Assembly (NCBI RefSeq): GCF_017795745.1
Contig: NZ_CP059067.1
Location: 5,332,001-5,396,000 of the forward strand
DNA: 64,000 nt
Direction of reading: 5' to 3'
Source of the DNA: Rhizobacter sp. AJA081-3
GTDB lineage: Bacteria; Pseudomonadota; Gammaproteobacteria; Burkholderiales; Burkholderiaceae_C
Under the pieces are notes generated by a model. The model did no database searches. It was not told where the DNA came from and saw only the letters and a list, made by a program, of their open reading frames with translations. A program made the position numbers and the translations under genes. Each line of letters starts with the position of its first letter. The stretch's first letter is position 1. Below are positions 1 through 64,000 of this stretch, piece after piece.

Positions 1-478
1 GCTTGTTGCGCGGGTTGCGCACCAGCGCATAACTGGGCAGCGGCATGGTCTTGTGCGCCGCCGTCATCGCGTGCATGTCATAGACCTCGCCGGTGGCTGT
101 GCGACGGCCATGGAAGGGCTTGCCGTACCAGGACGCGATGCCGGTCTCGGTGAGCGGCACGTCCGCCGCTTCGGGTTCGTAGGTTTCGCCCTTGATCTCG
201 TAGGGCACGTTCGGCGCGCCCTGCGGGATCGCGGTCACCCGTGGCACCGCGTCAGGCGGGTCGCGCCGTGGAGCAGGAGCAGCCACCGGTGGTGCGGGCT
301 TGGCGACGACGGGCGGCACCGGAGAAGGTGCGGGCTCCGAAGAACCGGGCCACGGCAAGCCGATCGACGGCAGCGACGGCAGCGACGGCATGCGCAGCGA
401 GCCGCAGCCGGCGAGCAGCAGCGGCGCGAGCAGCACGGCAGCCAGGCGCGAGGCGCGGCGCAGGTGAAGCGTCTCCAT
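1..478 (-). CDS. rlpA: RlpA-family septal ring lytic transglycosylase, N-terminal part (runs off left edge)
   Basis: About 159 codons are visible before the window edge. The start at 478 is followed by a lipoprotein signal peptide ending in LLLAGC (lipid-modified Cys about residue 25), then a Pro/Ala-rich linker. After it comes the opening of the RlpA double-psi beta-barrel: a GIASWYG stretch, HGRRTATGE, then YDMHAMTAAHKT containing the likely catalytic Asp. Known members are outer-membrane lipoproteins that cleave peptide-free glycan at the division septum. The usual C-terminal SPOR domain would lie outside the window. No strong ribosome binding site is visible, but the lipobox position supports this start. 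The family call is firm; the complete domain set cannot be seen. Confidence 0.87.
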   Translation of the reverse strand, partial: METLHLRRASRLAAVLLAPLLLAGCGSLRMPSLPSLPSIGLPWPGSSEPAPSPVPPVVAKPAPPVAAPAPRRDPPDAVPRVTAIPQGAPNVPYEIKGETYEPEAADVPLTETGIASWYGKPFHGRRTATGEVYDMHAMTAAHKTMPLPSYALVRNPRNK

Positions 479-687
479 GTCCGCAGTGAACGGCGGGACA
501 GGGGGCGACTTCAGTAACAGAAACAGTTGTGCGCGTTGATCCGTGACAAGCGGCCGGATTGGCGCGACGCGCGGCGCCAAGTGCAAGTAACCGCAACCGC
601 GGTCTGCGGCGTGGGCGCAACGGCGGTGCCGCCCTCAGCTTTGGCGTCCGGCGGCCGATAACGGGTCGACACGACGAGGGAAACACC

Positions 688-1959
688 ATGACGACTTCGA
701 CCGCCGCCACCTCGGCCTTCCAGTCCGCCAACCCGCATGCGCTGGCCACCATCCTGCAGGCCAGCGAGACCCAGCGCATCATCGCCGCGACCGACATCTT
801 CGATCTCGCCGGCACCAAGCTGTGGGCGCGCCACCAGCCGGTGTCGGCCGAACTGCAGCGCAAGCTGCTCGACCGCAAGCTGCGCGAACCGCTGGAGAGC
901 TGCCTGATCGCCGAGGACGGCGTGACGCCGGCCACGCTGGTCGAGTGGCTCGAGTGGTTGGTCGACGGCGAAACGCGCCTGGCCCCCGTGCTGCGCCCGC
1001 ACGCAGCCCGGCTGCTGCGCGAGGCCCAGCACCTGCCGCTGCACCCGGTGGCGCAACTGCTGCTCAGCGCGGCGCAGGCCGCGCGCCCGCACGCCTTCGA
1101 GCATGCGGTCGCGGCGATGGGTCTGGCCGGCGCGCTGATGGTCGGCCACGGCGGCCAGACGCCGGAGATCCGGCTGGCCATGCTCGCCGGCCTGTTGCAC
1201 GACCTCGGCGAGATGTACATCGACCCGCTGCACGGTGAGGCCGAGACCGAGCGCGAACTCGACACGCTGAGCTACCGGCAGCTCGTCGTGCACCCGCACG
1301 TCGGCCTGCTGCTGATCGCGCAGCTCACCAACTACCCGGGCTCCGTCGCGCGTGCGGTGGCCGAGCACCACGAGCGGCTCGACGGCACCGGCTACCCGCA
1401 TGCGAAGCGCGGCGAGGGCCTGTCGCCGCTGGGCCGCCTGATGGCCGTCACCGACGCGGCGCTTGCCGCGCTGCGCGGGCCGCACGAGCAGCTGTTGCAC
1501 GCCAGCATCGCGCTGCGCGCCGTGCCTGGCGAGTTCGACCTGGCCTGGGTCGGCCAGCTGTCGCGTGCGGCGAGCGAACAGCCGCCGCTGCAGCCGGCCA
1601 TGCAGCCGGCGGAGATCCGCGCTCGCCGCGCCGCCCTCGAAGAGGTGCTGCAGGCCGCCGAGGACAACGCCGGGCTGCTGGCCGTCGGCGAGCGGTCGGT
1701 GAACATGCAATCCGCGCTCGAGCTCGCGCAGTTCCTGGTCGGCCGGCTGCGCGCCGGCTGGAACGAGAGCGGCCTGTGGAGCCCGCAGGCCGCCACCGGC
1801 ACCGATGCGGCCGAGGTCGAGGCCATCGAGGACGAGCTCTACCACCGCCTGCGCGGCGTGCAGCGCGCCGTGATGCTGCGCGCCGGCGAACTGCCGGCCG
1901 ACGAGGCCGCGACGCTGACGTCGCTGTGCGAATCGCTGCCGATGGGCCGCGTGGGCTGA
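688..1959 (+). CDS. HD-GYP domain protein, probable cyclic-di-GMP phosphodiesterase or HD hydrolase
   Basis: A 423-residue cytosolic protein with no signal peptide or membrane segment. The HD pair is HDLGE (His171-Asp172) and the GYP signature is HHERLDGTGYP (His227-His228 and Gly235-Tyr236-Pro237), both typical of HD-GYP metallo-phosphodiesterases that open cyclic-di-GMP. The usual HDIGK lysine is replaced by glutamate, and there is no receiver or other recognised sensory domain. The N-terminal 80 residues and C-terminal 130 residues are helical and unassigned. The ATG at 688 was chosen because GACGAGGG lies just upstream; longer in-frame options lack an RBS. It stands alone, divergent from rlpA. 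Activity on c-di-GMP is inferred from motifs only. Confidence 0.8.
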   Translation: MTTSTAATSAFQSANPHALATILQASETQRIIAATDIFDLAGTKLWARHQPVSAELQRKLLDRKLREPLESCLIAEDGVTPATLVEWLEWLVDGETRLAPVLRPHAARLLREAQHLPLHPVAQLLLSAAQAARPHAFEHAVAAMGLAGALMVGHGGQTPEIRLAMLAGLLHDLGEMYIDPLHGEAETERELDTLSYRQLVVHPHVGLLLIAQLTNYPGSVARAVAEHHERLDGTGYPHAKRGEGLSPLGRLMAVTDAALAALRGPHEQLLHASIALRAVPGEFDLAWVGQLSRAASEQPPLQPAMQPAEIRARRAALEEVLQAAEDNAGLLAVGERSVNMQSALELAQFLVGRLRAGWNESGLWSPQAATGTDAAEVEAIEDELYHRLRGVQRAVMLRAGELPADEAATLTSLCESLPMGRVG

Positions 1960-1970
1960 GCGGCGGCCAT

Positions 1971-2005
1971 GAAAAAGCCCCCGCGGCTCGCGCCGGCGGG
2001 GGCTT
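1971..2005 (-). terminator. Intrinsic terminator of the glp operon
   Basis: A perfect 10-bp stem AAGCCCCCGC / GCGGGGGCTT (1975-1984 with 1996-2005) has a GC-rich loop. On the minus strand it is followed by a run of T (complement of the A run 1972-1976). It sits 22 bases beyond the glpV stop, so it closes the long glycerol operon. It may also slow transcripts arriving from the HD-GYP gene, which ends 11 bases away on the other strand. Confidence 0.85.
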
Positions 2006-2026
2006 CAAGTTCAAGCGTCGATCAGG

Positions 2027-3760
<1,734 letters not shown>

Positions 3761-3799
3761 CTCGGTCTCCTCAGTTGTGCTTCCCGGTCTTGATCTGGG

Positions 3800-3829
3800 G
3801 CGCCGGCTGGGAAGCTGCGGCCGGCACCG
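3800..3829 (-). promoter_or_regulatory. Intercistronic hairpin between glpU and glpV
   Basis: Arms GGCGCCGGC (3800-3808) and GCCGGCACC (3821-3829) pair over nine positions with one G-U wobble in the transcript. There is no T run, so it is unlikely to terminate. It lies 40 bases upstream of the binding-protein start. A role in mRNA stability or in raising GlpV over the membrane parts is inference. Confidence 0.45.
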
Positions 3830-3844
3830 TTTCTCACTCTCTCG

Positions 3845-4152
3845 TCAACCCTTCCTCATCACCAGCGCGAGCAGCGCCATCGAGGCGACGAAGCTGAACC
3901 AGATCGACGGTTCCTGCTCGAGGCTGAACCAGTCGATCATCTTTTCGCTCACTGCCACGAAGGCCAGGTTCACGTAGGCCGCGCCGAGCAGGCCGATGAA
4001 CAGGCGGTCGCCTCGCGTAGTCGCGATCGGCAGGAAGCCCTTGCGCTCCACGGTGGGGGACTTCAGTTCCCACACCGTCATGGCGATCAGCATCAGCACG
4101 ATGCTGGTGAAGAACACGGCGACGGGGAGGGTCCAGGCCATCCACTCGAACA

Positions 4153-4153
<1 letters not shown>
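3845..4153 (-). CDS. glpU: Small membrane subunit of glycerol ABC transporter (DUF2160 type)
   Basis: A 102-residue protein with a hydrophobic N-terminal segment (about residues 8-26), a second around 50-68 and a third around 84-98, so probably three membrane spans. It shares the TGATG junction with glpQ (one-base overlap of stop and start), showing translational coupling. Members of this small family are found almost only inside GlpSTPQUV operons. Their job in glycerol uptake is not known to me; an accessory membrane component is the simplest guess. The name follows the rhizobial operon order. Confidence 0.75.
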
Positions 4154-5838
<1,685 letters not shown>

Positions 5839-5842
<4 letters not shown>

Positions 5843-6870
5843 GCCACGAGCTCCTCGTTCTGGTAGTAGCAGGTGTGCGGGCCGACGATGGCCAGCCACA
5901 CGGCCTCGCCGACCTGGGGGATCGCCTGCTCGGTACTCAGGCGTGCGCGCACGAGTTGCCCGTCGCCGACCTGGGCCGTCACCAGCCAGTAGGTGCCGAC
6001 GTCCTGCGCGGCCTTCACCGTGCCGGGCACGGCGCCGGCCGCGTTCGGTGCGGCCAGCGTCACGTACTCCGGCCGCACGCCCAGCGTGGTGGCGCCAGCC
6101 GGCGCCCCGGGCGCCAGCGTCGCGGGCAGGAAATTCATGCCCGGCGAGCCGATGAAGTGGCCGACGAAGGTGTGCTGCGGGCGCTCGAACAGGTCGGAGG
6201 CGCTGCCCACCTGCACGGCGCGGCCGCGGGTCATCACCACCACCTGCTCGGCGAAGGTCAGTGCCTCCACCTGGTCGTGCGTGACGTACACCAGCGTCAG
6301 CTTGAGCTCGTGGTGGATCTGCTTGAGCTTGCGGCGCAGCTGCCACTTCAGGTGCGGGTCGATCACCGTCAGCGGCTCGTCGAAGAGCACGGCGCTCACG
6401 TCCTCTCGCACCAGGCCGCGGCCCAGCGAGATCTTCTGCTTGGCGTCGGCGGCCAGGCCGGCGGCGCGCATGTCGAGCTGGCCGCTCATCTCGAGCATCT
6501 CGGCGATGCGGCCCACGCGCTGCTTGATGCGATCGGGCGCGACGCCGCGGTTCTTCAGCGGGAAGGCGAGGTTCTCGGCCACGGTCATCGTGTCGTAGAT
6601 CACCGGGAACTGGAACACCTGCGCGATGTTGCGCTGCTGTGGTGACAGCCGGGTGACGTCGCGGCCGTCGAACTTCACCGTGCCCTGCGAGGGCACGACC
6701 AGGCCCGAGATGATGTTGAGCATGGTCGTCTTGCCGCAGCCCGAGGGGCCGAGCAGCGCATAGGCGCCGCCGTCCTCGAAGCTCATCTTCAGCGGCAGCA
6801 GCGCATAGTCCTCATCCTTCTGCGGGTTCGGGCGGTAGGCGTGCGCCAGGTCGAGATCGATGCGGGCCAT
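5839..6870 (-). CDS. glpT: Glycerol ABC transporter ATPase with degenerate signature motif
   Basis: 343 residues: an ABC domain (about 1-235) and a C-terminal TOBE-type regulatory domain as in MalK/UgpC. Walker A is GPSGCGKT (41-48), Walker B ends VLFDE (Glu165), and the H-loop His198 is intact in YVTHD. The LSGGQ signature is absent: the equivalent stretch reads LAADAKQKISLGR (139-151), so the signature serine and glycines are missing. GlpS, encoded just upstream, has the opposite defect. The gene starts one base after the glpS stop. Not to be confused with the enteric glycerol-3-phosphate antiporter also called GlpT. Confidence 0.88.
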
Positions 6871-6871
6871 G

Positions 6872-7936
6872 TCAGTGGCCTCCCGGTGCGACGAGCAGCT
6901 CGCCGGCCGAATCGAACACGTAGACCTGCGCCGGGTTCAGGTACAGCGTCACCGAGGAGCCGAGTTCGAACTGGTGCACGCCGGTGAGCTGCGCCACCAG
7001 CTCGCCCACCGGCGTGTCGACGTGCACGAAGGTGTCGGAGCCGGAGATCTCGGCCAGCTCCACGGTGCCGGGCAGCGCCAGGTCGCCGTCGCGGCCGTGC
7101 ACGCGCAGCGCGCTGGCGCGGATGCCGATGGTCAATGCCGAGCTGGAGGCCGCCGGCAGCGGCACCGAGAGGTTCACCCCGGCCGGCAGCGTGACGCCCA
7201 GCGTCGCGGCGGTGCCGGCGAGCAGGTTCATCGGCGGGTCGCTGAAGGCGCGCGCCACGCGCATCGACTTCGGGCGGCGGAACACCTCGGCCGTGGGCCC
7301 GTACTGCAGCAGCTCGCCGCCGTCGAGCACCGCGGTGTAGCCGCCCAGCAGCAGCGCTTCGGTGGGCTCGGTGGTGGCGTAGACGACGGTGGATTCGCCG
7401 GTGGCGAAGAGCTGCGAGAGCTCCTCGCGCAGCTCCTCACGGAGTTTGTAGTCGAGGTTGACCAGCGGCTCGTCGAGCAGCATCAGCGGCGCCTTCTTGG
7501 CCAGCGCACGCGCCAGTGCCACGCGCTGCTGCTGGCCGCCGGACAGCTCGGCCGGCAGGCGCTTCAGGAAGGGCTCGATGTGCAGCTTCTCGGCCAGTTC
7601 CTGGACGCGCTGCGCGATGCCCTGCTCGCCGCGCAGCTTCAGCGGCGAGGCGATGTTGTCGGCTACCGTCATCGACGGGTAGTTGATGAACTGCTGGTAG
7701 ACCATCGCCACGTTGCGCTCGCGCACCGGCATGCCGGTGACGTCGGTGCCGTCGGCCAGCACCCGCCCGGCGCTGGGTTTGTCCAGGCCGGCCATCACGC
7801 GCATCAGCGTGGTCTTGCCGGCCTGCGTGGCGCCGAGCAGCACCGTCACGGCGCGCGGCACCAGCTGCAGGTCGAGCGGGTAGAGGTGGGTCATCGCGCC
7901 CACCTTCTGCTCGATGCGTTCGAGCTTCAGTTCCAT
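6872..7936 (-). CDS. glpS: Glycerol ABC transporter ATPase lacking the H-loop histidine
   Basis: 354 residues: an ABC domain plus a C-terminal TOBE-type region. Walker A is GATQAGKTT (35-43), the signature LSGGQ is perfect (131-135), and Walker B LMLLDE is intact (Glu156). The switch region that normally reads TH reads YATTEPTEAL, so Thr189 replaces the H-loop histidine. It should pair with GlpT to make one complete and one crippled ATP site. The start at 7936 overlaps the end of glpD by ten bases. Role: powering glycerol import together with GlpT. Confidence 0.88.
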   Translation of the reverse strand: MELKLERIEQKVGAMTHLYPLDLQLVPRAVTVLLGATQAGKTTLMRVMAGLDKPSAGRVLADGTDVTGMPVRERNVAMVYQQFINYPSMTVADNIASPLKLRGEQGIAQRVQELAEKLHIEPFLKRLPAELSGGQQQRVALARALAKKAPLMLLDEPLVNLDYKLREELREELSQLFATGESTVVYATTEPTEALLLGGYTAVLDGGELLQYGPTAEVFRRPKSMRVARAFSDPPMNLLAGTAATLGVTLPAGVNLSVPLPAASSSALTIGIRASALRVHGRDGDLALPGTVELAEISGSDTFVHVDTPVGELVAQLTGVHQFELGSSVTLYLNPAQVYVFDSAGELLVAPGGH

Positions 7937-9513
7937 GCCTTCTCCGTCGGGGCCGAGGCCACGTTGCCCCAGTGCCGCCGGCACCAGTCGTCCACCGCGG
8001 CGCGGTGGTGATCTTCGTAATGCAGGCCCAGCTTGCTGCGACGCCACAGCACATCGTCGGCACACCGTGCCCATTCCTCGTCGTGCAGGAAGGCCAGCTC
8101 GGCCTCGTACAGGCCCGGCGCCACCTCGGCGCCCAGGGGCTGGGAGAGCCAGGCTGCAGCACGCTGGCCGTAGGCGCGCGCGATGCGGCGCACCATCGGC
8201 GTGGGCAGGGTCGGGTGGGCCAGCGCCAGCGCCTGAACGAAGCGGCTGAAGTCGGTGTCGGGGCGCTGTGCGGCGCCGATGGTCGGGCTGAGGTCGCCGC
8301 CGGGCAGGAAGGCGTGTTCGGTCCAGGCACCGCGCGCCGCGCGCAGCGGCGCGGCGAGCAGGTCGGCAGCCTCCTCCGCCAGCTTGCGGAAGGTGGTGAT
8401 CTTGCCGCCCCACACGTTGAGCAGCGGTGCCTGCGCGGTGTCGAGCTCGAGCGAGTAGTCGCGCGTCACTGCGGACGGGTCGCCCGATTCGTCGTCGAGC
8501 AGCGGGCGCACGCCGGAGTAGCTCCACACCACGTCGGCCGGTGTGACGCTGCGTGCGAAGTAGCGGCTGGCCTGCTCGCACAGGTAGGCGGTCTCGTCGG
8601 CATCGATGCGTGCTTCGCCGATGGCCCCGCGGTGCTCCACGTCGGTGGTGCCGATCAGCGTGAACTCGCCCTCGTAGGGGATGGCGAAGATGATGCGCTT
8701 GTCGGGGTTCTGGAAGATGTAGGCGTGGTCGTGGTCGAACATCTTCGGCACGACGATGTGGCTGCCCTTCACCAGGCGCAGCGACTTGCGCTCCGGCGCA
8801 TGCGCGTGCTCGGCGAGGAACTGCGCCGCCCAGGGGCCGGCGGCATTGACGAGCGCGCGCGCGGTCACCGTGCGCTGACCACCCTGCGCCGACTGCAGCG
8901 TGGCCTGCCATTGGGTGGCGCCGCGCTTGGCGTCGACGCAGGCGGTGCGCGTCAGCACGGTGGCGCCACGCGCCTTCGCGTCCAGCGCGTTGAGCACCAC
9001 CAGGCGCGCGTCGTCGACCCAGCCGTCGGAATAGACGAAGCCCTTGCTGAACTGCTTCTTCAGCGGCGCGCCGGCGGCGTGCGTGCGCAGGTCCACCGTG
9101 GTCGAACCGGGCAGCACCTCGCGGCGCGCCAGGTGGTCATAGAGGAACAGGCCGGCGCGGATCATCCACACCGGGCGCATGCCGGGGTCGTGCGGCATCA
9201 CGAAACGCAGCGGCCACATGATGTGCGGCGCGCTCTTGAGCAGCACCTCGCGCTCTGCGAGCGCCTTGCGCACCAGCGAGAACTCGTAGTACTCGAGGTA
9301 GCGCAGCCCGCCGTGGATCAGCTTGGTCGACGAAGACGAGGTGTGCGAGGCAAGGTCGTCCTTCTCCGCCACCACGACCTTCAGGCCGCGGCCGGCGAGG
9401 TCGCGCGCGATGCCGGCACCGTTGATGCCGCCGCCCACGACGAGCACGTCGCAGTCGATCGCGGCATCGGCGCCGACGCTGTCGCGCCAGCCTTCGGGGC
9501 GGGGATGGTTCAA
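7927..9513 (-). CDS. glpD: Aerobic glycerol-3-phosphate dehydrogenase
   Basis: FAD-dependent enzyme that oxidises glycerol-3-phosphate to dihydroxyacetone phosphate at the inner membrane and feeds electrons to quinone. The FAD dinucleotide motif DVLVVGGGINGAGIARDL lies close to the N-terminus, and STKLIHGGLRYLE is the family hallmark. A TTG at 9513 is chosen as start because GGAG lies five bases upstream and it gives 528 residues, near the usual length of about 500. An ATG at 9636 would add 41 basic residues unlike GlpD and would overlie the probable GlpR operator. First gene of the operon, divergent from glpR. Confidence 0.9.
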   Translation of the reverse strand: MNHPRPEGWRDSVGADAAIDCDVLVVGGGINGAGIARDLAGRGLKVVVAEKDDLASHTSSSSTKLIHGGLRYLEYYEFSLVRKALAEREVLLKSAPHIMWPLRFVMPHDPGMRPVWMIRAGLFLYDHLARREVLPGSTTVDLRTHAAGAPLKKQFSKGFVYSDGWVDDARLVVLNALDAKARGATVLTRTACVDAKRGATQWQATLQSAQGGQRTVTARALVNAAGPWAAQFLAEHAHAPERKSLRLVKGSHIVVPKMFDHDHAYIFQNPDKRIIFAIPYEGEFTLIGTTDVEHRGAIGEARIDADETAYLCEQASRYFARSVTPADVVWSYSGVRPLLDDESGDPSAVTRDYSLELDTAQAPLLNVWGGKITTFRKLAEEAADLLAAPLRAARGAWTEHAFLPGGDLSPTIGAAQRPDTDFSRFVQALALAHPTLPTPMVRRIARAYGQRAAAWLSQPLGAEVAPGLYEAELAFLHDEEWARCADDVLWRRSKLGLHYEDHHRAAVDDWCRRHWGNVASAPTEKAWN

Positions 9514-9570
9514 GCAATCTCCGGGGGTGGCGCCGGTGCGCGTCCGGCGGGTTCGCTCGCTGTCTTGAGC

Positions 9571-9591
9571 AATGTTCGTTTTAGTTCGTTT
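9571..9591. promoter_or_regulatory. Probable GlpR operator, tandem GTTCGTTT repeats
   Basis: In the glpD-glpR intergenic region, GTTCGTTT occurs at 9574-9581 and again at 9584-9591, a ten-base period that places both on one helix face. The first copy continues a leftward ATGTTCG, which equals one half-site of the known enteric GlpR operator. A related GTTCGCTC lies at 9551. DeoR-family repressors commonly bind such direct repeats. Control of both divergent units is inferred from position. Confidence 0.55.
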
Positions 9592-9687
9592 GCGCGCTTC
9601 TTTTTTCTTTTTAGCCCAGACTCGAACCCAAAGCAAGATGGGTAAGCCCTGTGGTTTTCCCGGGATGGCTCGCTACGCTGGCAGGCC

Positions 9688-10451
9688 ATGACGCCCAATC
9701 CCCGCCAGTCCGACCTGCTCGACGAGGTCCGCGTGCGCGGTTCCGTGTCGGTGGAAGCGCTGGCCGACAAGTTCGGCGTGACGCTGCAGACGGTGCGTCG
9801 CGACGTCAAGCTGCTCGCCGACGAAGGCCTGCTCGCGCGCTTCCACGGCGGAGTGCGCGTGCCCTCGTCGACCACGGAGAACATCGCCTACCGCCAGCGC
9901 CAGCAGCTCAACGAGCAGGCCAAGCAGCGCATCGCGCGCGCCGTCGCGAAGGCCGTGCCGGAGAACTGCTCGCTGATCATCAACATCGGCACCACCACCG
10001 AGGCGATCGCGCGCGAGCTGCTGCGCCACAAGGGCCTGCGCGTGATCACCAACAACCTGAACGTGGCGGCGATCCTGTCCGACAACCCCGACTGCGAGGT
10101 CATCGTCGCCGGCGGCGTGGTGCGCTCGCGCGACCGCGGCATCGTCGGCGAAGCAACGGTGGACTTCATCGCGCAGTTCAAGGTCGACATCGCGCTGATC
10201 GGCATCTCGGCGATCGAGGCCGACGGCACGCTGCGCGACTTCGACTACCGCGAGGTGACGGTGGCGCGCGCCATCATCGAGCACTCGCGCGAGGTGTGGT
10301 TGGCTGCGGACCACAGCAAGTTCAACCGCCCGGCGATGGTGGAGCTCGCGCGGCTCGACCAGATCGACGTGCTCTACACCGACGCCGAGCCGCCCGGGCC
10401 CTTCCCGGCCCTGCTGGCCGAGGCCGGCGTCACCTGCCACGTGACTGCGCC

Positions 10452-10455
<4 letters not shown>
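9688..10455 (+). CDS. glpR: GlpR, DeoR-family repressor of the glycerol regulon
   Basis: 255 residues: an N-terminal DeoR winged helix (about 5-58, with the recognition stretch [10 protein letters not shown]) and a C-terminal ISOCOT-like sugar-phosphate sensor domain with the INIGTTTE phosphate loop and the GGVVRSRD segment. Known GlpR proteins repress glycerol genes and are released by glycerol-3-phosphate. It is transcribed away from glpD, and its stop overlaps the glpK start as ATGA, so regulator and kinase are translated together. The family call is firm and the effector is inferred from context. Confidence 0.9.
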
Positions 10456-11948
<1,493 letters not shown>

Positions 11949-11975
11949 GCCGCGACCGATCCACCGCGTTTGCGT

Positions 11976-12476
11976 TCACTTGACCGGGCTGGCTTCGGCT
12001 GCCGCGGTGGTGCCTGCGGCCGGCGCGGCAGGCGCTGCCGGAGCGGGTGCTGCGGCGGACGCGGCGGGCGCGGGCGGTGCCAGCGTCGCCACCTTGCCGA
12101 GCTGCACGGTGATGATGTCCGGGTAGTCGTAGGCGGCGCCGGTGGACATGTCCACTCCGGCACCGATCACGCCGCCGAACAGGATGTTGCCGAACGCCAT
12201 GCCCTTGGTCGACGACTTGACGGTCAGGATGCCGGGGTCGGTGCCGTCGAGGGCACAGTTGACCAGCAGGTCGTTGTAGCTGCGGCGCACCGTCACCGAA
12301 CCGGGCGCCGTGACGTACCAGGCGCCCTTGTCGTTGGTCAGCGAGCACTTGGCGCCGGGCGTATCGGTTCCCGACCTCTGCGTCACGACAGACAGCGACT
12401 GATTCTGACCGCTCACGATGGATGCGCAGCCCGTGGTCATGACCGCGCAGACGGCGGCGATGCCGATTTTCAGCAT
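11976..12476 (-). CDS. Putative lipoprotein of unknown function with Ala/Pro tail
   Basis: 166 residues. The N-terminus is a short hydrophobic signal ending TTGC, with Cys17 the likely lipidated residue, followed by ASIVSG, a start shared by many small proteobacterial lipoproteins. A beta-rich middle with two further cysteines (AKCSL and LVNC) and a Gly-rich hydrophobic stretch (AFGNILFGGVIGAGVD) precede a low-complexity Ala/Pro tail of about 35 residues. A GGGGAG ribosome binding site supports the ATG. It converges on glpK across a 27-base gap. I do not recognise a specific function. Confidence 0.7.
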   Translation of the reverse strand: MLKIGIAAVCAVMTTGCASIVSGQNQSLSVVTQRSGTDTPGAKCSLTNDKGAWYVTAPGSVTVRRSYNDLLVNCALDGTDPGILTVKSSTKGMAFGNILFGGVIGAGVDMSTGAAYDYPDIITVQLGKVATLAPPAPAASAAAPAPAAPAAPAAGTTAAAEASPVK

Positions 12477-12660
12477 GAAACTCCCCCCAGGGTTCGTTGG
12501 TTGTGACCGGCACTCTAGTCGCGGCTGCGGTGCCGGACATCCGCGCTTACGCGCGGTGAGTGCACAAAGTCGCGCTCTGCTCGCTCGCCACTGCTGACAC
12601 CACGTTGTCAGCAGCCTCTGCGCAACATGGCCGCTCCTGTCACTGCCCAAGGAGCACCCC

Positions 12661-13032
12661 ATGACCCACGCCCTCGACTGGTTCGAAATCCCGGTGAGCG
12701 ACCTGCCGCGCGCCCAGTCCTTCTACGAATCGCTGCTCGCTGTCACCCTGCGCCGCGAAGCCATCGGCGACAGCGCACTCGCCGTCTTCCCCAGCGCGGA
12801 CACCGGCGTCGGCGGCTGCCTGATGGCCGGGCCGGGCACTCCGGCGCCATCGGTCAACGGCACGCTCGTCTACCTGAACGCGGCACCCTCGCTCGACGCC
12901 GTGCTGGCCCGCGTGGAGGCGGCCGGCGGCCGCATCACCACGCCGAAGGTGCAGCTGCCGGGCGACATGGGCGTGTTCGCGCATGTCACCGACACCGAGG
13001 GCAACCGCATCGGCCTGCACGCCGCGGCGTAG
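12661..13032 (+). CDS. VOC-family (glyoxalase-like) protein
   Basis: 123 residues forming two beta-alpha-beta-beta-beta units of the vicinal oxygen chelate fold: WFEIPVSDLPRAQSFYES opens the first, and AHVTDTEGNRIGLH closes the second with the typical DTEGN metal-side turn. An AAGGAG ribosome binding site sits seven bases before the ATG. The substrate cannot be told. A WYL regulator starts ten bases downstream on the same strand, and this pairing (VOC protein with YafY-type regulator) suggests co-transcription and co-regulation. Confidence 0.82.
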   Translation: MTHALDWFEIPVSDLPRAQSFYESLLAVTLRREAIGDSALAVFPSADTGVGGCLMAGPGTPAPSVNGTLVYLNAAPSLDAVLARVEAAGGRITTPKVQLPGDMGVFAHVTDTEGNRIGLHAAA

Positions 13033-13041
13033 CATTTGCGC

Positions 13042-13752
13042 ATGCGCCGAGCCGAACGCCTGTTCCAGATCGTCCAGCTGATCCGCGGGCGGCGGCTGTC
13101 CACCGCGCGCTTCCTGGCCGAGCGGCTGGAGGTCTCGGAGCGCACCGTCTACCGCGACGTGGCCGACCTGCTCGCGCAGGGCGTGCCCATCGAGGGCGAG
13201 GCGGGCGTGGGTTACCGCATGCGCGCCGGCTTCGACCTGCCTCCACTGATGTTCACCACCGATGAAGCGCGTGCCCTGGTGGCCGCGGTGCGCCTGGCCC
13301 AGCCGCGGCTGGACACCGCGTTGGCGGCGCAGGCCGAAGGTGCACTGTCGAAGATCCTCGCCGTGCTGCCGGCACCGGCGCGTGCCGCAGCCGAGAGCCT
13401 GGCGATCTATGCGCCGCCGGTCGGCCCCGACATGGCCACGCGCGAGCGGCTGCAAGCCCTGCGCGAAGCCGCCGAGGCGCGGCGCGTGGTGAGGCTGCGC
13501 TACCTCGACCTGAAGGGCCGCGTCAGCGAGCGCCGCGTGCGGCCGCTGGGCTGCTTCTACTGGAGCGAGGTGTGGACGCTGGCGGCCTGGTGCGAGGTGC
13601 GCGAGGATTTTCGCAACTTCCGCGTCGACCGCATCGAGCGTCTCGACAGGCTGGACGAAACCTTCCGCGACGAGCCCGGCAAGACGCTCGCGGACATGTT
13701 CCGCCAGGTCGAAGGCGAGATGACGGAGCGCGACCGCAGCACCGACGCCTGA
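13042..13752 (+). CDS. YafY-type transcriptional regulator with WYL domain
   Basis: 236 residues: an N-terminal winged helix (about 1-60, with SERTVYRDVADL as recognition region) and a C-terminal WYL ligand-binding domain (about 130-225; RLRYLDLKGR and RRVRPLGCFYWSEVWTLAAWCE). WYL proteins sense small ligands or nucleic acids and often regulate the adjacent gene. The ATG at 13042 was preferred to a TTG six bases earlier because family members begin with this arginine-rich helix. Probably co-transcribed with the VOC gene. Confidence 0.85.
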   Translation: MRRAERLFQIVQLIRGRRLSTARFLAERLEVSERTVYRDVADLLAQGVPIEGEAGVGYRMRAGFDLPPLMFTTDEARALVAAVRLAQPRLDTALAAQAEGALSKILAVLPAPARAAAESLAIYAPPVGPDMATRERLQALREAAEARRVVRLRYLDLKGRVSERRVRPLGCFYWSEVWTLAAWCEVREDFRNFRVDRIERLDRLDETFRDEPGKTLADMFRQVEGEMTERDRSTDA

Positions 13753-13789
13753 GGCGGCAGTGCTGCGGTGCGCCTCGCGTGCGGGGCGC

Positions 13790-14176
13790 TCAGTTCGCGG
13801 CCTGCGCCAGGCTGCGGTCCAGCGCGCGAATGCCGGCTGCGCGGATCAGCTGCTGCTGCGCCGGCGTGGCCACGCGCACCTCGGCTTCATTGGCCTCGGT
13901 GGCGCCCAAGCGGGCGGCCTCGCGGGCTTCGGCGACTACTTGAGCACGCGTCAGCGTCGAGGTGGCCACCGGCGCGGTCGAGGCCTCGGCGTAGTTGCGC
14001 GCTTCCAGCGTGCCGGCGCGCTGCGCCTGCTGCAGTTCGGCCTGGACTTCGGCGCGGCTCTTGCTCGACAGCATCGACGCGGGCTGGAAGTCCTGCGTGG
14101 CTTCTTGGGCGAAGGCGCTGCCGGCGCCGGCGAAGGAAACGAAGAGGGCGGAGGCGATCAGGGTCTTGGCGTTCAT
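13790..14176 (-). CDS. DUF4148 family secreted protein
   Basis: 128 residues with a clear signal peptide (MNAKTLIASALFVSFAGAGSAFA-Q). The mature part is Ala/Glu/Gln-rich and helical, with the repeated SRAEVQAELQQAQRAGTLE and TRAQVVAEAREAARLG segments that define DUF4148, a family seen mainly in Burkholderiales. Function is unknown; periplasmic location is inferred. An AAGGA ribosome binding site supports the start. It diverges from the two-component pair across 178 bases that hold a possible response-regulator site. Confidence 0.85.
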   Translation of the reverse strand: MNAKTLIASALFVSFAGAGSAFAQEATQDFQPASMLSSKSRAEVQAELQQAQRAGTLEARNYAEASTAPVATSTLTRAQVVAEAREAARLGATEANEAEVRVATPAQQQLIRAAGIRALDRSLAQAAN

Positions 14177-14283
14177 GGTGATGTCCTTGAGATGGAGGGG
14201 TGGATCGGTTCGGTTGTGCCGGCGTCGTCTGTCGGCATGGGATGAACTCTAGGAAGCCCGACTCACGCTTTCCGGACAGCGAG

Positions 14284-14299
14284 ATGACAAATTCGTAAT
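14284..14299. promoter_or_regulatory. Possible CopR/CusR-type operator
   Basis: ATGACAA (14284-14290), two spacer bases and TCGTAAT (14293-14299) form an imperfect inverted repeat. The left half matches the known cop/cus box half ATGACAA exactly and the right half matches five of seven positions. It lies about 56 bases before the response-regulator start and between it and the divergent DUF4148 gene. By-eye match only. Confidence 0.35.
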
Positions 14300-14354
14300 C
14301 CACCGACACCCGCATCGGTGCGAACATTCGCCGCGTTGCCACACCCTCCCCACC

Positions 14355-15032
14355 ATGCGCCTGCTCGTCATCGAGGATGAACCCAAGCTCGCCGACTACC
14401 TGCACAAGGGCCTGTCGGAGAACGGCTACGTCGTCGACGTGGCCGCCGACGGCATCCGCGGACGGCTGCTGGCCTGCGAGGGCGAGTACGACCTGGTGCT
14501 GCTCGACCTGATGCTCCCCGGCATCGACGGCTTCGGCGTGCTCAAGGCGATGCGCGAGCGCGGCCAGACGCCGGTGCTGATGCTCACGGCGCGCGACAAG
14601 ATCGAGGACCGCGTGCGTGGCCTGCAGGACGGCGCCGACGACTACCTCGTCAAGCCCTTCGCCTTCTCCGAACTGCTCGCCCGCGTCGGCGCGCTGCTGC
14701 GCCGCGGCGCCGCGACGAGCGCCACGACGACGCAGATGCGCCTGGCCGATCTCGAACTCGACCTGGCCAGCCGCAAGGCGCACCGCGACGGCAAGCGCCT
14801 GGACCTCACCGCCAAGGAGTTCACCCTGCTGACGCTGCTGCTGCGCCGACGCGGCCAGATCCTTTCGCGCACCACGCTGGCCGAGCAGGTGTGGGACATG
14901 AACTTCGACTCCGACACCAACGTCGTCGAGGTCGCGGTGCGCCGTCTGCGCGCCAAGCTCGACGACCCCTTCCCGAGCAAGCTGCTGCACACCGTGCGCG
15001 GCATGGGCTACGTGCTGGAGGACCGATCGTGA
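14355..15032 (+). CDS. OmpR/CusR-type response regulator
   Basis: 225 residues: a receiver domain with acidic pair Glu7-Asp8, phospho-acceptor Asp51 in LLDLMLPG and the conserved KP in LVKPF near residue 102, followed by an OmpR-type winged-helix DNA-binding domain (about 128-222, with [15 protein letters not shown] and [14 protein letters not shown]). The subfamily resembles the heavy-metal regulators CusR/CopR, but no metal-resistance genes are adjacent. The stop overlaps the kinase GTG as GTGA. It diverges from the DUF4148 gene, a plausible target. Confidence 0.9.
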
Positions 15033-16366
15033 TCGCCTCCTGCTCGCATTCGATCGGCGGGCGGCTGTCGCGCAAGCTGGCGCTCGTCACCATGCTGATG
15101 CTCGCGCTGCTGTTCACCGGCGCCTGGCTGTCGGTGAAGATGCTGATGAAGGAGAAGAACTTCGAGGAGCTGCAGTTCCGCGGCAACGTCATTGCACAGA
15201 TCCTCGCCCTGGAGCTGAAGAACGGCGGTGAGCAGGCCTGCCTGGCGCGCGTGCGCGCCGACGCGCCGATGCGCGCCAACACGCGGCTGGAACTGTGGCG
15301 CGCCGATGGCCAGCCGTTCTATGCCGACCCGAGCGCGGGTTCGCACGCGCTGTCCGAGCACACGCGCAGCGTCGATTTCGAGATCGAGGCCCCGCAGCTG
15401 ACCGGCGGCCTGCTGAAGGCGCGCTACACGGTCGACTTTTCCGCCGATGCCAAGTTCGGCCGCAACTGGCTGGTGGTCTTCGTCGTCATCACCTTGCTGG
15501 CCGGCGCGATGGTCTGGGCCGGCAGCCGCTGGCACGTCCGGCGTGCGCTGCGGCCGCTGAACGACCTGGCGGCGCAGACGCGCGCCATCTCGGCGCGCCG
15601 GCTCGATCACCGCCTGGCGCTGGCCGACCCGGCCGAGGAGCTGCTGCCCTGGGTCGAGCAGTTCAATGCGCTGATGGAGCGTCTCGAAGGCGCGGTGGCG
15701 CAGCTCGAGGGCTTCAACGCCGACGTCGCCCACGAACTGCGCACGCCGCTGGCCGCGCTGATCGGCCACACCGAGGTGGCCCTGGCGCGCGAGCGCCCGG
15801 CCGAGGTGCTGCGCGACACGCTGCTGTCCAACCTCGAGGAGGCGCAGCGCCTCGCGGCCCTGGTCAACGACATGCTGTTCCTGTCGCAGGCCGACCGCGG
15901 CGCCAGCGCGCGGCGCGGTCGCAGCGCCAGCCTGGCCGAGCTGGCGGCGCAGGTGGTCGAGTTCCACGAGGCGCTGCTCGAGGAGGCCGGCCTCGCGGTG
16001 CGCATCGAGGGTGATGCGCAGGCCGCGGTCGACGAGCCGCTGGTCAAGCGCGCGCTGGCCAACCTGCTCGGCAACGCGATCCGCTTCGCACAGCGCGGCT
16101 CCTGCGTCGTCGTTTGCATCGCGCCCGACGCCGCCGAGCAGGTGCGCGTGGAGGTGCGCAATGCCGGCGAGCCGATCGCGCCGCAGCACCTGGAGCGGCT
16201 GTTCGACCGCTTCTTCCGCGTCGACGCCGCGCGGCCCGACAGCCAGTCGCACCACGGCCTGGGGCTGGCCATCGTGGCGGCGATCGCGCGCATGCATGCC
16301 GGCCGGCCGCTGGCCGCCAGCGAGGGCGGCACGACGCGAGTCGGCTTCACGCTGGTCGCGCACTGA
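15029..16366 (+). CDS. Sensor histidine kinase, CusS/QseC-like
   Basis: 445 residues starting at a GTG that overlaps the response-regulator stop. Two membrane segments (about 21-43 and 150-172) bracket a periplasmic sensor of about 105 residues. A HAMP linker and dimerisation box [16 protein letters not shown] with phospho-His235 follow, then an ATPase domain with the N-box [11 protein letters not shown] and the glycine box HHGLGLAIV. The periplasmic domain has a single Cys and no obvious metal-binding cluster, so the signal is unknown. Acts with the coupled regulator. Confidence 0.88.
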
Positions 16367-16406
16367 GACCGCACGCGCGGCGGCCCGCAGCGGCTAGCAT
16401 GGCCGC

Positions 16407-17048
16407 ATGATGCAACTGCACTACTTCCCCAGCAATGCGAGCATGACACCGCACATGGTGCTGGAGGAACTCGGCGCGCCCTACGAGCTCGTGCGCGTCG
16501 ACCGCACGATCAATGCGCACCACTCGCCCGAATACCTCAAGCTCAACCCGAACGGCAAGATCCCGGTGCTGGTCGACGGCGAGCTGGTGCTCTACGAGAC
16601 CGCCGCGATCACGCTGCACCTGGCCGACACCCATGCCGCCGCCGGCCTGGCACCGACGCTCGGCACGCCCGAGCGCGCGCACTTCTACAAGTGGCTGATG
16701 TGGCTGTCGAACACGCTGCAGGCGGAGATGCCGCTGTACTTCTACAGCGACCGCTGGGCCGACACACCCGAGGGCGCTGCCGCGCTGAAGCGCCATGCCG
16801 AGGCGCACATCGCCGGCATGGTCGACCAGCTCGAGGCCGAGCTCGTCCGCCACGGCGGCCCGTGGTTCCTGGGTGCGCACTACAGCGTGCTCGACCCTTA
16901 CGTGCTGATGCTGTGCCGCTGGACGCGCGGCATGGCGCGGCCGGCACGCACGCTGCCGCACCTGGGGCCGTACCTGCATCGTGTGCTCGCTCGGCCGGCT
17001 GTGCAGCGCGCCTACGCGCAGGAAGGACTGGGCGAGCCGCTTGTGTGA
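16407..17048 (+). CDS. Glutathione S-transferase family protein
   Basis: 213 residues of soluble GST architecture: an N-terminal thioredoxin fold (about 1-80) with NPNGKIPVL carrying the cis-proline and the YETAAITLHLAD glutathione-site helix, then an all-alpha C-terminal domain. The position after the first strand (SNASMTPH) offers a serine as the usual catalytic hydroxyl. Substrate unknown. Two adjacent ATGs are possible starts. It stands 40 bases after the kinase gene on the same strand and is probably independent. Confidence 0.85.
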   Translation: MMQLHYFPSNASMTPHMVLEELGAPYELVRVDRTINAHHSPEYLKLNPNGKIPVLVDGELVLYETAAITLHLADTHAAAGLAPTLGTPERAHFYKWLMWLSNTLQAEMPLYFYSDRWADTPEGAAALKRHAEAHIAGMVDQLEAELVRHGGPWFLGAHYSVLDPYVLMLCRWTRGMARPARTLPHLGPYLHRVLARPAVQRAYAQEGLGEPLV

Positions 17049-17063
17049 GGGCGCGGCGCCGGC

Positions 17064-17873
17064 TCAGCCCTTGCCGACCAGCCCCTTGAGCGCCTGCTTG
17101 AGGCGCCGCCGCGTGGCCTTCAGCGCACTGGGCGGCGGCGCCCAGTCGGCGACGGCAGGGCTGCCGACCGCGAGCACTTCCGACTTGTGCATCGGTGCCT
17201 TGTGCACCACCACCATGCTGTCGTAGTAGCTCACCGAGCGCACGGTGCGCGTGAAGTCGTCGGGCGCGAAGCGGGTCGTGTCCTCGGAGTGCCAGGCGTT
17301 CAGCGCGTCGATCCAGCGTTTGCTGTACTCGATGAACGAGCCGCGCCGGTGCAGCCCGCCGCCGTACTTGCGCCAGTACGAGGTGTGCGTGTCCTCGCAG
17401 AGGTAGACGCCGCGTTCGGCCACGCAGGGAAACAGCTCCTCGAAGGTGGCGATCTGCTGCGCCATCGTGTGGCCGCCGTCGTCGATGAGGATGTCGATGC
17501 GCGGCACCCGCTGCGCGATCGAGCGCAGGAAGGCGCGGTCGGCCTGGTCGCCGATGAAGATCTCGACGCCGTCTTCCTCGAGCGACTTGCAGTGCGGGTT
17601 GATGTCGACACCGTAGATGCGCGCCTGCGGGCCGAAGTATTTGCGCCACAGCTGCAGCGAACCGCCGTGGTTGACGCCGAACTCGACGATGGTCACGTCG
17701 GTGCCGCGAAAGCGCGACACGTGCTCGTCGTACACGCTGAAGTAGTGGGCCCACTTCTGCATCAGGCGGCCCTGGTGCTCGTGGAACAGGCGTTCGAGGT
17801 CGTTCGTCGGGCGGGGTGCCGGGGCACTCGACATGGCTGCATCCGCAGTGGCGATGCGTGGATTGTCACGCAC
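17064..17873 (-). CDS. Class I SAM-dependent methyltransferase, CmcI/MycE-like
   Basis: 269 residues. Motif I reads VEFGVNHGGSLQLWRKYFG and motif II YGVDINPHC; LIDDGGHTMAQQ matches the metal and substrate-side segment of the cephalosporin-hydroxylase/macrocin O-methyltransferase group. The C-terminus is basic. Such enzymes often modify sugars or surface glycans, but no glycan genes are next to it, so the acceptor is unknown. An alternative ATG 13 codons in (MSSAPA) would also give an intact domain. Confidence 0.8.
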   Translation of the reverse strand: MRDNPRIATADAAMSSAPAPRPTNDLERLFHEHQGRLMQKWAHYFSVYDEHVSRFRGTDVTIVEFGVNHGGSLQLWRKYFGPQARIYGVDINPHCKSLEEDGVEIFIGDQADRAFLRSIAQRVPRIDILIDDGGHTMAQQIATFEELFPCVAERGVYLCEDTHTSYWRKYGGGLHRRGSFIEYSKRWIDALNAWHSEDTTRFAPDDFTRTVRSVSYYDSMVVVHKAPMHKSEVLAVGSPAVADWAPPPSALKATRRRLKQALKGLVGKG

Positions 17874-17885
17874 CGCCGCGGCCGC

Positions 17886-20372
17886 TCAGCGCACCAGCGC
17901 GAACAGCTCCTCGGCGACGAGGCGCTGCTCGAGCTCGAAGTAGTGCGTGTGCGCGTCGGCGCCGATGCAGCCGTCCTTCCAGGCGCGGCCCTGGCTGTCG
18001 CGGCCCTGCTGCATCGGGCCGTCGTAGCGTGCCGGATCCACCTGCAGCGGTGCCGGGCGGGTGTCGTCGCTCGCCGCCCACAGCCAGCGCCCGACATAGT
18101 CGCCGCTGCCCCACAGGTTCGACCAGTGATGCAGACCCAGCTCGTGCGGCTGCGGGCCAGTCCATCCGGTGCCGGCGGCATGCTGAACTCGATCCAGTAC
18201 CCAGGGGTACAGCGCCGGGAAGCGTAGCGCGTAGAGCTGGCGCAGCGGGCTGCCGACAGTGAGCAGGCGAAGGCCGACGGCGTCGAGCCATTCGCGCAGC
18301 GCCTGCAGGTCGACCTGGCCGGCGGCGGTGGCCGGCCGGCCGAGCCGGTCGCGCTGCTGCAGGTAGCGCAGCAGCTCGGCCGTGATCACCGTGCCCTGGC
18401 TGTGCGCGACGATCACCACGCGGGTGTAGCCCTGGCGCCGCACGTGGTCGAGCAGCGCCACGTAGCGCTCGACGATGCGCACGCGGCAGATCGCATCGCG
18501 CGGGAACTCGCGGAAGTGGTTGTCGACGTCGAGCGCAGCGTCCAGCGGCGCGCGGATCGCCTGCAGCTGCTTGATCGCCACCTTGCCCAGGGCCATCAGG
18601 CCGGCCGCACCGCCGGCAATGCCGATGACGATGCCGCCCAGCCAGTTCTTCGAGAGGCGCTCGACGGCGTCGACCATGCCTTGCAGGTGCAGGTCGAAGG
18701 CAGCCGGGTAGGGCACCAGCCCGCTGCGCGCGAGCTGCGACATCAGCAGCAGCAACGCGACGATCGCGGCACCGAGCGCCACCGCCAGGCCCCACAGCCG
18801 CACCAGGCGCTCGATGGCGCGGTAACCCGTGCTCAGCCAGCGGCCCAGGCCCGCCGCCGCGGGCAGCGCCATGCGCATCTCGCGCAGGATGCTGGGCAGG
18901 AACACCAGCGCCACGAAGCCCAGCAGCGCGAGCAGGAACAGCGCCACCAGCGCAAAGCTCGAGGCATTGCGTTGCGCGCGCCAGTCCAGGAAGTCCGACG
19001 CGCACATCGCCGCCGGCGAGCCGACGAACCACCAGGGCTCGTACAGCGCACATCCGAGCATCGAGCGCAGCGCCCAGGCCGACAGCATGAAGCCGATCAT
19101 CAGCAGCACGAGGAAGGCGCCCACCGAGCTGAACAGGCCGAGCCGCGCGGTGACCAGCGTCTGCCGGTGGTCGCGCCCGGCGCGGCCGCCGCGCCACAGC
19201 GCCCATTCCGACAGCAGCACGCTGGCCGCCACCAGCAGAGCGAGCAGCGGCCAGAGCACGGCGTGCGCGAGCAGCAAGGCCTCCAGCGCGCCCAGCGTGC
19301 CGTTGATCCAGCCGGCCGAGCCGGAGAAGCCTGCGCTTCGGCCGAACAAGGCGACGCACGACAACGTGACGGCATACAGCATCCAGCCGATGCCCAGCAC
19401 GGCGCGGAAGCGCTGCTCGCAGTAGGCGAGGAAGCGGTGATAAAGCAGGCTCAGAACGGCCAGCCAGGCGAGCGTCACGGCGAGCAGCGCCTGCCCGGTG
19501 CCGAGCAGCGCCCAGACCGCCGCGCCGACCAGCGCGCCCAGCGGCAGCGCGGCGCGCCAGCGCCAGCCTCTCAGCCAGACCAGTCCCGCCGCCACGCCCA
19601 CCGCAGCGATCGCCGTGGCCGCGACCCGGGTGCCGTTGGTGTGCGCGGCGAACAGCAGCGCCGGCGCCAGGATCAGCGTGCACATCACCAGCTGCAGCGC
19701 CAGCAGGGCGAGCAGGCGCGAATACAGCCAGTCGGCGCTGCGCTGCACCCGCCCCAGCCAGGTCAGCTCGCTGCGGCCGGCCAGGCGCTCGGCCAGGGAG
19801 AGCGCATCCACGCCCAGACGCGAGAGATGGAACAACAGCGTGAACAGCTCGGCGACGATGCTCGCCACGCTGCCGGGCAGGCGCGACAGGTCGGCCCAGT
19901 ACATCTCGAACACGTCGGCCCGCAGTGCGGGCCCGTCCACCGCATGCACCGACACCGTGGTGGGCTGGGCGGCATGGTGCCGGCGCGCGCCCTGGGCCTT
20001 GGCGAGCAGGTAGTCGGTGAAGCGCACGCCGGTGTCGGCAGCGGCCGCGTGCGGCGCGGCGCTGTTGGCCTGCGCCGCGCCGGTGTCCATGCCGCCGATC
20101 GCATCGTCGAGGAAGTCGCTGCGCCACGACTGCCGCAGCGACTTGCGGCCGCGCCCACCCCAGCCCTGCGGACGCCAGCGGCGGTAGGGCACGGCCGGAT
20201 CGAGCGGCGGCACGGAAAGCGGCAACTCCTGCGCAACGCTGCGGCCGCCACTGGCCGCCGCGAGCTGCAGCGCCACCGCTTCGCCGGTGTCCCCGTGCTT
20301 CTGGTCGGCGATGCCGTGCACGGCGATCACGGCGACACGGTCGGCGTGGGGGCGTTCGGGTGAGGTGGCCAT
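17886..20372 (-). CDS. Multi-pass membrane protein with split alpha/beta-hydrolase (lipase-like) fold
   Basis: 828 residues. The N-terminus has the first hydrolase strand and oxyanion turn VAVIAVHGIADQ (about 13-24). A long centre (about 215-600) has roughly eight to ten hydrophobic segments with polar loops. The nucleophile elbow VVIVAHSQGTV, with candidate Ser658, appears only near the C-terminus, followed by LLTVGSPLRQLYALRF and a late DAHTHYFEL that could supply Asp/His. Thus the hydrolase core is interrupted by a membrane domain. I do not recognise a characterised member; lipase, esterase or acyltransferase roles are all possible. A CGGAG site precedes the ATG. Confidence 0.72.
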   Translation of the reverse strand: MATSPERPHADRVAVIAVHGIADQKHGDTGEAVALQLAAASGGRSVAQELPLSVPPLDPAVPYRRWRPQGWGGRGRKSLRQSWRSDFLDDAIGGMDTGAAQANSAAPHAAAADTGVRFTDYLLAKAQGARRHHAAQPTTVSVHAVDGPALRADVFEMYWADLSRLPGSVASIVAELFTLLFHLSRLGVDALSLAERLAGRSELTWLGRVQRSADWLYSRLLALLALQLVMCTLILAPALLFAAHTNGTRVAATAIAAVGVAAGLVWLRGWRWRAALPLGALVGAAVWALLGTGQALLAVTLAWLAVLSLLYHRFLAYCEQRFRAVLGIGWMLYAVTLSCVALFGRSAGFSGSAGWINGTLGALEALLLAHAVLWPLLALLVAASVLLSEWALWRGGRAGRDHRQTLVTARLGLFSSVGAFLVLLMIGFMLSAWALRSMLGCALYEPWWFVGSPAAMCASDFLDWRAQRNASSFALVALFLLALLGFVALVFLPSILREMRMALPAAAGLGRWLSTGYRAIERLVRLWGLAVALGAAIVALLLLMSQLARSGLVPYPAAFDLHLQGMVDAVERLSKNWLGGIVIGIAGGAAGLMALGKVAIKQLQAIRAPLDAALDVDNHFREFPRDAICRVRIVERYVALLDHVRRQGYTRVVIVAHSQGTVITAELLRYLQQRDRLGRPATAAGQVDLQALREWLDAVGLRLLTVGSPLRQLYALRFPALYPWVLDRVQHAAGTGWTGPQPHELGLHHWSNLWGSGDYVGRWLWAASDDTRPAPLQVDPARYDGPMQQGRDSQGRAWKDGCIGADAHTHYFELEQRLVAEELFALVR

Positions 20373-20462
20373 GGGGGCTCCGCGCGGGACAGGGTGGCGA
20401 AGGCTAACGCGCCGTGGCTGGCGGCGTCATCCCCAGAAGGCGTGCAGGCCGGCCCGCCTTCG

Positions 20463-21797
20463 CTAGGCCGCGAGCCGCGCGCGCCAGTGCTCGACCTGCG
20501 GCGTGGCACCGCGCGCCAGCAGCCGCTCGTTGAGCAGCGCGCGGCCGAGCGCGCGGTCGCCTTGCGGTAGCGAGCACGCAGCCAGCAGCGTCTGGTCGAC
20601 CAGGTCGCGCTGCGCGTGGCTGCCGCCGAAGCGGTGCGCGGTTTCGCGAAGCGGCGCGAGCAGCCGGATCGCCAAGGCCGCGTCGCCGGCGTCGAAGGCG
20701 AGCAGCGCACGCATCAGCGGCAGGCCGACCTCGCGCGCCATGGCGGCGTTGCTGTCGGTGCCACGCTCGGCGCGGCGCTGCACGGCGGCGAACAACGCTT
20801 GCGCACGCGGCGCGTCGCTCAGGCCGATCAGCGCGATCAGCATGTGCGCGTCGTTGAACGCGGAGTGGCCGGCGTCGCGCGGTGTCAGGTCCCAGCCCTG
20901 CGCGAGATCGGCCCAGCGCGCGGCGAGGCCGAGCGTGCCGTCGGCGTCGAGCAGGCGCAGGCGCCACAGCAGCGCGGCGCCGTCGAGGCGCTGCAGCGTC
21001 AGCACCGCGTGCGCGCCGCCCTGGTGGGCGTCGTGCAGGGCCAGCGCACCGGGGAGGTCCATCGCCTCCAGATGGAAGAGCGCGAGGTGCCACCAATGGT
21101 GACCCGCGAAGCCGTTACCCTCGGCCCAGACCGGCTCTTGTTCGTGCAGCCAGCGCCGGCCCTCGTCGAAGCGGCCCTGCATCTCCATCACGTGCGCCAC
21201 CGCATGCGTGGCCCAGGGCACCTTGGCATCGCCGGCCGTGGCCTCGCGGCCCGCCGCCTCGGCCTGCGCATAGAGGTTGTTCTCCTCCAGGCCGAAGGCA
21301 TGCATGCCCAGAAGGTAAGGGCGCAGCGCGTCGTCGCGCGGCCACTGGGGCAGCACGCGGGCGACCCGCTGGCGCAGGTTGCGCGCATCGCCGCGATAGA
21401 AGTCGAACAGGTGCGCCCACTGCAGCGCGTAGAGGTCGCGCGGGTGTTGCAGCAGGATCTGCTCCCAGGCCGCGCAGGCGCCGTGCCAGTCGCCCGCAGC
21501 GCAGCGGTCGGCAGCCGCCCAATGGGCGCGCTCGCGCTCGGGCGCGTGGGCGGCGAGCAGGTCGGCCTGGTCGAGTGCGGCGCGCGCGTCGGCCACCAGC
21601 GAGGGTTCGGTCAGCGTGAGCAGGAAGCTCGCGCGCATCACGTGCGGCAGCATCCAGCCCGGGTCGGCAGCGATCGCGGCATCGAGGTCGGCCAGCGGCG
21701 CGTCGAAGAAGGAGCACATGCGCCACAGCGCGGTCTCGGCGTGTCCCAGCGCGTCGTGCGACGCCGTTCCGACCGGGTTGCCGCGAGCGTCTTGCAT
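20463..21797 (-). CDS. TPR protein of the TTC38 type
   Basis: 444 residues, soluble, composed of helical pairs resembling tetratricopeptide repeats. HHWWHLALFHLEAMDLPGAL and HAVAHVMEMQGRFDEG are characteristic of the tetratricopeptide-repeat-38 group, a conserved but poorly understood family. The ATG at 21797 lies four bases after the amidase stop, so translation is probably coupled; a longer start at 21860 would overlap the amidase. Its job with the amidase and the peptide transporter is not known. Family call moderately sure. Confidence 0.75.
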   Translation of the reverse strand: MQDARGNPVGTASHDALGHAETALWRMCSFFDAPLADLDAAIAADPGWMLPHVMRASFLLTLTEPSLVADARAALDQADLLAAHAPERERAHWAAADRCAAGDWHGACAAWEQILLQHPRDLYALQWAHLFDFYRGDARNLRQRVARVLPQWPRDDALRPYLLGMHAFGLEENNLYAQAEAAGREATAGDAKVPWATHAVAHVMEMQGRFDEGRRWLHEQEPVWAEGNGFAGHHWWHLALFHLEAMDLPGALALHDAHQGGAHAVLTLQRLDGAALLWRLRLLDADGTLGLAARWADLAQGWDLTPRDAGHSAFNDAHMLIALIGLSDAPRAQALFAAVQRRAERGTDSNAAMAREVGLPLMRALLAFDAGDAALAIRLLAPLRETAHRFGGSHAQRDLVDQTLLAACSLPQGDRALGRALLNERLLARGATPQVEHWRARLAA

Positions 21798-21801
21798 GGG
21801 C

Positions 21802-23193
21802 TCAGGCCGAAGGCGGCTGCGGCCAGGGCCGCTGCGCCGGCCGAAGTTGCTCCCAGGCATGGCAGACCTGCAGCACGCCGAGGTCGTCGTGGCGCGGCCC
21901 GGTGATCTGCATCCCGATCGGCAAGCCGGCGCGTGTGTAGCCGCAGTTGATGCTCGCCGACGGTTGCTCGCTCATGTTGAAGGGCAGCGTGAAACCGATG
22001 TGCTCGAGCGGCCGCGCCGGGTCGTCGGTGGGGCTGGCGAGTTCAGCGGCATAGGCCGCGATCGGCGCCGTCGGCGAGATCACGACGTCGAAGGGCGCGC
22101 AGGCGGCCACTGCGGCGTCGCGCATCGCGCCCATCTGGCTGTAGCCTCGGAACACTTGCTCGCCGGTGAGGCCCGCGCCGCCGCGCGCCCATTCGACGAT
22201 GAAGGGCAGCACCCTGGCGCGGCGCGCCTCGGGCAGCGCGGAGATGTCCATCCAGCTGCGGCAACGCCAGAAGGTGTCCATGCCGTCGATCATGGCGCGT
22301 GTCATGAAGGGCCGCAGCGGCTCGACGATGGCGCCGGCGCGCTCGAACAGGCGCGCGGCCGCCTCCACCGCGGCGCGCGTGTCGGGCTCCACCGGCAGGC
22401 CCCAGCCGGCGTCGAGCTGCAGCCCGATGCGCAGGCCCTTCAGCTCGCGGTGCAGCTGCTGCCAGGCGATGTCCTGCCAGGGCAGGCTCATGGTGTCGCG
22501 CGCATCGGGGTGGCTGAGCACGCCCATCATCAGCGCGGCATCGGCCACCGTGCGCGTCATCGGCCCGGCCACGCGTCCGGCGTAGGGCGGGTGGATCGGG
22601 ATGCGGCCGAGGCTGGGCTTGAGGGTGAAGATGCCGCACCAGGCGGCGGGCAGCCGCACCGAGCCGCCGATGTCGGTGCCTAGGTGCAGTGGCCCGTAGC
22701 CGGCGGCGGCACCGGCACCCGCGCCGGCGCTGCTGCCGCCGGGGTTCTTCGTGAGGTCCCAGGGGTTGCGCGTGAGCGCATGGAAGCTCGACAGCCCCGA
22801 AGACAGCATGCCGTAGTCGGGCATGGTGGTCTTGCCCAGGATCACCGCGCCGGCCTCGCGCAGCCGCGCCGCAGGCGGCGCGTCCTGCGCCGCGGGCACG
22901 AGCTCGGTGGCGGCGGTACCCAGTGGCACCGGTACGCCTTTCGTCGCGATGTTCTCCTTGATCATCGTCGGCACGCCGTCGAGCGCACCCATCGGCTCAC
23001 CCTTCAGCCAGCGCGCCTGCGAAGCCTCGGCCTGTACCAGCGCGGCCTCGGGGTCGAGCGCGTAGGTGGCGTGAAGATGCGGCTCCCAGCGGCCGATGTG
23101 ACGCAGCACCGCGCGCGTCACATCGACGGGCGAGGCGGCCTTGCGGTGGTAGAGGTCGAGCAGGGCGATGGCGGTGAGGTCGTGGAGTTCCAT
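21802..23193 (-). CDS. Amidase signature family hydrolase
   Basis: 463 residues with the complete Ser-cisSer-Lys triad: Lys79 in PTMIKENI, the Gly/Ser-rich GGSSAGAGAG (cis-Ser about 154) and Ser178 in TDIGGSVRLPA. Members hydrolyse carboxamides (amino-acid amides, allophanate, aryl amides); no residue reveals the substrate. It lies downstream of a peptide-type binding protein gene and directly upstream of the TPR gene, so it may process an imported amide. No signal peptide, hence cytosolic. Ordinary length for the family. Confidence 0.88.
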   Translation of the reverse strand: MELHDLTAIALLDLYHRKAASPVDVTRAVLRHIGRWEPHLHATYALDPEAALVQAEASQARWLKGEPMGALDGVPTMIKENIATKGVPVPLGTAATELVPAAQDAPPAARLREAGAVILGKTTMPDYGMLSSGLSSFHALTRNPWDLTKNPGGSSAGAGAGAAAGYGPLHLGTDIGGSVRLPAAWCGIFTLKPSLGRIPIHPPYAGRVAGPMTRTVADAALMMGVLSHPDARDTMSLPWQDIAWQQLHRELKGLRIGLQLDAGWGLPVEPDTRAAVEAAARLFERAGAIVEPLRPFMTRAMIDGMDTFWRCRSWMDISALPEARRARVLPFIVEWARGGAGLTGEQVFRGYSQMGAMRDAAVAACAPFDVVISPTAPIAAYAAELASPTDDPARPLEHIGFTLPFNMSEQPSASINCGYTRAGLPIGMQITGPRHDDLGVLQVCHAWEQLRPAQRPWPQPPSA

Positions 23194-23264
23194 TTCAGTC
23201 AGGGGTCCATGGATTCAGAACGACCGTTCCGTTCGGCGCGCGGGCAGGCGGTCCGGGTATGCGC

Positions 23265-23371
23265 TCTCCGGCCCACGCTCGCGGTCGCCCTGGCGGTGGC
23301 AGGCCGAAGCAGGTCTTGACGAGGTATGCCGCCGCGTCCCTCGGTGGTCGCCCGCGAGCGTGGGCCGGAGA
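23265..23371. repeat. Long-armed inverted repeat between binding protein and amidase
   Basis: A 19-base arm at 23265-23283 is exactly complementary in inverted order to 23353-23371, separated by 69 bases. It fills much of the 277-base gap between the transporter binding-protein gene and the amidase, where no gene is seen. There is no T run, so it is not a typical intrinsic terminator. A REP/BIME-like element or mRNA-processing hairpin is possible; only a genome-wide search would tell. Confidence 0.7.
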
Positions 23372-23470
23372 ACGCGGGTACCGCCGCCGCTCTGCGACCA
23401 TGCCCGTCGCATGCAGAGCAGACCCACGAACACTGCAGTGGGCCGCCAGCGGACTCCTGCTTGATCCACA

Positions 23471-24951
23471 TCACCAGCTCAAGGCCGCCAGATCGTTGGC
23501 AAAGATCGGCGAACTGATCCACAACCCCTTCAGCGGCTTGCGCGCCACCGCGAACTGCGGCAACTGGAAGAGGTAGGCGTTCACCGAGTCGGCGGCGAGC
23601 AGCTTCTGGATGTCGCCCACCAGCTTCAGCCGCGCCTTCGCATCGGTGGTGGTGTTGTACTTCGCCAGCAGCTCCTTGTAGGCCTTGCTCTCGTAGCCCC
23701 AGTAGTAGGCCGGGTCGGCGTAGCGGTCGAAATCCAGCGGTTCCACGTGGCTGATGATGGTCAGGTCGTAGTTGCCCTTGAACGCACCCGAGAGCCACTG
23801 CGCCCACTCCACGTTCTCGATCTTCGCGACGATGCCCACCTTGGCCAGCTGCGCAGCGACGATCTCGCCGCCCTTGCGCGCGTACTGCGGCGGCGGCAGT
23901 GTCAGCGTCACGTTCAGCGGCGTGGCCACGCCGGCTTCCTTGAGCAGCGCCTTGGCTCTCTCCGGGTTGTAGGGGTTCACCGCGGTGAGGTCGACGTAGC
24001 CGGCATCGCTGGGCACCAGGTGGCTGCCGATCGGCGCGCCGTAGCCTTCCATCGCGCCGTCGATGATCGCCTTGCGGTCGATCGCCGCGGCGATGGCGCG
24101 GCGCACGCGCACGTCGTCGAAGGGCTTCTTGCGGTTGTTGATCGACACGATCGTCTTGCCCTCGGTGCCGCCGATCTCCACCGTGAAGCGCCTGTCGCCC
24201 TGGAACTGCTTGAGGTTCTGCGGCGCACCGAATCGCGGCATGCCGTCGATGTCGCCGGCCAGCAGCGCGGCCACCTGCGCGGCCGGGTCGTTGATGAAGC
24301 GGAAGGTCACCTTCTTCATCTTCACTGCCGCGGCGCCACGGTAATCGGCATTCTTGACCAGCGTGATCGACGAACCCTTCTTCCAGTCCTCGAGCCTGAA
24401 CGGGCCGGTGCCGACCGGCTTCGTCGCCGTGCCCGCCGCGCTCTTCGGATCGAGGATCACCGCGGTGTTCTCACCCATGCGGAACAGGAAGTTGCCGTCG
24501 GCGTTGTTCAGCACCAGGATCACGGTGAACGGGTCGGGCGTGTCGATGCGGCTGATGTTGTCGAACACCGCCTTCTTCGCCTTGTTGGTCGAGCCTTCGG
24601 CCTTGGCGCGTTCGAAGCTGAACTTCACGTCGCTGGCGTCGAAGGCCTCGCCGTCGTGGAACTTCACGCCGCGGCGCAGCTTGAAGGTGTAGAGCTTGCC
24701 GTCCGGGTCGACGCTCCAGCTCTCGGCCAGCAGCGCAGAGACCTTGCCGTCCATGCCGATCTTCGTCAAGCCCTCCAGCACGTTCAGGTGCACCACCTCG
24801 CCGATGGCGGCGGCCGACGCGGCCGTCGGGTCCAGTCCCGGCGAGGGTTCGAGCACCATGCCCAGCACCACGCTGTCCTTGCGGCCCTGGGCCGGCGCGG
24901 TGATTGCCAGGCTGGCAAGAAGCAGGGCGGACAACACACGCAGCGAAGTTC

Positions 24952-24955
<4 letters not shown>
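23471..24955 (-). CDS. Peptide-type ABC transporter substrate-binding protein (family 5)
   Basis: 494 residues: a signal peptide (MRTSLRVLSALLLASLAITAPA-Q), then a DppA/OppA fold with the family hallmark LAESWSVDPDGKLYTFKLRRGVKFHDG split over about residues 77-103 and LTLPPPQYARKGGEIVAAQL further on. Substrates of this cluster include peptides, nickel and opines; none can be chosen here. The ATGA overlap with the upstream ATPase fixes the start. Partners are the ATPase at 24952, the ATPase at 28000 and the permeases at 32144 and 32974, now separated by other genes. Confidence 0.88.
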
Positions 24956-25794
<839 letters not shown>

Positions 25795-25875
25795 GTGCGG
25801 ATCATGCCGTACGCACGGGGCGGGGGCGCTGCAGGGGCGAGCGCCCCGGGTAGCGACTGGTCACGCTTTTGTGCT

Positions 25876-25961
25876 CCACATGTTCGTAAGCCCAGGTGCC
25901 GTGGCGGCCCGCAGGCGTTACGGACGTAAGGGTGACGGAAACATGTGGGAAAACGTCCCAC
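25876..25961. promoter_or_regulatory. Dyad-rich region upstream of the cytochrome c lipoprotein
   Basis: Three inverted repeats fall within the 235-base gap: CCACATGTT (25876-25884) with AACATGTGG (25940-25948); TTACG/CGTAA (25918-25929); and GTGGGA/TCCCAC (25945-25961). They lie 70 to 150 bases before the cytochrome c lipoprotein start and behind the divergent ATPase gene. They may be operators for either gene. No regulator can be assigned. Confidence 0.4.
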
Positions 25962-26029
25962 GTCGCGGCTATGGTCCGGCCGCCGGCCTGAAAGGGTGCG
26001 GTCCATTCATCCACGAGAGGACTCAAGCA

Positions 26030-27286
26030 ATGAAGACAAGCACAATGAAGTCGTTGAGATTGACCGCGCTCGCCCTGGCCACCGCGATGCTGTTCGGCTG
26101 CGGCGGCAGCGACGGCACTTCGGGGGCGGCCGGCACGGCGCAGGGCGCGTCGACGGTGGCCGTGAGCGAGAGCGCGAGCGCGCTGCGCGTCAGCGTGTCG
26201 GGCAGCGATGACTCGGACAGCGAGAAGACGGTGCTCGCGCAGATGCAGTACACCTTCTCGGCCAACGTCACCGCCGGCGCCGACGCGGGCAAGACGATCA
26301 GCGGCACCTTGATGCTCAAGACGGAGCAGGAAGACGGCGCCACGGAGGTCGAGGGCCTGCTGATCCCGACCACCGCCGCCGCGCCGACCACCGGCACCGA
26401 CGCCACCGCGGCCCAGGCCGAAACGCTGCGCCAGGAGCTCAAGACGAAACTCCGCGAGCTGCGCACCGCCTATCGTGCCGACCTCGAGGTGATGCTGCAG
26501 ACGCTGCGCGCTGCGATGGATGCCGGCAAGGCCGCCGACAGCGGCGGGAAGCTCAACGCAGCACAGAAGGAGGCCCTGGCCGCCTTCAAGGCCGACTTCG
26601 CGGCACGCACCGAGCGCTACGAAGCCGACGTAGCCACCGTGACGCAGGACATCCGCGCGCAGCTCGAGGCGCTGGGCTTGACGCTGGCGGACAGGGACTC
26701 GCGCAGTGGTGACGACGACGGCCGCAAGGGCATGCGCGGCTACCCGGTCAAGGGCACGATCGACGCGAACGGCCAGATCACGCTGAACATCCGCTACGGC
26801 AAGCGAACCGTGGTGCAGGCGACCGGCCAGACCGCCGCCGACGGCAACATCACCGGCAGCTTCACCGGCCCGGCCAGCGACGACCAGGGCACGTGGACCG
26901 CGACCTCGACGAGCGGACTGCCGGCACCGGCACCGGCACCGGCACCGGCACCTGCACCTGCACCTGCACCTGCACCTGCACCTGCACCTGCACCTGCACC
27001 TGCACCTGCACCTGCACCTGCACCTGCACCTGCACCTGCGCCGGCACCTGCACCTGCACCTGCGCCGGCACCGGTCGGCGTCGTGGCCACGGGCCAGGCG
27101 CTCTACGCCGCCAACTGCACGGGCTGCCATGGCACCAGCAAGGCCAGCGACACCAAGGTGAACACCGCCAGCAAGATCACCTCGGTGATGAGCAGCGTCT
27201 CGAACCACGTGAACGCGGGGCTGAACACCCGCTTCACGGATCAGGACAAGCTGGATCTCGCGGCCTACGTCGCCAGCCCGAAGTGA
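26030..27286 (+). CDS. Cytochrome c domain lipoprotein with Ala-Pro repeat linker
   Basis: 418 residues. A lipoprotein signal ends LFGC, followed by a Gly/Ser-rich stalk. A helical domain of unknown type (about 60-230) has long Ala/Glu/Lys amphipathic stretches, then a small beta region (about 245-295). A strict Pro-Ala linker follows (about 298-348), and a C-terminal mono-haem domain has CTGCH (Cys363, Cys366, His367) and a distal stretch ending LAAYVASPK. No obvious axial Met precedes the end apart from MSSV. It is probably a lipid-anchored electron-transfer or haem sensor protein. GAGAGG precedes the ATG. No partner gene is evident. Confidence 0.78.
   Translation: MKTSTMKSLRLTALALATAMLFGCGGSDGTSGAAGTAQGASTVAVSESASALRVSVSGSDDSDSEKTVLAQMQYTFSANVTAGADAGKTISGTLMLKTEQEDGATEVEGLLIPTTAAAPTTGTDATAAQAETLRQELKTKLRELRTAYRADLEVMLQTLRAAMDAGKAADSGGKLNAAQKEALAAFKADFAARTERYEADVATVTQDIRAQLEALGLTLADRDSRSGDDDGRKGMRGYPVKGTIDANGQITLNIRYGKRTVVQATGQTAADGNITGSFTGPASDDQGTWTATSTSGLPAPAPAPAPAPAPAPAPAPAPAPAPAPAPAPAPAPAPAPAPAPAPAPAPAPVGVVATGQALYAANCTGCHGTSKASDTKVNTASKITSVMSSVSNHVNAGLNTRFTDQDKLDLAAYVASPK
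26921..27073 (+). repeat. In-frame hexanucleotide microsatellite encoding (Pro-Ala)25
   Basis: Twenty-five consecutive six-base units: five CCGGCA, fourteen uninterrupted CCTGCA, then CCTGCG, CCGGCA, two CCTGCA, CCTGCG and CCGGCA. Because the unit is six bases, slippage would change linker length without breaking the frame. It encodes the rigid tether between the N-terminal domains and the haem domain of the lipoprotein. Confidence 0.95.
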
Positions 27287-27304
27287 CGACGGCCTGACGA
27301 TGCG

Positions 27305-27338
27305 GCGGGGCGGTTGGCCGATGCGGCACCCGCCCCGC
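27305..27338. terminator. GC-rich hairpin between convergent cytochrome lipoprotein and pcm genes
   Basis: GCGGGGCGG (27305-27313) pairs perfectly with CCGCCCCGC (27330-27338) in the 60-base gap between the convergent stops. There is no T run on either side, so termination would need to be weak or Rho-assisted. Position is the main reason to call it a terminator. Confidence 0.4.
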
Positions 27339-27346
27339 TCGTCATT

Positions 27347-27999
27347 TCATCCGGGCCAGCCCTGCTCGCCGGTCAACGGCACGAAGCGCACCGGCAGCAG
27401 CAGTTCGCGCCGTTCGTCATGCTCGCCGGTGCGCGTGAGCCGCAGCAGATCCTGCAGGCCGTGGCGTTCGCCGACCGGCATGACGAGCCGCCCGCCGAGC
27501 TTCAGCTGCGCCTTCAAGGCCGCCGGAACGTCGGGGCCGGCCGCAGTGACCACGACCGCGTCGTAGGGCGCCGCCTCCGGCCAGCCCAGGCTGCCGTCGC
27601 CTCGGTGAACAGTCACGTTGGAGCAGCCCTGCGCGGCCAGCCGCTTCGTGGCCAGGCCGGCCAGCACGGGGATGCACTCGACGCTGTGCACCTCGGCGGC
27701 CAGCCGCGCGAGTACCGCCGCCGCATAACCCGACCCCGTGCCGACCTCGAGCACGCGCTCGTCACCCTTCAATTGCAGGGCCTCGGCCATCAGCGCCACG
27801 ATGTAGGGCTGCGAGATGGTCTGCTTGCCCTCGATCGGCAAGGGGCTGTCGTGGTAGGCCTCGTCCTGCCAGCTGGGGCTGACGAAGTTCTCGCGCGGCA
27901 CGGCGCGCATCGCGGCGAGCACACGTGCATCGGTGACGCCGCGCGCCTCGATCTGCTGCGCCACCATGGCCCGGCGCCGCGCCGCGAAGTCGATGCGGC

Positions 28000-28003
<4 letters not shown>
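27347..28003 (-). CDS. pcm: Protein-L-isoaspartate O-methyltransferase
   Basis: 218 residues, standard length. It methylates L-isoaspartyl residues in age-damaged proteins using SAM, starting their repair. Recognisable segments are VPRENFV and the family hallmark LPIEGKQTISQPYIVALM, SAM motif I VLEVGTGSGYAAAVLA and the post-I region. The start overlaps the upstream ATPase stop as ATGA. This placement behind a peptide transporter ATPase is unusual, since pcm more often lies near surE or tolC-like genes, and may reflect the local rearrangement. Confidence 0.93.
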
Positions 28004-28986
<983 letters not shown>

Positions 28987-29188
28987 GTGCAGACGATAGC
29001 GGCTGGCGGCGACAGCTGTGACCTGCTTCACGCTTGCGCTCGGAGACGCGACTTTCGGTAGATCCTCACATCATCAATGACATCAACTGTGATTTTGTCG
29101 CTCAAGTTCCTCGCCGGTGATGACCACAATCCGACTTCACTTTTGCAACAGAACGTTGCGAGTACTCGCAGCAAACAGGGGGTCGAAC

Positions 29189-29884
29189 ATGAAACAAGTA
29201 CTCAGCAAGTCGGGCGTGGCCGTGAGTCTCCTGGTGGCAGCGTTGGTGGCCGGTGTGTTGTGGGGCACTTCGGACACCGAGCGCGGCGTGGAGCGGGCGG
29301 TGCGCGAGAACTTCGTCGCCGCCGGACAACTGTCCAAGCTTCAGGTCGAGGGCGAGAAGCTTCGCCGCTACGAGAAGGAAATGTTCATCTACGTGGCCGA
29401 CACGGGCAAGCGCAAGGGCTACATGAAGGAGTTCGACAACTCCTACGGCAAGATGCTGGTTCTGCTCGACAGCATGCTCCTGCCGAGCGGCCCGTACTTC
29501 AGTGACGAGGAGCGCAAGCAGATCCTCGAATGGAAGCAGGCAGCCGTGTTCTATGCGGGCGAGATGACATCGCTGGCCGCGCGTGCCGACGCGTCCGATG
29601 CGTCGACGCTGACTTCAGAGCAGCGCATCGGGCTGACGCTTCAATACAACGAGGGCATCAAGGCCGGCAAGGACCGCTTCCGCTCGCTGCTGGGCGGCAC
29701 CGAGAAGATGCGTCTGGAAAAGGAGGACGGAGCGCAGAAGATCGCCGTCGAAATCAACAGCACCTTCCGAACCTTGCGAATCGGCGTGCTGATCGGCGGC
29801 CTGCTCCTGATCGGTCTGGTGCTGTCGGTGTTGCGGGGCAAGAAGCCCGCGGGCGAGATCAAGGCTGCCCTGAACGCACGCTGA
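29189..29884 (+). CDS. Stand-alone periplasmic four-helix sensor-like membrane protein
   Basis: 231 residues: a basic N-terminus with a membrane span (about 8-26), a periplasmic helical region of about 165 residues resembling the four-helix-bundle ligand domain of chemoreceptors, a second span (about 193-213) and a short basic tail ending in KPAGEIKAALNAR. There is no HAMP, methyl-accepting or output domain, so it is either a truncated receptor or an autonomous sensor. AGGGGG precedes the ATG. Base composition of the gene and especially of its upstream 150 bases is less GC-rich than the surroundings. Its stop lies one base from a transporter pseudogene. Confidence 0.65.
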   Translation: MKQVLSKSGVAVSLLVAALVAGVLWGTSDTERGVERAVRENFVAAGQLSKLQVEGEKLRRYEKEMFIYVADTGKRKGYMKEFDNSYGKMLVLLDSMLLPSGPYFSDEERKQILEWKQAAVFYAGEMTSLAARADASDASTLTSEQRIGLTLQYNEGIKAGKDRFRSLLGGTEKMRLEKEDGAQKIAVEINSTFRTLRIGVLIGGLLLIGLVLSVLRGKKPAGEIKAALNAR

Positions 29885-29885
29885 C

Positions 29886-30028
29886 TCAGCGGCTGCGCGC
29901 CAGCCGCGGGTCGAGCAGGTCGCGCAGGCCGTCGCCCTCAGGGGTTCAGGCCGAGCATGCTGAACACGATCGCCAAGTCCGGCCAGACGGCCAGCAGCGG
30001 CGCCTGGTACATCATGCTCTGGCCTTCA
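29886..30028 (-). pseudogene. Degraded C-terminal fragment of a peptide transporter permease
   Basis: This stretch matches 32144-32286, the end of the permease gene, in the same orientation with roughly nine in ten bases identical by eye. The last codons still read LLDPRLARSR and a stop, against LLDPRLARQR in the intact gene. A lost base and two gained bases near 29938-29944 shift the frame, so it cannot encode the rest of the permease. It abuts the four-helix sensor gene and is followed by an ATPase fragment. Confidence 0.85.
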
Positions 30029-30036
30029 GTTTCTAG

Positions 30037-30153
30037 CGGGCGCCCAGCGAGAACGACACCCCGCGCAGCGCCGCGGCCGGGCCGCGCGCAGTGGGCAGCA
30101 CGACGCGCAGGTCACGGACGTCCAGGACGGCAGGGTGGATGCAGCCTCGTCAT
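30037..30153 (-). pseudogene. Degraded N-terminal fragment of an OppD-like ATPase
   Basis: Bases 30037-30120 match 28875-28960 of the intact ATPase gene in the same orientation. Translated, it reads DVRDLRVVLPTARGPAAAL and GVSFSLGA, against TELRVVLPTARGPAAAL and GVSFALGA. An ATG at 30153 overlaps the epimerase stop as ATGA, as a functional downstream gene would, but a frameshift within the first dozen codons and truncation before Walker A kill it. Its first residues differ from the intact copy, so it came from a related rather than identical gene. Confidence 0.8.
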
Positions 30154-31148
30154 GCGGCCACGATAGCGCGATTCGCATCGGCCAGGCCGAGTTCGATCAA
30201 CGCGGCGCGCAGGGCCTGCGGCAACGGTGTCTGGCGCACGCTGTACAGCGTGGCCAGGCGGCGGCCGTCCAGCGCATGCGGTACGCGCCACAGGTAGCTC
30301 ATGCGCGCCAGCTCGCGCCACATCGGGTGCACCAGCCCGACCGCGCGGATGAAACCCCAGGGCATGCCGCCGTGCCGGAAGCCGCGCGCCGGTGCGATGC
30401 CCAGCTCGGTGGCCGCTTGCTCCAGCGCGGCGAGCAGCTCCGTGCCGGTCAGCGTGTGGCCGGCGAAGTGCAGCGTGCGAAAACCCGCCCCGCCGGAGTC
30501 GGCCACGGCGACGAAGGCGCACGCCAGGTCGGGCAGGTAAGCCCAGGCGTGGGCGAGGCCCAACGGGCCGGGGTAGACGAGCTTTCCCTCGCGCAACGAC
30601 TTGGCGATCGCCAGGTCGAGCCAGCTGCCGCTGCCGGCGCCGAAGAAGTCGCCGGCGCGGATCACCGTGCCGGTGATCGTGCCGCGCTCGCAGGCTCTTG
30701 CGATGGCGGCCTCCATCGCCACGCGCTGCTCGCCCTTGCGCGTGCTCGGGCGCTGCGGCGTGTCCTCGCGCAGCAGCGGCGGCATCTGCTCGCCGAAGTT
30801 GTAGACGTTGCCTGGCAGCATGAAGTGCGCGCCCAGGCGTTGCGCGACCGCCAGGCCGGCTTCGAGCAGCGGCATCGCCTCTTCGTCCCAGCGGGTGTAC
30901 AGCGGGTTGACGGCGTGGATCACGACGCTGGCGCCCGCGGCGGCGCGGGCCAGCGCCTCGGTGTCGGTGATCGGCACGGTCACTGCCTCGATGCCGGCGG
31001 CGGGCGCGGCCGGCGTTCGCCGCACCTGAGCCAGCACGCGCCAGCCGGCATCGCGGAAGGCCAGCGCGGCGGCGGCGCCGAAGCGCCCGTTGGCGCCGAG
31101 CACGAGCACGCTGCGGCGTGTGGCGGGGAGGGTCGAGAGGGTGTCCAT
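30150..31148 (-). CDS. NAD(P)-dependent epimerase/NmrA-like reductase
   Basis: 332 residues of the extended or atypical short-chain dehydrogenase class. The N-terminal nucleotide motif is VLVLGANGRFGAAAALAF, with the later HAVNPLYTRW and VYNFGE segments typical of epimerase-like proteins. The normal Tyr-x-x-x-Lys pair is not obvious, so catalytic type is uncertain. It diverges from a LysR gene across a 92-base gap with a palindrome, a common regulator-target arrangement. AGGA lies seven bases before the ATG. The stop overlaps the start of the ATPase pseudogene. Confidence 0.8.
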   Translation of the reverse strand: MDTLSTLPATRRSVLVLGANGRFGAAAALAFRDAGWRVLAQVRRTPAAPAAGIEAVTVPITDTEALARAAAGASVVIHAVNPLYTRWDEEAMPLLEAGLAVAQRLGAHFMLPGNVYNFGEQMPPLLREDTPQRPSTRKGEQRVAMEAAIARACERGTITGTVIRAGDFFGAGSGSWLDLAIAKSLREGKLVYPGPLGLAHAWAYLPDLACAFVAVADSGGAGFRTLHFAGHTLTGTELLAALEQAATELGIAPARGFRHGGMPWGFIRAVGLVHPMWRELARMSYLWRVPHALDGRRLATLYSVRQTPLPQALRAALIELGLADANRAIVAA

Positions 31149-31199
31149 GGCGGTGTCCTGTGAATGACGTGAGGGCAGTGTCGGCCGCCGCCGGCCATC

Positions 31200-31211
31200 C
31201 GGCAATTGCCG
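31200..31211. promoter_or_regulatory. Palindrome in LysR-epimerase divergent promoter
   Basis: CGGCAATTGCCG is a perfect 12-base palindrome, 30 bases before the LysR start and 52 before the epimerase start. LysR proteins normally bind near the middle of such divergent regions, so it is a candidate operator. The two genes would be co-controlled. Confidence 0.35.
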
Positions 31212-31240
31212 AACTCGGTACGTCAGCCATACATTTATGC

Positions 31241-32140
31241 ATGGGTACGCTGGATCCGAACCGCTTCGACTGGGCACTGGTGCGCAGCTTCCTCGCCGTG
31301 CTCGACGCCGGCAGCCTGATGGGCGCGGCGCGCCGGCTGAATGCGCAGCAGCCGACGCTGAGCCGCCATGTCGCCGAGCTGGAGGCGCAGCTCGGCACGC
31401 CGCTGTTCGAGCGCACCGGCCGCGGCGTCGTGCCCACCGCGGCGGCGCTGGCCATCGCCGATGCCGCGCGGCAGATGGAAGCCGGCGCGCTGACGCTGTC
31501 GCGCTCGCTGGCCACGGCCCGCAATGCCGAGACGGGCACGGTCCGCATCACCACCAGCGAGGTGGCGGCGACCTGGTTGCTGCCGCCGCTGCTCGCGCAG
31601 CTGCAGGCGCAGGAGCCGGGCATCGCCGTCGAGCTGGTGGCCTCGAACCAGCTCACCAACCTGCTGCGCCGCGAAGCCGACATCGCCGTGCGCATGGTGC
31701 GCCCGGCGCAGGCCTCGCTGGTGGCGCGCAAGCTCGGCGAGATCCCGATCATCGCTGCCGCGCACCGCGACTACCTGGCGCGATTCGGCACGCCGAAGCG
31801 CCCGGAGGAACTGGCCGGCCACCGGCTGATCGGCTTCGACCGCGACGAGGGCATCCTGCGCGGCTTCGCAGCGATGGGCTGGCCGCTCACGCGCGATCAC
31901 TTCGCGCTGCGCACCGACGCGCAGATCGCCTACGGGCAGCTGGTCGCCGCGGGCGCCGGCATCGGCTTCGTCGCGCAATACAACCTGCGCCACTGGCCGG
32001 GCGTGGTGGCGCTGCTGCCGCAGTTGGCGATCCCCGCGCTGCCCTGCTGGCTGGCCGTGCACCGCGAGATCCGCGCCAGCCGGCTGGTGCGGCGGGTCTA
32101 CGACTTCCTGGCCGAGGCGATCCCGCCGGCGATCGCCTAG
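31241..32140 (+). CDS. LysR-family transcriptional regulator
   Basis: 299 residues: an N-terminal winged helix (about 8-66; GSLMGAARRLNAQQPTLSRHVAELE is split between turn and recognition helix) and a periplasmic-binding-like effector domain (about 92-295). It diverges from the epimerase gene and probably controls it. Its stop lies three bases from the convergent end of the permease gene, where the peptide transporter operon was interrupted. Inducer unknown. No strong ribosome binding site is visible, but the N-terminus fits the family well. Confidence 0.88.
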   Translation: MGTLDPNRFDWALVRSFLAVLDAGSLMGAARRLNAQQPTLSRHVAELEAQLGTPLFERTGRGVVPTAAALAIADAARQMEAGALTLSRSLATARNAETGTVRITTSEVAATWLLPPLLAQLQAQEPGIAVELVASNQLTNLLRREADIAVRMVRPAQASLVARKLGEIPIIAAAHRDYLARFGTPKRPEELAGHRLIGFDRDEGILRGFAAMGWPLTRDHFALRTDAQIAYGQLVAAGAGIGFVAQYNLRHWPGVVALLPQLAIPALPCWLAVHREIRASRLVRRVYDFLAEAIPPAIA

Positions 32141-32143
32141 GGC

Positions 32144-32977
32144 CTAACGCTGCCGAGCCAGGCGCGGGTCGAGCAGGTCGCGCAGGCCGTCGCCCATCAG
32201 GTTCAGGCCGAGCACGCTGAGCACGATCGCCAGTCCCGGCCAGACGGCCAGCAGCGGCGCCTGGTACATCATGCTCTGGCCCTCGTTGAGCATGCGGCCC
32301 CAGCTCGGCGTGGGCGGCTGCGTGCCCAGGCCGAGGTAGCTCAGCGCGGCCTCGGCGAGGATGGCGATGGCGAAGCGGATCGTCGCCTGCACGATCAGCA
32401 CCGAGGCGATGTTCGGCAGCACGTGCTCGAGGGTGATGCGCCAGGCGCCCTTGCCGCAGGCGCGCGCGGCGAGCACGAACTCGCGCGTCCACACCGCGTT
32501 GGCCGAGGCCCGCGTGATGCGCGCGAACTCCGGGATGTTGAAGATGCCGATGGCCACGATCGAGGTCACCAGCCCCGGCCCGTAGATTGCCGTCAGCATG
32601 ATCGCGGTGAGCAGCGCCGGGAAGGCGATGCTGAAGTCCGACAGGCGCATCACCAGCTCCTCGACCCAGCCGCGCCGCGACGCGGCGAGCAGCCCCAGCG
32701 CCACGCCCACCGTGATGCCGATGCCCACGGCGATCAGGCCCACCGCGATGGAGGCGCGCGCGCCGACGATGAGCAGCGAGACGATGTCGCGCCCCAGGCT
32801 GTCGGTGCCCAGCCAGTGCGTGGCCGAGGGCGGCAGCAGCTTGTTCGGAACGTCGATCTCGGTGGCCGAGTGCGGCGTCCACACGAAGGACAGCAGCGCC
32901 AGAACGATCAGCGCGGCCACCAGCACGCCGCCAGCGACGAAGCTGCGGTGACGCAGCGCACGCTGCCAGAAGCTCAT
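32144..32977 (-). CDS. Peptide-type ABC transporter permease (DppC/OppC class)
   Basis: 277 residues with about six membrane segments, an N-terminal cytoplasmic WQRALRHRS start and the family hallmark HWLGTDSLGRDIVSLLIVGARAS split over residues 54-76. The coupling loop is ARACGKGAWRITLEHVLPN. It overlaps the first permease gene as ATGA. In related operons an OppD ATPase follows at once; here a LysR gene ends three bases away and the ATPase is 3 kb downstream. A fragment of its 3' end survives at 29886-30028. Confidence 0.9.
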   Translation of the reverse strand: MSFWQRALRHRSFVAGGVLVAALIVLALLSFVWTPHSATEIDVPNKLLPPSATHWLGTDSLGRDIVSLLIVGARASIAVGLIAVGIGITVGVALGLLAASRRGWVEELVMRLSDFSIAFPALLTAIMLTAIYGPGLVTSIVAIGIFNIPEFARITRASANAVWTREFVLAARACGKGAWRITLEHVLPNIASVLIVQATIRFAIAILAEAALSYLGLGTQPPTPSWGRMLNEGQSMMYQAPLLAVWPGLAIVLSVLGLNLMGDGLRDLLDPRLARQR

Positions 32978-33984
32978 GCGGCGCGGCCCTTCAGCCGCGG
33001 GTCGATCACCGCGTAGAGCACGTCGACGACGAAGTTGATGGCGATGACCGTGGCGGCCAGCAGCATGACGATGTTCTGCACCAGCGGCAGGTCGCGGTTG
33101 CCGATGGCCTGGAAGATCAGCCGCCCGAGGCCTGGCAGCGAGAACACGTTCTCCACCACGATGGTCCCGGTGACGAGGTTGGCGAACTGCAGGCCCATCA
33201 CCGTGACCACCGGCACCATGGCGTTGCGCAAGACGTGGCCCCACAGCACGGCGCGGCGCGACAGGCCCTTGGCGCGCGCGGTGCGCACGAAGTCCTCGCG
33301 CAGCACGTCGAGCACGGCCGAGCGGGTGATCCGCGCGAGGATGGCCGCCTGCACCACGGCCAGCGCGACGGCCGGCAGCACGAGGGCCTGCAGGCCGTCC
33401 CACAGGCCGCCGCCTTCGTCTTCCGTCCAGCCCGGGAAGCCGCCGGCCGGGAACCAGGGCAGCTTCACCGCGAACAGCATCACCAGCAGGATGCCGAACC
33501 AGAAGCTCGGCACGGCGATGCCGAGCTGGCTCGCGGCCATCACGCCGAGGTCGCCCGCGCGGTTGTGGCGCGAGGCGGCATAGACGCCGGCGGCCAGCGC
33601 CAGCACCGTGCTCAGCGCCATCGCCAGCAATGCCAGCGGCACGGTGACGGCCAGCCGCTGCGCGACCAGTTCGACGATGGGCGTGTCGTAGGACTGGCTG
33701 TTGCCGACGTCGAGCGTCGCCAGGCCCGCCAGCCACGCCAGGTAGCGCTGCGGCGCCGGGCGGTCCAGGCCGAGTTTCTTCGACAGGGCCTCGACCGACT
33801 CCGGCGTGGCGCTCTCGCCGAGCATCACCTGCGCGGCGTTGCCCGGCAGCAGGTCGAGCACCGCGAAGACCACCAGCGAGGCGAACGCCAGCGTCACGAC
33901 GAAGCTCGCGAAACGCTTGAGCAGGAAGAGGGCGATGAGCAGTTCCTCGGGTGGCGCGGGTGCTCCTATGATGGCCGAAAACAC
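32974..33984 (-). CDS. Peptide-type ABC transporter permease (DppB/OppB class)
   Basis: About 336 residues with six membrane segments. GLDRPAPQRYLAWLAGL and the coupling loop ARAKGLSRRAVLWGHVLRN are family hallmarks, and the C-terminus YAVIDPRLKG is standard. The start is uncertain: homologous proteins begin around IALFLLKRFASFV, but that codon is ATC (33936), with GAGG nicely upstream and no ATG, GTG or TTG near. The only normal in-frame starts are GTG at 33984 and ATG at 33999, which adds a 16-21 residue extension and reaches the divergent dehydrogenase. First gene of the scattered transporter operon. Confidence 0.85.
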   Translation of the reverse strand: MFSAIIGAPAPPEELLIALFLLKRFASFVVTLAFASLVVFAVLDLLPGNAAQVMLGESATPESVEALSKKLGLDRPAPQRYLAWLAGLATLDVGNSQSYDTPIVELVAQRLAVTVPLALLAMALSTVLALAAGVYAASRHNRAGDLGVMAASQLGIAVPSFWFGILLVMLFAVKLPWFPAGGFPGWTEDEGGGLWDGLQALVLPAVALAVVQAAILARITRSAVLDVLREDFVRTARAKGLSRRAVLWGHVLRNAMVPVVTVMGLQFANLVTGTIVVENVFSLPGLGRLIFQAIGNRDLPLVQNIVMLLAATVIAINFVVDVLYAVIDPRLKGRAA

Positions 33985-33997
33985 GCTGGAGACGGCC

Positions 33998-35455
33998 ATG
34001 CGCGAGACCCTGCCCTTCGCCACGAACGAGGTGTTCATCGGCGGCCGCTGGCGCGCCGCGAGCGGTGGGCAGACGCTGCCGCTGGCCAACCCGTCCGACG
34101 GCAGCACGCTGGCCGAGATCGCGCGCGGCAGTGCGGACGACGTCGATGCCGCGGTGGCCGCGGCGCAAGCCGCGCTGGCCGGCGACTGGGGCCGACTGAC
34201 CGCCGCCGAGCGCGGCAGGCTGCTCGCCACCATGGGCCGCAAGGTGCTGGAGCATGTCGAAGAGCTCGCGCGCCTGGAGGCGCTGGACGTCGGCAAGCCG
34301 CTCAAGCAGGGCCGCGCCGATGCCGTCGCGCTGGCGCGCTACCTGGAGTTCTACGGCGGCGCGGCCGACAAGGTGATGGGCGAGACGATCCCCTACCTGA
34401 ACGGCTACACCGCGCTGACCTGGCGCGAGCCGCACGGCGTGACCGGCCACATCGTGCCCTGGAACTACCCGATGCAGATCATCGGCCGCAGCGTCGGCGC
34501 GGCGCTGGCGATGGGCAATGCCTGCGTGCTGAAGCCGGCCGAGGAGGCTTGCCTCACCGCGCTGGCCTTCGCGCGCATTGCCGAGGAAGCCGGCTTCCCG
34601 GCCGGCGCGCTGAACGTGGTGCCGGGGCTGGGCGAAGAAGCGGGCGCGGCGCTCACCGCGCATGCGGGAGTGCAGCACCTGTCGTTCACCGGCTCGGTGG
34701 CGACCGGGCGGCTGGTGCAGGCCGCGGCGGCGCGCAACACCATTCCCGTCACGCTGGAACTGGGCGGCAAGAGCCCGCAGATCGTCTTCGCCGATGCCGA
34801 CCTCGACGCGGCGCTGCCCTTCCTCGTCAACGCCGGCATACAGAACGCGGGGCAGACCTGCTCGGCGGCCTCGCGCATCCTCGTCGAGCGCGCGGTGTTC
34901 GACGAGGTGGTCGCGCGAATGGCGCAGCGCTATCGCGCGCTGCGTGTCGGCCCGGCGCTGGCCGATCTCGACGTGGGCCCGCTGATCTCGGCGCGCCAGC
35001 ACGAGATCGTCTCGCACTATCTGGCGCTGGCCCGCGACAGCGGCCTTCAGGTGGCGGCGCAGGGCGAGATCGTGCACGACGCGCCGGCCGGTGGCTGGTA
35101 CGTCAGGCCCACGCTGGTGGCCGGCGTGCCGGATCGCCACGCGCTGGCGCAGGAAGAGATCTTCGGCCCGGTGCAGGTGGTGATCGCCTTCGACGGCGAG
35201 GCCGAGGCTCTGCGCATCGCCAACGGCACGGCCTACGGCCTGGTGGCCGGCGTGTGGACGCGCGACGGCAGCCGTCAACTGCGCATGGCGCGCGCGCTGA
35301 AGTGCGGCCAGGTGTTCGTCAACAACTACGGCGCCGGCGGCGGCGTGGAGCTGCCCTTCGGCGGCGTGGGCGCCTCCGGCCACGGCCGCGAGAAGGGCTT
35401 CGAGGCGCTGTACGGCTTCTCCGCTCTGAAGACGGTGGCGATCCTGCACGGCTGA
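33998..35455 (+). CDS. Aldehyde dehydrogenase family protein
   Basis: 485 residues with the complete NAD(P)-dependent aldehyde dehydrogenase core: VPWNYPMQ, FTGSVATG, the general-base stretch LELGGKSPQ and catalytic Cys in NAGQTCSAASR, then EEIFGPV and the C-terminal PFGGVGASGHGREKG. Closest in style to gamma-aminobutyraldehyde/betaine-aldehyde dehydrogenases, so substrates could be amino-aldehydes or similar from the adjacent transporter and amidase. GGAG six bases before the ATG at 33998 supports this start; an ATG at 33968 lacks one. Divergent from the permease with virtually no gap. Confidence 0.9.
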   Translation: MRETLPFATNEVFIGGRWRAASGGQTLPLANPSDGSTLAEIARGSADDVDAAVAAAQAALAGDWGRLTAAERGRLLATMGRKVLEHVEELARLEALDVGKPLKQGRADAVALARYLEFYGGAADKVMGETIPYLNGYTALTWREPHGVTGHIVPWNYPMQIIGRSVGAALAMGNACVLKPAEEACLTALAFARIAEEAGFPAGALNVVPGLGEEAGAALTAHAGVQHLSFTGSVATGRLVQAAAARNTIPVTLELGGKSPQIVFADADLDAALPFLVNAGIQNAGQTCSAASRILVERAVFDEVVARMAQRYRALRVGPALADLDVGPLISARQHEIVSHYLALARDSGLQVAAQGEIVHDAPAGGWYVRPTLVAGVPDRHALAQEEIFGPVQVVIAFDGEAEALRIANGTAYGLVAGVWTRDGSRQLRMARALKCGQVFVNNYGAGGGVELPFGGVGASGHGREKGFEALYGFSALKTVAILHG

Positions 35456-35598
35456 GCCGCTGCTGCGATGTGGCTCGACCCGGCTGACCCCCCCCGCATT
35501 CGCAACCATTTCACCCCTAGCGTGACGTCGAAAGGGTGATGGACGGCGCGTGCCGCGAGGCAGATCATCGCCACTCCCGTTTCGACAGGAGCATGGCC

Positions 35599-36369
35599 AT
35601 GAAGAATCGCAAGAGGATGCTGCGCGGGGCGCTGTGCGCAGCTGCATTGCTGGCGGGCTGCGGTGGCGCCGAGTTGCTGCTGCTGACCATCGTGACGCCG
35701 CTGAACGGCGCGTGGCGCGAAGGCGGCAACGTCGCCAACGAAGGCATCCAGTTCACCAGCCCCGGCCCCGAGGTGCACCTGTTCTCGTCGAAGTTCGCCG
35801 TGCAGGCCAACATCCTGAATCCGGCCAGCTTCTGCGACGTGCAGGACGACGGCAGCGGGCAGCTGGCGATGGCCGGCACCTTCGACAACGGCCGGGTGCT
35901 GCTGCACGCCGCCAACTCGCCGACCCAGGCCACCTGCATCGACGGCACCATCACCAGCCTGATCCGCATGCAGGTGGCCGCCGGTGGCGGCCGGCCGGCG
36001 CGCAGCTACGTGAACAACCGCGTCGACGTGCAGATGGACCTCGGCCTGTGGGTCAGCGACGGCGGCGCGACGCAGTTGAAGTTCAGCGTCTTCAACAGCG
36101 TCGACAACGATTCGGTGGCCAACCAGATCCAGGCCTGCGACGTGTCGCCGGGCGGCGCGCCGGTGCTGCTCGACGGCCTGTTCGATGGCTACCAGGTGGC
36201 CACGAGCACCCGGCCGAAGATTGCGGCGCTGACGGCCAATGGCCAGGCGACGCCACGCTTCACGCAGGTCGAGTACGTCGACGGCGCGACGTTGACGCTG
36301 CGCAACGCCGGCGGCCAGAGCGTCACACTGCGGCGCCAGAAGGAAACGACAGCGACCTTCTGCCCCTGA
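35599..36369 (+). CDS. Putative lipoprotein of unknown function
   Basis: 256 residues: basic MKNRKRM start, hydrophobic segment and LLAGC lipobox, then a beta-rich mature domain with several cysteines (ASFCDV, ATCIDG, IQACDV and terminal TFCP) that could form disulphides in the periplasm. The ATG at 35599 is preferred because AGGAG lies seven bases upstream; another in-frame ATG is six bases earlier. The 143-base gap before it contains a run of eight C (35488-35495) but no promoter I can name. No family recognised. Confidence 0.7.
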   Translation: MKNRKRMLRGALCAAALLAGCGGAELLLLTIVTPLNGAWREGGNVANEGIQFTSPGPEVHLFSSKFAVQANILNPASFCDVQDDGSGQLAMAGTFDNGRVLLHAANSPTQATCIDGTITSLIRMQVAAGGGRPARSYVNNRVDVQMDLGLWVSDGGATQLKFSVFNSVDNDSVANQIQACDVSPGGAPVLLDGLFDGYQVATSTRPKIAALTANGQATPRFTQVEYVDGATLTLRNAGGQSVTLRRQKETTATFCP

Positions 36370-36388
36370 GCGCAGGCCCCGGCTCGCT

Positions 36389-37519
36389 TCAAGGCTCGGC
36401 GGGCGGTGCGAACAGCGCACGGCGCAGCGTCACCTCGCGCACCGGCTCGCCCACGCCGACGACGATCTCGTCGCGCCCCTGCACCGAGGCCCACAGCGCC
36501 GCGAGTGGGCGACCCGCGTCGCCGCCGGGCCAGCGCGTCACGACGTCGCCTTCGCGCAGGCCGGCCTGCGCCGCCGGGCCGCCGGCGAGGACCGTGGACA
36601 GCCGCAGCTCGCCGCTGAGGCGTTCCAGCGCGAGCCCGAAGCCGCCCGGCGTTGCCACGCTGACGGCTTCGACACACAGCTGGTCGTGCGCCAGGTCGAG
36701 CCGCCAGCGTGCGCCATCGATGAAGGCGGTGCCGGCCAGGCCGTGCAGCTTGCCGTCGAAACTCTTCACCAGCGCCGGCGCGGCGACGCGCAGCACCGGC
36801 ACGTCCGTGCGCGTCTGCACGCCGATCGTGGCCCGCGCCAGCAGCGTCAAGCGGTGGCCGCCGGGCAGGGCCAGCCCGGGCGTAGCGGCGTCGGGCGTGT
36901 TGGCCTCGACACGCAGCAGCGCGGCCGGGTTGCCGGTGTCGAGCACGTAGGCACGCGCCACGGCCGGCTCGCCCACCGCGAGCGTGATCACCGGCAGCGT
37001 GCGGTGCCGCGTCAACGGGAGGGCGCTGCTGCCGGCAGGGCACGCCGAGGAGTCGCTGCGCCGGAAGCTCGCCACCCAGTCGCGCAGGTCGAGATCCAGC
37101 TGCAGCCCATCGAGGAATGGCACGCCCAGCACGCCATCGATGCCTTCGGCTGCAGCGCCGATCAAGGTGGCCAGCTCCATGACCAGCGCGGTCTGCACCG
37201 GCCGCTCGAAGCCGCCCAGGCGCAACGGCGGCAGGCTCACCTCGCCGCCGCGCACCTGGCCGAGCACGGTGTCGGCGCTGACGGCGCCGCGCGGCTGCAG
37301 GCCCAGGCGCCGCGCCAGCCCTGGCGACACGAGGTTGCGGCTGGCGCCGGTGTCGATCAGCCAGCGGCCGCGCTGGCCGCCGAGCTCGACATCCAGCGTG
37401 ATCCAGCCGCCGATCTCGCCGAGCGACACGCGCGTCAGCGGCACGCGGCCGGAATCGGCCCGGGCCGCACCGCACAGGGCTGCGGCGCAGAGAACCAGCG
37501 CGGCAAGGCGGCGCGTCAC
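36389..37519 (-). CDS. Secreted retropepsin-like aspartic protease with two DTG motifs and a PDZ domain
   Basis: 376 residues starting at GTG 37519, which overlaps the TIR gene stop as GTGA. A signal peptide (MTRRLAALVLCAAALCGAARA) is followed by two retropepsin-like lobes. Each has an Asp-Thr-Gly (Asp56 in WLIDTGAS, Asp194 in YVLDTGNP) and its own hydrophobic-Gly flap-side motif (GIDGVLGVPFLDG and LAGTAFIDG). A C-terminal PDZ-like domain (about 300-360) has STVLAGGPAAQAGLREGDVV. Two catalytic lobes in one chain mimic pepsin. Probably periplasmic. Substrate unknown. Confidence 0.75.
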   Translation of the reverse strand: MTRRLAALVLCAAALCGAARADSGRVPLTRVSLGEIGGWITLDVELGGQRGRWLIDTGASRNLVSPGLARRLGLQPRGAVSADTVLGQVRGGEVSLPPLRLGGFERPVQTALVMELATLIGAAAEGIDGVLGVPFLDGLQLDLDLRDWVASFRRSDSSACPAGSSALPLTRHRTLPVITLAVGEPAVARAYVLDTGNPAALLRVEANTPDAATPGLALPGGHRLTLLARATIGVQTRTDVPVLRVAAPALVKSFDGKLHGLAGTAFIDGARWRLDLAHDQLCVEAVSVATPGGFGLALERLSGELRLSTVLAGGPAAQAGLREGDVVTRWPGGDAGRPLAALWASVQGRDEIVVGVGEPVREVTLRRALFAPPAEP

Positions 37520-38433
37520 GGCTTCAGGGTCTCGATGTACTCGGTGCACCGTTCGACCAGCTCGGCCAGCACCGGCTCCAGCGCGGCGATGCGCGACTCG
37601 CGGCGCTTCTCCGCCGCAGCCAGCGCTGCCGGGTCTTTCGCCAGTACCGTCTCGTAGGCGTTGATCGACTCGATCACGTCGTTCAGCGCGAACGCCGCGC
37701 CCTGGAACACCTCGTCGAGCAGGAAGTCGGCGAGCTGCTTGAAGGCGCGCTGCGCCGCGTTGCCGAAGCGCCAGCGCACCTCCTCGTCGAGCTTGGCGAG
37801 CTGCGGGATGAAGGCGTCGGTGAATTCGTTGTAGCGGTCCTTCACAGCGATCAGGTGGGCCAGCGCCTCGGGCTGCACCAGCGTGGCCAGCGGCCAGGCG
37901 AGCGCCGCCTTCACCGCGAACAGCCGTACGCGATAGTCGACCAGCTGCGCCTCCAGGCCCTCGACGAAGCGGCGGTCGTGGTCGCCGCGCGGCTCGAAGC
38001 GGTCGAGCCAGTCGCTGGCCCAGTGGAAGAGCGTGTCGGCGAGCGCCGCGCGCGCTGCGGCCATGCCGGCCTCGCCGCGTTCGGTGGCGCTGACGAACAG
38101 GCGCGAGGCGAGCTGCTTGTAGGGCTTGCGCAGCTTGCCGAAGTCGATGCCCGGCTCGAGCATCACCGGCAGCACGAAGACGCGATCCTTCTTCGCCTCG
38201 CGCTCCAGCGCCCAGGCCACTTCCTTGGCGACGTAGCGCTTGCCCACCGACACCTTGCTGATCAGCGCCAGGAAGACGTGGCTGTCCTCGATGGCCTCGA
38301 TGATGGTCGGGTCGAGCTGCTGGCCGCCGAGCAGCTCGCGCACGTCGACCCAGGCGTGGATGAAGGGCGGCAGCTTCGCGAGCTCCAGCGCGAGCGGCTT
38401 GTCTTCCCAGGCATGGCTGACGAACACGCGCAC
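37516..38433 (-). CDS. TIR-domain protein
   Basis: 305 residues from a GTG at 38433 with AGAGG six bases upstream; an ATG at 38514 would add a non-conserved leader. The N-terminal TIR domain (about 1-125) opens VRVFVSHAWED, has the WVDVRELLGGQQLDP BB-loop region, and the SKVSVGKRYVAKE segment carrying Glu71 at the place of the catalytic glutamate of NAD-cleaving TIRs. The C-terminal half (about 135-305) is helical with no family I can name. No membrane segment. Coupled by GTGA to the secreted protease gene. Defence or signalling by NAD+ cleavage is possible but not shown. Confidence 0.78.
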   Translation of the reverse strand: MRVFVSHAWEDKPLALELAKLPPFIHAWVDVRELLGGQQLDPTIIEAIEDSHVFLALISKVSVGKRYVAKEVAWALEREAKKDRVFVLPVMLEPGIDFGKLRKPYKQLASRLFVSATERGEAGMAAARAALADTLFHWASDWLDRFEPRGDHDRRFVEGLEAQLVDYRVRLFAVKAALAWPLATLVQPEALAHLIAVKDRYNEFTDAFIPQLAKLDEEVRWRFGNAAQRAFKQLADFLLDEVFQGAAFALNDVIESINAYETVLAKDPAALAAAEKRRESRIAALEPVLAELVERCTEYIETLKP

Positions 38434-38553
38434 GTGGAACCTCTCGCATGGCCTCGACGGTTCACTGTAAGGGAGTTGGATCGGCGCCGGAACCCCATGC
38501 ATCCGATGCGGCACGCACTGCGTAGAGCGAGGTACTCACTCCCGGCGGACCCC

Positions 38554-39450
38554 ATGAACCGAGCCTTTCGATTGCGCAGCTTCGCGCTCCTGCTGGTGGC
38601 CAGCACGCCGGCACTGGCCCACGACACCTGGTTCCACCGCGAGGCCCGGGATGCGTCGGGCCGCTGGACGCTGTCGCTGGGCACTGGCAACCAGTACCCG
38701 GTGCTGGAGACGCCGCTCGCCGTCGAGTCGTTGCAGCTTGCGGCCTGCCGCCAGGCCGACGAGTCCGCGCAAGCGCTGCAGCCGCTGCGCGCGCTCGACC
38801 AGGCCCTGCAGCTGCGCACGCCGCCGGCAACGGGTGGGCTGAGCTGCTGGGCGCAGTCGCTGCCTTTCGAGCTCGAGCTGCCGCCGGACAAGATCGCCGT
38901 CTACCTGAAGGAGATCCATGCCTCGCCGGCCGTGCATGCGGCCTGGGCCGGGATGCGCGGCCGCGGTCTGCCCTGGAAGGAGCGCTATGCGAAGCACGCA
39001 CGCATCGAGCTGCCGGGCACGCAGGCCAGGCGGGCCGCCGCGCCGGGCATGGCGATGGACGCGGTGCCGTTGGGCGAGCCGGCCGGCTGGCGCCGCGGCG
39101 ACACCGCGAGCTTCCAGCTGCTGCGCGACGGCCAGCCGCTGGCCGGCCTGGCCGTCGAGTTTCGCCACGAACGCGCGCCGATGGGCTTCTGGCGGATCAC
39201 CGACGCGCAGGGGCGTGTGCAGACGCGGCTGCCGCTGGCGGGCCGCTGGGTGCTGCGCGGCACCGACCTGCGGCCTTCGAGCGAGCGCCCCGGCACCTGG
39301 GACAGCCGATTCATCACGCTGGCCTTCGACGTGGCCGCGCCGATGGATCAGAACGGCAGCAGCTTGAGCTCGAACGCCCTTTCGGCGAACCACAGCGCCG
39401 CCAGCACGGCGATGGCCGACGAGCCGCCGACGAACACGCCGCGCTGGTAG
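38554..39450 (+). CDS. DUF4198-type periplasmic protein
   Basis: 298 residues with a signal peptide ending TPALAHDTWF; mature proteins of this family typically start with His-Asp-x-Trp and are linked to metal (Ni/Co) uptake or storage. The later RRGDTASFQLLRDGQPLAGLAVEF and GRVQTRLPLAGRWVLRGTDL are the repeat-like carbohydrate-binding-type beta segments of DUF4198. The final 35 residues (after FDVAAP) are low-complexity and antisense to the HupE gene, a 103-base convergent overlap, so the true family domain ends before them. Function is inferred only from family. Confidence 0.75.
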   Translation: MNRAFRLRSFALLLVASTPALAHDTWFHREARDASGRWTLSLGTGNQYPVLETPLAVESLQLAACRQADESAQALQPLRALDQALQLRTPPATGGLSCWAQSLPFELELPPDKIAVYLKEIHASPAVHAAWAGMRGRGLPWKERYAKHARIELPGTQARRAAAPGMAMDAVPLGEPAGWRRGDTASFQLLRDGQPLAGLAVEFRHERAPMGFWRITDAQGRVQTRLPLAGRWVLRGTDLRPSSERPGTWDSRFITLAFDVAAPMDQNGSSLSSNALSANHSAASTAMADEPPTNTPRW

Positions 39451-40484
39451 AAGCGCGTGTCGCGCAGCATGAAGGCCAGCGGCAGGAAGGCCGCCACGAT
39501 GGCCAACTGGCCGAGTTCCACGCCCACATTGAAGCCGACCAGCGCGAGGGCCAGCGTTCCCTGTGGCAGGCCCAGGTCGGCCAGCACGCTGGCGAAGCCG
39601 AACCCGTGGATCAGTCCGAAGGCGAAGGCCATTGCCCAGCGGCGGCCATGGAACAGCGGCCACAGGTTGTTCAGCGCCGCCAGCACCACCGACGCGGCGA
39701 TGGCCGACTCGACCCAGCGCGAGGGCAGCGAGATCAAGCCCAGCGTGGCCAGCGACAGCGTGATCGAGTGCGCCAATGTGAACGCGGTGACGATCTTCAG
39801 CACGTCGACGAAGGCGTCGCGGAAGTTCGCTGCCGGCTGCCAGCGCGCCGCCCGCCAGGCGAGCACGGCCGGCAGCAGCAGCGAGAGCAGGAACAGGATG
39901 TGGTCGTAGCCGATCCAGATGTGCCACACGCCTTCGCGCGCGTAGTCGGCGAACTGGCCGATCCGGCTGGGCTGCGCGAGATCGAAGGCCTGGGTCGGCG
40001 CGCTCGGGCCGAGCACGGCCGCGCGCGACTGCCCCTGCGCCTCCAGGCGCAACAGCCCGCGATGCTGCGGGTCGATGTCGGCGAACAGCCGGTAGGTCAG
40101 CCGCAACTGGGCCGGCGCACCCGGGCAGCTCAGCTGCAGCGGGATGACGGAGTAGGCGCCGTCGGTGTGCTGGTCGATCAGTTGTTCACCGGCGCGCACC
40201 ACGCAGGGCTGGCCGTCGCCCTCGACGGCCAGGCGCGCGAGCGCATAGGCGGCGATGTCGGCATGGTGCGAGCGCACCTCGCCCCAGGTGATCTCGCCGT
40301 TGCCGTCGGCGTCCAGGCCGATGGCGAAGTCGAGGTCGCGCAGCGCGATGTCCCACTGGCCGGTGAGGGCGGTGGCCGTCTGCGTGATGCTCAGGTAGCT
40401 GTCGGAGGGCTTGTGCGCCAGCGCGGGCGCGGCGAGCCAGAACGACGCGGCGCACCAGGCCAGCCAGCGAAGGGCGAGGCTCAT
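39348..40484 (-). CDS. HupE/UreJ-family membrane protein with EF-hand-like loop
   Basis: 378 residues: a signal peptide (MSLALRWLAWCAASFWLAAPALA), an extracytoplasmic domain of about 150 residues, then a six-segment HupE/UreJ membrane domain beginning GVWHIWIGYDHILFLLSLLLP and including HSITLSLATLG and GLIHGFGFASVLADLGLP with its conserved histidines. HupE and UreJ relatives carry nickel. The soluble domain has DADGNGEITWGE (Asp58, Asp60, Asn62, Glu64, Glu69), a textbook EF-hand calcium loop. The start overlaps the TPR gene stop as ATGA. Confidence 0.85.
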   Translation of the reverse strand: MSLALRWLAWCAASFWLAAPALAHKPSDSYLSITQTATALTGQWDIALRDLDFAIGLDADGNGEITWGEVRSHHADIAAYALARLAVEGDGQPCVVRAGEQLIDQHTDGAYSVIPLQLSCPGAPAQLRLTYRLFADIDPQHRGLLRLEAQGQSRAAVLGPSAPTQAFDLAQPSRIGQFADYAREGVWHIWIGYDHILFLLSLLLPAVLAWRAARWQPAANFRDAFVDVLKIVTAFTLAHSITLSLATLGLISLPSRWVESAIAASVVLAALNNLWPLFHGRRWAMAFAFGLIHGFGFASVLADLGLPQGTLALALVGFNVGVELGQLAIVAAFLPLAFMLRDTRFYQRGVFVGGSSAIAVLAALWFAERAFELKLLPF

Positions 40485-41659
40485 GGCTTGCCCTTCAGTT
40501 GCGCCGCCAACTGGCGCAGCACGACGCTCTCGGCGCCGGTCTCGGCGAGCCAGCGCAGCACCGGCTCGGCCGCGGCCGGGTCGCGTGCGGCCACGGCGGC
40601 CTCGAGCAGCACGCGGGCGTCGGCCGGCTCGCGCTGCAGCACATAGTTCGCGCTGGCCAGCGGCAAGGCGCGCTTGGGTTGCCCCAGCATCGCCAGCGCG
40701 AAGCGCGCCTCCTCCTTCTGATGCAGCGCGTCGCCGCGCAGCCGGGCAGCGTCGAAGCGCGCGGCCAGCGAATCGGCCCAGGCCGCAGCCTGGGCCGATT
40801 CGCTCGCCTTGCCGGCGATGGCCAGGCGCAGCAGCAGCAGGTCGGAGCGTTCCTTGTCCTTCAGCAGCGCCAGCACTTCCGGCGCGCGCCCGCGGTCGAG
40901 CAGGAAATCGGCGTAGGCCGACAGCAGGTAGACGTCGGGCAGGCCGAGCGCCAGCGCGGCGCGGAACGCCGCTTCGGATTCAGCGAAGCGGCCGCGCCGC
41001 TCCTCGATCTCGGCCAGGCGCGTCAGCGACCACAGGCGCTGCTCAGGGCTGGCCGCCGCGTCGGCTCGCAATGCGGCGCGCAGGGCCTCGGCCGCCGCGC
41101 CGGCGCGGCCGGTGAGCGAATCCACCTGCGCTCGGCAGCCGGCTCCGATCAGCGGCTCGGCCAGCGGCGCCAGCTGCTCGCAGGCTTCGCGCGCCTGCGG
41201 GTACTGCGCCCGCACGAGCCGGATGGCCACTTGCCAGGCCCAGGCTTCGCCGTCGCCGGGGTCGTGCTGCACCGCCGCAGACAGGTCGGCCAGCGCTGCG
41301 TCGAACTCGTGGCCGAACTGCCGCAGCACGGCGCGCATCACGCGCACCTCGGCCGGGGGTTCGGGTTTGTCCCACCATGGCGCAAGCGCTGCCTGCGCGT
41401 ACCCGACGTAACGCGGGTCGCCTTCGGCTGCCGAGGCCTCGAAGTAGCGCCGGGCCAGCGCCACGGCCGCGTCGGCATCGGTGGGTTGCGCACGCCAACG
41501 GTCGCGAAGTTCGCGCAATTCGCGCTGGCGCGGGTCGGCAGCGCCGGCCGGCAGGCGCTCCAGCACCTGCTGGTCGGAGGTGGGGGTGAAGGGGGCCGCC
41601 TGGGCGGGGCCGCCCCCGAACGAGGCGGCAAGGAGAAGAGCGGAAAGAACTCGGCGCAC
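40481..41659 (-). CDS. Secreted tetratricopeptide-repeat protein coupled to HupE gene
   Basis: About 392 residues from a GTG at 41659, which gives a classic signal peptide (RRVLSALLLAASFGGGPAQA-AP); ATGs at 41713 and 41719 give longer leaders and cannot be excluded. The mature part is a solenoid of Ala/Leu-rich helical pairs with TPR spacing (for example FDAALADLSAAVQHDPGD and FAESEAAFRAALALGLPD). Likely a periplasmic scaffold or chaperone for the coupled HupE/UreJ protein. The ATGA junction indicates one transcript. Confidence 0.75.
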   Translation of the reverse strand: MRRVLSALLLAASFGGGPAQAAPFTPTSDQQVLERLPAGAADPRQRELRELRDRWRAQPTDADAAVALARRYFEASAAEGDPRYVGYAQAALAPWWDKPEPPAEVRVMRAVLRQFGHEFDAALADLSAAVQHDPGDGEAWAWQVAIRLVRAQYPQAREACEQLAPLAEPLIGAGCRAQVDSLTGRAGAAAEALRAALRADAAASPEQRLWSLTRLAEIEERRGRFAESEAAFRAALALGLPDVYLLSAYADFLLDRGRAPEVLALLKDKERSDLLLLRLAIAGKASESAQAAAWADSLAARFDAARLRGDALHQKEEARFALAMLGQPKRALPLASANYVLQREPADARVLLEAAVAARDPAAAEPVLRWLAETGAESVVLRQLAAQLKGKP

Positions 41660-41876
41660 CGGAAGAACCGTCAGTGAAGCGCAACAGTATGCGACCAAGC
41701 TGATCTCTGTCATGGCCATCCCGTCACAATCCGCGCCGGCCTGCGTCAACCGATGGCGGGTCATCGCGTTTCGGATAGTCCAGGGTCGAATCGGACCCCG
41801 GGGCCGGGCGCGATGCGGCGAACCGGCAAGTCCCCTCGCTGCACTACGTTTCACTCCAACCGATAAAGAGCTTCTT

Positions 41877-42068
41877 ATGACCAAGACCCTGTCCACCCTG
41901 ATCGTCGCCATGTTCGCTGCCGTGGCCTTCAACGCCCAGGCTGCCTCCCACGCCGCCGCCGCCCCGATGAAGGCCAGCGCCCCGGCTGCCAAGGCCAGCG
42001 CTGCCAAGAAGGCCCCGAAGGAAGCCGCGAAGAAGGCCGTCAAGAAGGCCGAAGAAGCGAAGAAGTAA
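41877..42068 (+). CDS. Small secreted Ala/Lys-rich protein
   Basis: 63 residues: a signal peptide (MTKTLSTLIVAMFAAVAFNAQA) and a 41-residue mature peptide made almost wholly of Ala and Lys with some Pro, Ser and Glu, ending KKAEEAKK. AAAGAG lies six bases before the ATG and a strong terminator follows 20 bases after the stop, so it is a real, independently terminated gene. The composition recalls acid-shock Asr-type and histone-tail-like peptides; function is unknown. Confidence 0.75.
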   Translation: MTKTLSTLIVAMFAAVAFNAQAASHAAAAPMKASAPAAKASAAKKAPKEAAKKAVKKAEEAKK

Positions 42069-42087
42069 TTCTTCCTTCTACGCGAAG

Positions 42088-42116
42088 CGGGCCGCGCTGG
42101 ATGCGCGGCCCGTTTT
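42088..42116 (+). terminator. Intrinsic terminator after the Ala/Lys-rich gene
   Basis: A perfect ten-base stem CGGGCCGCGC / GCGCGGCCCG (42088-42097 with 42103-42112), a five-base loop TGGAT and then TTTT. It separates this gene from the convergent gguB stop at 42129. Confidence 0.9.
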
Positions 42117-42128
42117 CATTGGGAGCGG

Positions 42129-43322
42129 CTATTTCTTCTTGTTGTAGACGTCCACGCACACCGCGGCGAGCAGCACCAGGCCCTTAATGACCTGCTGGTA
42201 GTCGATGCCGATGCCCAGGATGGACATGCCGTTGTTCATCACGCCCATCACGAAGGCGCCGATCACCGCGCCCATCACCCTGCCCACGCCGCCCGAAGCA
42301 GACGCGCCGCCGATGAAGCAGGCGGCGATCACGTCGAGCTCGAAGCCCAGGCCCGCCTTCGGCGTCGCGGTGTTCAGCCGCGCTGCGAACACCAGCCCGG
42401 CCAGGGCAGCCAGCACGCCCATGTTGACGAAGGTGTAGAAGGCCAGCCGCTCGGTGCGGATGCCCGACAGCCGCGCCGCCTTTTCGTTGCCGCCCAGTGC
42501 GTAGATGCGACGGCCGATCGTCGTGCGGCTGGTGACGAAGTCGTAGGCCACCATCAGCACGAACATGATGATCAGCACGTTGGGCAGGCCCTTGTAGGTG
42601 GCCAGCAGCCAGCTCAGCGCCACCAGGATCGTGGCGAACACCGCATTGCGGCTGGCGAACAGCACCATCGGCTCGGTCTCCATGCCGTGCAGTTGCTGGT
42701 TGCCGCGCGCGCGCCAGGCCATCGCCACCATGGCCAGCGCCACCAGCACGCCCAGCAGCAGCGAGGTCAGCCGCAGTTCGGTGCCGCCGAACGCATCGGG
42801 AATGAAGCCCGAGCTGAGCTTCTGGAAGGTCTCCGGGAAGGGGCCGACCGACTGGCCGTTGAGCAGCGCCAGCGCCAGGCCCTTGAACACCAGCATGCCG
42901 GCCAGCGTGACGATGAACGAGGGGATGTGGAAGTAGGCGACGAACCAGCCCTGCGCCGCGCCGATCAGTGCGCCGACGACCAGGCAGGCGATCGTCGCCG
43001 GCACGAAATGCCATTCGTAGTTGACCATCAGCACGGCGGCCAGCGCGCCGACGAAGCCGCACACCGAGCCGACCGACAGGTCGATGTGGCCGGCCACGAT
43101 GACCAGCAGCATGCCCAGCGCCATGATGATGATGTAGCTGTTCTGCAGCACGAGGTTCGTGAGGTTCAGCGGCTGCAGCAGCGTGCCGTCGGTCATGACC
43201 TGGAAGAAGATCATGATCGCCACCAGCGACAGCAGCATGCCGTACTCGCGCAGGTTCTGCTTCAGGAAGTGGCCGGTGCGCGGGCCGGCCGTGCCGGGAG
43301 CCTTGTCGAGCGTGTGTTCCAT
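42129..43322 (-). CDS. gguB: Multiple-monosaccharide ABC transporter permease
   Basis: 397 residues with about ten hydrophobic segments; the longer form of the XylH/MglC permease class. GHIDLSVGSVCGFVGALAAV and SGIRTERLAFYTFV are hallmark stretches and YALGGNEKAARLSGI is the family coupling loop. It lies nine bases after gguA, whose product drives it, and completes the ChvE-GguA-GguB importer. Substrates of known systems include arabinose, galactose, glucose and xylose. The last gene of its operon; an intrinsic terminator for it is not visible on this strand. Confidence 0.9.
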   Translation of the reverse strand: MEHTLDKAPGTAGPRTGHFLKQNLREYGMLLSLVAIMIFFQVMTDGTLLQPLNLTNLVLQNSYIIIMALGMLLVIVAGHIDLSVGSVCGFVGALAAVLMVNYEWHFVPATIACLVVGALIGAAQGWFVAYFHIPSFIVTLAGMLVFKGLALALLNGQSVGPFPETFQKLSSGFIPDAFGGTELRLTSLLLGVLVALAMVAMAWRARGNQQLHGMETEPMVLFASRNAVFATILVALSWLLATYKGLPNVLIIMFVLMVAYDFVTSRTTIGRRIYALGGNEKAARLSGIRTERLAFYTFVNMGVLAALAGLVFAARLNTATPKAGLGFELDVIAACFIGGASASGGVGRVMGAVIGAFVMGVMNNGMSILGIGIDYQQVIKGLVLLAAVCVDVYNKKK

Positions 43323-43331
43323 GCGTTCCTC

Positions 43332-44873
43332 TCAGGTCCCGGCTTTGACGATGGCGCGCATGATCTTCTCCTGCGAGGCCTCGCCGGCATCGAACTCGGC
43401 GACGAACTCGCCCTCGTTCATCACGTGGATGCGGTCGCACATGCCCAGCAGCTCGGGCATCTCCGACGAGATCATCAGGATGCTGCGGCCTTCTTCGGCC
43501 AGGCGGGCGATCAGCGTGTAGATCTCGAACTTGGCGCCGACGTCGATGCCGCGCGTGGGTTCGTCGAGGATCAGCAGCGTGGGGTCGGCGAACAGCCACT
43601 TGGCCAGCACCACCTTCTGCTGGTTGCCGCCCGACAGGTTGACCACCGGCTGGTGCACGCCGGCGCAGCGCGTGGCCAGGCGCTGGCGGTAGTCGTTGGC
43701 GACGGCGAACTCGCGGCCCTCGTCGATCACGCCGTGGCGCGACACGCCGTCCAGGTGCGCCAGCGTCGTGTTGTGGGCGATGCTGTCGTCGAGCACGAGG
43801 CCGAGCGACTTGCGGTCTTCGGTGACGTAGGCGATGCCGTGGGCCACCGCCTTGCCCACGGTGCTGGTGTCGATGTCGCGGCCGTGCATGCGCACGGTGC
43901 CGCTGATGCGGCGGCCGTAAGTGCGGCCGAACACGCTCATCGCCAGCTCGGTGCGGCCCGCGCCCATCAGGCCGGCGATGCCCACGATCTCGCCCCGGCG
44001 CACCGTCAGGTTGACGCCCTTGACCACCTCGCGCTCGGTGTGGATCGGGTGGAACACGCGCCAGTCGCGCAGCTCGAACACCGTCTCGCCGATCTTCGGC
44101 GTGCGCTTCGGGTAACGGTCGGCCATCTCGCGGCCGACCATGGCACGGATGATCAGGTCTTCGCTGGCCGGGCCGTTGACTTCTCGGTCGCGGCAATCGA
44201 TCGTGGTGATGGTCGAGCCGTCGCGCAGCACGGTGATCGCATCAGCCACCTTGGCGATCTCGTTCAACTTGTGCGAGATGAGGATGCAGGCGATGCCGTG
44301 CGACTTGAGCTCCAGCAGCAGCTCGAGCAGCGCATCGCTGTCGCTCTCGTTCAGGCTGGCGGTGGGCTCGTCGAGGATCAGGAGCTTCACTTCCTTGGAC
44401 AGCGCCTTGGCGATCTCCACCAGCTGCTGCTTGCCGACACCGATGTCGGTGATCAGTGTGGCCGGCGATTCCTTCAGGCCCACCTTGGCGAGCAGCTCGC
44501 GCGTCTTGCGGTGCGCGAGCGTCCAGTCGATCACGCCGTGTTTCGCCTGCTCGTTGCCGAGAAAGATGTTCTCGGCGATCGACAGCAGAGGCACCAGCGC
44601 CAGCTCCTGGTGGATGATGATGATGCCCAGTTGCTCGCTGTCGTGGATGCCCGAGAAACGCCGCTCCTGGCCCAGGTAGCGGATCTCGCCTTCGTACTCC
44701 GGGTGCGGGTAGACACCCGAGAGCACCTTCATCAGCGTGGACTTGCCCGCGCCGTTCTCGCCGACCACGGCGTGGATCTCGCCGGCGCGCACGCTCAGGT
44801 TCACGTTCTCCAGCGCGGTCACGCCGTGAAAGCGCTTGGTGATGCCGCGCATGTCGAGGATCGCGTCGTCCAC
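43332..44873 (-). CDS. gguA: Multiple-monosaccharide ABC transporter ATPase, two ABC domains
   Basis: 513 residues from GTG 44873, with AAGGAG six bases upstream. Two fused ABC domains: the first with Walker A GENGAGKST and Walker B LLILDEPTASLNE but a divergent signature (DIGVGKQQLVEIAKAL), the second with a divergent Walker A (GLMGAGRTE) and an intact LSGGNQQKVVLAKWL and LLILDEPTRGID. This complementary pattern is normal for RbsA/AraG/GguA proteins. Powers the ChvE-GguB importer. An intrinsic terminator separates it from chvE upstream, so it is likely made in lower amounts. Confidence 0.92.
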   Translation of the reverse strand: MDDAILDMRGITKRFHGVTALENVNLSVRAGEIHAVVGENGAGKSTLMKVLSGVYPHPEYEGEIRYLGQERRFSGIHDSEQLGIIIIHQELALVPLLSIAENIFLGNEQAKHGVIDWTLAHRKTRELLAKVGLKESPATLITDIGVGKQQLVEIAKALSKEVKLLILDEPTASLNESDSDALLELLLELKSHGIACILISHKLNEIAKVADAITVLRDGSTITTIDCRDREVNGPASEDLIIRAMVGREMADRYPKRTPKIGETVFELRDWRVFHPIHTEREVVKGVNLTVRRGEIVGIAGLMGAGRTELAMSVFGRTYGRRISGTVRMHGRDIDTSTVGKAVAHGIAYVTEDRKSLGLVLDDSIAHNTTLAHLDGVSRHGVIDEGREFAVANDYRQRLATRCAGVHQPVVNLSGGNQQKVVLAKWLFADPTLLILDEPTRGIDVGAKFEIYTLIARLAEEGRSILMISSEMPELLGMCDRIHVMNEGEFVAEFDAGEASQEKIMRAIVKAGT

Positions 44874-44905
44874 CTTGTCTCCTTGTTGGCGCGGATGGTG
44901 CACGC

Positions 44906-44933
44906 AAAAAAGGTCCCGCGAAAGCGGGACCTT
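44906..44933 (-). terminator. Intrinsic terminator between chvE and gguA
   Basis: AAGGTCCCGC / GCGGGACCTT (44910-44919 with 44924-44933) is a perfect ten-base stem with a four-base loop, followed on the minus strand by a T run (complement of A 44906-44911). It begins 20 bases after the chvE stop and lies inside the chvE-gguAB unit. Partial read-through would keep the binding protein in excess over the membrane complex. Confidence 0.88.
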
Positions 44934-44953
44934 CTCGGGGGTGCCGGTCCGTC

Positions 44954-46018
44954 CTACTTGACCTGGCTCTCCTTGTAATAACCGCTGTCGATGAGCACCT
45001 TCTTCCAGTTCGACGCGTCCACTGCCACCGGCTTGAGCAGGTAGCTGGGCACCACTTTCACGCCGTTGTTGTAGGTCTTGGTGTCGTTGATCTCCGGGGT
45101 CTTTCCGGCGAGCACCGCATCGACCAGGTTGGCCGTCACGCGGGCCAGGTCGCGCGTGTCCTTGAACACGGTGGAGTACTGCTCGCCCTTGAGCATGGAC
45201 TTGACCGACGGAATCTCGGCGTCCTGGCCGCTGACGACCGGGCACGGTTGCGCCGCCGTGCAGTAGCCCACGCCCTTGAGCGACGACAGGATGCCGATGC
45301 TCAGGCCGTCGTACGGCGACAGCACCGCGTGCACCTTCTCCTTGCCGTAGAAGGCCGACAGCAGGTTGTCCATGCGCGCCTGCGCGACCGCGCCGTCCCA
45401 GCGCAGCGTGCCGACCTTGTCCATGCCCATCTGCTTGCTGCGCACGACCAGCTTGCCGCTGTCGATGTAGGGCTTGAGCACCGACATCGCGCCGTCGTAG
45501 AAGAAGAAGGCATTGTTGTCGTCGGGCGAGCCGCCGAATAGCTCGATGTTGAACGGGCCCTTGCCGGCCTTCAGGCCGAGCTTGTCGACGATCGATCCGG
45601 CCTGCAGCACGCCGACCTGGAAGTTGTCGAAGGTGGTGTAGTAGTCGACGTTCTTCGAGCCGCGGATCAGGCGGTCGTAGGCGATGACCTTGACGCCCTT
45701 GTCAGCCGCTTTCTGCAGCGCGCCGGACAGCGTGGTGCCGTCGATGGCGGCGATGACGAGAACCTTCACCCCCTTGGTGATCATGTTCTCGACCTGCGCG
45801 AGCTGGTTCGGGATGTCGTCGTCGGCGTACTGGAGGTCGGTCTTGTAGCCCTTCTCCTTGAACACCTTGACCATGTTGTCGCCGTCGGCGATCCAGCGGG
45901 CCGAGGACTTGGTGGGCATCGAGATGCCCACGGCGCCCTTGTCTTGCGCGGCGGCCGGGGCCATCCAGGCGGCGGTGGCCAGGCCCACGGTGGCCAGCAA
46001 CGTTTTCATCAGTTTCAT
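44954..46018 (-). CDS. chvE: ChvE-type multiple-monosaccharide binding protein
   Basis: 354 residues: a signal peptide ([25 protein letters not shown]) and a periplasmic sugar-binding fold of the ribose/galactose class. [37 protein letters not shown] and [13 protein letters not shown] match ChvE, which in agrobacteria binds arabinose, galactose, glucose and other monosaccharides and also serves the VirA sensor. GGAG lies seven bases before the ATG. It heads the gguAB operon and is followed by a partial terminator. No virA-like gene is present here. Confidence 0.93.
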
Positions 46019-46098
46019 GCGGAGTCTCCTTTTGTTCGTTCGAGTGTTGTTGTCACGGATCGATTGCCGCACCGCTCGAACCGGCACGGCCATCACGG

Positions 46099-47034
46099 TC
46101 AGTCTGGGTTCGTACGGGGTGCGCGAGTATCGACGCGCCAGTGCACCCGCAACATCAGTGTTTCGCCTCGGGCCAGTGTCACGAGCCCCGGCCGGCCGGG
46201 CAGGTGGAAGGCATCGATGGGTTGCGTGATCGGCTCGAAGCAGAACGCTTCGCCCGCCGGCGGCCGGTAGACGAGGCAGTGCTCCGGGGCGATCGGCCCG
46301 CGCGGCGTGTTCAGCGGCTCCATCGTCAGGTGAACCGCCAGGCCGCGCTCGGGCCAATGGATGCTCGCGTTGCCATCCCAGCCGTCGTAGCCGTTGTCGA
46401 TCAGCGGGCCGTTCATCGGGGCGTTGCGGTTCAGGTCCCAGCCCGCGGGCAGGTCATGCGTGCGCTGCGTCGGGATCGGGTCGTCGCCGCTCAGCCATAC
46501 ACCGCCCACGCGGGCCTGCACCCTGGTCTGCGGCGTGCGCGGGAACCAGGGGTGCAGCCCCAGGCCATAGGGCAGCGGGGTCTCGCCGCGGTGCGTCACG
46601 CGCACGCTTTGCAGCAGGCCGTCATCGATCAGCTCGAAGCGCTGCAGGGCGTCGTACGCGTAGGGGCCGCCGCCGTGGCGACGCGATTCGAGCCGCATCT
46701 CGGCGACCTGCCGTTGCGGGCGCGTCAGCGACCAGGCCTGCAGCCAGCCGTCGCCGTGGATGGGGTAGGGCTCGCCGTCGCGGTTGGGCGCCATGTCGAA
46801 CCACTGGCCATCGTGCTCGAAGCCGCCGTGGCTGATGCGGTTGGACCACGGCAGCATCGCGAAGGAAGCCAGGGTGTAGCGGTCCTCCTGCGTGCCCGCC
46901 CACGGGCGCCACAGGTCCACCGGTTGGCCGTCGGCGAGCCAGCGCCATTGCGCGACGCCGCCGCCGAGCGTGGGCACGAGGCCCAGGCGCTGCTGGGCGG
47001 ACTCGAGCCAGACGATGTCATGCGGGCTCGTCAC
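46099..47034 (-). CDS. Aldose 1-epimerase family protein
   Basis: 311 residues of the GalM-like mutarotase fold. [38 protein letters not shown] and GLGLHPWFP carry the arginine and histidines of the active site, and [20 protein letters not shown] supplies the acidic residue. It interconverts alpha and beta anomers of aldoses, presenting the right anomer to the dehydrogenase. The GTG start overlaps the lactonase stop as GTGA, tying it to the arabinose pathway genes. No signal peptide, hence cytosolic. Confidence 0.88.
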
Positions 47035-47945
47035 GCGCTGGCCCCGAACAGGTTCGCCGGCAGCCCGGCCGCGTCGGTTTCGACGGCAAACAGCGCTCCC
47101 GCCAGCGGCTGCTCTGCAAGCTGCCCCGGGCCCAGCTCGAAGCGCGCGCTGGTGATGAACAGGGTCTTCAATGCAGGCCCGCCGAAAGCGACATTGCTGA
47201 TGTGGTCGGTGGGCAGGCTCACTCTGGCCAGCTCGGCGCCGCTGTCCGGGTCGTGGCAGCTCACGCAGGCGGCGCCCCAGTGCGCGATCCACAGCCGGCC
47301 GGCCGCGTCGGTGGTCATGCCGTCGGGGAAGCCGTCGCCGCGCTCGAAGCGAAGGAACACGCGCGAAGCGCCGAGCGTGCCGCTGGCCGGGTCGAACGCG
47401 AACGCATGGACCGTGCGGCGCACCGTGTCGTTGAAGAACATCGTGCGGCCATCGAGCGACCAGGTCGGCCCGTTGCTCACCGCGAAGCCGGCGTCGAAGG
47501 CGCGCACGCAGCGGCCGGGGCCATCGAAGCGGTACAGCGCGCCGGTGGGTTCGCGGCAGGCCGTGTCCATCGTGCCGCCCCAGAAGCGGCCGTGCGCATC
47601 GCACTTGCCGTCGTTGAAGCGATTGGCGGTTCTTTCGGGCTCGGGTTCGTCGAGCCGGCGCAGCGCGCCGGTGGCTGGCTCGTAGAACGCGAAACCGCGG
47701 CGCAGCGTGACCACCAGGCCCGGGCCGTCGGTACGTTCAGCCACGGCGGAGATCGTGTCGTCGAGCGTCCACTGGCGCTGTTCGCCGGTGCCGGGGGTGT
47801 GGCGGTACAAGCGTTTTTCGAGGATGTCGACCCAGTACAGCGATTGCTCGCGCACCGACCAGCAGGTGCCTTCGCCCAGCGTGGCCGCAGCGGGCCAGAC
47901 GCAGCGCACGCTGCCGAGGGCGGGGGCGGGGGCCTGCAGGCTCAT
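47031..47945 (-). CDS. SMP-30/gluconolactonase family sugar lactonase
   Basis: 304 residues, six-bladed beta-propeller. Metal ligands match the family: Glu25 in LGEGTCW, Asn in SNGPTWSLDG and Asp in GDGFPDGMT. By context it opens L-arabino-gamma-lactone (or a related aldonolactone) to the free acid between the sugar dehydrogenase and the IlvD-type dehydratase. It starts seven bases after the dehydratase stop and overlaps the epimerase as GTGA, forming a dehydratase-lactonase-epimerase operon. Confidence 0.9.
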   Translation of the reverse strand: MSLQAPAPALGSVRCVWPAAATLGEGTCWSVREQSLYWVDILEKRLYRHTPGTGEQRQWTLDDTISAVAERTDGPGLVVTLRRGFAFYEPATGALRRLDEPEPERTANRFNDGKCDAHGRFWGGTMDTACREPTGALYRFDGPGRCVRAFDAGFAVSNGPTWSLDGRTMFFNDTVRRTVHAFAFDPASGTLGASRVFLRFERGDGFPDGMTTDAAGRLWIAHWGAACVSCHDPDSGAELARVSLPTDHISNVAFGGPALKTLFITSARFELGPGQLAEQPLAGALFAVETDAAGLPANLFGASA

Positions 47946-47952
47946 GACGTGA

Positions 47953-49674
47953 TCAGTGCGAGTCGCGCGGCACCGGCGCGCCACTGCCGCCGACCAGGAA
48001 GTCGAGGTCGGCGCCCAGGTGCGCCTGCTGCACATGCTCGACGTAGACCTTGTACCAGCCGCGTGCGGGCGTCGCCGGCGCCGTCCAGGCGGCGCGACGG
48101 CGTGCCAGCTCCGCGTCGCCCACCTCCAGGTGCAGGCGGCGGTTCGCCACGTCGAGCTCGATCACGTCGCCATCTTTCACCAGCGCCAGCGGCCCGCCCG
48201 CGGCGGCCTCGGGCGAGGTGTGCAGCACCACGGTGCCGTAGGCGGTGCCGCTCATGCGCGCATCGCTGATGCGCACCATGTCCGTGATGCCCTTGCGCAG
48301 CACCTTGGGCGGCAGCGGCATGTTGCCCACCTCGGCCATGCCGGGGTAGCCCTTGGGGCCGCAGTTCTTCAGCACCATCACGCAGTGCTCGTCGATGTCG
48401 AGCGACTCGTCGTCGATGCGCGCGTGGAACTCCTCGATGCTCTCGAACACCACCGCGCGGCCGCGGTGCTGCAGCAGGTGCTCGCTGGCCGCCGAGGGCT
48501 TGATCACGGCGCCGTCGGGCGCCAGGTTGCCGCGCAGCACGGCGATGCCGGCGGCGGGCTTGAAGGGCTCGGCCAGCGGCCGGATCACCTCGCGGTTCCA
48601 GCAGGGCGCCTCGGCGATGTTCTCGCCGATCGACTTGCCGTTCACGGTAACGGCGTCGGCGTGCAGCAGGTGGCGGATCTCCTTCAGCACCGCGGGCAGG
48701 CCGCCGGCGTAGAAGAAGTCCTCCATCAGGAAGCGACCCGAAGGCTGCAGGTCGACCAGGCAGGGCACCTGCGAGCCGAGCCGGTCCCAGTCGTCGAGCT
48801 TGAGCTCCACGCCCATGCGGCCGGCCACCGCGAGAAGATGGATCACCGCATTGGTCGAGCCGCCGATCGCCGCGTTGGTGCGGATGGCGTTCTCGAAGGC
48901 GGCGCGCGTGAGGATCTTCGACATGCGCAGGTCGTCGTTGACCATCTCGACGATGCGCCGGCCGGTCAGCTGCGCGAGCCGGTTGCGGCGCGTGTCGGCG
49001 GCAGGGATGGCGGCGTTCTCTGGCAGCGACATGCCCAGCGCCTCGACCATGCTGGCCATCGTCGATGCGGTGCCCATCGTCATGCAGCTGCCCTTGCTGC
49101 GGTGCATGCAGCTCTCGGCCTGCGTGAACTCGTCCATCGTCATCTCGCCGGCGCGCACCATCTCGCTCATCTGCCACACGCCGGTGCCCGAGCCGATGTC
49201 CTTGCCGCGGAACTTGCCGTTGAGCATCGGCCCGCCCGACAGTCCGATGGTCGGCAGGTCGCAGCTCGCCGCGCCCATCAACAGCGCCGGCGTGGTCTTG
49301 TCGCAGCCCATCAGCAGCACCACGCCGTCGATCGGGTTGCCGCGGATCGATTCCTCGACGTCCATCGACGCGAGGTTGCGGAACAGCATCGCGGTGGGCC
49401 GCAGCTGCGTCTCGCCGAGCGACATCACCGGGAACTCGAGCGGGAAGCCGCCCGCCTCGTAGACGCCGCGCTTGACGAACTCCGCCAGCTCGCGGAAGTG
49501 CCCGTTGCATGGCGTCAGCTCGCTCCAGGTGTTGCAGATGCCGATCACCGGGCGGCCGTCGAGCAGGTCGTGCGGGTAGCCCTGGTTCTTGATCCAGCTG
49601 CGGTGCACGAAGCCGTCGCGGTCCTGGCGCCCGAACCAGGCCTGGCTGCGGCGGACGGGCTTCTTCGGATCCAT
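47953..49674 (-). CDS. IlvD/Edd-family sugar-acid dehydratase, L-arabonate dehydratase type
   Basis: 573 residues, the length of pentonate dehydratases rather than IlvD. Cluster ligands Cys56 (TPCNG), Cys124 (MGCDKT, with Lys126 as the metal-side lysine) and Cys197 (GSCMTMGTAS) are in place, and IGGSTNAVIHLLA and CGPKGYPGM are family hallmarks. It would convert L-arabonate (possibly also D-fuconate or D-xylonate) to the 2-keto-3-deoxy acid using an Fe-S cluster. It is divergent from the SDR gene across an AT-rich 84-base promoter region. Confidence 0.9.
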   Translation of the reverse strand: MDPKKPVRRSQAWFGRQDRDGFVHRSWIKNQGYPHDLLDGRPVIGICNTWSELTPCNGHFRELAEFVKRGVYEAGGFPLEFPVMSLGETQLRPTAMLFRNLASMDVEESIRGNPIDGVVLLMGCDKTTPALLMGAASCDLPTIGLSGGPMLNGKFRGKDIGSGTGVWQMSEMVRAGEMTMDEFTQAESCMHRSKGSCMTMGTASTMASMVEALGMSLPENAAIPAADTRRNRLAQLTGRRIVEMVNDDLRMSKILTRAAFENAIRTNAAIGGSTNAVIHLLAVAGRMGVELKLDDWDRLGSQVPCLVDLQPSGRFLMEDFFYAGGLPAVLKEIRHLLHADAVTVNGKSIGENIAEAPCWNREVIRPLAEPFKPAAGIAVLRGNLAPDGAVIKPSAASEHLLQHRGRAVVFESIEEFHARIDDESLDIDEHCVMVLKNCGPKGYPGMAEVGNMPLPPKVLRKGITDMVRISDARMSGTAYGTVVLHTSPEAAAGGPLALVKDGDVIELDVANRRLHLEVGDAELARRRAAWTAPATPARGWYKVYVEHVQQAHLGADLDFLVGGSGAPVPRDSH

Positions 49675-49723
49675 GCGAACGTTCTCCAGGGCGGCTTGAC
49701 GCGCCGGATGCTATCGCTCCACA

Positions 49724-49749
49724 CTGATAAATGAAAAATAAGCAATCAG
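49724..49749. promoter_or_regulatory. AT-rich inverted repeat in the dehydratase/SDR divergent promoter
   Basis: CTGAT (49724-49728) and ATCAG (49745-49749) flank a strikingly AT-rich 16-base core within an otherwise GC-rich window. It lies between the dehydratase and SDR starts and is likely part of the promoters for both. The motif GACATGTC overlaps the SDR start codon at 49757-49764. The regulator is probably the LysR protein encoded downstream, but this is inference. Confidence 0.4.
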
Positions 49750-49758
49750 GTGTCTGAC

Positions 49759-50544
49759 ATGTCGATTTCGATATCTCAAACTTGGCCAGCGGTGTACCCG
49801 GACCTGCGCGGCCGGGCCGTCTTCGTGACCGGCGGCGGCTCGGGCATCGGCGCGGCCATCGTGTCGGCCTTCGTGGCGCAGGGCGCGCGCGTTGCCTTCG
49901 TGGACGTGGCCGCCGCTGCCAGCGAGGCGCTCGCCGCCAAGCTCGCCGCCGGCGGGCAGGCCGCGCCCTGGTGGCGTGCCTGCGACGTGCGCGACGTGGC
50001 GGCGCTGCAGTCGGCCATCGCCGATGCCGCGGCCGCGCTCGGCGACTTCCACGCGCTGGTCAACAACGTCGCCAGCGACGACCGCCACACGCTGGAATCG
50101 ATCACGCCGGCCTTCTACGACGATCGCATCGCCATCAACCAGCGCGCCGCGCTGTTCGCGATGCAGGCGGTGGTGCCGGGCATGAAGCGGCTGGGCGGTG
50201 GCGCCATCGTCAACCTGGGCTCGATCGGCTGGCAGATCAAATCGGCCGACTACCCGTGTTACGCGATTGCCAAGTCGGCGGTGAACGGCCTGACACGCGG
50301 CAATGCGGCCTCGCTCGGGCGCGACCGCATCCGCGTCAACACCGTCACGCCAGGCTGGGTGATGACCGAGCGGCAGAAGCAGCTGTGGGTCACGCCCGAA
50401 GGCGAACGCGAGATCGACCGCAACCAGTGCCTGCCCGATCGACTGCAGCCGGAGGACATCGCGGCGATGGTGCTGTTCCTGGCGTCCGACGGCGCGCGCA
50501 TGTGCACGGCCCAGGAGTTCATCGTCGACGGCGGTTGGCGCTAG
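49759..50544 (+). CDS. SDR-family sugar dehydrogenase, candidate L-arabinose 1-dehydrogenase
   Basis: 261 residues, classical short-chain dehydrogenase: cofactor motif TGGGSGIGAA, then NNVAS (NNAG position), catalytic Ser in LGSIGW, and YAIAKSA as the Tyr-x-x-x-Lys pair. The C-terminus EFIVDGGWR is standard. In the pathway context it should oxidise an aldopyranose to its lactone, the first step before the SMP-30 lactonase. A GTG three codons earlier is a weaker start. Divergent from the dehydratase gene and convergent with the LysR gene. Confidence 0.85.
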   Translation: MSISISQTWPAVYPDLRGRAVFVTGGGSGIGAAIVSAFVAQGARVAFVDVAAAASEALAAKLAAGGQAAPWWRACDVRDVAALQSAIADAAAALGDFHALVNNVASDDRHTLESITPAFYDDRIAINQRAALFAMQAVVPGMKRLGGGAIVNLGSIGWQIKSADYPCYAIAKSAVNGLTRGNAASLGRDRIRVNTVTPGWVMTERQKQLWVTPEGEREIDRNQCLPDRLQPEDIAAMVLFLASDGARMCTAQEFIVDGGWR

Positions 50545-50550
50545 CCGCCG

Positions 50551-51522
50551 TCATTCCAATCCGGCCAGATCCAGTTCGGTGCCATAGACGGTCAGCGCGG
50601 CCGCCTTCAGCGCGCGCAGCATCACCTTGGCCGCGGGCGACAGCAGCCGGTCGGTGCGGGTGATCAGCCCGAAGGCGTCCATCTTGCAAGGCAGCGCGAT
50701 CGGCAGGATGGCCACCATGCCGTGCTGCGCGTAGTAACGCGCCACGTCGGTGGCGATCACCGCGAGCAGGTCGCTGCCCTGCAGCATCTTGGTGACGAAC
50801 AGCAGCGCCGTCGTCTCGATCAGGTTGCTGGGCGACTCCAGCCCTTCCTCCTGGAACATCAGCTCGAAGCGATGCCGCAGCACGCTGCCCGGCGGCGGCA
50901 CGATCCAGCCGCTGCCGACCACGTCGCGCAAGCTCAGCCGCGTGTTGGCCAGCAGCGGGTGGCCCGGCCGCACGACCGCGCTGACCGGCTCCTCCACGAT
51001 CGCCTCGTAGCGCAGCGCGCTCTTGTCGTGGCGCTCGAACAGCCGGCCCACCACCATGTCGAGCTTGCCCTGTGCGAGGCGCTCCATCAGCACGTCGCTG
51101 GTCTCGATGGCCAGCTGCACGCGCAGGCTCGGGTGCTGCTGCTTGACCTGCGCCACGGCGGTGGGCATCAGGTTCAACCCCGGCGCGGTGATCGAGCCGA
51201 TGCTGACCTGGCCGAAGCGCCCCGACTTGAGCGCCTCGATCTCGTCGTGCGCCTGCGACAGGCTGGCCAGCGCCATGCGCGCGTGGCGGATCATCGTCTC
51301 GCCGTACCAGGTGGCGCGCATGCCGCGCGGCAGCCGGTCGAACAACGGCACGCCCAGCATGTCCTCCAGCTCCTTGAGCAGCTTGGAGGCGGCAGGCTGC
51401 GTCATGTTCAGCACCTGCGCGGCGCGGTGGATGTTGCCTTCCTCCTCCAGCGCCATCAGCAGCAGCAGCTGCCGCGTCTTCAGCCGCGCCCGGATGAACC
51501 AGTGCGTGTAGTTGCTCGACAT
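50551..51522 (-). CDS. LysR-family regulator, GbpR/GguR-like
   Basis: 323 residues: an N-terminal winged helix (about 14-75, with GNIHRAAQVLNMTQPAASKLLKELE divided between its helices) and a C-terminal effector domain. It resembles GbpR, the LysR protein that controls chvE in response to galactose or arabinose in agrobacteria, and it sits between chvE-gguAB, the dehydratase operon and gguC. It diverges from gguC over 142 bases containing a GACAT/ATGTC dyad. It is the best candidate for regulating the whole sugar island. Confidence 0.85.
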   Translation of the reverse strand: MSSNYTHWFIRARLKTRQLLLLMALEEEGNIHRAAQVLNMTQPAASKLLKELEDMLGVPLFDRLPRGMRATWYGETMIRHARMALASLSQAHDEIEALKSGRFGQVSIGSITAPGLNLMPTAVAQVKQQHPSLRVQLAIETSDVLMERLAQGKLDMVVGRLFERHDKSALRYEAIVEEPVSAVVRPGHPLLANTRLSLRDVVGSGWIVPPPGSVLRHRFELMFQEEGLESPSNLIETTALLFVTKMLQGSDLLAVIATDVARYYAQHGMVAILPIALPCKMDAFGLITRTDRLLSPAAKVMLRALKAAALTVYGTELDLAGLE

Positions 51523-51540
51523 CGGGCCTCGTCCGGTTCT

Positions 51541-51562
51541 GACATCCCGAATCGTATATGTC
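51541..51562. promoter_or_regulatory. Possible LysR operator upstream of gguC
   Basis: GACAT (51541-51545), 12 bases, then ATGTC (51558-51562) form an interrupted dyad of the size LysR proteins bind, 19 bases from the LysR start codon. The core is AT-richer than its surroundings. The same GACAT/ATGTC halves occur fused as GACATGTC at the SDR start (49757-49764). Confidence 0.4.
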
Positions 51563-51664
51563 TGGGGGCCGAAAATCTATTGGATCGTTATCAGTCCGCT
51601 CCGTACGATCTGCCGCAGATCAATTCCGGGGCGCTGCGCGCGACCGCCGGACGACGGAGACACC

Positions 51665-52672
51665 ATGCGATTCATCCAGTACCTCGACGACGACGGCAAC
51701 CAGCGCGTGGGCTGCACCAGCACCGATGCCGGCCGCGTGCGGCGGCTGGACGGCGTGGCCAGCACCGTGGCGCTGGCCCAGGCGGCCTTTGCGCATGCGC
51801 TGCCCTTGGAGCAGATGGCCGAGTTGCGCCTGGGCGCGCTCGAGCCGGCGCCGCTGGCGCGCCTGCTCGACAGCCTGCGCGTGCTCACGCCGCTGATGCA
51901 CGACGACCCGTCGCGCTGCCTGGTCACCGGCACCGGCCTCACCCACCTGGGCAGCGCGGCCACGCGCGACGCCATGCACCACAAGGTCCACGCGCAGGAG
52001 GAATCGGCGCTCACCGACTCGATGCGCATGTTCAAGTGGGGTCTGGAGGGCGGGCGCCCCGCCGCGGGCGCGGCCGGCGTGCAACCCGAGTGGTTCTACA
52101 AGGGCGACGGCAGCATCGTCGTCGCGCCCGGCGCAGCCTTGCCGTCGCCGAACTTCGCGCTCGACGGCGGCGAGGAGCCCGAGCTCGTCGGCCTGTACTG
52201 GATCGCGCCCGACGGCACGCCCTGCCGGCTCGGCTTCGCGGTGGGCAACGAGTTCTCCGACCACGTCACCGAGCGGCAGAACTACCTCTACCTCGCGCAT
52301 TCGAAGCTGCGCGCCTGCGCCGTCGGGCCCGAGCTGCGCAGCGGCCCGCTGCCGGCCGACCTGCAGGGCACGAGCCGCATCCGCCGCGGCGAGCGCGTGG
52401 TGTGGGAGAAGCCCTTCGCCACCGGCGAGGCCAACATGTGCCACACGCTGCTCAACCTCGAGTACCACCACTTCAAGTACGCGCAGCACCGCCGCCCCGG
52501 CGACGTGCACCTGCATTTCTTCGGCACCGCCACGCTGAGCTTCGCGGATGGTTTCCACGTCGAGCCGGGCGACCTGTTCGAGATCGAGCAGCCCGCCTTC
52601 GGCGCCGCGCTGGTCAACCCGCTGACCGCCGACACCCGCGTCTTCGCGCCCGGCGCGGTGCATGCGCTCTGA
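51665..52672 (+). CDS. gguC: GguC/AraD1-family protein, 2-keto-3-deoxy-L-arabonate dehydratase candidate
   Basis: 335 residues of the fumarylacetoacetate-hydrolase fold. LYWIAPDGTPCRLGFAVGNEFSDHVTE is the segment with the metal-binding acidic residues, and HVHLHFFGTATLSFADGF-like sequence (GDVHLHFFGTATLSF) is typical of GguC. Members of this AraD1 group dehydrate 2-keto-3-deoxy-pentonate to 2-oxoglutarate semialdehyde. The next gene encodes the matching semialdehyde dehydrogenase seven bases downstream. GGAGAC lies just before the ATG. Divergent from the LysR gene. Confidence 0.88.
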   Translation: MRFIQYLDDDGNQRVGCTSTDAGRVRRLDGVASTVALAQAAFAHALPLEQMAELRLGALEPAPLARLLDSLRVLTPLMHDDPSRCLVTGTGLTHLGSAATRDAMHHKVHAQEESALTDSMRMFKWGLEGGRPAAGAAGVQPEWFYKGDGSIVVAPGAALPSPNFALDGGEEPELVGLYWIAPDGTPCRLGFAVGNEFSDHVTERQNYLYLAHSKLRACAVGPELRSGPLPADLQGTSRIRRGERVVWEKPFATGEANMCHTLLNLEYHHFKYAQHRRPGDVHLHFFGTATLSFADGFHVEPGDLFEIEQPAFGAALVNPLTADTRVFAPGAVHAL

Positions 52673-52679
52673 CGACACC

Positions 52680-54119
52680 ATGGCCACGCACTTCAAGCAC
52701 TACATCAACGGCCGCTGGGAGACCGGCGTCACGCTCGGCGTGAGCGAGAACCCCTCGGACCTGGCCGACGTGGTGGGCGAGTTCGCACGCGCCGATGCGG
52801 CGCAGGCCGAGTCGGCCATCCGCGCCGCCGCCGATGCGCGCGAGGCCTGGGCGCACAGCACGCCGCAGCGCCGCGCCGAGGTGCTCGACTTCATCGGCAG
52901 CGAGGTGCTCGCGCGCAAGGACGAACTCGGCGCGCTGCTCGCCCGCGAAGAGGGCAAGACGCTGCCCGAGGCGATCGGTGAAGCCGCGCGCGCCGGCCAG
53001 ATCTTCAAGTTCTTCGCCGGCGAGGCGCTGCGCATCCCCGGCGAGAAGCTCGCTTCGGTGCGCCCGGGTGTGGAGGTCGAGGTCACGCGCGAGCCCGTCG
53101 GCGTGGTCGGGCTGATCGCGCCGTGGAACTTCCCGCTCGCCATCCCCGCCTGGAAGATCGCGCCGGCGCTCGCCTACGGCAATACGGTGGTGTTCAAGCC
53201 CGCCGAGCTGGTGCCGGGCTGCGCCTGGGCGCTGGCCGAGATCATCAGCCGCTCGGGCCTGCCTGCGGGCGCCTTCAACCTCGTGCTGGGCAGCGGGCGG
53301 CGTGTCGGCCAGACGATCGTCGAGAGCCCGCTGGTCGACGCGATCAGCTTCACCGGCTCGGTGCCGGTGGGCGAGGCGCTGCTGGCCACCGCCACCGCGC
53401 GACGCGCCCGTGTGCAGCTCGAGATGGGCGGCAAGAACCCGCTGGTGGTGCTGGCCGATGCGGCGCTCGAGCGCGCTGTCGAGCATGCGATCCAGGGTGC
53501 CTTCTATTCCACCGGCCAGCGCTGCACGGCGTCGAGCCGGATCATCGTCGAGGCGCCGGTGTTCGATCGTTTCGCGTCACTGATGCGCCAGCGCACCGCG
53601 GCGCTGGTGGTCGGCCACGCGCTGGAACGTGGCACGCAGATCGGCCCGGTGGTCAGCGCCGATCAGCTCGCGCAGGATCTGTCGTACGTCGACATCGGCC
53701 GCAGCGAAGGCGCCGAATGGCTGTGCGGCGGCGAGGCGCTGGAGCGCCCGACGCGCGGCCACTACATGAGCCCGGCGCTGTTCATCGCGCAGCCGCGCCA
53801 CCGCATCGCGCGCGAGGAGATCTTCGGGCCCGTGGCCTGCCTGATCCGCGCCGACGACTACGAGCACGCGCTGGCCCTGGCCAACGACACGCCCTTCGGC
53901 CTGTGCGCCGGCATCTGCACCGATTCGCTGGCGCGCGCCACGCACTTCAAGCGCCATGCGCAGGCTGGCATGGTGATGGTCAACCTGCCCACCGCCGGCG
54001 TCGACCCGCACGTGCCCTTCGGCGGGCGCAAGGCCTCGAGCCACGGGCCGCGCGAGCAGGGCCGTCATGCCGTCGAGTTCTACACGACGGTGAAGACGGC
54101 CTACGTGCAGGCGGCGTGA
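52680..54119 (+). CDS. 2-oxoglutarate-semialdehyde dehydrogenase (KGSADH type)
   Basis: 479 residues with a full aldehyde dehydrogenase core: APWNFPLAIPAWK, FTGSVPVGEALLA, general-base LEMGGKNPLVV, catalytic Cys in STGQRCTASSR, EEIFGPV and C-terminal PFGGRKASSHGPREQG. This PFGG(R/G)K(A)SS(H)GPREQG ending is typical of ketoglutarate-semialdehyde dehydrogenases. It completes the route to 2-oxoglutarate after GguC. An ATG six codons earlier (52662) overlaps gguC; the 52680 start matches the family length. Confidence 0.9.
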   Translation: MATHFKHYINGRWETGVTLGVSENPSDLADVVGEFARADAAQAESAIRAAADAREAWAHSTPQRRAEVLDFIGSEVLARKDELGALLAREEGKTLPEAIGEAARAGQIFKFFAGEALRIPGEKLASVRPGVEVEVTREPVGVVGLIAPWNFPLAIPAWKIAPALAYGNTVVFKPAELVPGCAWALAEIISRSGLPAGAFNLVLGSGRRVGQTIVESPLVDAISFTGSVPVGEALLATATARRARVQLEMGGKNPLVVLADAALERAVEHAIQGAFYSTGQRCTASSRIIVEAPVFDRFASLMRQRTAALVVGHALERGTQIGPVVSADQLAQDLSYVDIGRSEGAEWLCGGEALERPTRGHYMSPALFIAQPRHRIAREEIFGPVACLIRADDYEHALALANDTPFGLCAGICTDSLARATHFKRHAQAGMVMVNLPTAGVDPHVPFGGRKASSHGPREQGRHAVEFYTTVKTAYVQAA

Positions 54120-54231
54120 TCGCTGCAAAGGCCACGTCATCTCTGACAACGATTTCTAACGCAGCGACCGGCCGATCGACGGCCCGCCGGCGCCAGCACC
54201 AAGACCACGCCGTCCAGACCCAGGAGACAAC

Positions 54232-55197
54232 ATGACGACATCCAGACGACAAGTGATCGCAGCCCTCGGCGCCGTGCCGGTGGTGGCCGCCTGGCCGGGC
54301 CTGGCCCGCGCGCAGGGCAAGATCGTGCTCGGCTTCTCGCAGATCGGCGCCGAGTCGGAATGGCGCACTGCCAACAGCGAGTCGATCAAGTCCGCCGCCA
54401 AGGAGGCCGGCATCGAGCTGAAGTTCTCCGACGCGCAGCAGAAGCAGGAGAACCAGATCAAGGCGATCCGCTCCTTCATCGCGCAGAAGGTCGACGTGAT
54501 CGCCTTCTCGCCGGTGGTCGAGTCGGGCTGGGGCACGGTGCTGCGCGAAGCCAAGGCCGCGAAGATCCCGGTGATCCTGTCCGACCGCGCCGTCAACGAG
54601 AAGGACGACAGCCTGTGGGTCAGCTTCATGGGCTCGGACTTCGTCGAGGAAGGCCGCAAGGCCGGCCGCTGGCTGCTGGAGAACATGAAGGGCAAGGCCG
54701 GCGACGTGAACATCGTCGAGCTGCAGGGCACGGTGGGCTCGGCGCCGGCGATCGACCGCAAGAAGGGCTTCGAGGAGATCATCAAGGCCGACCCGCGCTT
54801 CAAGATCATCCGCTCGCAGACCGGCGACTTCACGCGCGCCAAGGGCAAGGAGGTGATGGAAGCCTTCCTGAAGGCCGAGGGCAAGAAGATCAACGTGCTC
54901 TACGCGCACAACGACGACATGGCGATCGGCGCGATCCAGGCCATCGAGGAAGCCGGCATGAAGCCCGCGAAGGACATCACCATCATCTCGATCGACGCCG
55001 TGAAGGGCGCCTTCGAGGCGATGATGGCCGGCAAGCTCAACGTCAGCGTCGAGTGCAGCCCGCTGCTCGGGCCGCAGCTGATGCAGGCGGTGAAGGACCT
55101 GAAGGCCGGCAAGACGCTGCCGCGGCGCATCGTCACCGAAGAAGGTATCTTCCCGATGGAAGTGGCCGCCAAGGAATTCCCGAAACGCAAGTACTGA
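54232..55197 (+). CDS. ytfQ: Sugar-binding protein of YtfQ type
   Basis: 321 residues with a possible Tat-style leader (TSRRQVIAALGAVPVV) and a periplasmic sugar-binding fold. VLGFSQIGAESEWRTANSES and FSDAQQKQENQIKAIRSFI match the galactofuranose-binding YtfQ group. CAGGAG lies eight bases before the ATG. By neighbourhood the substrate could be L-arabinose, its furanose form or galactofuranose. The 112-base gap before it lacks a recognisable promoter, so it may be read from gguC. A terminator hairpin follows before the ATPase gene. Confidence 0.88.
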   Translation: MTTSRRQVIAALGAVPVVAAWPGLARAQGKIVLGFSQIGAESEWRTANSESIKSAAKEAGIELKFSDAQQKQENQIKAIRSFIAQKVDVIAFSPVVESGWGTVLREAKAAKIPVILSDRAVNEKDDSLWVSFMGSDFVEEGRKAGRWLLENMKGKAGDVNIVELQGTVGSAPAIDRKKGFEEIIKADPRFKIIRSQTGDFTRAKGKEVMEAFLKAEGKKINVLYAHNDDMAIGAIQAIEEAGMKPAKDITIISIDAVKGAFEAMMAGKLNVSVECSPLLGPQLMQAVKDLKAGKTLPRRIVTEEGIFPMEVAAKEFPKRKY

Positions 55198-55260
55198 GAT
55201 CGCGAGCAACCCGCTCCGGAACCCCGGCGGGATGCGCTGTCTCCTTTCCGGCCAGGGATT

Positions 55261-55298
55261 GGCCTGTGCGCACGAGCGGCGCGCACGGGCCCTTTTTT
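55261..55298 (+). terminator. Intrinsic terminator abutting the sugar ATPase start codon
   Basis: An 11-base stem (55261-55271 with 55281-55291, one G-U pair) and nine-base loop are followed by TTTTTT at 55293-55298, one base from the ATG at 55300. It sits inside the binding protein-ATPase gap and leaves no room for a ribosome binding site outside the hairpin. Partial termination would favour the binding protein. Confidence 0.85.
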
Positions 55299-55299
55299 C

Positions 55300-56829
55300 A
55301 TGATGAGCACCGCCACCGAACCCGTCCTCGATCTGATCGGCATCGGCAAGACCTTCGTCGGCGTCACGGCGCTGCAGGACGCGCGGCTGCGCCTGTGGCC
55401 GGGCGAGGTGCATGCGCTGATGGGCCAGAACGGCGCGGGCAAGTCGACGCTGATCAAGGTGCTGACGGGTGTGCACCCGGCTGACAGCGGCACCATGCGC
55501 CTGGCCGGCCGCGAGATCCGGCCCGAGTCGCCGCAGGCCGCGCAGGCGCTGGGCATCGCCACCGTCTACCAGGAGGTCAACCTCTGCCCCAACCTCTCGG
55601 TGGCAGAGAACATCCTCGCCGGCCGCATGCCGCGCCGCTGGGGCTGGATCGACTGGGGCGCGGTGCGCCGCATGGCGCTGGCCAGCCTCGAGCCGCTGCA
55701 GATCGAAGTCGACCCGGACCGCACGCTCGGCGAGTACCCAGTGGCCGTGCAGCAGATGGTGGCGATCGCACGCGCTGTGAGCCAGGACGCGCGGCTGCTC
55801 ATCCTCGACGAGCCGACCTCCAGCCTCGACGAAGCCGAGACCGAGCGCCTCTTCGCGGTGATGCGCCGGCTGAAGGCGCGGGGCGTGGCGATCCTGTTCG
55901 TCACCCACTTCCTCGAGCAGGCCTATGCGATGTCCGACCGCATCACGGTGATGCGCAACGGCCGCGTGGTCGGCGAGCACGCCAGCGCCGAGTTGTCGCG
56001 GCTGCAACTGGTCAGCCTGATGGTCGGGCGCACGATGGCGGCGGCGGACCTGGCCGGTGCACGGGCGCCGAAGGCGCAGCCGCGCGCGCTGATGCAGGCG
56101 AACGGCCTGGGCCGGCGCGGCAGCCTGCAGCCGCTGGACCTGACGATCAACAGCGGCGAGGTGCTCGGCCTGGCCGGGCTGCTAGGTTCCGGCCGCACCG
56201 AGGCGGCGCGGCTGCTGTTCGGCGCCGACCGCGCCGACAGCGGCGAGATCCGCATCGACGACGCGCCGCTGCGCCTGCGTTCGCCGCGCGACGCGCTGAA
56301 CGCCGGCATCGCCTTCTGCCCGGAGGAGCGCAAGACCGAGGGCATCGTCGCCGAGCTGAGCGTGCGCGAGAACATCGTGCTGGCGCTGCAGGCGCGCCGC
56401 GGCGTGTTCCGCCACCTCGGCGCGCGCGAGCAGCGCGAGCTGGCCGAGCGCTACATCGCCGCGCTGGGCATCAAGACGGCCGACGCCGAGACGCCGATCG
56501 GCCAGCTCTCCGGCGGCAACCAGCAGAAGGCCATCATCGCGCGCTGGCTGGCCACGCAGCCGCGCCTGCTGATCCTCGACGAGCCCACGCGCGGCATCGA
56601 CGTGGCGGCCAAGCAGGAGATCATGGAGCGCGTGCTCGCGCTGTGCGGCGAGGGCCTGGCGATCGTGTTCATCTCCGCGGAGCTGGAAGAAGTGCTGCAC
56701 ACCAGCCACCGCATCGTCGTGCTGCGCGACCGCCGCAAGGTGGCCGAACTGCCGGCCGAGACGCTCGACGAAGCAGGCCTGCTGCGCATCATCGCCGGGC
56801 ACGACGCCGCCGAGGAGCAGCCTGCATGA
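55300..56829 (+). CDS. ytfR: Sugar ABC transporter ATPase of YtfR type, two ABC domains
   Basis: 509 residues, two fused ABC domains. The first has Walker A GQNGAGKST, a divergent signature (EYPVAVQQMVAIARAV) and Walker B LLILDEPTSSLDE with an intact THF switch; the second has the degenerate Walker A GLLGSGRTE and a perfect LSGGNQQKAIIARWL and LLILDEPTRGID. This is the normal AraG/YtfR pattern. The ATG directly follows a terminator T run and has no Shine-Dalgarno match. Its stop overlaps the permease start as ATGA. Confidence 0.9.
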   Translation: MMSTATEPVLDLIGIGKTFVGVTALQDARLRLWPGEVHALMGQNGAGKSTLIKVLTGVHPADSGTMRLAGREIRPESPQAAQALGIATVYQEVNLCPNLSVAENILAGRMPRRWGWIDWGAVRRMALASLEPLQIEVDPDRTLGEYPVAVQQMVAIARAVSQDARLLILDEPTSSLDEAETERLFAVMRRLKARGVAILFVTHFLEQAYAMSDRITVMRNGRVVGEHASAELSRLQLVSLMVGRTMAAADLAGARAPKAQPRALMQANGLGRRGSLQPLDLTINSGEVLGLAGLLGSGRTEAARLLFGADRADSGEIRIDDAPLRLRSPRDALNAGIAFCPEERKTEGIVAELSVRENIVLALQARRGVFRHLGAREQRELAERYIAALGIKTADAETPIGQLSGGNQQKAIIARWLATQPRLLILDEPTRGIDVAAKQEIMERVLALCGEGLAIVFISAELEEVLHTSHRIVVLRDRRKVAELPAETLDEAGLLRIIAGHDAAEEQPA

Positions 56830-57845
56830 GGCTGACCCGAAGCCCCCAGTTCTGGCCGGCGCTCGTACTCGTGCTGCTGTTGGCCGCCAACGGCGTGCTC
56901 AACCCGCAGTTCTTCGCGCTCTCCTGGCGCGACGGGCACCTGTACGGCGCGCTCATCGACATCCTCAACCGCGCCGCGCCGCTGATGACTGTGGCGCTGG
57001 GCATGACGGTGGTGATCGCCACGCGCGGCATCGACATCTCGGTGGGCGCGGTGGTGGCCATCGCGGCGGCGGTGGCGGCCTCGCTGATCGGCGGCAAGCT
57101 GGTCATCGTCGACGGCCAGCAAGTCCATGCACCGAGCGTTGCGATGCCTTTGGCGCTGCTCGCCGCGCTGGCCGCCGCGGCGCTGTGCGGCCTGTTCAAT
57201 GGCGTGCTGGTGGCCAGCGTGGGCATCCAGCCGATCATCGCCACGCTGATCCTGATGGTGGCCGGGCGTGGCATCGCGCAGCTCATCACTGGCGGGCAGA
57301 TCATCACCATCTACCACCCGCCCTACTTCTTCATCGGTGCGGGCCACCTGCTCGGCCTCCCCTTCGCGCTGTGGCTGGTGGCCGCGTTGCTCGCGCTGAT
57401 GGCCTGGCTGAAACACCGCACGGCGCTGGGCCTGTTCATCCAGGCCAGTGGCGGCAACCCGGCGGCGGCACGGCTGTCGGGCATCAACGCGCGCGGTTTG
57501 CTGATCGCCGTGTACGCCTTCTGCGGCCTGACCGCCGGCATCGCGGGGTTGATGATCAGCTCGAACGTGAAGAGCGCCGACGGCAACAACGCCGGGCAGC
57601 TGCTCGAGCTGGACGCGATCCTCGCCGTCACCCTGGGCGGCACCTCGCTGCTGGGCGGGCGCTTCAGCTTGCGCGGCAGCGTGCTGGGCGCGCTGATCAT
57701 CCAGACGCTCACCACCAGCATCTACTCGCTGGGCGTGCCGCCCGAGGTCAATCTGGTCGTCAAGGCGGTGGTGGTGTTCGCCGTGTGCCTGGTGCAATCG
57801 CTCGAGCTGCGCAGCTGGCTGACGAAGCGGCGGGTGGCCGCATGA
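56826..57845 (+). CDS. ytfT: Sugar ABC transporter permease of YtfT type
   Basis: 339 residues with about nine membrane segments. ALGMTVVIATRGIDISVGAVVAIAAAVAAS is the RbsC-class hallmark (split here over about residues 57-86), and GGNPAAARLSGINAR is the coupling loop. ATGA overlaps join it to the ATPase before and the second permease after. It forms the heterodimeric pore with YjfF-type permease for the YtfQ binding protein. Confidence 0.9.
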   Translation: MRLTRSPQFWPALVLVLLLAANGVLNPQFFALSWRDGHLYGALIDILNRAAPLMTVALGMTVVIATRGIDISVGAVVAIAAAVAASLIGGKLVIVDGQQVHAPSVAMPLALLAALAAAALCGLFNGVLVASVGIQPIIATLILMVAGRGIAQLITGGQIITIYHPPYFFIGAGHLLGLPFALWLVAALLALMAWLKHRTALGLFIQASGGNPAAARLSGINARGLLIAVYAFCGLTAGIAGLMISSNVKSADGNNAGQLLELDAILAVTLGGTSLLGGRFSLRGSVLGALIIQTLTTSIYSLGVPPEVNLVVKAVVVFAVCLVQSLELRSWLTKRRVAA

Positions 57846-58834
57846 AGTTCGTGCCGAGGCTGAACGCGCAGACGCTGCCGAGCTGGGTGGCGGTGCTGCT
57901 CTTCGCGGCCATGTTCGCCGCCGGTTCGTTCGCCTACCGCGGCTTCTTCTCCGGCCAGGTGCTGCTCAACCTGCTGATCGACAACGCCTTCCTGCTGGTG
58001 GTGGCGATCGGCATGACCTTCGTGATCCTGTCCGGCGGCATCGACCTGTCGGTAGGCTCGGTGGTGGCGCTGACGACCATGGTGCTGGCCTGGGGCGTGG
58101 AGCGCGCGCAGTGGCCACCGGCACTGATGATCGCCATCGTGCTGATCGGCGGCACGCTCTTCGGCGCAGCGATGGGCTTCGTGATCCAGACCTTCCAGAT
58201 CCCGGCCTTCATCGTCACGCTGGCCGGCATGTTCCTCGCACGAGGCCTGTGCTACCTGATCAGCATCGACTCGATCGCGATCAGCGAGCCGACGCTCACC
58301 GCCTGGTCGCAGGCGCGAGTGCCGCTGGGCGGGCTCGGCGAAGTCTCGCCCGGCGTGGTGGTGGCCGCGGGGGTGCTGGCCGCAGCGGTGTGGCTGGCTC
58401 ACGGCACGCCCTTCGGCCGCGCGGTCTATGCCGTCGGCGGCAACGAGCGCTCGGCGCTGCTGATGGGCCTGCCGGTGGCGCGCACACGCATCGCCGTGTA
58501 TGCGCTCAGCGGCGGCTGCTCGGCGCTCGGCGGCGTGCTGTTCGCGATCTACACGCTGTCGGGTTACGGATTGCACGCGCAGGGACTCGAGCTCGATGCC
58601 ATCGCCGCCACGGTGATCGGCGGCGCGTTGCTGACCGGCGGGGTCGGCTACGTGATGGGCACGCTCACCGGCGTGCTGATGCTCGGCGTGATCCAGACGC
58701 TGATCAGCTTCGACGGCACGCTCAGCTCCTGGTGGACGCGCATCGTGATCGGTGCGCTGCTCGGCGTGTTCTGCGTGCTGCAGCGGGGCATGGAACTGGC
58801 GCACCGGGGGCGGAGCGGCCAGTCACCAGGCTAG
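57842..58834 (+). CDS. yjfF: Sugar ABC transporter permease of YjfF type
   Basis: 330 residues, about nine membrane segments. IGMTFVILSGGIDLSVGSVVALTT and VGGNERSALLMGLPVARTRI are the family hallmarks. The start overlaps the preceding permease stop as ATGA. It is the last gene of the second sugar importer, converging on the glycine-zipper gene. Two different permeases in one system are characteristic of the YtfQRT-YjfF transporters. Confidence 0.9.
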   Translation: MKFVPRLNAQTLPSWVAVLLFAAMFAAGSFAYRGFFSGQVLLNLLIDNAFLLVVAIGMTFVILSGGIDLSVGSVVALTTMVLAWGVERAQWPPALMIAIVLIGGTLFGAAMGFVIQTFQIPAFIVTLAGMFLARGLCYLISIDSIAISEPTLTAWSQARVPLGGLGEVSPGVVVAAGVLAAAVWLAHGTPFGRAVYAVGGNERSALLMGLPVARTRIAVYALSGGCSALGGVLFAIYTLSGYGLHAQGLELDAIAATVIGGALLTGGVGYVMGTLTGVLMLGVIQTLISFDGTLSSWWTRIVIGALLGVFCVLQRGMELAHRGRSGQSPG

Positions 58835-58850
58835 TGGCAGGCTCGCGCAG

Positions 58851-59195
58851 TCAGGCCGGTGGGGTCGCCGCGGCTTTCGGGTCGTCTGTGTTCACCAGGG
58901 AGCCGGCCGCGGCGCCGCCCAGCGCGCCTGCGACGGCACCGACCGTGCCACCGACCACCGCACCCACCGGGCCCGCGACCACGCTGCCGATGGCGGCACC
59001 CGTGGCCACGCCCACCATGACGCCACCGCCGGTCAGCACCGAGTTGGCTTCACGCTCGGCCTCTCCGGGTTCCAGGGGCAACTGTGCCTTGGGGTCCGGG
59101 TCCTGGGACGGAACGCCATGGCCGGGGCGGGCCTGCTCAGCGAGGTCTCCGTCGGTGGGCGTGGACTTCGGAAGGGGGTTGATGGCTGCGTTCAT
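58851..59195 (-). CDS. Small glycine-zipper protein
   Basis: 114 residues: a charged, Pro-rich N-terminal half and a C-terminal hydrophobic region of repeated Gly-x-x-x-Gly (GVMVGVATGAAIGSVVAG and GAVVGGTVGAVAGALGG), a glycine-zipper membrane element. No signal peptide. AGGAGAG lies six bases before the ATG. Similar small zipper proteins are thought to be membrane-inserting stress or bacteriocin-like peptides, but no function is assigned and no immunity-like partner is visible. Confidence 0.75.
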   Translation of the reverse strand: MNAAINPLPKSTPTDGDLAEQARPGHGVPSQDPDPKAQLPLEPGEAEREANSVLTGGGVMVGVATGAAIGSVVAGPVGAVVGGTVGAVAGALGGAAAGSLVNTDDPKAAATPPA

Positions 59196-59280
59196 GTGCT
59201 CTCCTGGGGAATGGATGGTGGTGCGAGCAGGCGGCTCGGCTTGTTCACGCTGTGGCGATCGCGCCGGGTGAGGCGGCCCT

Positions 59281-59885
59281 TCATGACGGGTTCAGCGCGG
59301 CCGTGACCGCCGCGTCCAGCGCCTCGAGTCCGGACGAGACGTCCACGCTGCGGCCGTTCAGGAAGAACGCCGGCGTGGCCCGCAGGCCGCTGTGTTCGCC
59401 GGCGCGGCGATGTTCCTGCACGCGTTGCGTGTAGATGCGATCGGCCATCTCGGCGTTGAAGCGGTTCATGTCGAGCCCGAGGCTTTGTGCATAGCCCGCC
59501 AGGGCCGCAGGCGCAAGGTGATGGGCCGGGCCAACAGGAGCCGGTGCATCGGCCAGAACCGGCCCTGCGCCGCCGCCGCTTCGGCGGCTTCCGCGGCGAG
59601 CTCGGCGTGCGGATGCTCTTCCATCATCGGGAAGTGCCGGAACACGAGGCACAGACGGCCCGTGTGCGCGCCCATCAGATGCTGGATCCGCGGTTCGGCC
59701 CGCATGCAGGCCGGGGATTCGTAGTCGCCGTATTCGAGCAGCGTGAGCTTCGCGTGCACGTCGCCCAGCACGTGGTCGGCCGCCGCGAGGGCGGCTTCGC
59801 GGCCTGCGCCATCCCCGGGGCCGATCTGACCCGCCCCCGCCTGGCCCGGTCCGGCCCGATGCACGCTGGCAGTCTTCTCGTTCAT
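59281..59885 (-). pseudogene. Frameshifted DsbA/thioredoxin-fold oxidoreductase
   Basis: From the ATG at 59885 (AGGCG upstream) the first frame encodes the start of a DsbA-family protein: LLEYGDYESPACMRAEPRI, LVFRHFPMMEEHPHAELAAEAAEAAAAQGRFWPMHRLL. Near 59520-59535 homology jumps to the next frame (HHLAPAALAGYAQSLGLD ... RATPAFFLNGRSVDV) and runs to a stop at 59281; the original frame ends at 59466. A single missing base would explain it. The active site reads SPAC, so the first Cys of CxxC is serine. It could also be a sequencing error. Confidence 0.75.
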
Positions 59886-60169
59886 GGTGGCGCCTTTCCG
59901 TGGGTGTTGCGCAGCCCGTCGGGGCTGTCGGGCCACGACCGTCGCCTTCGATATCTCACGCTGAAGCCCATGGTCGCTGCCCAGAACCACCGGGTCTGTT
60001 CTTCAACGCACAGACGCGGCGGGCGGCGGAACTTGTCCGCTGCGGGCCTGGGTCGCGGTGGTTCCTGTCCGGCCAGGGTCAGTGCTCGAGGCCATGTGCG
60101 TTGAGAGACAGACGGCGGTCACCAGCCGGCCTACAAGTGGAGCTCCGTACCACAGCGAAAGCCACAGGC

Positions 60170-60379
60170 ATGAACAAGCCCGCAGCCACCCCCGTGCCCG
60201 CCCCGAAGACCCTGGCGGAACAGAAGGCCGACTTCACTGCCGAGGGCTCGCCGCCACCCGGCAAGGTCGCGACGTCCACGCCGGACACGGCGGCCGAGCC
60301 GGGCAAGGCCACGCCGCCCCGGAAGCCGGTCCGCGCAACGCTCACGCTGAAACGGCCGGCCGCGCGAACCAGTCCGTAG
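60170..60379 (+). CDS. Small Pro/Ala/Lys-rich hypothetical protein
   Basis: 69 residues, no signal peptide, disordered composition (Pro, Ala, Lys, Thr) ending in a basic LTLKRPAARTSP. ACAGG lies a few bases before the ATG. Nothing in it indicates function; codon use fits the neighbours. The 284 bases before it (59886-60169) show no gene, terminator or repeat that I can support. Confidence 0.5.
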   Translation: MNKPAATPVPAPKTLAEQKADFTAEGSPPPGKVATSTPDTAAEPGKATPPRKPVRATLTLKRPAARTSP

Positions 60380-60490
60380 ACTGCCCCTGCGTGTACGTTG
60401 CTGCACAGAAGCATCGCCGCGGCTCGCCTAGATTGGCGACGCGAACTCGCTTCATCCGCAGGCGAGTGCACAACCATCGAGGTGCCTGCC

Positions 60491-60631
60491 ATGAAGCTCT
60501 GCCCGATTGCCATCGCCATCACCTGCCGAAGATGCCCGATCGTGAAGGTCTGCCCCGTGAAGACGGTGATCGGCGACTACGTCGAGCCCAGCCGGGCGAA
60601 ACCTGCTGCCGGCAAGGTGAAGAAGCGCTAG
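60491..60631 (+). CDS. 46-residue four-cysteine microprotein
   Basis: Sequence begins MKLCPIAIAITCRRCPIVKVC and continues PVKTVIGDY to a basic Lys-rich tail. Cys4, Cys12, Cys15 and Cys21 with intervening Pro suggest a small metal- or disulphide-stabilised knuckle. No signal peptide. Similar tiny proteins occur in Burkholderiales, to my recollection without known function. The ribosome binding site is weak (GGTGCC), so the call rests on the ordered cysteine pattern and coding-like third positions. Confidence 0.6.
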   Translation: MKLCPIAIAITCRRCPIVKVCPVKTVIGDYVEPSRAKPAAGKVKKR

Positions 60632-60745
60632 CGAGTCCGGCCACGGCCATTCGCGTCACGCCTTCGCCGCAGGCGGAGTCCGGTCGCACGGCGCTGCCTC
60701 GGGCGCCGGATAATCGAGGCCGTTGAACTTCACGGCGGGCACATC

Positions 60746-61486
60746 ATGCGTTTGCAGGGCAAGGCGGCCATCGTCACCGGCGGGGGCTCGGGCTTCGGCG
60801 AGGGCATCGTGAGGAAGTTCGTCGCCGAGGGCGCCAAGGTGCTCATCGCCGACCGCGACGAAGCGGCCGCCAAGCGCGTCGCGCAGGCCACCGGCGCGCA
60901 GTGGCTACGGGTGGACGTGAGCCGCGCCGCCGACGTCAAGGCCATGGCCGACGCGGCCTTCGCGCATTTCGGCGCGCTCGACGTCCTGGTCAACAACGCC
61001 GGCATCGGTCACCTGCCCCAGCCGCTGGAAGGCCTGCCGGAAGACGACTTCGACCGCATCGTCGCGGTCAACATGAAGGCGATCTACCTGGCCGCCGTGG
61101 AGATCGTGCCGCGCATGAAGGCGGCCGGCCGAGGCGTCATCCTGAACATGGCCAGCACCGCCGGCGTGAGCCCGCGGCCGCGGCTGACCTGGTACAACGC
61201 CAGCAAGGGCTGGGTGATCACCGCCACGCGCTCGATGGCCGCCGAGCTCGCGCCCTTCGGCATCCGCGTCGTCGCACTCAACCCGGTGGCCGGCGAGACG
61301 CCGCTGCTGGCCACCTTCATGGGCGAGGACACGCCGGCGATGCGTGCGAAGTTCCTAGCCACCATCCCGATCGGGCGCTTCTCGACGCCCGAAGACCTCG
61401 GCAACGCAGCCTGCTTCCTGTGCAGCGACGAGGCGTCGATGATCACCGGCGTGGCGATGGAGGTCGATGGCGGACGCTGCATCTGA
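60746..61486 (+). CDS. SDR-family oxidoreductase, FabG/glucose-dehydrogenase-like
   Basis: 246 residues, classical SDR: TGGGSGFGEGI cofactor motif, DRDEAA acidic end of strand 2 (NAD preference), NNAG, catalytic Ser in MASTAG, and YNASKG as Tyr-x-x-x-Lys, with the standard C-terminal VDGGRCI. Substrate unknown. It stands apart from the sugar operons, with unrelated small genes on both sides. The nearest upstream sequence has no strong ribosome binding site, but the start fits the family precisely. Confidence 0.88.
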   Translation: MRLQGKAAIVTGGGSGFGEGIVRKFVAEGAKVLIADRDEAAAKRVAQATGAQWLRVDVSRAADVKAMADAAFAHFGALDVLVNNAGIGHLPQPLEGLPEDDFDRIVAVNMKAIYLAAVEIVPRMKAAGRGVILNMASTAGVSPRPRLTWYNASKGWVITATRSMAAELAPFGIRVVALNPVAGETPLLATFMGEDTPAMRAKFLATIPIGRFSTPEDLGNAACFLCSDEASMITGVAMEVDGGRCI

Positions 61487-61501
61487 GCACGCGGCGCCGC
61501 T

Positions 61502-61840
61502 TCAATCGCGGTGCTGCGTGTAGCGCTCGATCACCCAGCGGTGCTGCACGAAGAGCACCGGCTGGTCGCAGGCAGCGTAGCGGTTGCAGTAACGGCCCCA
61601 ATGGCCCTTCTGCGTCGGCGGCACGTAGAGGTAGACCGGCGCCTGGGGGGTCGAGCCGGCCGAGGCATCGATCACCAGCGGCTGCGCGTAGACCACCGGC
61701 GGCGGCGAGTCGCCGATGTCGATTCGGCCATAGTCACCGGGCTGTCGCACGGCAATGGCCTGTGCGCCGTCGCAGGCCTGGGCGCTGACGGAGGCCGCCG
61801 CCAGGGCGGCGAGTGTGAAGGAGGCGAGGCGCTGGCGCAT
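61502..61840 (-). CDS. Small secreted hypothetical protein
   Basis: 112 residues with a signal peptide (MRQRLASFTLAALAAASVSAQA-C). The mature part has four cysteines in ACDGAQ, YCNRYAACDQ and an aromatic-rich PVYLYVPP and VLFVQHRWVIERYTQH region. Such small proteins are common in Burkholderiales and unassigned. The first mature residue is Cys, but the preceding AQA is a Sec cleavage site rather than a lipobox. Convergent with the SDR gene. Confidence 0.7.
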   Translation of the reverse strand: MRQRLASFTLAALAAASVSAQACDGAQAIAVRQPGDYGRIDIGDSPPPVVYAQPLVIDASAGSTPQAPVYLYVPPTQKGHWGRYCNRYAACDQPVLFVQHRWVIERYTQHRD

Positions 61841-61955
61841 GACGAGGCCTCTGCGGTCGTCGCCCGGGCCGGATCGCACCGTGGCGAGGCGCAGGCTGCG
61901 CCGACTGCACTGTGCCCCTTGCCCGCGCCGGCTTCTGTGCGCTGGCGTACACGCG

Positions 61956-62694
<739 letters not shown>

Positions 62695-62705
<11 letters not shown>

Positions 62706-63345
62706 GCTTGAAGCTCCTCTCGAGTCGCCGGCTCCAGGCCGAGATCGGCCAGCACAGCAGGAAGTACATCAGCGCCACGCAGGCGTAGACGGTGAAGGGC
62801 TTGAAGGTGGCGTTGGTAATCATCGTGCCGGCCTTGGTCAGCTCGATGAAGCCGATCACCGAGGCCAGCGCCGTGCCCTTGATCACCTGCACGAGAAAGC
62901 CCACCGTCGGCGGCAGCGCGATGCGCAGCGCCTGCGGGCCGATGACATGGCGCATGGTCTCGGAAAAGCTCATCGCCAGGCTGGCCGCCGCCTCCCATTG
63001 GCCCTTGGGCACGGCATTCACGCAGCCGCGCCAGATCTCGGTGAGGAAGGCGCTGGTGTACAGCGTCAGTGCCAGCGCCGCGGCCAGCCAGGCCGGCACG
63101 TTGATGCCGAACAGCGCGAGGCCGAAGTAGGCGAGGAACAGCTGCATCAGCAGCGGCGTGCCCTGGAACAGCTGCACGTACGCCGACACGCCCGTTTGCG
63201 CGCCGCGCAGCTTCGCCAGCCGCACGAGCAGCAGGCCCAGCGCCACCAGCCCGCCGCCGACGAAGGCGACCAGCGACAGCAGCACCGTCCAGCGCGCCGC
63301 CATCAGCAGGTTGCGGAAGATGTCCCAGAGGCTGAAGTCGACCAT
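62695..63345 (-). CDS. Amino-acid ABC transporter permease (HisM/GlnP class)
   Basis: 216 residues with about five membrane segments. [17 protein letters not shown] and the coupling loop [32 protein letters not shown] (spread over residues 110-141) are hallmarks of HEQN-type permeases. The ATG at 63345 follows a 20-base gap from the partner permease stop. Forms the pore with the edge-truncated permease; powered by the ATPase overlapping its 3' end. Confidence 0.9.
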
Positions 63346-63365
63346 GGTCCGAAGTCCAGAGGCCT

Positions 63366-64000
63366 TCAGCGGCCCTGCGGCACGCGGCCGAAGATCCACT
63401 TCGGGCCCAGCCAGTTCAGCGTCTGGCGCAGCAGGATCGACAGCGCGAGGTAGATCGCGGTGGCGACGATGAAGGACTCGAAGGCGCGGAAGTTGCGGCT
63501 CTGGATCAGGTTGGCGAAGTAGCTCAGCTCCTGCGCGGCGATCTGCCCGCACACCGCCGAGCCGAGCATGACGATGACGATCTGGCTGGTCATCGCCGGC
63601 CACACGCGTGCCAGCGCCGGCGGCAGCACCACCCGCAGGAAGACCTGCGCCTCGGTCATCGCCAGGCTGCGCGCCGCCTCGATCTGGCCGCGCGGCGTGC
63701 CCTCGATGCCGGCGCGCGCGATCTCGGCGGCGTAGGCGCCCAGGTTGACCACCATGGCGATCACCGAGGCGATCTCCGGATTCAGCTTGACGCCCAGGCT
63801 GGGCAGCCCGAAGAAGATGAAGAACAGCTGCACGATGAAGGGCGTGTTGCGGATCAGCTCGACGTAGACGCCGACCACCGCACGCAGCCACGCCGGCCCC
63901 CAGGCGCGCGCCCAGCCGCAGGCCACGCCCAGGCCCACGCCCAGCACGGCGGACACCGCCGTCAGCCCGAGCGTGAAGGCCGCGCCGCGCAGCAGCTGCG
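63366..64000 (-). CDS. Amino-acid ABC transporter permease, C-terminal part (runs off right edge)
   Basis: At least 211 residues; the reading frame stays open to the window end and the first residues seen ([20 protein letters not shown]) match the usual N-terminal TM1 region of HisQ-type permeases, so little is missing. [20 protein letters not shown] and [27 protein letters not shown] are family hallmarks. A GTG at 63956 lies inside TM1 and is not the true start. Partner of the downstream permease. Confidence 0.88.

Follow-up and report, generated by a model that had tools for sequence, protein, structure and literature searches.

The window, by which we mean the whole 64,000-nucleotide stretch that was analysed, carries on its minus strand the genes glpD, glpS, glpT, glpP, glpQ, glpU and glpV, in that order, with glpR and glpK divergent from them on the plus strand. 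Two of these genes, glpS (6872-7936) and glpT (5839-6870), encode MalK-type ATPase subunits of 354 and 343 aa and are separated by a single base. The glpT stop codon overlaps the start of glpP (4958-5842), which encodes a permease of 294 aa, and glpQ (4153-4965) encodes a second permease of 270 aa; an EAA loop is present in both. The transporter genes are completed by glpU (3845-4159, its start being approximate), which encodes a small membrane protein with the DUF2160 domain (PF09928) and served as our operon marker, and by glpV (2027-3760), which encodes an extracellular solute-binding protein (PF01547). The glycerol-3-phosphate dehydrogenase gene glpD (7927-9636) overlaps glpS; because its family match begins only at residue 61 of the ORF, its true start probably lies later than the ORF start. 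On the plus strand, glpR (9688-10455) encodes a DeoR/GlpR-type regulator whose best NCBIfam match falls below the cut-off, and glpK (10452-11948) encodes glycerol kinase. The window thus holds the full GlpSTPQUV gene set, S, T, P, Q, U (DUF2160) and V, with glpD, glpR and glpK nearby. Just past the 3′ end of the operon, a plus-strand ORF at 559-1959 contains what looks, by eye, like an HD-type stretch.

GlpS and GlpT both match PF00005 and a C-terminal TOBE_2 domain above cut-off. Their fold models (pLDDT 91.0 and 89.5, respectively) match MalK-type entries in the PDB, with Foldseek TM-scores to MalK, taken by query length, of up to 0.91 for GlpS and up to 0.87 for GlpT. Domain architecture and a MalK-like fold place both proteins with the MalK-type (CUT1) ATPases, but a complete ATPase motif set within each subunit is absent from all 84 pairs described below. 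Because GlpS lacks the H-loop His and GlpT lacks LSGGQ in 84/84 of these pairs, the two proteins are divergent MalK-type (CUT1) relatives rather than standard members. The best NCBIfam match of each is UgpC (PRK11650), yet scores of 239 bits for GlpS and 262 bits for GlpT against a cut-off of 432 leave both outside that family. Searches of the PDB returned no GlpST structure, the best matches being other MalK-type proteins.

Motif changes in GlpS and GlpT and their conservation

Motif positions were set by alignment to E. coli MalK, in which the GlpS row has three additional residues, its position 192 being residue 189 of GlpS; all coordinates in this paragraph refer to the minus strand. GlpS has an LSGGQ signature (residues 131-135; 7532-7546), which completes an intact site together with GlpT, and carries Thr189 (codon 7370-7372) at the position of the H-loop histidine, MalK His192. 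GlpT has that histidine, His198 (codon 6277-6279), which forms the H-loop of the intact site, and carries LAADA (139-143; 6442-6456) in place of LSGGQ (MalK 134-138), with Asp142 at the second Gly. A preliminary description of this DNA had credited GlpS with a perfect LSGGQ and Thr189 at the H-loop position, and GlpT with the loss of LSGGQ and the retention of His198; alignment to MalK proved it exact to the residue on both proteins. In addition, GlpS has Val12 (7901-7903) at the aromatic A-loop position (MalK Trp13) and a Walker A motif, GATQAGKTT (35-43; 7808-7834), in which the Lys is present and T-Q replaces MalK S38-G39, and the D-loop of GlpT reads T-V-I-D (168-171; 6358-6369) where MalK has S-N-L-D.

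Conservation was followed through 398 genomes of the window's phylum, Pseudomonadota, as judged from the nearest named relatives. Strong matches to PF09928 occur in 84 of these, the window's own genome included, and GlpS and GlpT are both present at each of the 84 loci (our own and 83 others). The two ATPase genes come first, on one strand with the permeases, at every locus; gene order by ORF start is S-T-P-Q in 80 and S-T-Q-P in 4. A marker bias from gathering loci through DUF2160 was considered and set aside, as the DUF2160, GlpT (E <= 1e-105) and GlpS (E <= 1e-100) profiles, run separately, picked out the identical 84 genomes. At these cut-offs, GlpS without GlpT, or the reverse, was not found among the 398 genomes. 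Because glpU likewise occurs in exactly the 84 of 398 genomes that hold both ATPases, its product probably belongs to the transporter as a constant component.

Across the 84 pairs, the H-loop position of GlpS is Thr in 79, Ser in 5 and His in none, and LSGGQ is present throughout; GlpT has the H-loop His in all 84 and LSGGQ in none, both signature glycines being missing every time. The five Ser-type GlpS proteins share a Q-loop variant, LVHQFF, and their GlpT partners share the signature LSPDNKQK. At the A-loop position, GlpS has Val in 78/84 and an aromatic residue in a single case, and GlpT has Tyr in 84/84. In the GlpS Walker A, the position of MalK S38 is Thr in all 84 rows and that of G39 is replaced in 79, the Lys being unchanged; indeed, the Walker A Lys, the Q-loop Gln and the Walker B Asp-Glu are present in every GlpS and every GlpT (84/84 each). 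Column identity averages 65% in GlpS and 68% in GlpT, against 99% at GlpT Asp142 and 100% at TVID and at Lys144 and Gln145. Joint conservation of the two losses across operons, which had been put forward as the way to check the preliminary description, holds in 84/84 pairs, and a pair with canonical motifs in both proteins, which was to count as its refutation, was not found among the 84. Chance, or an artefact of one genome, is ruled out by a pattern of this extent.

A scan of named genomes gave a similar picture within the best 80 of 590 relatives, with the proviso that its search pattern, [LM]FDEPLTV, presupposes part of the GlpT D-loop. These best 80 comprise 76 Betaproteobacteria, 1 member of the Hydrogenophilia, 1 unplaced member of the Pseudomonadota and 2 Thermodesulfobacteriota (MAGs). 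In all 80, GlpT has a non-LSGGQ signature together with the His; GlpS was recovered at 78 loci (2/80 gave none), with Thr at the H-loop in 78/78 and LSGGQ in 77/77, one row lacking the part from Walker A to the D-loop. A member of the 84 recurs among the named loci as L142, and this known duplicate also stands within the 161 pairs tallied below. We looked for intermediate pairs and found none: the lowest-scoring of the 84 pairs (L083, genome G386) and the two Thermodesulfobacteriota pairs show the same kind of defects. The GlpT signature of the former, LGAADKQ, is non-canonical and lacks the Asp that the other 83 share.

Six weak DUF2160 matches (L085-L090, about 10 kb each) lie in six genomes that also hold a strong match. 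Each of these loci has one GlpS/GlpT-like ATPase, canonical in 6/6, and they were excluded from the pair counts; they perhaps represent a related importer with a small membrane protein of its own.

Distribution over the two composite sites and ancestry

In ABC dimers, the D-loop reaches across to the other subunit's site. Each site otherwise combines the A-loop, Walker A/B, Q-loop and H-loop of one subunit with the signature of the other (PMC7756269). Assigned in this way, the departures in the GlpS A-loop, Walker A and H-loop and those in the GlpT signature and D-loop all fall on the site formed by the GlpS core and the GlpT signature; three of them, in the GlpS A-loop, the GlpS Walker A and the GlpT D-loop, come on top of the two first described and lie on the same composite site. 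Departures are thus confined to one composite site, the sole exception being a small change on the intact one, where the D-loop Ser of GlpS is Ala or Val in 84/84. This column (MalK 162) stands outside our list of 21 contact positions; since it also varies among normal relatives, neither protein was scored for it.

The tally, in which the accepted residues were chosen after the motifs had been seen, covers 161 pairs, namely the 84 and 77 named ones (one GlpS row without Walker A and two loci without GlpS were dropped). The site made of the GlpT core and the GlpS signature shows 0-1 departures at the 21 positions, whereas the site made of the GlpS core and the GlpT signature shows 7-9; restricted to the 84 pairs, the tally averages 0.01 and 8.19 departures, respectively. 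The division into one normal and one doubly degenerate site had been anticipated in the preliminary description, which understated the second; the asymmetric importer that it proposed is supported by the sequences.

Unlike GlpST, MalK and UgpC show 0 departures at these positions, as do 11 MalK/PotA-like ATPases of the window's own genome and the six ATPases of L085-L090. The 11 controls were hand-chosen from 35 non-redundant ATPases, which also include GlpS, GlpT and an ATPase termed b, treated below. Of the remaining 21, which are more distant, L221, L228 and L229 have an odd signature and L231 is cut short. Another of these 21, L252 (G000:C1:352474-353049), has Thr at the H-loop His (FVTTD) alongside a normal LSGGM signature. 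Since L252, L221, L228 and L229 each carry one such change, single motif changes are not unique to GlpS and GlpT; it is the paired pattern that stands out.

The same genome contains a second adjacent pair of MalK-type ATPases, a and b (L262; G000:C1 1525441-1527604). Homologues of b were found at E <= 1e-95 in 24 of the 398 genomes, our own included, and two ATPases lie side by side at all 24 loci. This importer likewise has two MalK-type ATPases and, in the window's genome, ORFs that by eye resemble two permeases and a small membrane protein, but it is far milder than GlpST: a and b both have the His in 24/24, a has LSGG, and the signature of b is only mildly changed, being mostly LAGGD or LSGGD (Ser-Gly-Gly in 6/24, Gly-Gly in 21/24). 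In this region (G000:C1:1519000-1532000, about 4830-12625), the membrane-like ORF of ~62 aa sits between a permease and the ATPases and has no Pfam match above cut-off, and the importer is adjoined by an ORF that is presumably DhaK-like.

In a tree of 96 rows thinned by identity (30 GlpS, 30 GlpT, 10 a, 10 b and 16 others), GlpS, GlpT, a and b each form one clade, and the stem branches are long, at 1.36 changes per column for GlpS and 1.54 for GlpT. Because all sampled GlpS and all sampled GlpT fall into single clades, the simplest reading is one origin followed by retention rather than repeated coevolution, both defects being single, old events. GlpT groups with b with support of 95/79; a grouping of GlpS with a is absent from the best tree (AU p 0.396), and one of GlpS with GlpT gives p 0.287 in the AU test. 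The link between the a/b pair and GlpST is in this sense partly supported, and of all relatives met, the pair would come closest to a "before" state. We do not claim a single shared duplication for all four proteins, because the placements of GlpS with a and of GlpS with GlpT are neither shown nor rejected.

Proposed mechanism and alternatives

The substrate is most likely glycerol, to judge from the neighbouring genes (63/84 loci, with short flanks, include an ORF resembling GlpD, GlpR or GlpK) and from the Rhizobium homologue, glycerol transport by GlpSTPQUV having been reported in R. leguminosarum (PMC7912956). In Cupriavidus metallidurans, the homologue is described as not essential for growth on glycerol, and its derepression as raising zinc and cadmium resistance (PMC7912956), an odd effect for a glycerol importer.

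We infer, and consider probable, that the motor of the GlpPQ permease is an obligate heterodimer of two MalK-type subunits, GlpS and GlpT, with one hydrolytic site, and that the cargo is most likely glycerol. The canonical site, in which the A-loop, Walker A/B, Q-loop and H-loop of GlpT meet the LSGGQ of GlpS, would carry out hydrolysis, whereas the second, in which the Walker A/B and Thr189 of GlpS meet LxADxKQ and TVID of GlpT, retains residues for holding Mg-ATP, lacks those for firing it and would serve as a non-hydrolytic clamp or structural site. The model draws on the motif pattern common to all pairs, the joint occurrence of the genes on one strand, the tally of the two sites, the fixation of GlpT Asp142 (83/84), TVID (84/84) and a GlpS Thr or Ser (84/84), the loss of ATPase activity in MalK H192R, the match of the fold models to MalK and the GlpD-, GlpR- or GlpK-like neighbours. 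At the degenerate site of CFTR, ATP is reported to stay bound for minutes (PMC7756269), and GlpS may, by analogy, hold ATP in a CFTR-like manner. The degenerate site of ABCC1 is said to depend little on its His (PMC7756269), which counts against the model, as do the D-loop change of GlpS on the intact site and the single origin of the conserved pattern. The second site may also hydrolyse ATP slowly, since GlpS retains the Walker B Glu. Moreover, Asp142 of GlpT, which is at the place of CFTR G551D and would lie near the γ-phosphate of GlpS-bound ATP, fits a tight clamp poorly, so that the site may be a looser one.

A stricter version, which we put forward tentatively and with somewhat less than even confidence, is a single-catalytic-site importer. 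Here the obligate heterodimer would spend one ATP per glycerol rather than two; the GlpS site, where a Thr/Ser hydroxyl substitutes for the His and the second Gly of the signature is Asp, would be a lasting nucleotide clamp; and the subunits would have paired before the site was lost, an order hinted at by the milder a/b relative.

Alternatively, both sites could hydrolyse ATP, Thr189 of GlpS and LxADxKQ of GlpT acting as working substitutes in a functionally symmetric pump. We consider this improbable. The Walker A Lys, Q-loop Gln and Walker B Asp-Glu of GlpS are intact in 84/84, several of the replacing residues are themselves conserved, and L252 likewise has Thr at the H-loop position, all points in its favour, but a GlpT signature devoid of both glycines in every one of the 84 pairs speaks against it. 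The H-loop literature cuts both ways: changing MalK His192, the counterpart of GlpS Thr189, to Arg leaves <2% of the ATPase activity, and comparable damage is described for His changes in HisP and HlyB, whereas the results for the H-loop His of Pdr5 are called controversial (PMC6222333), which favours the symmetric pump and counts against a single hydrolytic site.

More improbable still is a motor made of a GlpS or GlpT homodimer, or of either protein with another MalK-type ATPase, the second gene being regulatory. MalK-type ATPases are often homodimers, a point in favour of this arrangement. A partner from elsewhere has a parallel in MsmX, reported to serve several permeases (PMC11466899). 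Yet His plus Ser-Gly-Gly occurs in either homodimer in 0/161 pairs, GlpT2 being without the signature and GlpS2 without the His, and the two genes were not found apart in the 398 genomes at the cut-offs used; the homodimeric motor named in the preliminary description as a refuting observation was not found in these pairs, neither homodimer having a complete site.

Relaxed decay in a little-used transporter is hardly credible: the long stem branches of GlpS and GlpT and the variability of some altered columns (commonest residue 69% at GlpT 140 and 36% at GlpT 143, and 43%, 79% and 55% at three GlpS Walker A positions) would suit it, but GlpT Asp142 and Val169 and GlpS Thr189, the three that were ranked, are in the top third of columns by conservation in their respective proteins, the pattern extends across the phylum sample and to two Thermodesulfobacteriota MAGs, and in Rhizobium leguminosarum glycerol uptake is reported to require the homologue (PMC7912956); the motif losses are probably not decay.

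Comparison with known systems

The predicted heterodimer, with one hydrolytic and one clamp or structural site, can be set beside several known transporters. By gene content, the window's operon is like GlpSTPQUV of R. leguminosarum VF39 and Rmet_2229-2234 of C. metallidurans CH34, each a set of six genes that lies close to glpR/glpD/glpK and encodes a binding protein, a small membrane protein and two each of ATPases and permeases; the passages of the source that deal with these systems make no mention of ATP-site asymmetry (PMC7912956). Degenerate-site exporters and CFTR resemble GlpST in that one of their two composite sites is canonical and the other degenerate. In the human proteins, the signature is changed in all degenerate sites and the H-loop in those of TAP (ABCB2/B3) and CFTR, and the second most frequent change is that of the Walker B Glu (PMC7756269), which GlpS retains. 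Because GlpS and GlpT belong to a MalK-type importer, the likeness is probably convergent.

Among importers, DppD/DppF, which takes up dipeptides in E. coli, is not a MalK-type TOBE protein. It resembles GlpST in having two different ATPases, of which only DppF binds an ATP analogue without DppA, and differs in that two ATP analogues bind with DppA and in that no degenerate motif is named in the passages concerned (PMC12136057). RbsA and NupO are importers with one degenerate site, but their NBDs are fused and their second Walker A lacks the Lys (PMC11466899), which is present in GlpS. The preliminary description had held that such asymmetry is little described in MalK-like importers. This fits the literature searched, which consisted mostly of titles and abstracts, with most subscription journals outside it, and yielded no degenerate site in GlpS/GlpT or in any MalK-type heterodimer; asymmetric importers as such, however, are not unknown, as RbsA and NupO demonstrate. 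What is known, then, are degenerate sites in exporters, RbsA and NupO, and what appears, within the literature searched, to be new is a conserved case in a MalK-type heterodimer importer: a transporter of the MalK class that is common in the sample (84/398 genomes) would have lost one site and retained the loss.

GlpST shares with E. coli MalFGK2 and UgpBAEC the fold, the ABC and TOBE domains and the EAA loops of the permeases. MalK and UgpC work as homodimers, and mutating one of the two MalK subunits reportedly impairs transport severely, to go by the title of Davidson and Sharma 1997; MalFGK2, said to be impaired by damage to a single subunit, stands in contrast to other ABC proteins that manage with one working site. 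In P-glycoprotein, for instance, one working site can suffice (PMC4846820). Spending one ATP rather than two on a three-carbon substrate may be a matter of economy, and GlpST would let nature itself show what number of ATP molecules an importer must spend per substrate and whether the second site is a clamp.
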